Of a stretch of DNA of 26,506 nucleotides, positions 1 to 26,506 are shown piece by piece. The notes under the pieces were generated by a model. It worked only from the letters and a program-made list of their open reading frames with translations. It ran no database searches and was not told where the DNA came from. The stretch spans positions 1 to 26,506 of the forward strand of contig JAMOTN010000052.1 of assembly GCA_027062325.1 (NCBI GenBank), read 5' to 3'. A program made the translations under genes and the position numbers. The first letter of the stretch is position 1; the number at the start of each line of letters is the position of its first letter. The DNA is from a bacterium. Its GTDB lineage: Bacteria > JAMOTN01.

Positions 1-2646
1 GAATTTGCAAGAAAAAGCAATATGTATGCCGTAGCAATAACCGATCATGGAGTAGTCCAAGCCTATCCAAAAGTAGCAGAAGCCTTCTCATCTTCTCCTG
101 TTAAGCTAATATACGGCCTAGAAGGCTACCTAGATCCTACAGACTCCGCAGTAAGTGCTCTAGAAAAAAAACTGCGTCCATTTCACATAGTGCTTCTTTT
201 AAAAAATCAAGAAGGTTTGTATCATCTCTACAAACTCGTCTCACGCTCACACTTAGAAAATTTCAGGCGCCGCCCCCTCATAAAAAGAGAGTGGCTGGAT
301 GAAGTTCGAGAACACTTTATCGTGTCAAGTGCATGCATAGATGGGGAAGTTCTGAGAGCTTACCTTGCTGGAAAGCGCGGAGAAGAATTGCTCCCCTTCA
401 TGAATTACTACGATTACATAGAGGTTCATCCACCCGGTCATTACAAAAGCTTCATGAAGTATGAAGAAGCTATCGAGATGATAAAACACGTAATAGAAGT
501 TGCAGAAAATGCAGGAAAAATAGTTGTAGCAACCTCTGACGCACACTATATAACTCCCGAAGAAGTAACGTTGAGAAAGATAATACAAAGTTTCCAAGGA
601 TTCAAAGACTGGGACGATCAATGTCTTCTTCATATTCGCACCCAATCTGATTGGTTCAAGGAGTTCGAATTTTTAGATGAAGAAACCGTTAAAAGAATTG
701 TCTTTTTCAATACGAAAGAGATAGCCGATATGACAGAGCCAGTGCGTCCCATTGTGGACAAGACATATTTCCCAGAACTTGAGAATGCCGAGAAAGAGCT
801 TGAAGAACTGGCGTTAGCTACTCTGCACTCTCTTTACGGTGAAAATCCACATCCGCTCATAATAGAACGCTACAACAAAGAGATAAATGCAATAAAGAAG
901 TACGGTTTTTCTTCTCTATACTTAATAGCTTCAAAACTTGTCAGGAAGTCTTACGAGGATGGATACATAGTTGGTTCACGAGGAAGTGTTGGTTCCTCCT
1001 TTGTCGCATTCCTTTCGAAAATAACAGAGGTAAATCCTCTTCCTGCTCACTGGCGCTGCCCAAACTGCAAATATACACTATTTGCCCACGAAGAAGGGAT
1101 AGAAGCTGAGAGCGGTGTTGATCTTCCAGAAAAAAGGTGTCCAAAGTGCTCAACTTTGATGATAAAAGACGGCCATAGTATTCAATTTGAAACATTTATG
1201 GGATTTGAAGGAGATAAGGTGCCAGATATAGACCTGAACTTTTCAGGAGAATACCAGGGAAGAATACAAAAATACACAGAGCACCTATTTGGCAAAGGTC
1301 ACGTTTACAGAGCAGGAACAATAAGCACAGTCGCAGAAAAAACAGCCTTAAGCATGTGCTATAAATTCAGAGATGAAGCTTATATGGACTGGGACGACGC
1401 TTTCATTCGTTTTCTCGCAAATAAAATTCAAGGAGTAAAGAGAACCACGGGACAGCATCCAGGTGGTTTGATGATAATTCCACATGGCCACGAAGTTTAC
1501 GAGTTCACACCAATTCAAAAACCTGCAGATGACATCAAAAGCGATGTAATCACCACACACTTTGATTATCATTCTATCTCCTCAAAGCTTTTAAAGCTTG
1601 ATCTCCTCGGACACGATGATCCAACAGTTTTAAAATTACTATCAGACCTCACAGGAGTTGATGTCACTCAAATTCCTCTATCTGATCCAAAAGTTTTAGA
1701 AATATTCTACTCACGAAAAGGTTTAGGACTTTCAAAAGAAGATGCATCTGCCGACGTTGCAACGCTCGGTATACCTGAATTCGGCACAAATTTTGTTATG
1801 CGCATGCTGGAGGAAACCCGCCCTAAAACCTTTGCAGAACTTGTAAGAATAAGTGGACTTTCTCACGGAACCGACGTGTGGACTGGTAATGCACAAGAGC
1901 TTATTCGCTCTGGAACCGCTACTTTAAAAGACGTGATATGCGCACGTGACGATATAATGAATTTTCTTATCAACATGGGGGTCGATAAAAAAATAGCATT
2001 TGAAGTCATGGAAAAGGTAAGAAAGGGCAAAGGAATTCCAGAAAAGTACATGCCAGCTTTAAAAAAGGCAAAAGTTCCTGAGTGGTACATCCAAAGTTGC
2101 CAAAAAATAAAGTACATGTTTCCCAAAGCTCACGCAGCAGCTTATGTGATGATGGCAGTCAGAATCGCCTATTTCAAAGTTTACTATCCTCTCGAATTCT
2201 ACTGTGCATACTTTTCGGTACGCTGCAAAAAATTTCCGTATAAGGAAGCCATAGCGGGAAAAGAAGCTGTTATTCGTAAGATAAAAAACCTTGAGTCAAA
2301 ACGAGATAGAACTGCAACCGATCAAGAAGAGTTAGAAGCCTTGAAGATCTCACGGGAAATGATGGCGCGTGGTTTCTCATTTTTGAAGCCGCATCCAAAC
2401 TTTTCTCGTGCTAAACTATTCTCAATTGAAGGTAACTCTCTACGCATACCATTTGCAGCGATATCTGGACTTGGTGAAAAAATTGCAGTCAAACTCGAAG
2501 AGGCACGCAGTATGGGAGACTACGTTTCCTGGGAGGACTTGAAAAACAGAACTGGCATCAACAAACAAGCCATGAATGCACTAAAGGAGGCATGTGGTGA
2601 AGATACATTACCAGAAAGCAATACAATTTCTCTCTTTGCTAGCTAA
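1..2646 (+). CDS. polC: DNA polymerase III PolC-type alpha subunit (5' partial)
   Basis: This is the replicative DNA polymerase of the C family, PolC branch, which extends primers at the fork. The frame is open to base 1, so the gene begins upstream; 881 residues are visible. It opens in the PHP domain (AITDHGVVQAYP). Next come the palm motifs GSRGSVGSS and PDIDLNFSGEYQ, the latter holding two catalytic aspartates, with LLKLDLLGHDD supplying the third acidic position. A four-cysteine zinc knuckle lies between them (CPNC and CPKC), and GVKRTTGQHPGG and KYMFPKAHAAAYVMMAVRIAY are diagnostic of PolC over DnaE. The C-terminal tail (TISLF) looks like a clamp-binding motif. Between the PHP segment ending LIYGLEGYL and HIVLLLKNQEG only about 20 residues occur, whereas in Bacillus-type PolC a 3'-5' exonuclease of nearly 200 residues sits there. 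An exonuclease could still lie N-terminal, outside the window. The 3' end overlaps the next gene by about 50 bases. Confidence 0.97.
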   Translation, partial: EFARKSNMYAVAITDHGVVQAYPKVAEAFSSSPVKLIYGLEGYLDPTDSAVSALEKKLRPFHIVLLLKNQEGLYHLYKLVSRSHLENFRRRPLIKREWLDEVREHFIVSSACIDGEVLRAYLAGKRGEELLPFMNYYDYIEVHPPGHYKSFMKYEEAIEMIKHVIEVAENAGKIVVATSDAHYITPEEVTLRKIIQSFQGFKDWDDQCLLHIRTQSDWFKEFEFLDEETVKRIVFFNTKEIADMTEPVRPIVDKTYFPELENAEKELEELALATLHSLYGENPHPLIIERYNKEINAIKKYGFSSLYLIASKLVRKSYEDGYIVGSRGSVGSSFVAFLSKITEVNPLPAHWRCPNCKYTLFAHEEGIEAESGVDLPEKRCPKCSTLMIKDGHSIQFETFMGFEGDKVPDIDLNFSGEYQGRIQKYTEHLFGKGHVYRAGTISTVAEKTALSMCYKFRDEAYMDWDDAFIRFLANKIQGVKRTTGQHPGGLMIIPHGHEVYEFTPIQKPADDIKSDVITTHFDYHSISSKLLKLDLLGHDDPTVLKLLSDLTGVDVTQIPLSDPKVLEIFYSRKGLGLSKEDASADVATLGIPEFGTNFVMRMLEETRPKTFAELVRISGLSHGTDVWTGNAQELIRSGTATLKDVICARDDIMNFLINMGVDKKIAFEVMEKVRKGKGIPEKYMPALKKAKVPEWYIQSCQKIKYMFPKAHAAAYVMMAVRIAYFKVYYPLEFYCAYFSVRCKKFPYKEAIAGKEAVIRKIKNLESKRDRTATDQEELEALKISREMMARGFSFLKPHPNFSRAKLFSIEGNSLRIPFAAISGLGEKIAVKLEEARSMGDYVSWEDLKNRTGINKQAMNALKEACGEDTLPESNTISLFAS

Positions 2647-4006
2647 AAAGCTCAAATTACAAAGTTTCTCTAAAGAAGATGCCGCTTTTGTTGGGGGAGT
2701 TGTAAGGGACGCTTTGCTGTTGAAATTTTCAGAAAAACTAGATATAGACATAGTCACAAGTGAAGTTTCTTTTTCAAAAATTGCAGAACTCCTGTCGTCT
2801 TTCAGCTTCTCCTCTGTTGAGTTTAAATCAGAAGACAGACTTATGAGAACTTCTCGCTTCTTTTTAAAAAAGGAATTCTTTAAGGATATTGAAATCTGGA
2901 TTAGGCAGAATGTAAACCCCAATTACAGATTGGAAGATTTACAAGTTGACCTATCTATCGAAGATAACATACCTGACAAAACCAAGCGTGACTTCACTGT
3001 AAACTCCATTTACTTCAACACATCAATCTTTTTTCCATCGGGAATGAATCCAATAGCTGATTTGAAGGAGCAACTTTTAATTCCAGCTTTTGAAGAAACA
3101 TTTAGACAAGATCCCGTGAGAATTCTCAGAGCTGTAAGGTTTATTGCAAAACTAAACCTGGAGGTTGTAAATAAACTCAAATTCTCCCCTACAATGCTCT
3201 CTACCGTTGCAAAAGAGCGTATTACAGAAGAACTGGTAAAAATTTTCTCAACTCCCAACTTAAAAAAAGCTTTGATCTTCTCATTCCAGCATAATATTTG
3301 GAGCTACTTTGCCGAAGAGTTTGAGAAGATTAAAAGTATGTGGCAAAATAAGTACCATGCTTTTACAGTATCATACCACAGCATAAAAACTGTTGAATTA
3401 ATCGATAAATACCTGCACTTTTCACATCTGCACAAACTCAAAAAAGAATGGCTTTTACGTCTTGCGGCGTTTTTTCACGATATTGGAAAGGCAAATACGA
3501 AAAATGGAGAAAAATTTTACGGGCACGACATTAAGGGTGAACAAATTTTCAAATTAAAAATAGCCCCCAAACTTCGCCTTGCAAAAGATGATGAAAAATA
3601 TCTAGCTTTTCTTATAAAAAAACACATGTATCCAGTGTACAATCTTACTACCCAAAAGCAAATAGCCCGCTTCTGGAACAAATTTAAAGATCATGGCTTA
3701 GATCTCCTTGCTCTTCACATGGCAGATTTTGAAGCCAAAGGAACTGACACGGAAGAAGAGCTAGCAGAAAGGCGCACGCTCATATGGGAGTTTCTAAAAA
3801 TTTACTGTTATCTTCGCCATGAAGACAGATTCTCACCACTTCTCAACGGCAACGAGATCATGAAAATTTTGAATATACCACCATCTCCCACAGTTGGTAA
3901 AGTAAAAAATGAGTTGATAAAATTGCAACTTGAAGGTAAGTTGAAGACCAAAGAGGAGGCAATCAAGTGGCTGGAGGTAAATCGGAATCTCTTAACTTCA
4001 AATTAG
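2597..4006 (+). CDS. cca: CCA-adding tRNA nucleotidyltransferase / poly(A) polymerase family protein with HD domain
   Basis: This is a class II nucleotidyltransferase that probably builds or repairs the CCA 3' end of tRNA; a poly(A) polymerase role cannot be excluded by eye. The N-terminal catalytic part shows GGVVRD (about residues 33-38) followed by the metal-binding DID (about 49-51), then KRDFTVN, then RQDPVRILRAVRF in the neck. An HD phosphohydrolase domain follows, with FFHDIGK near residue 295. The length of about 469 residues fits the HD-containing members. Two GTG codons are adjacent at 2594 and 2597. The ribosome site AAGGAGG at 2584-2590 is 3 bases from the first and 6 from the second, so 2597 is chosen. 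The start lies inside the end of polC and the 3' end overlaps the permease gene by 40 bases, so translation is probably coupled. Confidence 0.88.
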   Translation: MKIHYQKAIQFLSLLAKKLKLQSFSKEDAAFVGGVVRDALLLKFSEKLDIDIVTSEVSFSKIAELLSSFSFSSVEFKSEDRLMRTSRFFLKKEFFKDIEIWIRQNVNPNYRLEDLQVDLSIEDNIPDKTKRDFTVNSIYFNTSIFFPSGMNPIADLKEQLLIPAFEETFRQDPVRILRAVRFIAKLNLEVVNKLKFSPTMLSTVAKERITEELVKIFSTPNLKKALIFSFQHNIWSYFAEEFEKIKSMWQNKYHAFTVSYHSIKTVELIDKYLHFSHLHKLKKEWLLRLAAFFHDIGKANTKNGEKFYGHDIKGEQIFKLKIAPKLRLAKDDEKYLAFLIKKHMYPVYNLTTQKQIARFWNKFKDHGLDLLALHMADFEAKGTDTEEELAERRTLIWEFLKIYCYLRHEDRFSPLLNGNEIMKILNIPPSPTVGKVKNELIKLQLEGKLKTKEEAIKWLEVNRNLLTSN

Positions 4007-4854
4007 TGGCCATTTTAATATTTTTACTTATTGTTTTATCCGCTGTTCATCTTTCTACAAACTTTGTAGATTGGGAGGTTTTTAAACTATTTCGACTTCC
4101 ACGCCTTCTTTCCCTGATAGTTGCAGCATCAAGTGTTGCAATATCAACCACCATATTGCAAATTATGACAACTCCAGTCGCAGACTCGTATGCCTTTGGA
4201 GCACCGGCAGGAGCGCTGCTACTCTTTGCCCTTACTCACAGCAAGTTTGCTCTTTTTCTAGGAGGTGTAGTGTTCATAACACTTGTCGTGTGGATTGCTC
4301 ACAAATTCTCTTTATCTCCTATGCAAACTCTTGTATTCGGAATGGTTGTCTCTTCCGTTCTATACAGTGTAACAAGCATCTGGTGTATATTAACAGGTCA
4401 ACACTCCATCCTAGCCGGCATCTACTTTACAAACCCCGAAAAGTTGTCTTTAGTTGAGCTAGCCCTTCCTGTCGGAGTCCTTCTCATTTCCATTGCGTCG
4501 CTTCTAATATTCTCGCGCGATCTTGCCCTCCTTGCTTTTAAAAGGATGGGGTTATCTTTTCTATCCACTAGAAAGATTACCTTTATCTTCTTAGCAATTT
4601 CAGGTATTTTAGCTGCGAATTCTCTATATACTATTGGATCTGCTATGTTTATAGGCCTAGTTGTAGCAAACTACGCACTGTCACGTTTTAAACCACAAGT
4701 TGCTCCCTACATAGCAGCACTTGTTGCCGCAAATTTAATGCTAGCTTCAGATATTGTGTGCATAAAATTTCATATAGAGATAACCTCTCTTCTTTCGATA
4801 ATAAGTGGAGGGTGGTTCATTTGGCTGATGCTTACAAAGCTAAGGTATATGTAG
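3967..4854 (+). CDS. FecCD/BtuC-type ABC transporter permease
   Basis: This looks like the membrane subunit of an importer in the iron-siderophore, heme and cobalamin family. The protein is almost wholly hydrophobic with nine or ten likely membrane spans. RLPRLL followed by a small-residue helix and DSYAFGAPAGALL matches the FecCD signature region (RLPR and the AGA loop). FIGLVVANYALSR and IISGGWFIWLM match the conserved late helices. At 295 residues it is shorter than the usual 320-340, and several signature positions are altered. GTG at 3967 is supported by GGAGG at 3955-3959 with 7 bases spacing. It overlaps both neighbours, and the next gene encodes the matching ATPase. No periplasmic binding protein is in the window, so the substrate is unknown. 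Confidence 0.75.
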   Translation: MAGGKSESLNFKLVAILIFLLIVLSAVHLSTNFVDWEVFKLFRLPRLLSLIVAASSVAISTTILQIMTTPVADSYAFGAPAGALLLFALTHSKFALFLGGVVFITLVVWIAHKFSLSPMQTLVFGMVVSSVLYSVTSIWCILTGQHSILAGIYFTNPEKLSLVELALPVGVLLISIASLLIFSRDLALLAFKRMGLSFLSTRKITFIFLAISGILAANSLYTIGSAMFIGLVVANYALSRFKPQVAPYIAALVAANLMLASDIVCIKFHIEITSLLSIISGGWFIWLMLTKLRYM

Positions 4855-5822
4855 ACTACATTCCCCTTGAGACAGAGTTTACCTTCAACGAAGGTGAGAA
4901 GATTGTAATAATAGGTGAAAATGGAGCAGGAAAAACTTCTCTCGTGGAATCTCTCTATGGAACTCGTGGAGCTGCTAACCTATTCAAACTCATGGAAGAC
5001 CGCGAAAAAGCCATTAAAAATTTTACCTCCAATTTCGCCTTTCTTCCTCAAAATCCCGAATACAATCCCAACCTTTCTGTAAAAGAGATTTTTAAACTCT
5101 TCAAATCAAAGCTTCCTAAGTCTTTACTTGAAAAAACGGGAATAACCTCATATTCGAAGCTTACTCATCTATCTGGGGGTCAGATCAAACTAGTTCTGTT
5201 AACAGTTATTTTAAATTCACCAAAACCATGGGTTATTTTAGACGAGCCATTATCTAACCTTGATTCCTCTAGGCGCTTTGAAGCTTTGAAAATCATTGCT
5301 TCAAACCAGAAGACGATCTTTCTAGTGTCACATTTTCAAGAGGCAATAGAGATAGCAGACAGGATAATTTTGATAAAAAACAAAGAAGTGCATACTTTAG
5401 ATATTGCCAATTCTTCTACAAAACGCATTAGGGAATTCTTCAAAAGATTTAAAGTAGAGTTTGCCTCTAGAAATTTAATACTACCCCAAATAAGGCAAAA
5501 CAATTTTGTAATTTCATTAGCCATAGAAAGTTGGCTGGATTTTAAATTTCTAGAGAAATTAGTTCCTCTTTTTTCAAAAATCAAGGTATTTTCTAACACA
5601 TTCACAGAAGATCAATTAAAAAAGCTTGTGAAATTTTCCGAAAGAGTGGTTATAGCTCCTCCTGAAGAAAACGACATAGTAATAACCTCAAAACAATTAA
5701 AAAGCACGAAAAACTCCCCCGCAAACAAACTTAAATCATCTAAGCAGATAATCCTTGTGGACGAGAAAACATCACTTCTAGAACTCATACAAAAAATCGA
5801 ATATCTTTTCAAATCCGTCTAA
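4821..5822 (+). CDS. ABC transporter ATP-binding protein with C-terminal extension
   Basis: This is the nucleotide-binding subunit that would power the upstream permease. All ABC motifs are present: Walker A GENGAGKT (about residues 32-39), Q-loop glutamine in LPQNP, signature LSGGQ (about 117-121), Walker B VILDEP and switch histidine in LVSHFQ. After about residue 195 there is a tail of roughly 140 residues, lysine- and phenylalanine-rich, that I do not recognise. The frame could begin with ATG at 4758, but that would overlap the permease by 97 bases and has no visible ribosome site. TTG at 4821 has GGAGGG at 4807-4812 with 8 bases spacing, giving 333 residues, and is preferred. Its 34-base overlap with the permease points to coupled translation. 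Confidence 0.88.
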   Translation: MADAYKAKVYVDYIPLETEFTFNEGEKIVIIGENGAGKTSLVESLYGTRGAANLFKLMEDREKAIKNFTSNFAFLPQNPEYNPNLSVKEIFKLFKSKLPKSLLEKTGITSYSKLTHLSGGQIKLVLLTVILNSPKPWVILDEPLSNLDSSRRFEALKIIASNQKTIFLVSHFQEAIEIADRIILIKNKEVHTLDIANSSTKRIREFFKRFKVEFASRNLILPQIRQNNFVISLAIESWLDFKFLEKLVPLFSKIKVFSNTFTEDQLKKLVKFSERVVIAPPEENDIVITSKQLKSTKNSPANKLKSSKQIILVDEKTSLLELIQKIEYLFKSV

Positions 5823-5859
5823 AATAACAAAGGCCAAAAAGCTTTTCTGGAGGTTCTGG

Positions 5860-6411
5860 ATGTCTTCAGATTTTAATGCCCAAATTAAAAAGCTTTTAAA
5901 AGAAAATCGTCAAGAAGCAGAGCGCTTAATATATGAGCACTTTATTAACAAAGTTTACGCCTTGATACTGAGGAGTGTAGGAAATCCCAACGTAGCTGAC
6001 GATTTATCTCAAGAAGTATTTATAAAAATTTTTAAAAAAATCTCTTCATTTAACTGGCACTCATCACTTTCAACGTGGATATATACGATAACTGTGAATA
6101 CCGTTCGTGATTACTTCAGACGCCAAAAAACATACAGGAAATTCTTATCATCATGGCTGAAAAAGAGCAAGGTAGTTGAAACGCAAACTCCTGAAAAATC
6201 AATGTTCAAAAACTACACAGAGAATATGCTCAATCAAGCAATTCAAAAACTTCCAGACTCTCTGAAAGAGATTGTGCTTTTATACTATGTAACCAATCTC
6301 TCAATCAAAGAGATAGCAAAAGTCCTAGGTATGAAAGACTCAACCGTTAAGTCTAGGCTAAAAACTGCTCGCCAAAAGTTATTTGAAATGCTCAAAGACA
6401 AACTCAATTGA
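5860..6411 (+). CDS. RNA polymerase sigma factor, ECF subfamily
   Basis: This is a sigma-70 family factor of the extracytoplasmic-function type, about 183 residues, with only regions 2 and 4. Region 2 shows NPNVADDLSQEVFIKIF and STWIYTITVNTVRDYFRR, the usual core-binding and -10 recognition helices. Region 4 shows LPDSLKEIVLLYYVTNLSIKEIA followed by STVKSRLKTAR, the helix-turn-helix that reads the -35 element. ATG 5860 has GGAGG at 5849-5853. The gene starts 37 bases after the ABC ATPase and is followed after 12 bases by a membrane protein that is likely its anti-sigma factor. It could be cotranscribed with the transporter. The signal sensed is unknown. Confidence 0.93.
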   Translation: MSSDFNAQIKKLLKENRQEAERLIYEHFINKVYALILRSVGNPNVADDLSQEVFIKIFKKISSFNWHSSLSTWIYTITVNTVRDYFRRQKTYRKFLSSWLKKSKVVETQTPEKSMFKNYTENMLNQAIQKLPDSLKEIVLLYYVTNLSIKEIAKVLGMKDSTVKSRLKTARQKLFEMLKDKLN

Positions 6412-6423
6412 GGGGGTTTCCAT

Positions 6424-7005
6424 ATGGACAATAAAAACTTAGATGAAAAGCTACATTCCCTTCTAAACAAAACTGATTCTATTCCTCCTGATTGGCGCTA
6501 CTTTAACTTGTACAAACATTTTAAGTTTGTAAAAACCACTTTTAAAATCTCGCTGTTCATAGTACTATTATTATCAATGTTTTTCTCTTTCCAAACCTAC
6601 AAAGTTGGTATTGAAAAGGGAGCAAAAAAGCCCATTCTCTTTACCTCTCCCACAAAGTTTTCATCACGCACTATGATTTTTGAACTTTTGGCAGGATCAA
6701 TGGAATTTTCATTCGTAACCAACACATTTTTCCTGAACAAATCATTTTTAAGTCTTTCCACTTCAAAAGAAGTAACTGTAGTCACTCCTCTACTCACTGC
6801 ACATTTAACCGGTAAAGTAGACTTCGACGTCTTTAAAAATGTTCTCATGCAACTGCACTCTGGAAAAGCAAAAATCTCTCTTAAACACAAGTCGTCATCT
6901 CATTCAAGCCCGCTTAACATAACCAAGCCCTGTATACTAGTGGTAACCGACAGCAGTATCGAGATCAAAAAATACAATCCTGTAAATCTTCGAGCAAACT
7001 ATTAG
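6424..7005 (+). CDS. single-span membrane protein, putative anti-sigma factor (FecR-like)
   Basis: The 193-residue protein has a charged cytoplasmic N-terminus of about 37 residues, one membrane span near residues 38-58, and an external domain of about 130 residues. Part of that domain (VVTPLLTAHLTGKVDFDV then LHSGKAKISL) recalls the beta repeat of FecR-type regulators, which carry a T...G..F.V...V..G.V.V pattern. It lies 12 bases after the ECF sigma gene with AGGGGG at 6411-6416, so the two are translated together. Location and topology, more than sequence, suggest it holds the sigma factor at the membrane. The N-terminal cytoplasmic part is too short for a zinc-type anti-sigma domain and has no cysteines. 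The function is inferred. Confidence 0.6.
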   Translation: MDNKNLDEKLHSLLNKTDSIPPDWRYFNLYKHFKFVKTTFKISLFIVLLLSMFFSFQTYKVGIEKGAKKPILFTSPTKFSSRTMIFELLAGSMEFSFVTNTFFLNKSFLSLSTSKEVTVVTPLLTAHLTGKVDFDVFKNVLMQLHSGKAKISLKHKSSSHSSPLNITKPCILVVTDSSIEIKKYNPVNLRANY

Positions 7006-7035
7006 CCCTTTATCTCCATTATCTTACAAACCTTG

Positions 7036-7044
7036 TGATATAAT
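7036..7044 (+). promoter_or_regulatory. extended -10 promoter element upstream of the GrpE-like gene
   Basis: TGATATAAT matches the extended -10 consensus TGnTATAAT exactly and lies about 60 bases before the start codon at 7104. A -35 box at the right distance (around 7016-7021) is poor, as is common when the extended -10 is present. It would drive the GrpE-like gene and perhaps valS. Confidence 0.55.
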
Positions 7045-7103
7045 GTTTGTGTCAATTTACGCCACTTTTTTCACTGAATAATACGTAAAATGGAGGGATA
7101 GCC

Positions 7104-8408
7104 ATGGCAGATAATGTCAATCAAAACGATATAGAAGAACTCCTTAAAATGGCAGGAGAATCAGGAGATGAACCCACTTCTCAAGAAGCTGTATCAGCCC
7201 CTGAAGGAATAGACATATTCTCTGCTCCTGAAACAGCAGAGCAGCCAGAACTAACAGCACTTCAAACACAAAACGAACTCCTGCAGCAACAGCTGGCTGA
7301 AAAAGAAAAAGAGATTGAAGAGCTAAAAAAAGAGCTGGAAGCACTTAAACAGGAAGCAGAAGCTGTCAAATCAGAAAAAGCTGAATTGAGCGAAAAAATT
7401 TCTAAATTAGAAGAGGAAATGGAGCAGTTAAAAGAATCTCAAACACAAACCCCTTCAGAACCTCCAACAGAGCTAACTGAGAAACTTCAATCTCTCGAGC
7501 AAGAAAATAACGAGTTGAAATCAAAGCTTCAAGAATTAGAAGTTAAGATAACTCAACTTGAGACTGAAAAAACTCAACTTTTAACGCAGCTTCAAGAAGC
7601 ACAAAGTCAATCTCAAAGTACAGATACAGAGCTATTAACACAGCTACAGGCAAAAATATCTGAGCTTGAAACTCAAAATTCTCTTCTACAACAACAGATT
7701 GATCTTCTCAATAAGCAACTTCAAGAAAAGCAACTTGCCTTAATAAACGCTGAAGGCAAAATCAGAGAACTGGAAGCACAGGCTGAATCACAAAGTGGAG
7801 GATTCGATGAGACAAAACTTATACAAATTGTAAACACTTTACCTTCAAAAGTAGATGGTTGGGTCAAAAATTTACTTACAACGATTGGCATAGAAACAAT
7901 TGATCCTGTAGGTATGCCGTTCGATCCCAATATAGCAGAACAGGTAGGAGTTGTGCGTATTCCTTCCATGCAAGAAGGAACTGTAGCATCTGTGCAAGAA
8001 GTTGGCTACAAAGTCAACGGAAAACTTATAAAAAAAGCAAAAGTCATAGTAGTAAAAAACTCAATATCCTGTCCAGTCTGCGGATGGCAAATTACTGAAA
8101 ATGCTAAATTCTGCCCCAACTGCGGATCAAAGATTGAAACCAGCACTCAAGATCCCGAAGCATTGGTTGCAGTAGCTGATCTGTTATTCGAAAAAGGTTT
8201 GATCGATAAAGCACTCGAAACATACAAAGAGATTGCTAGCAATAATCCGAATCCAGAAATTACTGTGAAGATTGTGCGTTGTTACGAAAAGTTAGGGCGT
8301 TTTAAAGAAGCTGTTAAAGAAGTAAGTAAGCTCTCAGATGATTGGGCAGATTTGAAGGAGAAGATCACTGCAAAATATGCAATGTATCAGGCACTTTTAA
8401 AACTTTGA
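7104..8408 (+). CDS. coiled-coil / GrpE-like head / zinc-ribbon / TPR-like fusion protein
   Basis: This 434-residue protein has an unusual domain chain. Residues 1-47 are acidic and flexible. Residues 48-228 are heptad-rich coiled coil (L, Q, E and K), broken by a proline-containing stretch near 115-122. Residues 238-318 resemble the GrpE beta head: GIETIDPVGMPFDPN, then GTVASVQEVGYKVNGKLIKK and AKVIVVK, following the GrpE pattern for DnaK nucleotide release. The usual histidine after FDPN is replaced (IAEQ). Next is a four-cysteine zinc ribbon (C323, C326, C337, C340; CPVCG and CPNCG). Residues about 350-410 look like two helical TPR-like repeats (LFEKGLIDKALETYKEI, CYEKLGRFKEAVKEV). Ordinary GrpE is about 180-200 residues. 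There is no dnaK or dnaJ nearby. ATG 7104 has GGAGGG at 7092-7097. It may be a specialised DnaK cofactor or only share the fold. Confidence 0.75.
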   Translation: MADNVNQNDIEELLKMAGESGDEPTSQEAVSAPEGIDIFSAPETAEQPELTALQTQNELLQQQLAEKEKEIEELKKELEALKQEAEAVKSEKAELSEKISKLEEEMEQLKESQTQTPSEPPTELTEKLQSLEQENNELKSKLQELEVKITQLETEKTQLLTQLQEAQSQSQSTDTELLTQLQAKISELETQNSLLQQQIDLLNKQLQEKQLALINAEGKIRELEAQAESQSGGFDETKLIQIVNTLPSKVDGWVKNLLTTIGIETIDPVGMPFDPNIAEQVGVVRIPSMQEGTVASVQEVGYKVNGKLIKKAKVIVVKNSISCPVCGWQITENAKFCPNCGSKIETSTQDPEALVAVADLLFEKGLIDKALETYKEIASNNPNPEITVKIVRCYEKLGRFKEAVKEVSKLSDDWADLKEKITAKYAMYQALLKL

Positions 8409-8462
8409 TATAAGCATCAATAACTTTAAACAATCATTTACAAAAAGATTGGAGGGAAAGCC

Positions 8463-11114
8463 ATGGAGCTTGAAAAGAGTTATGATCATAAAAAGGTTGA
8501 AGTGAAATGGGTCGAATATTGGGAAGAGAAAAAACTATCCACTCCAGAAGTTGCATCTAAATTGGTACCACAAAATGGAGAACGTTTTTGCATAGTTATA
8601 CCCCCTCCAAATGTAACAGGGGTTCTACACATTGGACACGCACTCAACACAACGCTTCAAGATATACTAGTACGTTTTAAAAGGATGCAGGGTTTTAAAA
8701 CACTCTGGATTCCCGGAACTGACCATGCAGGGATAGCCACTCAAAATGTGGTTGAGAGAGAGTTATTGAAAGAAGGAAAGAAAAAGGAGGATCTTGGTAG
8801 GGAAGAATTTTTGAAGCGTGTTTGGAAATGGAAAGAGGAAAAGGGTGGCACCATAATAAAACAACTCAAAGCTCTTGGAGCAAGCTGCGACTGGACTCGC
8901 GAGCGCTTTACAATGTCTGAAAATCTTTCTCGGGCTGTAAGAAAAGTTTTCGCCACCCTTTATAAAAAGGGACTCATATACAAAGGTAAATATATGGTCA
9001 ACTGGTGTCCTCGCTGCAAAACTGCCCTAGCAAATGACGAAGTAGAACACCTCGAGGAAAAGGGAAAACTCTGGTATATAAAATATCCGCTTGAAGATGG
9101 TTCAGGATATGTTGTTGTCGCAACTACACGTCCAGAAACCATGCTTGGAGATACAGCAGTTGCAGTCAATCCAAACGATGAGAGATACTCTCACCTTGTA
9201 GGTAAATTTGTGATCCTCCCCATAATGAACCGTAAAATACCTGTAATCGCAGATGAATTCGTAGATCCAGAATTTGGTACAGGCGTTGTCAAAATAACTC
9301 CTGCACACGATCCAGCTGATTATGAAGCAGGAATAAAGCATGGTTTAGATTTCATCCAAGTCATAGACGAAAATGGAATTATGACAGAGGAAGCAGGGGA
9401 GTTTGCAGGACTCGATAGATACGAAGCGCGTCAAAAGATCGTAGAGCGTCTTGAAAAGGAAGGTCTAATTGAAAAGATCGAAGATTACACCCACGCAGTA
9501 GGCACATGTTATAGATGCAGCACAGTCATAGAGCCGCTTGTCTCCGATCAATGGTTTGTCAAGATGAAGCCACTTGCAGAGAAAGCCATGGAAGCTGTAA
9601 AAAGCGGCAAAATTAAGTTTATCCCGGAGCACTGGGAAAATCTTTACTTCTCTTGGCTTGAGAATATACGCGATTGGTGTATATCGCGTCAAATTTGGTG
9701 GGGACATCGAATCCCCGTCTGGTACTGTCAAGAATGCGGACATTTGAATGTAGCAGAGGAAGATCCAAAGACTTGTGAGAAGTGTGGTAGCTCCAATTTG
9801 GTGCAAGACGATGATGTCCTTGATACATGGTTTTCTTCAGCTCTTTGGCCCTTTTCCACACTTGGATGGCCCGACGAAACAGAGGACCTGAAAGAGTATT
9901 ACCCAACAGATGTTCTCGTAACTGGGTTTGACATCATATATTTCTGGGTTGCCAGAATGATCATGATGGGACTTGAGTTCATGAAAAAAGAGCCCTTCAA
10001 ATATGTTTACCTTCATGCACTAGTTCGCGATGAGTATGGTCGTAAAATGAGCAAATCCTTGGGAAATGCTGTGGATCCACTTGAGATAATCGAAACACAT
10101 GGAGCAGATGCACTTCGTTTCACTCTAGCAGCTCTTGCTATGCAGGGGAGAGACATATTGTTCGCAAAGTCACGTCTTGACGGATACAGAACCTTTCTTA
10201 ACAAAATATGGAATGCAACTAGATTTGTCTTGATAAGGACTGAAGGATATAAACTACACTTTGAAGGAGATATAATCGATTATTTGAACTCTGCAAATCT
10301 AGCTCCAGAAGATAGATGGATACTGAAAGAGCTTGAAAATACTATTAAAAAGGTAACTCAAGACTTGGAAGATTTCCGCTTTGCCCAAGCTGCAAATGCA
10401 ATATACTCATTTTTCTGGGACAAATTCTGTGATTGGTACATAGAATTCTCTAAACTCAGAGAAGACAACGATGCCAAATTAGTACTACTCTTTGTACTTG
10501 CTAGCTCACTTAAGGTACTTCACCCATTCATTCCTTTTATTACTGAAGAGTTATGGCATTATCTTCCAGAGTTTTTAAAGGATCAGAAAGACTTGATAGT
10601 ATCAAGTTGGCCAAAATTTGAGTTTTCTTTTGAAAGTGCTAAGGAGATTGAAGCCGTGATAGAGCTTATAAAGAGCATTAGAACCGCTAGAAGCATTGTG
10701 CAACTCAAACCAAAAGATATCGTTGACGTATTCGTAGAAGTTGAAGAGGGAGATGGGAGATTATTGGAGTTATTCTTTATGGAGAAAGACAAAACCTTAA
10801 AGATGGCAAAGGCAAATCTAAAACGCGGTAAGCCAACAGGAAAATTTGCTGCAAACCCATTTACTTTTGAAGGAACAGTTGTCCAAGTACATTTGGCTCT
10901 TCCAGAAGGCTTTGACACAGCAAGCGTTGTAAAACGTCTTGAAAAGAGATTAAAAGAGGTTGAGAATAATATAAAGAGGAGTGAAGGAAAACTTGCTAAC
11001 GAGAACTTTGTTAAAAAAGCACCTCCATTGGTTGTGGAAAAGGAAAAAACTAAGCTAGAGGAGCTGAAAGCCGAGAAAGAACAACTTGAAAAGGTGTTGG
11101 CAGGGTTGAGATAA
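8463..11114 (+). CDS. valS: valyl-tRNA synthetase
   Basis: This class I synthetase charges tRNA(Val) with valine in the cytoplasm. The 883 residues cover all domains: PPPNVTGVLHIGHA with the HIGH motif (56-59), the CP1 editing domain with TTRPETMLGDTAVAV and GTGVVKITPAHDP, zinc-knuckle cysteine pairs (CPRC; CQEC and CEKC), WCISRQIWWGHRIPVW, and KMSKS at 528-532. The anticodon-binding helical domain follows, and a C-terminal lysine/glutamate coiled coil (from about residue 820) matches the tRNA-binding arm of bacterial ValRS. ATG 8463 has GGAGGG at 8451-8456. The gene lies 54 bases after the GrpE-like gene with no obvious terminator between, and ends before a strong hairpin. Nothing looks broken. 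Confidence 0.98.
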   Translation: MELEKSYDHKKVEVKWVEYWEEKKLSTPEVASKLVPQNGERFCIVIPPPNVTGVLHIGHALNTTLQDILVRFKRMQGFKTLWIPGTDHAGIATQNVVERELLKEGKKKEDLGREEFLKRVWKWKEEKGGTIIKQLKALGASCDWTRERFTMSENLSRAVRKVFATLYKKGLIYKGKYMVNWCPRCKTALANDEVEHLEEKGKLWYIKYPLEDGSGYVVVATTRPETMLGDTAVAVNPNDERYSHLVGKFVILPIMNRKIPVIADEFVDPEFGTGVVKITPAHDPADYEAGIKHGLDFIQVIDENGIMTEEAGEFAGLDRYEARQKIVERLEKEGLIEKIEDYTHAVGTCYRCSTVIEPLVSDQWFVKMKPLAEKAMEAVKSGKIKFIPEHWENLYFSWLENIRDWCISRQIWWGHRIPVWYCQECGHLNVAEEDPKTCEKCGSSNLVQDDDVLDTWFSSALWPFSTLGWPDETEDLKEYYPTDVLVTGFDIIYFWVARMIMMGLEFMKKEPFKYVYLHALVRDEYGRKMSKSLGNAVDPLEIIETHGADALRFTLAALAMQGRDILFAKSRLDGYRTFLNKIWNATRFVLIRTEGYKLHFEGDIIDYLNSANLAPEDRWILKELENTIKKVTQDLEDFRFAQAANAIYSFFWDKFCDWYIEFSKLREDNDAKLVLLFVLASSLKVLHPFIPFITEELWHYLPEFLKDQKDLIVSSWPKFEFSFESAKEIEAVIELIKSIRTARSIVQLKPKDIVDVFVEVEEGDGRLLELFFMEKDKTLKMAKANLKRGKPTGKFAANPFTFEGTVVQVHLALPEGFDTASVVKRLEKRLKEVENNIKRSEGKLANENFVKKAPPLVVEKEKTKLEELKAEKEQLEKVLAGLR

Positions 11115-11160
11115 CTCGTTGAAAATAACCACAAAATTGATAGCATAAGTGTAAAAATTT

Positions 11161-11189
11161 GGGGGAGCTGAGGTTAATCAAGCTCCCCC
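11161..11189. terminator. bidirectional rho-independent terminator
   Basis: A perfect 9-bp stem GGGGGAGCT/AGCTCCCCC with an 11-base loop lies between the convergent ends of valS and the exported-protein gene. On the + strand it is followed by TTCTTT, and on the minus strand by AAATTTTTAC, so it can stop transcripts from both sides. Confidence 0.85.
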
Positions 11190-11221
11190 TTCTTTAATTC
11201 TTAGCAAATTTCATTCACTTT

Positions 11222-12532
11222 CTACTTACTCACTTTAAACTCAACAGGTACCGTAATTTCCTTTTTCGCACCAGAAAGCAACATCACTTTAAACTCAACT
11301 GTATCGCGGTAATCCCCTCTGCTAAGCTTGTATTTTACCTCTTCTCCATTCACCTTAACAGATGTAACATTCCATCCTTTAGGATGCGAAACACTCACCT
11401 TAAAATCAATAACTCTTTTTCCCGCATTAACCTCCAAATTTTCCAAATAAGAGGCACTAAATTTTATATCCATCTTCTTAATCTTCTCATAATAGCGATT
11501 TTCTGCAGAATAAAGCTTTATCTCAACTCCTTTAACATTATCAACACTAATTGTCCCTATCTTACCAGAACTGTTCATAAATACAGATTTATAATTTGGA
11601 ATACCACTGGGAGATGTGAAATCTACAACGTAACAATCAGCCTTAGGAACGCGAACCCTTGATTTAAACTCAAAAGTCTCCGTTGGATTTAAACTAGTAG
11701 CCACACCATCCACATTTAGGTAGAAACTCATATACCTATTAGTAATTTCAAAACCATCAAGGGGATAATTTATAAACTTTACAGAATGCGGCTTTAAATT
11801 TAAATCACCAAGGTAATACTCACTTACATAAGCATTTTCAAAAGATTGGGCTATAGATTTTGCAGATTTACTCATACTCAAACTCTTTGCGCGTGTAAAT
11901 GGAATATTAAAACGCTCATTTGCTCCCTCAACATAGTAAAATTTCCCCTTCAATAGTAAATCCGAATCGTTCTTAACTACAAATTCAAATCGCGGCGTCA
12001 TATTTCCTTTTTTCATGAATAAGTAAAGTTTGGGGCTAATGCTGTACATTCCTGTTTTCTCTACTAAAAAACATTCCGCACTTCCACGAAGACTCATCAC
12101 ATCTCCCTTTAGCACCTTAACAACCATTGAAAAATCTTTCGGTACCATCAACTCATACCTAGTCCACGAATTGTCACTACCCTCCTCTATTGGTTTAACA
12201 CTCAAAACCCCATCTCTTAAATCGTAATCATCCACATCCAAACTTTTTACACGCTTCCCAGCAATCAGCAAACTCTGATTAAACTCCAATTTGAACTTTG
12301 TCTCTTTAAAAGCAACCTCTTCAATTCTTCCCTTCAAAACTCTTATATCAACCCTCGCAGGCTCTCCCCATAACCACCGCAAATCACCACTTCCCCTAAC
12401 TTTCACATGCAAAAAGACGTAAGAAACTCCTCCTATCGACTTAAAACTAATATCCTGATCTAACCACTTTGCATCCAAACTCAAAAAAAGCATCACAACC
12501 AACAAAACAACCGACTTAAATCTCCTGATCAT
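11222..12532 (-). CDS. exported protein of unknown function
   Basis: The product (about 436 residues) begins with a clear signal peptide: MIRRFK, a hydrophobic core VVLLVVMLFLSL, then a likely cleavage after DA. The rest is rich in beta-strand-like alternation with no membrane span, so it is probably secreted or periplasmic. The C-terminal 150 residues (ending in repeated strands of the FKV type) vaguely recall the DUF4139 layout, but I cannot confirm that. No catalytic motif is visible. GTG at 12541 and ATG at 12538 are possible starts, but GAGGAG just upstream gives 8-base spacing to ATG 12532, which also gives the cleanest signal peptide. The start region overlaps or abuts the pcm stop, so it is translated with pcm as the last gene of the ftcD-pcm run. 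Confidence 0.7.
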   Translation of the reverse strand: MIRRFKSVVLLVVMLFLSLDAKWLDQDISFKSIGGVSYVFLHVKVRGSGDLRWLWGEPARVDIRVLKGRIEEVAFKETKFKLEFNQSLLIAGKRVKSLDVDDYDLRDGVLSVKPIEEGSDNSWTRYELMVPKDFSMVVKVLKGDVMSLRGSAECFLVEKTGMYSISPKLYLFMKKGNMTPRFEFVVKNDSDLLLKGKFYYVEGANERFNIPFTRAKSLSMSKSAKSIAQSFENAYVSEYYLGDLNLKPHSVKFINYPLDGFEITNRYMSFYLNVDGVATSLNPTETFEFKSRVRVPKADCYVVDFTSPSGIPNYKSVFMNSSGKIGTISVDNVKGVEIKLYSAENRYYEKIKKMDIKFSASYLENLEVNAGKRVIDFKVSVSHPKGWNVTSVKVNGEEVKYKLSRGDYRDTVEFKVMLLSGAKKEITVPVEFKVSK

Positions 12533-12537
12533 ACCCA

Positions 12538-13191
12538 TCACTCCTCATCTTTCCAGGCATAACCTCCCTTCATTGGAACAAAAGCACATGAAAGCAAACG
12601 CCTAGTATACACCTTATCTTCCCTTTTTTCAGCTAGCACCAAATCTTGAAAGTAACGTCCTCCTATCGGATAAACTGCCTTACCTCCAACCTTTAAAGCT
12701 TTAAAAAGATTACGTGGATAATACATCAACGAACAGGCAACAATTATTGCATCAAAACTTTCATCTTTAAAAGGAGCATTTGCATCACCGACAACTTGAA
12801 AAACCTCATAACCCAACTTTTCAAAAACATCACGTGCTCGGAAGGCAAGTTCTGGAATAAACTCAACCGAATAAACATGACAACCTAATTCAGCCAAAAT
12901 TGCTGCTTGGTAACCAGATCCCGTCCCCACATCAAGCACCATATCTCCTGCTTTTGCATCAACAGCCTGGGTCATAAAAGCAACAAGAGACGGCTGAGAA
13001 ATAGTTTGATCAAAGCCAATTGGAAGCGGTCTGTCCTCATACGCGTAAACTCTCATCCTCTCAGGTACAAATTCATGACGTGGAACTTTCTTGAAAACCT
13101 CTGCATACATCTTTCTAATTCCACGCGGTACAATGGACCACTCAACTAATTTTTCCGCCTCACTTCGCCAATCAAACTCCATAGCCCCCAC
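12538..13191 (-). CDS. pcm: protein-L-isoaspartate O-methyltransferase
   Basis: This enzyme methylates isoaspartyl residues in aged proteins using S-adenosylmethionine, starting their repair. Family motifs appear in order: VPRHEFVP, YEDRPLPIGFDQTISQP (substrate site), VLDVGTGSGYQAAILAELG (SAM motif I), VYSVEFIPELA (post I), and DAIIVACSL with LKVGGKAVYPIG. The size of about 217 residues is typical. A TTG at 13218 opens the frame but lacks a good ribosome site. GTG at 13191 has GAGGTG six bases before it and is preferred; ATG 13182 is a further option. The gene follows ftcD after about 70 bases and its stop touches the exported-protein gene. Protein repair would suit a thermophile, where isoaspartate forms quickly. 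Confidence 0.92.
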   Translation of the reverse strand: MGAMEFDWRSEAEKLVEWSIVPRGIRKMYAEVFKKVPRHEFVPERMRVYAYEDRPLPIGFDQTISQPSLVAFMTQAVDAKAGDMVLDVGTGSGYQAAILAELGCHVYSVEFIPELAFRARDVFEKLGYEVFQVVGDANAPFKDESFDAIIVACSLMYYPRNLFKALKVGGKAVYPIGGRYFQDLVLAEKREDKVYTRRLLSCAFVPMKGGYAWKDEE

Positions 13192-13263
13192 ACATAACAC
13201 CTCACAATTCTCATTCAAACAAAACGCACTTCCACTTATCCCTTAATCTAAGGTCTTCCCAAG

Positions 13264-14163
13264 CTAATACCACCTCCTCAGTATCCCATATTCTAAAACC
13301 CTCTCTTTAGCAAGATCTCCCATTAAGTAGTAATTGAACACATCTACAACAGCCTCTGTAGGTATGCAACCTATAATTTCTGTAGAATGTACATCCACTC
13401 CCCATCGTCTAGCCTCCATCTTCACAAGCTCAAAAACTCTATAGATAGCATTTCTCCTGTAGTCTAAAATGTTCATAGTAACTTGAACAATTCCCTTGCT
13501 CTTCAACTCAACCCCTAAAGCTTTGACATATCCTAAACCACCACTTGAGGCACGCACTGCACGAGCAATTCTTTTAGCAATAGTAAGATCATCTGTTTTA
13601 AGATTAACGTTGAAAGCCACCAGAAAATCACGCACTCCAACAACTGTAGCTCCAGCAGTAGGATGAGGTACATTTGGACCAAAATCTGGCTTCCATGCAG
13701 GATCTTTCATCTTTTGGGCAAGTCCCTCAAACTGTCCTCGCCTTATAGAAGCAAGATCAACTCGCCAACCGTGTTCAGCAGCCTCTCCATACAGGTAAAC
13801 GGGAAGCTCAAATTTAGCAGCAATTTGACGGGCTACATCTCGCGCAATCTCAATCGCCTCTTCAAAAGTTGCATCAAATAATGGAATTATTGGTATCACA
13901 TCCACAGCCCCAATTCTCGGATGTACTCCCTCATGTTCATTCAAGTCAATTCGTTTAACCGCCACTCCAACAGCAGCAATAATCGCTTTTTTTATACCGT
14001 CTGCATCCCCAACAGCTGTGTAAACACTCCTATTGTGATCTGGATCTGCCGAGTAGTCTATTAAGCTTACGCCATCAATTTTAAAAGCATCTCTCAACTC
14101 ATCCAAAACTTCTTTTCTCCTTCCTTCGCTAAAGTTTGGAACAGTCTCAAACAACTTGAGCAT
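13264..14163 (-). CDS. ftcD: glutamate formiminotransferase
   Basis: This enzyme moves the formimino group of formiminoglutamate, from histidine breakdown, to tetrahydrofolate. The N-terminal VPNFSEGRR, DHNRSVYT, then NEHEGVHPRIGAVDVIP and PHPTAGATVVGVRDFLVAFNV are typical of the transferase domain. The size (299 residues) fits a free-standing transferase without the cyclodeaminase domain found in the fused animal enzyme. The frame extends to TTG 14178, but ATG 14163 has GGAGGTG at 14171-14177 with 7 bases spacing and aligns with the family start (MLKLFETVPNFSEG). It lies just after a terminator and is probably the first gene of the ftcD-pcm-exported unit. No other histidine degradation gene is in the window. 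Confidence 0.95.
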   Translation of the reverse strand: MLKLFETVPNFSEGRRKEVLDELRDAFKIDGVSLIDYSADPDHNRSVYTAVGDADGIKKAIIAAVGVAVKRIDLNEHEGVHPRIGAVDVIPIIPLFDATFEEAIEIARDVARQIAAKFELPVYLYGEAAEHGWRVDLASIRRGQFEGLAQKMKDPAWKPDFGPNVPHPTAGATVVGVRDFLVAFNVNLKTDDLTIAKRIARAVRASSGGLGYVKALGVELKSKGIVQVTMNILDYRRNAIYRVFELVKMEARRWGVDVHSTEIIGCIPTEAVVDVFNYYLMGDLAKERVLEYGILRRWY

Positions 14164-14200
14164 ACAACACACCTCCAAGTTTGCAAAACAATAAAATTAA

Positions 14201-14222
14201 AGGGGCCCTTAAAAGAGCCCCT
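14201..14222 (-). terminator. rho-independent terminator after the chemoreceptor gene
   Basis: AGGGGC/GCCCCT forms a 6-bp GC-rich stem around a 10-base loop, followed on the minus strand by TTTAATTTTATTG. It lies between the end of the chemoreceptor gene (14290) and the ftcD start. Only about 37 bases separate it from ftcD, so the ftcD promoter must overlap it or the terminator is leaky. Confidence 0.75.
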
Positions 14223-14289
14223 CAAGTCTCATCTCAATAAATTCCATTCCAATCTTTGCAAAGTAACCCTTTCTACCTTCCTACTAGCA

Positions 14290-15912
14290 TTAAAGTTTAA
14301 ACTTATCAATATTTCTTCCAAGAACATTTGTCGCCTCAACAAGTTTATCCGTAACCTCTTTAAGATTTCCACTCTCTTGATTTACATCCCTTATAGCCTT
14401 AACAACACCATCAACTCTCCCTTCAATTTCAACATTAGTTGCACTCAATTCTTCAACAGCCGCAGCAATTTCAGAAACCTTATCGTAAAGTTTCTGAGCT
14501 TCTGTATCTATTATCTTCAAGAACTCTATAATCTCATTGATTTTCTCTTGCCCTTCATCTGCCTTTTTAACACTCTCTGTTCCTCTCTCAACCGCATTGG
14601 CAATAGCTTCTTGAATCGAATTAACCATACCAGCAATCTCCTGAGCAGACTCAACACTTCTTATAGCAAGCTTTCTAATCTCCTCTGCAACAACTGCAAA
14701 CCCTTGACCAAGCTCTCCTGCGCGAGCCGCCTCAATTGCCGCATTCAAAGCAAGAAGATCTGTCTGATTTGCAATATCTTCAACAACCTTTAATATCTTT
14801 CCTATCTCCTTACTCCTGTCTTCAAGTTTCTTCAACTCACCAAATGTTTCATTCAAAGTTCCCACCATATCCTCTATAACCTGACGGCCCTTTTCACCCA
14901 TCTCTTTACCTGCACTTGTCTTCTCACGAGTAAGCTCTGCCCCTTCTCTAACAATCGTTCCACTTGACGCAACAAGTTTTATAGCCTCTACGTTATCCTG
15001 AAGCGACAACCTAATCGAGTCAACATTAATCGTAACTTGAGATACTCCATCCGTAATTGTAGAAACCATACCTTTCAGAGAATCAGTTATAGAGCTCAAA
15101 CTCACAGTCAACTCAAGTAGTTCCTTAACAACCCCTTTAATTTGACTAGCAAACTTTTGGAACGAAGCAGCAACTTTTCCTATCTCATCTTTTCGCTTTA
15201 TAATCACAGTTGGAATCTTCACTGACAAATCTCTCTTCTTTGCTGCCTCCTCAACTATAGAAGCAGTCCTCCTAAGCGGCATTATAACTAGCGTAGTCAC
15301 AAACCACACAACCACCCCAAACACTATTAAACTGCTCACCAATAAAGTCACTTGCATCTCCTCTATTTTCTTCAACTTTTTCTCATACTCCTTCTGGTGC
15401 TCCACAACAACATCATTCATAAGCTTCAAAAGATAGACGTTATTATTGAGCACATAATCAACATCATATTTGCTACTCCTACCCGCTACAACATCATTTA
15501 TTATCTTTTCAAATCTTCTTAGCTCCGCCAAGGCTTTTGCAATTCTTTCACGCACCTTAGGATACTCAACCGGAGGTATTTTCTTTTTCTTCGTTAAATT
15601 TAAATCAAGATACACATCCCCTCCACTTAACAACGAGTTTGCCGTCGTAGTAAGTAATTTTAACGTTTTTAGCAGCTGCTCAGCTTTTTTCTGAATCTCC
15701 GCTGTTGCTTCACCTTCACTTCTTGCTTTAAGCAAAAGCAACAACTCTTTGCTCATTTTCTGAGTAAGCATTCTTTGCCTTCCTTCAAGATTTATGTACA
15801 AACCATCGTTGGCAATTTCGTGTAATCCTCTAAACAACCCCCACACACTTACACCAAAGAACAACAAAATTACCACTATACCCGCATAAATAACCGTTCC
15901 AACACTCCTCAC
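14290..15912 (-). CDS. methyl-accepting chemotaxis protein with PilJ-like sensor
   Basis: This is a membrane chemoreceptor signalling to a CheA/CheW complex. An N-terminal span lies at about residues 7-26. An external helical domain of about 160 residues follows, opening with [14 protein letters not shown], the hallmark of the PilJ/NarX-like type IV pilus sensor fold. The second span (about 189-212) is followed by a HAMP linker (about 205-260). The cytoplasmic coiled coil has the conserved hairpin tip near 380-425 ([32 protein letters not shown]). The 540-residue size is normal. Two GTG codons occur at 15915 and 15912; GGAGG gives 4 and 7 bases spacing, so 15912 is preferred. The hydF stop TAG touches the first GTG, so hydF and this gene are coupled. 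The ligand is unknown; the context suggests a redox or hydrogen-related cue. Confidence 0.93.
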
Positions 15913-15914
15913 CA

Positions 15915-17141
15915 CTATCCCTCCCTCAACTCCATATAAACCTCGTAAGCTGAAGCAAAAGGTTTCAATGCTCTTTCAAATATACCTAAACAATAGGCAA
16001 TAGTCAAACCATAATTAGTTATCGGAACTCCTGCTTCCTTGCATTTTCTAATACGATTCAATATCTGTTTTCTGTTATACATACATCCACCACAGTGTAT
16101 TACCAAAGCGTATTCAGATAAGTTTTCTGGAAAATCAAGCCCCCGAGCAAATTCAAACTCTATTTTTTTCCCTGTGTACTGAACGAGCCAACGAGGAATT
16201 TTTACCGTTCCTATATCATCAGCTATTGGGTGATGCGTACAAGCCTCAGCAATTAAAACTTTATCTCCATCTTTTAAATTTTCAATCGTAAGACACCCTC
16301 GCACAAACTCATCAAGATCCCCTTTAAATCTAGCAAACAATATGGAAAAACTTGTCATAGGTATATCCTCTGGCACATCTGCTGCTACCTTTAAAAACGC
16401 CTGAGAATCTGTAACAACAATTGCAGGCTTTTCTTTGAACAAAGTGAGTGCCCAAGCAAGCTCCCTTTCCTTCACAACGAATGCTGCAGCATCATTATCC
16501 AATAAATCTCTAATTGTCTGAACCTGAGGTAGAATTAGCCTTCCTTTAGGAGCTTCTTTATCAATTGGAACAACTAAAATTGCAAATGAACCAGCAGGCA
16601 CTAAATCACCTATTATAGTATGCTCCAGCAAATCTTTAGGAGCCACATCAATTATCACCTGCTTCAATTCCTCAATTCCTTCCCTTTTCAAAGCAGAGGC
16701 GAAAACCACTCTATCAACACACTTCTGCGCTTTTTCTACTACAGTTTCATTCACTTTATTCACATCTATCTTGTTAAAGACTGCAATTATTGGTACAGCT
16801 CGCTTTTTAAATTCCTTGCATAGCTCCTCTTCCCACTCAGTCCATTCACAATCAGTAACTATAAGAGCCAAATCAGTCTTGTCAAATATGCGTTTTGTCT
16901 TTTTTTGCCGCAATTTCCCAACTTCTCCAGTGTCATCAACTCCAGCTGTATCTATGAAAAGAACAGGTCCCAGTGGCAATAGCTCCATCGGCTTATTAAC
17001 AGGATCAGTCGTAGTTCCCGGATAATCAGCAACAATGGATACCGTCTGATTTACAAATGCATTCAAAAGCGAGGATTTGCCAACATTTCTTCGGCCAAAT
17101 ATCCCTATGTGAAGGCGCACACCTTTGGGAGCACTTTTCAC
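15915..17141 (-). CDS. hydF: [FeFe]-hydrogenase maturation GTPase HydF
   Basis: HydF is the scaffold on which the 2Fe subcluster of the [FeFe]-hydrogenase H-cluster is assembled before transfer to HydA. The N-terminal GTPase domain has GRRNVGKSS (16-24), TTT near 43-45, DTAG (64-67) and NKID (123-126). A dimerisation region follows. The C-terminal iron-sulfur domain has CTH at 301-303 and HCGGC at 349-353, matching the CxH...HCxxC ligand pattern of HydF. The 408-residue length is typical. The start is GTG 17141; AGGTGG about 11 bases upstream overlaps the stop of aspA, so the two are coupled. HydG lies further upstream on the same strand, but hydE and hydA are not in the window. Confidence 0.96.
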
Positions 17142-17156
17142 TGTTTACTACACCAC

Positions 17157-18656
17157 CTATTGATCTACCCCAACACTATTCTTTTTATGACCATTTAAAG
17201 CTTTTATTTTCTCCATCTCCTGCTTTGTGAATCCCAACTTACACACCAATTCAGGCGAGGTAAGTCTATTAAACTCTTCTTTAGAAATTCCTCCTATTTC
17301 CAACACTGCTTCTTTTACTGAAATCCCTTTTTCTTGAGCATACTTTGCAACCTCTGTAGCTTTTTCATAACCTAACACTGGAAGTAGAGCCGTCAAAGAA
17401 GCAGTAGAAGCCGCCACATGTCTCCTGCAAACCTCTACATTTGGCTTTATATCTTCCACGCACCTAGTTGCAAATCTCTCAACAGCATTCCTTAATATCA
17501 TTATTCCATCAAGAAGGGCAAAAGCTATCAAAGGCATGAAATTATTTACCTCTAAATTGCCATTGCTAGCTGCCGTGGTAATCAACGAATCGTAAGCTAT
17601 AAACAACCAAGAAGCTTGCATCACCATTTCTGGAATAACGGGATTAACTTTTCCCGGCATAATTGAAGACCCTGCCTGAACCGCTGGGAGCTTTATCTCA
17701 TTTATTCCAGCATCAGGTCCAGAAGCAAGAAATCGTAAATCATTGGCTATTTTTATCAAATTAGCAGCCAACGTCTTGATTATTCCAGATACCTCAACAA
17801 TCCCATCTTGATTAGCAGTTGCCTCTATCAAATTCTCAGCGCGTGCCAGATTCAGCCCTGTCTCTTGGCGCAACTTTTCTATTATCTTGAATATATAGCG
17901 ACGCGGAGCTCCAATTCCAGTTCCAACAGCCGTTCCTCCAATATTTACTACCCGTATCCTTTCAGAGGCCTTAAATATTCTCCAACGATCACGTGCAAGA
18001 GAATCAGCATATATTGAAAATTCACGTCCCAACGTTATTAATACGGCATCTTGGAGATGGGTTCTTGCAACCTTCACAATATCCGCAAACTCCTTTTCCT
18101 TTTTCTGAAATGCTTCCAGTAATCTAACAACCGAATCTTCAAGTTCCTTTAAAAGCCACAAAGTCGCAATTTTCACAGCTGTGGGGAAAACATCATTAGT
18201 TGATTGATGCATATTCACATGCTCCAATGGAGATATATAGTCATAATCACCAGGATTTCTACCCGCCCTTTTTAAAGCCAAGTTAGCTATTACTTCATTC
18301 ACATTCATATTAAAGCTTGTGCCAGCTCCTCCCTGAAGAGGATCTACCACTACTGCATCAATGTATTTCCCCAAAGAAAGTTCACTTGCTGCCTCCTTTA
18401 TATAGTAAGCTTTTTCAGCATCTAAATATCCTAATTCTTCGTTAACCTCCGCAGCAACTTTCTTTATAACCGCCATAGCTCGGATTAAATACGGATTCGG
18501 CCTATAAGGAGTTACCGAAAAATTCATCAAAGCTCTTTGAGTATGTATTCCCCACAAAATTTCCTTTGGCAATTCCAGTTCACCTATTAAATCTTTTTCA
18601 ACTCTTATTTCTTCAAGCTTCTCTCCTAACTCATCTTCCTTTTTAATAAACTCCAA
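17157..18656 (-). CDS. aspA: aspartate ammonia-lyase
   Basis: Aspartase splits L-aspartate into fumarate and ammonia. The fumarase/aspartase superfamily signature GSSIMPGKVNP lies near residues 330-340. GGAGTSFNMNVNEV and HQSTNDVFPTA form the substrate-binding region, and RTHLQDAVLITLGREF is also conserved. The length of about 500 residues includes a short N-terminal extension. GTG 18665 opens the frame, but AGAGGTG places TTG 18656 at 6 bases, so that start is preferred. It sits between hydG and hydF, an arrangement also known from several anaerobes (memory, not checked here). A role in supplying ammonia or nitrogen for the H-cluster dithiomethylamine bridge is possible but unproven; an ordinary amino-acid fermentation role is equally open. 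An extended -10 promoter lies just upstream. Confidence 0.95.
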   Translation of the reverse strand: MEFIKKEDELGEKLEEIRVEKDLIGELELPKEILWGIHTQRALMNFSVTPYRPNPYLIRAMAVIKKVAAEVNEELGYLDAEKAYYIKEAASELSLGKYIDAVVVDPLQGGAGTSFNMNVNEVIANLALKRAGRNPGDYDYISPLEHVNMHQSTNDVFPTAVKIATLWLLKELEDSVVRLLEAFQKKEKEFADIVKVARTHLQDAVLITLGREFSIYADSLARDRWRIFKASERIRVVNIGGTAVGTGIGAPRRYIFKIIEKLRQETGLNLARAENLIEATANQDGIVEVSGIIKTLAANLIKIANDLRFLASGPDAGINEIKLPAVQAGSSIMPGKVNPVIPEMVMQASWLFIAYDSLITTAASNGNLEVNNFMPLIAFALLDGIMILRNAVERFATRCVEDIKPNVEVCRRHVAASTASLTALLPVLGYEKATEVAKYAQEKGISVKEAVLEIGGISKEEFNRLTSPELVCKLGFTKQEMEKIKALNGHKKNSVGVDQ

Positions 18657-18733
18657 CGCTTTCACCTCTACTTTAACTACTCCACTAACAACCAGTCCTC
18701 TAAAATCTAGAAGTAAAGCTACTCCAGTTAAAT

Positions 18734-18742
18734 TTTATATCA
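18734..18742 (-). promoter_or_regulatory. extended -10 promoter element before aspA
   Basis: On the minus strand TGATATAAA (within TTTGTGATATAAAAT) is a near-consensus extended -10, about 80 bases before the aspA start and inside the 100-base gap after hydG. TTTGTG about 16 bases upstream could serve as a -35. It resembles the element at 7036-7044. It would let aspA-hydF-chemoreceptor be transcribed apart from hydG. Confidence 0.45.
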
Positions 18743-18762
18743 CAAAGTAGCTAACCACAAAT

Positions 18763-20172
18763 CTACACATAGACATCTCTCTTTCCCTCACGAACTTTCT
18801 CTAAGAGAGCCTCAACTATTTTCTTCTGTCTTTCATCATAGGTTTTTATTTTATTCTCTATAAACTCCATACCTTTTTGGCGAGTCTTATCACTTGCAAA
18901 ATCTATTAGATATTCAAGAAGGGTACTCATAGCATTCGGTTCACACTTGTACTTTATATCCCCAGGTTTCGCCAGCTCCATGAAATCAAGCCCCGTCCTT
19001 CCCAAACGATAACAGGCTGTACAAAAAGAAGGGGTAAAACCCATATCAAGCAAATCATAAACAACCTCATCCAAAGGCCTGTGATCTCCCAGAGAAAATT
19101 GTGCACCTTTCAAATACTCTTCTTCAGATAAACTGTAACCACCCGGATTTGTACGAGAACCCGCAGAAATCTGAGATATTCCAAGTTTCAAAGCTTCACG
19201 GCGCATCTGAGGATTTTCACGAGTAGACAGAATCATTCCTGTATAAGGAACTGCCAATCTTATTATTGCAACAAGACGCTTAAACTCCTCATCACTCACC
19301 GCGTACGGTGGATTTTCTGAAATAGGAGCACCAACAGCAGGTTCAATCCTTGGAACACTTATAGTATGCGGTCCCATTCCAAAACATTCCTCCAAGTGAT
19401 CTACGTGCATGAATAGTGCAAGCAACTCCCATCTCCAATCGTAAAGTCCAAACAGCACTCCCATTCCAACATCATCAATTCCTGCCTCAAACGCTCTATC
19501 CATAGCCCATAAACGCCACAAATAATCACGCTTAGGACCTGCCACATGAACCTTCTCATACGTCGGCAAATGATAAGTTTCTTGAAAAAGCTGATAGGTT
19601 CCAATGTGATGTTCTTTGAGGGCTTTGAACTCTTCAACTGTCAAAGGAGCGATATTTACATTAATTCGACGTATGTTTATTCCTTCCCCAAGCTTTACAG
19701 AATAGATAGTATCAATAGCTTCAAACACATATTCCAATCCTTTTTCAGGCGGATAAGCCTCCCCTGCTACCAAAAGAACCCTTTTGTGCCCCTGCTTAAG
19801 AAGCTGCTCTATTTCTTTTTTTATCTGCTCCATTGTAAGAGCAGCGCGATCAACATCCTTATTCGAAACACGAAAAGCACAGTACAAACAATCATTCTTA
19901 CAGTAACTGGATATGTAAAGTGGAGCAAATATAACAATTCTATTTCCGTATATCTGCTCCTTTATCCAAAGCGCTGCCTTATAAATCTCATCAACTAATT
20001 CAGGATCTTCTACATTCACCAACACTGCTACATCTTCTAAAGGCAACCTCTCCAAATCTTTAGTTTTAGCTAAAATTTCCCTAACAAGCTTGAAATCCTT
20101 AGCTTTTCTCTTCCCCTCTTCTAACAAAGAATCAATCTTTTCATGATCTATAAAATTGTAAATCTCTGTCAT
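18763..20172 (-). CDS. hydG: [FeFe]-hydrogenase maturation radical SAM tyrosine lyase HydG
   Basis: HydG splits tyrosine with radical SAM chemistry to give p-cresol, CO and cyanide, building the iron-CO-cyanide synthon of the H-cluster. The SAM cluster ligands are C91, C95 and C98 (CKNDCLYC). The accessory C-terminal cluster motif CX2CX22C is present exactly (CTAC, then 22 residues, then C). AGSRTNPGGYSL and GEAYPPEKGLEY also fit the family. At 469 residues the length is typical. ATG 20172 has GGAGG close upstream (GGAGGAGGCGAGACTTATG). A likely promoter lies about 50 bases upstream. About 100 bases separate hydG from aspA. Confidence 0.97.
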   Translation of the reverse strand: MTEIYNFIDHEKIDSLLEEGKRKAKDFKLVREILAKTKDLERLPLEDVAVLVNVEDPELVDEIYKAALWIKEQIYGNRIVIFAPLYISSYCKNDCLYCAFRVSNKDVDRAALTMEQIKKEIEQLLKQGHKRVLLVAGEAYPPEKGLEYVFEAIDTIYSVKLGEGINIRRINVNIAPLTVEEFKALKEHHIGTYQLFQETYHLPTYEKVHVAGPKRDYLWRLWAMDRAFEAGIDDVGMGVLFGLYDWRWELLALFMHVDHLEECFGMGPHTISVPRIEPAVGAPISENPPYAVSDEEFKRLVAIIRLAVPYTGMILSTRENPQMRREALKLGISQISAGSRTNPGGYSLSEEEYLKGAQFSLGDHRPLDEVVYDLLDMGFTPSFCTACYRLGRTGLDFMELAKPGDIKYKCEPNAMSTLLEYLIDFASDKTRQKGMEFIENKIKTYDERQKKIVEALLEKVREGKRDVYV

Positions 20173-20222
20173 AAGTCTCGCCTCCTCCAGACGTGAAAGT
20201 ACCCAGCTCCATTCTAATAACT

Positions 20223-20251
20223 AGTATAATTCGCAGTTCAGAAATTTGGAA
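20223..20251 (-). promoter_or_regulatory. possible promoter of hydG
   Basis: On the minus strand TATACT (20223-20228) is preceded 17 bases upstream by TTCCAA (20246-20251), about 50 bases before the hydG start and downstream of the uvrD terminator. The -10 is good and the -35 weak. Confidence 0.4.
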
Positions 20252-20286
20252 TTTTTCATTAAGAACCACAATCTTTGTCAATACCC

Positions 20287-20318
20287 CAAAAAAAACACAA
20301 TCAGTAAAAATTCTGATT
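20287..20318 (-). terminator. terminator after uvrD
   Basis: AATCAG/CTGATT forms a 6-bp stem with an 8-base loop (20299-20318), followed on the minus strand by GTG and a run of eight T. It lies about 50 bases after the uvrD stop. The stem is AT-rich, so efficiency may be modest. Confidence 0.6.
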
Positions 20319-20368
20319 ATTTTTTGAGCGGTAAAATAAAAAACAAAAATATGGTATCGATAACATTC

Positions 20369-23329
20369 CTACAAACGAGACTTCCAATCAAGAAACGTAT
20401 CATCCATTTCGTACAAAAATCTAGAAGGCTCTGACAATCTAAAACGTCCATGATAAAAACGACTATTAGCAAAACTAACAAATAACTTCTGACGAGCTCT
20501 TGTCAACGCCACATACATCAACCGTCTTTCTTCTTCTATTTGATCCTCAGTATAACTACGAGAATGCGGCAAGATCCCCTCTTCTGCAGCCACTACAAAT
20601 ACCACATCAAATTCCAACCCCTTGGAAGCGTGTATCGTCATTAAGCTCACACTTGCTCTTTCATCAGTCTCATGAACCAAAGCCATCCTCTCAGCAAATT
20701 CAAGCAGTGAAGCACCTTCCTTTTGAGCTTCAAGAGCATAATCCAGCAATTTATAAACGTTATCAAGTCTTTCATTCCAATCTTTAGGATACTTCGCTTT
20801 CAAATAACTTTCATACTTCGAGTTTTTTAAAACCAATTTCATATAATCGTAAGGCTTACTAGCAGTCTCAACTTTTCTGAAAAATTCCAAGAGTTTCCTC
20901 TGCCGCCCCTTCAGACAACGCTCAATTACCCCTTCAATTCCTCCAAACAAACCATCTTCTTTGAAATTTTCAAGCTCTTTGGCAATTTTCTCAACAGCTT
21001 TTGCTCCAACCCCAACTTTTAAAATTCTAGCTGCTCTCTTCAAAGCCAGCATATCGCGCCTGTTTAAAGTCCAGCGCAAAAAAGAGAGCATATCCTTTAC
21101 CTCTGCTCTATCCCAAAAAGAAGTATCCCCCACTATTCTGTACACTATTCCTCTTTTGGCAAGCTCCCTTTCTAAATCCGCAGATAACCAGTTGACCCTG
21201 TAAAGCACCCCAATACTGTCAAACACATGAGAAAGAATGGATATATTCTCAGCCACAAAAGAGGCTTCTTCTTGGCCCGAATTGAATTCCCAAACTTCAA
21301 CCACTTCAGTTGAAGAGTTATTAGCAACCATCCTTTTAGGAGCACGCATAGTATTATTTTCAATCAAAGAATTTGCCACTTCCACTATTGACTTCGCACT
21401 TCTGTAGTTTTTTGTTAAAAACACCCTCTCCCCACCAAAATCTTTCTCAAACTGCAAAATTTTTTGCCAGTTGGCTCCTCTCCAGGAATATATGGAGTTG
21501 TGAACCACTACACCATTAACAACAAAGTTGTGCACCCCTTTTACCTCAAAATCATAAATTGGCCCTTCATAGCTCTCTATTCCAATACTCTCCACCTTTT
21601 CAGAAACAACTCGGTAATTTTCAGTAGGCACTATCTCCCTTGGAAATACACTTTTACTAGATTTATCAGATTGCTTTTCCACACGCGTTATCAACCCAAT
21701 AAAGCTTCCATTATTCAAATGAGGCTTTACCTCATTCAAAACTCCTTCTTCAACAACAGCAACTTCCATTCCCTTCCTAATGTGCGAAGCTGGCATAAGA
21801 ATAAAAGGCACATTATCTATCAATTTTGCAGCAACAAATAGGTAGGAATCAGATACTGTTGTCGCGGTTTTGGCAAAATCATACAACTTTTTAAAATCAT
21901 ATTGCTCCGATTCATCAACAAGAGCCCAACTTTTATCCCCATGCGAAAAATAAACTGCATGGTGCATTATCCCACCACGCTTTGAATCAAACATGCAAAC
22001 CATAACATATTTAGCCTTTTCCCCAATTGCAACAAAGTGTGGTTCCTCTTCAAATAACAGTTTATCCTGCATAAATTGCCTTGCATTCTCCTCAAGAGAG
22101 ATTGACGCATAAAACTCATCTATTAAATCTTGAGTAATCTTACTGTCCTCCCCCGCTTCAAAAGGCAGGACAGGCAAACCATATTTTACAGAGTAGTGAT
22201 ACATCGTAATAAGTGCTTCTCGATATGTGTCAAATACATCCACGATCCAAACTTTCGAAGCTTGCTCTAATCCCTTTCTCTCCCCTTTCAGATACCAAAA
22301 TGGCTTCTCAACCGCTAAACGCCAACCAACTTTTCTTTTGTACTTCAACATGACCCCCCAACCAGCAGTTGTTGGGATAAACCTCACCCAAATTTTGTGG
22401 TTAGGAGTTACCCTTATTCTTTTTCCAAATTCTGTCTCTATAGCAATTACTTTACCGGCGTATGCATCTACACTAACCTTGGACACCTCAAATCTCCCAA
22501 CTTCAGAATTTCCGGCAGCAGCTATAACATATTCATATTCACGCAAATCTGCAACATTTTTCTTTCCAGAAGACGTAAGTATTTCCCCTTCTACAACGCA
22601 CTGATCATCATCACCAACAACCATTATGGTATCTGCATCACGAGCAAGCTCTTTTACTATTCTGTATTGAATTTCATTAATATCTTGGTACTCATCAACA
22701 AGAACATGCTTAAATTTATGAGGTATTCCCTTTTTTAAAAGTTCAAGTCCCTTTTTTAGCAAATCTGCAAAATCAAGATAGTTATTTGCTTTTTTTACCT
22801 TCTCATACTCAAGCAGTAAATCAGCATACACAGCATAATACGGATCATCTTTTGCATCTTTCAACTCTTGTGAAAGAGTATTGTAAATGAAAGCAAGTTT
22901 AGATCCCTTCTCGTCTAAATTGGCTTTTTTTAAAATCTCATCGAACAGTTGAATCTGCTCATACTCATCTATTATTGTGAAGTTGTAGTTTACTCCAATC
23001 AAATGCCCCCATTTTCTTAAAATTTTTGCACAAAACGAATGAAAAGTTGATAACCAAATTTTATCAACTCCACTTAATCCAAGCCCCTCTACTCGCTCCT
23101 TCATCTCACGAGCAGCTTTGTTTGTAAAAGTCAAACCAACTATGGACTCTGGAGAAACTCCATTTACCAAAAGATAGGCAATTCTGTAAGTAATTACCCT
23201 AGTTTTTCCACTTCCTGCCCCTGCAAATACAACTAAACTCCTTCCAGAATAAAATACTGCCTTTTGCTGCTCATCATTCAGAAGAGCTTTTATTTTATCT
23301 ACAACCTCTTCTCTCTGTAATTCCAGCAA
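20369..23329 (-). CDS. UvrD/PcrA-type DNA helicase containing an intein
   Basis: This is a superfamily 1A 3'-5' helicase acting in repair and replication-fork maintenance. The N-terminal Q motif (LNDEQQKAV), Walker A AGAGSGKT, TFTNKAAREM, LSTFHSFCAKILR, VDEYQD (motif II) and VGDDDQ with SIYSWRGA (motif III) are clear. LMTIHASKGLEFDVVFV and YVALTRARQKLFVSF (motifs V and VI) close the helicase. A 368-residue intein splits motif III. Without it the helicase is about 618 residues, shorter than most PcrA (about 720), as the usual C-terminal tail is missing. The frame opens with TTG 23371, but GGAGG at the end of the upstream gene puts TTG 23329 at about 7 bases, giving MLELQREEVV, so 23329 is used. 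The gene overlaps the ribohydrolase stop region and ends before a terminator. Confidence 0.95.
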   Translation of the reverse strand: MLELQREEVVDKIKALLNDEQQKAVFYSGRSLVVFAGAGSGKTRVITYRIAYLLVNGVSPESIVGLTFTNKAAREMKERVEGLGLSGVDKIWLSTFHSFCAKILRKWGHLIGVNYNFTIIDEYEQIQLFDEILKKANLDEKGSKLAFIYNTLSQELKDAKDDPYYAVYADLLLEYEKVKKANNYLDFADLLKKGLELLKKGIPHKFKHVLVDEYQDINEIQYRIVKELARDADTIMVVGDDDQCVVEGEILTSSGKKNVADLREYEYVIAAAGNSEVGRFEVSKVSVDAYAGKVIAIETEFGKRIRVTPNHKIWVRFIPTTAGWGVMLKYKRKVGWRLAVEKPFWYLKGERKGLEQASKVWIVDVFDTYREALITMYHYSVKYGLPVLPFEAGEDSKITQDLIDEFYASISLEENARQFMQDKLLFEEEPHFVAIGEKAKYVMVCMFDSKRGGIMHHAVYFSHGDKSWALVDESEQYDFKKLYDFAKTATTVSDSYLFVAAKLIDNVPFILMPASHIRKGMEVAVVEEGVLNEVKPHLNNGSFIGLITRVEKQSDKSSKSVFPREIVPTENYRVVSEKVESIGIESYEGPIYDFEVKGVHNFVVNGVVVHNSIYSWRGANWQKILQFEKDFGGERVFLTKNYRSAKSIVEVANSLIENNTMRAPKRMVANNSSTEVVEVWEFNSGQEEASFVAENISILSHVFDSIGVLYRVNWLSADLERELAKRGIVYRIVGDTSFWDRAEVKDMLSFLRWTLNRRDMLALKRAARILKVGVGAKAVEKIAKELENFKEDGLFGGIEGVIERCLKGRQRKLLEFFRKVETASKPYDYMKLVLKNSKYESYLKAKYPKDWNERLDNVYKLLDYALEAQKEGASLLEFAERMALVHETDERASVSLMTIHASKGLEFDVVFVVAAEEGILPHSRSYTEDQIEEERRLMYVALTRARQKLFVSFANSRFYHGRFRLSEPSRFLYEMDDTFLDWKSRL
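21497..22600 (-). other. intein inserted in helicase motif III
   Basis: The translated insert starts at Cys (codon 22600-22598) after GDDDQ and ends with VVHN (Asn codon 21499-21497), followed by Ser of SIYSWRGA. It is 368 residues, in frame and without stops. Splicing blocks are visible: block A CVVEGEILTSSGKKNVADL, block B RVTPNHKIWV with the TxxH pattern, block F GPIYDFEVKGVHNFVVN, and block G VVVHN with +1 Ser. All splicing residues (Cys1, TxxH, His-Asn, +1 Ser) are intact, so it should excise. The central 230 residues show no LAGLIDADG or HNH motif by eye. They contain an EA...YGLPVLPF segment which, from memory, resembles large inteins at this helicase site in other bacteria. Confidence 0.92.
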
Positions 23330-23331
23330 CG

Positions 23332-24270
23332 TTACTCCTCCTTCTCCGCCAACATATTGGCAATTTTCCAAGCCATTGAAGAATATTCAAACTCAACATC
23401 CTCATCAAACTTTAGCTCTTTCCCTCCAAGCCCTATTAATACACCCGATAGTATAGCAACAGCAGGTAAGTCTGCCCCAACATCTGAGGCTATTCTATAC
23501 ATTTTATCCTCAAATTCAGCACTGTCACTTGCACTTGAAGCTACCACAAGTGATAAAGGAACAGCACTGTATATACTCTCATCATTTCCTATCATAACAT
23601 CAATCTTTTCCCAATCAGGATCTTTTAAAAATGCTCGTGCTCTCCTAAAATAATCTCTCCACATCCCTGTTGAGCTCTCTGCAAAATTATCCAAGCACTG
23701 AGCCGGTGTCAAACCGTCCCACACAAGATGCATCGCTGTTAAGTAATACGCAACTCCCTTCCACACATCCTCCATAGAGGTAAAATTTGATGCAAAAAAC
23801 ATTGCAACCTCAACAAGAGTTTCAGGATCCTCTATGAAGTAAAGAGCAGGAATTATAGCAGGAAAAATAACTGCTGCCACAAAGCTATCACGAATGGCAT
23901 CCTCAACAGCAGCACCTCTCTTAATGTAAAAACCAAAGTTCAAAAGCGAAGAATCTGGATACCTAAGCTCCTTCTCAAAATCCTCATACCAACTTCCTAA
24001 AGCTATTCCAAAGTCGTCAACTGTAAAATTTCCCGGCATTTTGTCTAAAAACTGATTACCCACGTGAAACATCACACGCACATATTCACTTGCATCACCT
24101 TTTCTTAAAAAACCCAAAGGGGAGGTTGGATACTTGGCAAATCTTCCTTCTTCTTTTACAAACTTTACTATATCCGCGTAAGGAACATCTATAAATCCAT
24201 TTACCAACGCATCAGCTACAACAGCATTTTTTAAAGCTGCTTCATATTTGTGGTATTTATCAAAATCCAT
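23332..24270 (-). CDS. ADP-ribosylglycohydrolase-fold protein, degenerate active site
   Basis: The 312-residue all-helical protein follows the ADP-ribosylglycohydrolase (ARH/DraG) layout: ALKNAVVADALVNGF at the N-terminus, IFPAIIPALYFIEDPE in the middle and VGADLPAVAILSGVLIGLGG near residues 264-283, where active members have GGDTDT...GALLGA. Active ARH enzymes bind two Mg ions through SDDT near residue 60 and DTDT near the C-terminus. Here the first site reads GDASEYVRVM and the second VGADLPAVA, so most metal ligands are lost. It may bind ADP-ribose without cleaving it, or have a new role; a misassignment is possible. ATG 24270 has GGAGGG six bases upstream. Its stop overlaps the ribosome site of uvrD, so the two are coupled. 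Confidence 0.65.
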   Translation of the reverse strand: MDFDKYHKYEAALKNAVVADALVNGFIDVPYADIVKFVKEEGRFAKYPTSPLGFLRKGDASEYVRVMFHVGNQFLDKMPGNFTVDDFGIALGSWYEDFEKELRYPDSSLLNFGFYIKRGAAVEDAIRDSFVAAVIFPAIIPALYFIEDPETLVEVAMFFASNFTSMEDVWKGVAYYLTAMHLVWDGLTPAQCLDNFAESSTGMWRDYFRRARAFLKDPDWEKIDVMIGNDESIYSAVPLSLVVASSASDSAEFEDKMYRIASDVGADLPAVAILSGVLIGLGGKELKFDEDVEFEYSSMAWKIANMLAEKEE

Positions 24271-24344
24271 CTCCTTCCCTCCAAAACAGGAAACTTCGAA
24301 ATTTTAACAATGTAAGCTAAACTTAATACGCAAATTTACATCAA

Positions 24345-24539
24345 CTATATACTAACTTTTATAAAAAATTCGATCCACATATCTTCCTTTGTTTCCTTAG
24401 GAAGATATTTAAGAGGCAATACGATACTTTCAAAAGTACCTGGTAAAACCACAACTGCTTTATCACCCTCTATTCTATCAATAGAAGCTTTAATCCAAGC
24501 TAACTCTTCAGACTTAGAAATAAACTCCTTTTCCACCAC
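24345..24539 (-). CDS. small DUF3006-like protein
   Basis: The 64-residue product has the pattern IDRIEGDKAVVVLPG...IVLPLKYLPKETKEDMWI, close to the DUF3006 family (a small beta-barrel-like protein with DRxEGDxAV and LPxxxKEGDW). Its function is unknown; family members often sit beside other genes. GTG at 24539 and 24536 are both possible, with AGGGGG 5 and 8 bases upstream; the AG comes from the stop codon of the HD gene, so the two are coupled. A gap of 74 bases follows, before the ribohydrolase-like gene. Confidence 0.75.
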   Translation of the reverse strand: MVEKEFISKSEELAWIKASIDRIEGDKAVVVLPGTFESIVLPLKYLPKETKEDMWIEFFIKVSI

Positions 24540-24548
24540 ATAAACCCC

Positions 24549-25097
24549 CTACAACTTTGACACAATGGATTCAACCCAAGCCAAAACTTTTTCAGACTCT
24601 TCAAAAAGAGAAGAAACCTTATCTCGAACAGAGTCAATCCACTTTATCAAACTGTTTTTAAACTCAGCTGCTCCATTCCATCCGTACCTAGCATACAACA
24701 AAGCTTGTAAAACTGGCTCTAATTTATCTATGAATCGTGCAAAAAATGCTTCCTTACTAGAAACCGTGTGAAATTCATCCCATAATTTATAAATTTCATC
24801 TCCTGCCAGCGTCAAAACAAACTCCGCTTCAACAGGCGCAATTGCCTCTTGTACTTTTTTGTAAATAGACGGAATATCTCCTGTAATTCTCTCAGCAAAT
24901 TCATGCCATATCAACATACGATAAACCCGGCTAGCATCCAAGATAACCGGAAAAGTTGGGAGTAAAACCTCTGCTAGAAATAGCGTCGCAGCCACATGAT
25001 CAGCAATACTCTCATCAGGTGCATATCTCAGCACCCACCCAGTTCTTTTAAGACGCTTCAACCCCACAAACAATTCGTAATTTCTAAACCAATCCAC
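24549..25097 (-). CDS. HD-domain phosphohydrolase-like protein (YfbR/HDDC2 type) with HE in place of HD
   Basis: The 182-residue protein resembles 5'-deoxynucleotidase-type HD proteins. ESIADHVAATLFLA supplies the first metal histidine (H34), WHEFAERITGDIP matches the HD...E..TGDIP segment (about 65-76), and FIDKLEPVLQA matches the last aspartate (D124). The central HD is HE here (H65, E66; codon GAA), a conservative change at a metal ligand that may alter or abolish activity. GTG 25097 has GAGGG close upstream. It lies between rpoZ and the DUF3006-like gene. It may hydrolyse nucleoside monophosphates, but the substitution makes this uncertain. Confidence 0.75.
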   Translation of the reverse strand: MDWFRNYELFVGLKRLKRTGWVLRYAPDESIADHVAATLFLAEVLLPTFPVILDASRVYRMLIWHEFAERITGDIPSIYKKVQEAIAPVEAEFVLTLAGDEIYKLWDEFHTVSSKEAFFARFIDKLEPVLQALLYARYGWNGAAEFKNSLIKWIDSVRDKVSSLFEESEKVLAWVESIVSKL

Positions 25098-25140
25098 AGC
25101 TACCCTCTCACCAAACTGTACTCCTCAGCTTATAAACTCC

Positions 25141-25743
25141 CTATATCTCATCATCCAAGTATTCTTCCTCATCTTCTTCATTTTCTTCGTCTTCCTCAGT
25201 CTCAACATCATCAACCTCTTCCTCATCCTCTCCTATAACTTTTCCTTCTTCCTCTTCCTCATCTATATCTATCTCTTCAATATCTTCATCTATTATCTCT
25301 TCCCCTTCTATTCCCTCTATTTGGGAGTAATCTACAAGTTCAAATTCCCCAGGACGTAATATATCAAATTCATCTCCTAAAAGTTCTTTCAACTCTTCCA
25401 TTCCAACGAGTTTTCCTTTGTCCTTACTCATCTTTTCAAAGTAATCCTTTAGAAAAGAAAAATCAATTGTTGGATCTTCCATTATCAAACGTGCTGCAAA
25501 TTCAACATACTTGTCCTCTCGTGGATCAAATCCCTTAAAAAGCTTATCGTATTCGTAATCAATAGGCTCATCTCCAAAATGCATATCCCTTTTCCTCTTT
25601 TCCCATTCGTAAACTTTCCTGTGAATCTGCTTGGCTTTTCTGGCAATCAACAAAATCAACAAATACTTATTTGGCACTTTCTCCAACAACCTATCCAATG
25701 TGTACTTATTCATTCCAACCTCATTGTCAAATGGTGAAATCAA
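25141..25743 (-). CDS. rpoZ: RNA polymerase omega subunit, divergent and with long acidic tail
   Basis: Residues about 13-41 (YTLDRLLEKVPNKYLLILL then IARKAKQIH) match the omega N-terminal helix with the conserved K(I/V)xxKYxLVxxxARRARQ pattern. KYVEFAARLIMEDPTIDF (about 78-95) fits the second conserved block, but 35 extra residues lie between them. Omega helps assemble and stabilise the core enzyme through beta-prime. Usual omega proteins are 60-100 residues; this one is 200. Residues 143-200 hold 38 Asp/Glu out of 58 and should be disordered. TTG 25743 has GGAGGGG seven bases upstream and is chosen; ATG 25713 with GAGG is an alternative. It follows the membrane-protein gene directly (2 bases between stop and start). 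Not adjacent to gmk, its usual partner. Confidence 0.75.
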   Translation of the reverse strand: MISPFDNEVGMNKYTLDRLLEKVPNKYLLILLIARKAKQIHRKVYEWEKRKRDMHFGDEPIDYEYDKLFKGFDPREDKYVEFAARLIMEDPTIDFSFLKDYFEKMSKDKGKLVGMEELKELLGDEFDILRPGEFELVDYSQIEGIEGEEIIDEDIEEIDIDEEEEEGKVIGEDEEEVDDVETEEDEENEEDEEEYLDDEI

Positions 25744-25745
25744 CG

Positions 25746-26506
25746 TTAATCCCCTCCCTCTTCAAATACTTCTACCTCAAACTCACGAGCCTTCTCTCCA
25801 AACCAAGCCCCCGTAATTATGAGTAGAACGGGAACCACAAAGAAGAACCAAAACATATGCCAATCCTCTCTTATAAAAGGATACTTATTTATCATTGCTT
25901 TGTAAAGTACAACCTCGGCAGCGAGCATAACAGTCAGAGCATTCGGAATCGGCCAACTACTATGCATCAATTTTAAACCTGCAAATCTGGAGGTTGTGGC
26001 TGGCCAAAATAGGTTACTCCCCATATATCCCAACTGATCCTCCAACACATGAGCCCACCAAGCTGCTACAAAAATACCAGCAGCTTTTAACGAAAACGGT
26101 AAAAGTAAAAAGGCCAAAAATACGGCAAGTGTTAAGCTATGACTCCAGTCCCTATGCCACGGCAAAAATACCATTCTAACCTTATCTCCATCTCTAACAA
26201 ACTCAACATCAGGGCCTGAAAATATGTTTATAACTGTTTCTCCTTCGTAATCATTCATCACCTCAACCGGCAAAATAGCCATTCCCTCTCCCTTAAAGGT
26301 ATCAGGGATTGGAATCCCAGAAGTATCAACTAATTCCGCTATCTTTACCTTAACCACATTATCTTCAAACTGGAAACTCCACTGCCTCCAAAGATCCGCA
26401 GAGTATTTCACAGAAGAGAAGTGAACCCGACATTTACCATTCACATAAGCCTTCTTAACAGCTTCTGCAATCATGTGAGCAACCCGCTTAGGATCCTCAC
26501 CAACAT
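25746..26506 (-). CDS. YdjM/DUF457-like membrane-bound metal-dependent hydrolase (5' partial)
   Basis: The frame stays open to the window edge, with a plausible coding stretch (VGEDPKRVAHMIAEAV) upstream of the first ATG at 26474, so the true start is outside. The N-terminal 110 visible residues are soluble and unrecognised. After them comes HRDWSHSL, matching the HRgxTHS motif of the LexA-binding inner-membrane hydrolase family, then hydrophobic segments with WWAHVLEDQL (a family HxxxD pattern) and at least three to four membrane spans. Members are predicted metal-dependent membrane hydrolases with unproven substrates. The expected N-terminal membrane helix and LPDID motif are not visible and would lie upstream, or the soluble part is an insertion. 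It is the first visible gene of the rpoZ-containing run. Confidence 0.65.
   Translation of the reverse strand, partial: VGEDPKRVAHMIAEAVKKAYVNGKCRVHFSSVKYSADLWRQWSFQFEDNVVKVKIAELVDTSGIPIPDTFKGEGMAILPVEVMNDYEGETVINIFSGPDVEFVRDGDKVRMVFLPWHRDWSHSLTLAVFLAFLLLPFSLKAAGIFVAAWWAHVLEDQLGYMGSNLFWPATTSRFAGLKLMHSSWPIPNALTVMLAAEVVLYKAMINKYPFIREDWHMFWFFFVVPVLLIITGAWFGEKAREFEVEVFEEGGD

Follow-up and report, generated by a model that had tools for sequence, protein, structure and literature searches.

The closest described relative of the protein reported here is GrpE (PF01025), the nucleotide exchange factor of DnaK, with which it shares the sequence and fold of the beta-wing, a long N-terminal helix and a disordered, acidic N-terminus. 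GrpE is, however, without the zinc ribbon and TPR tail found at the C-terminus of our protein, which also has a much longer coil and a reduced hairpin; its gene moreover lies outside the hrcA/dnaJ cluster, as a second copy beside a normal GrpE. Among structures in the PDB, the best sequence match is human mitochondrial GrpEL1 (9blt_B, E 1.1e-6), which has the FDP wing loop in common with our protein but, again, neither ribbon nor TPR. In eukaryotes, the BAG-family of exchange factors combine an Hsp70-binding module with varied targeting domains, and are believed to enlist Hsp70 for particular jobs (PMC4753570); the likeness here is one of analogy only, as fold and origin are unrelated. A link to the conflict system built from GrpE plus Hsp70 (PMC7159879) was considered and rejected, the GrpE genes there being separate and in other contexts.

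The gene in question sits within a 26,506-nt stretch of DNA (the ‘window’, taken at its full length) and encodes a GrpE-domain protein of 434 amino acids with a new, conserved architecture, GrpE itself being known. Its parts, together with the neighbouring valS gene, are as follows:

7104–8408 (+): gene for the coiled-coil / GrpE-wing / zinc-ribbon / TPR protein, 434 aa; open ORF with ATG start, Pfam domains, and a full-length homologue with identical domain order
7122–7154 (+): FliM/FliY-like (EIDALL-type) N-terminal helix, residues 7–17, QNDIEELLKMA; DNA pattern, helix 8–17 in the model
7155–7241 (+): acidic linker, residues 18–46, predicted disordered; pLDDT <50 at 18–44
7242–7448 (+): coiled-coil helix 1, residues 47–115; heptad a/d hydrophobicity, helix in the model
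7464–7793 (+): coiled-coil helix 2, residues 121–230, with a register shift near 164–174; heptad analysis, model
7809–7883 (+): shortened GrpE-type short-helix hairpin, residues 236–260, about 25 residues less than canonical; alignments, model helices, VIA
7887–8057 (+): GrpE beta-wing, residues 262–318; PF01025 E 5.9e-14, Foldseek 1dkg_A E 1.3e-5
8070–8132 (+): zinc ribbon, residues 323–343, Cys 323/326/337/340; Zn_Ribbon_1 E 8.5e-9, four Cys invariant in the family
8154–8402 (+): TPR-type helical tail, residues 351–433, with a long terminal helix; TPR_19 E 3.4e-8, five helices, pLDDT ~90
8463–11114 (+): valS, 54 nt downstream of the GrpE-type gene; order conserved with Riflebacteria

A preliminary description of this locus had proposed an acidic leader, a single coil of 180 residues, a GrpE-like head, a ribbon and a TPR-like tail, in an order unlike that of ordinary GrpE. 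Pfam matches and the predicted fold bear out this general layout, with some corrections: the coil consists of two helices in the model and, by heptad analysis, of three heptad registers, with breaks near residues 111–121 and 164–174, and the acidic leader opens with a FliM-like peptide, NQNDIEELLKMA. Of the domains, the GrpE profile matches residues 255–318 (52.5 bits against a cut-off of 25.8, E 5.9e-14), thus falling inside the segment, 238–318, in which such a hit had been anticipated; Zn_Ribbon_1 at 323–343 (E 8.5e-9) and TPR_19 at 361–412 (E 3.4e-8) both likewise score above their cut-offs. The FDP and GY..NGK..K.AKVIVVK strings previously picked out in the head are present. Coverage of the GrpE profile is confined to its positions 102–165 (of 165), such that the full dimerising short-helix, or four-helix-bundle, region of GrpE is not seen in the window protein, and alignments show that some 25 residues of the ordinary short-helix hairpin are absent between coil and wing. 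The protein also misses all of the NCBIfam equivalog cut-offs for GrpE, its best score being 44.9 bits against 212.

An AlphaFold model of the last 210 residues, calculated with three ordinary GrpEs in the alignment, has a mean pLDDT of 78.6, rising to ~87 for the wing and ~90 for the TPR part. The GrpE beta head expected of this region is recovered, with Foldseek placing E. coli GrpE (1dkg) first (E 1.3e-5); superposition with VIA on 1dkg_B gives a Z of 11.4 and an rmsd of 2.5, with 95 residues aligned to residues 74–195. That 95 residues of the model cover 122 of 1dkg_B agrees with the shortening of the hairpin. In a model of the full-length protein the helices, including an N-terminal helix at 8–17, and the TPR tail are again predicted, but confidence for most of the wing drops to pLDDT <50 (about 35–50); the assignment of the wing fold therefore rests on the C-terminal model and the profile match.

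The wing was compared with 62 ordinary GrpE wings and 29 wings of the Riflebacteria family described below. Nearly all of these share G301, Y302 and V314, each of which the window protein keeps, as it does V316. The two valines are the equivalents of V190 and V192 in E. coli GrpE, so that the fold-critical wing residues, and the GY pair, are retained; function is lost in the E. coli protein with V192A, and in AtCGE1 when the equivalent of V190 is mutated (PMC6987454). Other positions have changed: A278 stands where histidine is common (49 of 62 ordinary wings and all 29 of the family wings), Q280 where alanine is common (57/62), K310 where arginine is common (58/62, with lysine in most family wings), and K311 where ordinary wings often carry proline (38/62). 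For human GrpEL1, it is the short helices that supply the bulk of contacts with the nucleotide-binding domain of Hsp70, which A177 also touches (PMC11685456); these helices belong to the region that is shortened in the window protein. A177 corresponds to position 280 of the window protein, where glutamine is found instead; D171 and P172, which contact mortalin, are kept as D274 and P275.

The 434-aa protein starts MADNVNQNDIEELLKMAGESG and the host's own FliM begins MDEELQKILGQEDIDKLIEAAAKG (the FliM start being quoted as ...GQEDIDKLIEAAAKG). The CheY-binding site of FliM/FliY contains an EIDALL motif (PMC9126983); with this peptide the window protein shares QNDIEELL at its extreme N-terminus, followed by a disordered linker, the remainder of the two proteins being unrelated. 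Searching the host genome with a degenerate DNA pattern for Q[DN][DE]I[DE]xLL gives two matches, one in the window gene and one in FliY, and the reversed pattern gives none; shuffles of the window contained none, with 0 expected.

The host assembly (1.65 Mb, 84% complete) is the sole genome of its phylum in our collection. Contig 44 carries an ordinary grpE within the run groES, groEL, hrcA, grpE, chemoreceptor gene, dnaJ, and the one dnaK of the genome is found on contig 65, the GrpE-type gene of the window not being near it. Looking for a normal grpE beside dnaK, as the preliminary description advised, thus turns up the gene but on a different contig from dnaK (44 as opposed to 65). Since a normal hrcA–grpE pair and the single dnaK sit elsewhere, the window gene is a paralogue of the housekeeping GrpE. 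A normal grpE is similarly found in 13 of 14 Riflebacteria genomes checked which, together with that of the host itself, would leave the paralogue free to specialise.

Relatives with the complete architecture came from a search of 386 genomes with the wing plus ribbon as query, which gave a single full-length homologue (438 residues) in which coil, short hairpin, wing, ribbon and TPR follow one another as in the window protein; several apparent matches to wing plus ribbon (L018, L026) were dropped because they cross stop codons. A profile made from this homologue and the window protein then matched members in 34 out of 39 genomes in one other phylum, and many of these genomes carry a further copy that has diverged more. 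That phylum is the uncultured Candidatus Riflebacteria, an identification that depends on one genome agreeing with Candidatus Riflebacteria bacterium AS27yjCOA_28 in the contig and position of its matches. At E 1e-20 in a 380-genome sample the same 34 genomes were matched and none of the roughly 341 outside Riflebacteria, although divergent members could be missed here because only seven candidates were scored per genome. The search for homologues by domain architecture that had been proposed for this protein therefore shows its design to be that of a conserved family, as opposed to the product of a chance fusion. Other searches returned more ordinary proteins: the C-terminal 201 residues, run against genome contigs, found proteins that join SPFH to a zinc ribbon, ribbons on their own and ordinary GrpEs, with no family members; a single-sequence query against one genome per family across the domain gave GrpE-only matches; and viral contigs and phage records yielded no relatives. 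Neither Pfam nor NCBIfam holds a model specific to a GrpE/coil/ribbon/TPR family, and the open-licence literature returned nothing on GrpE in Riflebacteria or on a protein combining GrpE, zinc ribbon and coiled coil.

The Riflebacteria proteins resemble the window protein in domain order, can be aligned with it over wing, ribbon and TPR, and in most cases share the order with valS. They differ in having, for the most part, a longer hairpin, and at the N-terminus, where a conserved motif, EFFKKLNQQIVQKDNLIKLLQLQI, stands instead of the FliM-like peptide; any link of the window protein to CheY would, because of this other motif, probably be special to its own lineage. Members range from ~440 to >700 residues, the variation lying mostly in the coil; the order of coil, wing, Cys4 ribbon and TPR is that of the window protein, and the four ribbon cysteines are invariant. 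Many match GrpE over nearly the whole profile (4–164 in L162, 11–163 in L147 and 7–165 in G420), though part of such matches falls in the coil and may be compositional. As the matched region includes the helical part, the family appears to have kept the GrpE domain.

Several lines of evidence bear on whether the window protein and this family descend from one ancestor. A family HMM built without the window sequence scores the window protein at 89.7 bits over residues 252–425 of the frame (wing, ribbon and TPR), as compared to 64.5 bits for the best ordinary GrpE and 27.6 for the host's own GrpE. In a tree of the wing only, the window protein shares one side with the family (SH-aLRT 84, unstarred and short of firm), the ordinary GrpE of the host clusters with four such proteins from Riflebacteria (96, starred), and the arrangement that joins the window protein to its own GrpE is not rejected (p-AU 0.078). 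H278 and E297, each invariant in the 29 Riflebacteria wings, are replaced by alanine and valine in the window protein; having been derived from Riflebacteria alone, they are marks of a subgroup, and membership of the whole family need not depend on them. Common descent has its best support in the shared architecture, the wing tree being only consistent with it.

The surroundings of the gene are partly shared. In Riflebacteria, valS lies directly downstream of 20 of 30 copies, with one further copy separated from it by a single gene. A recent joint transfer of the gene with valS is not favoured: the window ValRS (51% to G118, 56% to G010) is nearer to other lineages, and the Riflebacteria enzymes not being its closest relatives argues against such an event. 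In other lineages (L224, L232, L236, L243) the gene directly before valS encodes a response regulator of the CheY type, whose middle is long and acidic and whose charged, amphipathic C-terminus is reminiscent of PopZ. Elsewhere in Riflebacteria the family gene of f259 lies between dxs and pilT, with pilT directly downstream (4/4 genomes). For the second paralogue, in f119, about 10 of 15 informative loci include a Tad-type ATPase no more than four genes away, mostly together with T2SSF. The names pilT and Tad are inferred from matches to T2SSE, CbiA, T2SSF and N_methyl, a Tad-type ATPase being a T2SSE protein with a CbiA/ParA-type domain. Loci of the second paralogue (L184, L185, L260, L262–L267, L274) feature a fused ParA-type/T2SSE ATPase, T2SSF and often a pilin-like cluster. 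No pilus genes are linked to the window gene itself.

On its upstream side, the window gene is preceded by an ECF sigma factor (5860–6411, +) and, between the two, a short membrane-anchored protein with no Pfam matches that is likely an anti-sigma factor (6424–7005, +); scans for promoters and terminators returned nothing useful near the GrpE-type gene. Further afield, the window carries a PolC-type DNA polymerase III (22–2646, +), in a genome that stands alone in its phylum in our collection; replicases of this type are typical of Firmicutes and Thermotogae. Genes for the [FeFe]-hydrogenase maturation proteins HydF and HydG (15915–17141 and 18763–20172, both –; equivalog-level matches) flank an aspartate ammonia-lyase gene (17157–18665, –). 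There follow a PcrA/UvrD-type helicase of 1000 aa (20369–23371, –) with an intein after its GDDDQ motif (Intein_splicing E 2.1e-14, residues 285–625), an ADP-ribosylglycohydrolase-like protein (23332–24270, –; a weak match, E 1.2e-7), and a small protein (25141–25743, –) with a marginal match to RNA polymerase omega/Rpb6 and an unusually long, acidic C-terminal Glu/Asp tail.

With regard to function, the preliminary description had suggested either a dedicated Hsp70 exchange adaptor or a fold borrowed for another task. That this is a second, paralogous GrpE-type protein, and one from a conserved family, is confirmed, whereas the choice between the two is not decided by our data; binding of ribosomes by the tail, also suggested, found no support. 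Our preference, held tentatively, is for a DnaK-docking coiled-coil adaptor that binds a partner through ribbon and TPR: a lineage-specific GrpE paralogue, belonging to an unnamed family shared with Riflebacteria. The coil would make the protein a dimer. Like that of GrpE, the wing would contact the cell's DnaK at its nucleotide-binding domain and so promote the release of ADP, or at the least bring DnaK in; ribbon and TPR tail would be the binding site for a partner or for a client, and the N-terminal peptide that for a CheY-like receiver or some other protein. DnaK would in this way act at a particular site or machine, with a pilus or flagellum as plausible examples, and bulk folding would be left to the normal GrpE. 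It is the near-complete GrpE domain of the Riflebacteria members that favours an adaptor, as do the wing's profile match and fold, its retained fold-critical residues, the presence of a normal grpE, an architecture conserved across two phyla and the pilus contexts; given how often the family is found beside pilus genes, it may connect the Hsp70 chaperone, or a partner, with machinery of the cell. Counting against an adaptor are the shortened hairpin and changed wing positions of the window protein, the distance of its gene from dnaK, the low confidence of the wing in the full-length model and the lack of pilus linkage for the window gene.

Only a little less likely is that the fold has been repurposed, the wing no longer engaging DnaK but serving as a dimerisation or docking module in a cytoplasmic coiled-coil scaffold that would use N-terminal peptide, ribbon and TPR to organise pilus, Tad or flagellar partners. 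This reading is favoured by the shorter hairpin and altered wing contacts of the window protein, and also by family-specific invariant residues unlike those of normal GrpE, the pilus-linked contexts in Riflebacteria, a coil that accounts for most of the spread in member length, and a FliM-like N-terminus that, in the host genome, is otherwise found only in flagellar switch proteins. Against it stand the near-complete GrpE domain that profiles detect in Riflebacteria members and the conservation of the fold-critical wing residues.

More specific, and improbable as a whole, is an adaptor from chaperone to motility, in which a dimer docked on DnaK by its wing would use the FliM-like peptide, ribbon and TPR to place Hsp70 action at flagellar or pilus machines and couple it to CheY-type signalling. 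A translation-linked role with valyl-tRNA synthetase or the ribosome, as the proximity and repeated adjacency of valS might imply, we judge quite unlikely: valS is not a neighbour of the f259 and f265 members or of the second paralogue, the window ValRS has closer relatives than those of Riflebacteria, and the slot before valS is taken in other lineages by the unrelated response-regulator genes, making neighbourhood alone a weak guide. That the gene is a chance fusion, an assembly artefact or a decaying copy in one genome is scarcely credible, for whilst the assembly is incomplete, from the only genome sampled of its phylum, and some family-invariant residues are missing, the frame is intact and a full-length homologue with identical domain order exists in another phylum, where the family is widespread.

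Bacterial GrpE is usually regarded as a stand-alone helper with a single job. A family of paralogues in which a GrpE head is welded to targeting domains would be the bacterial counterpart of the strategy that eukaryotes follow with BAG domains, and would give a concrete, testable candidate for localised control of Hsp70; should the wing prove not to bind DnaK, the family would instead provide an example of a co-chaperone fold turned scaffold.
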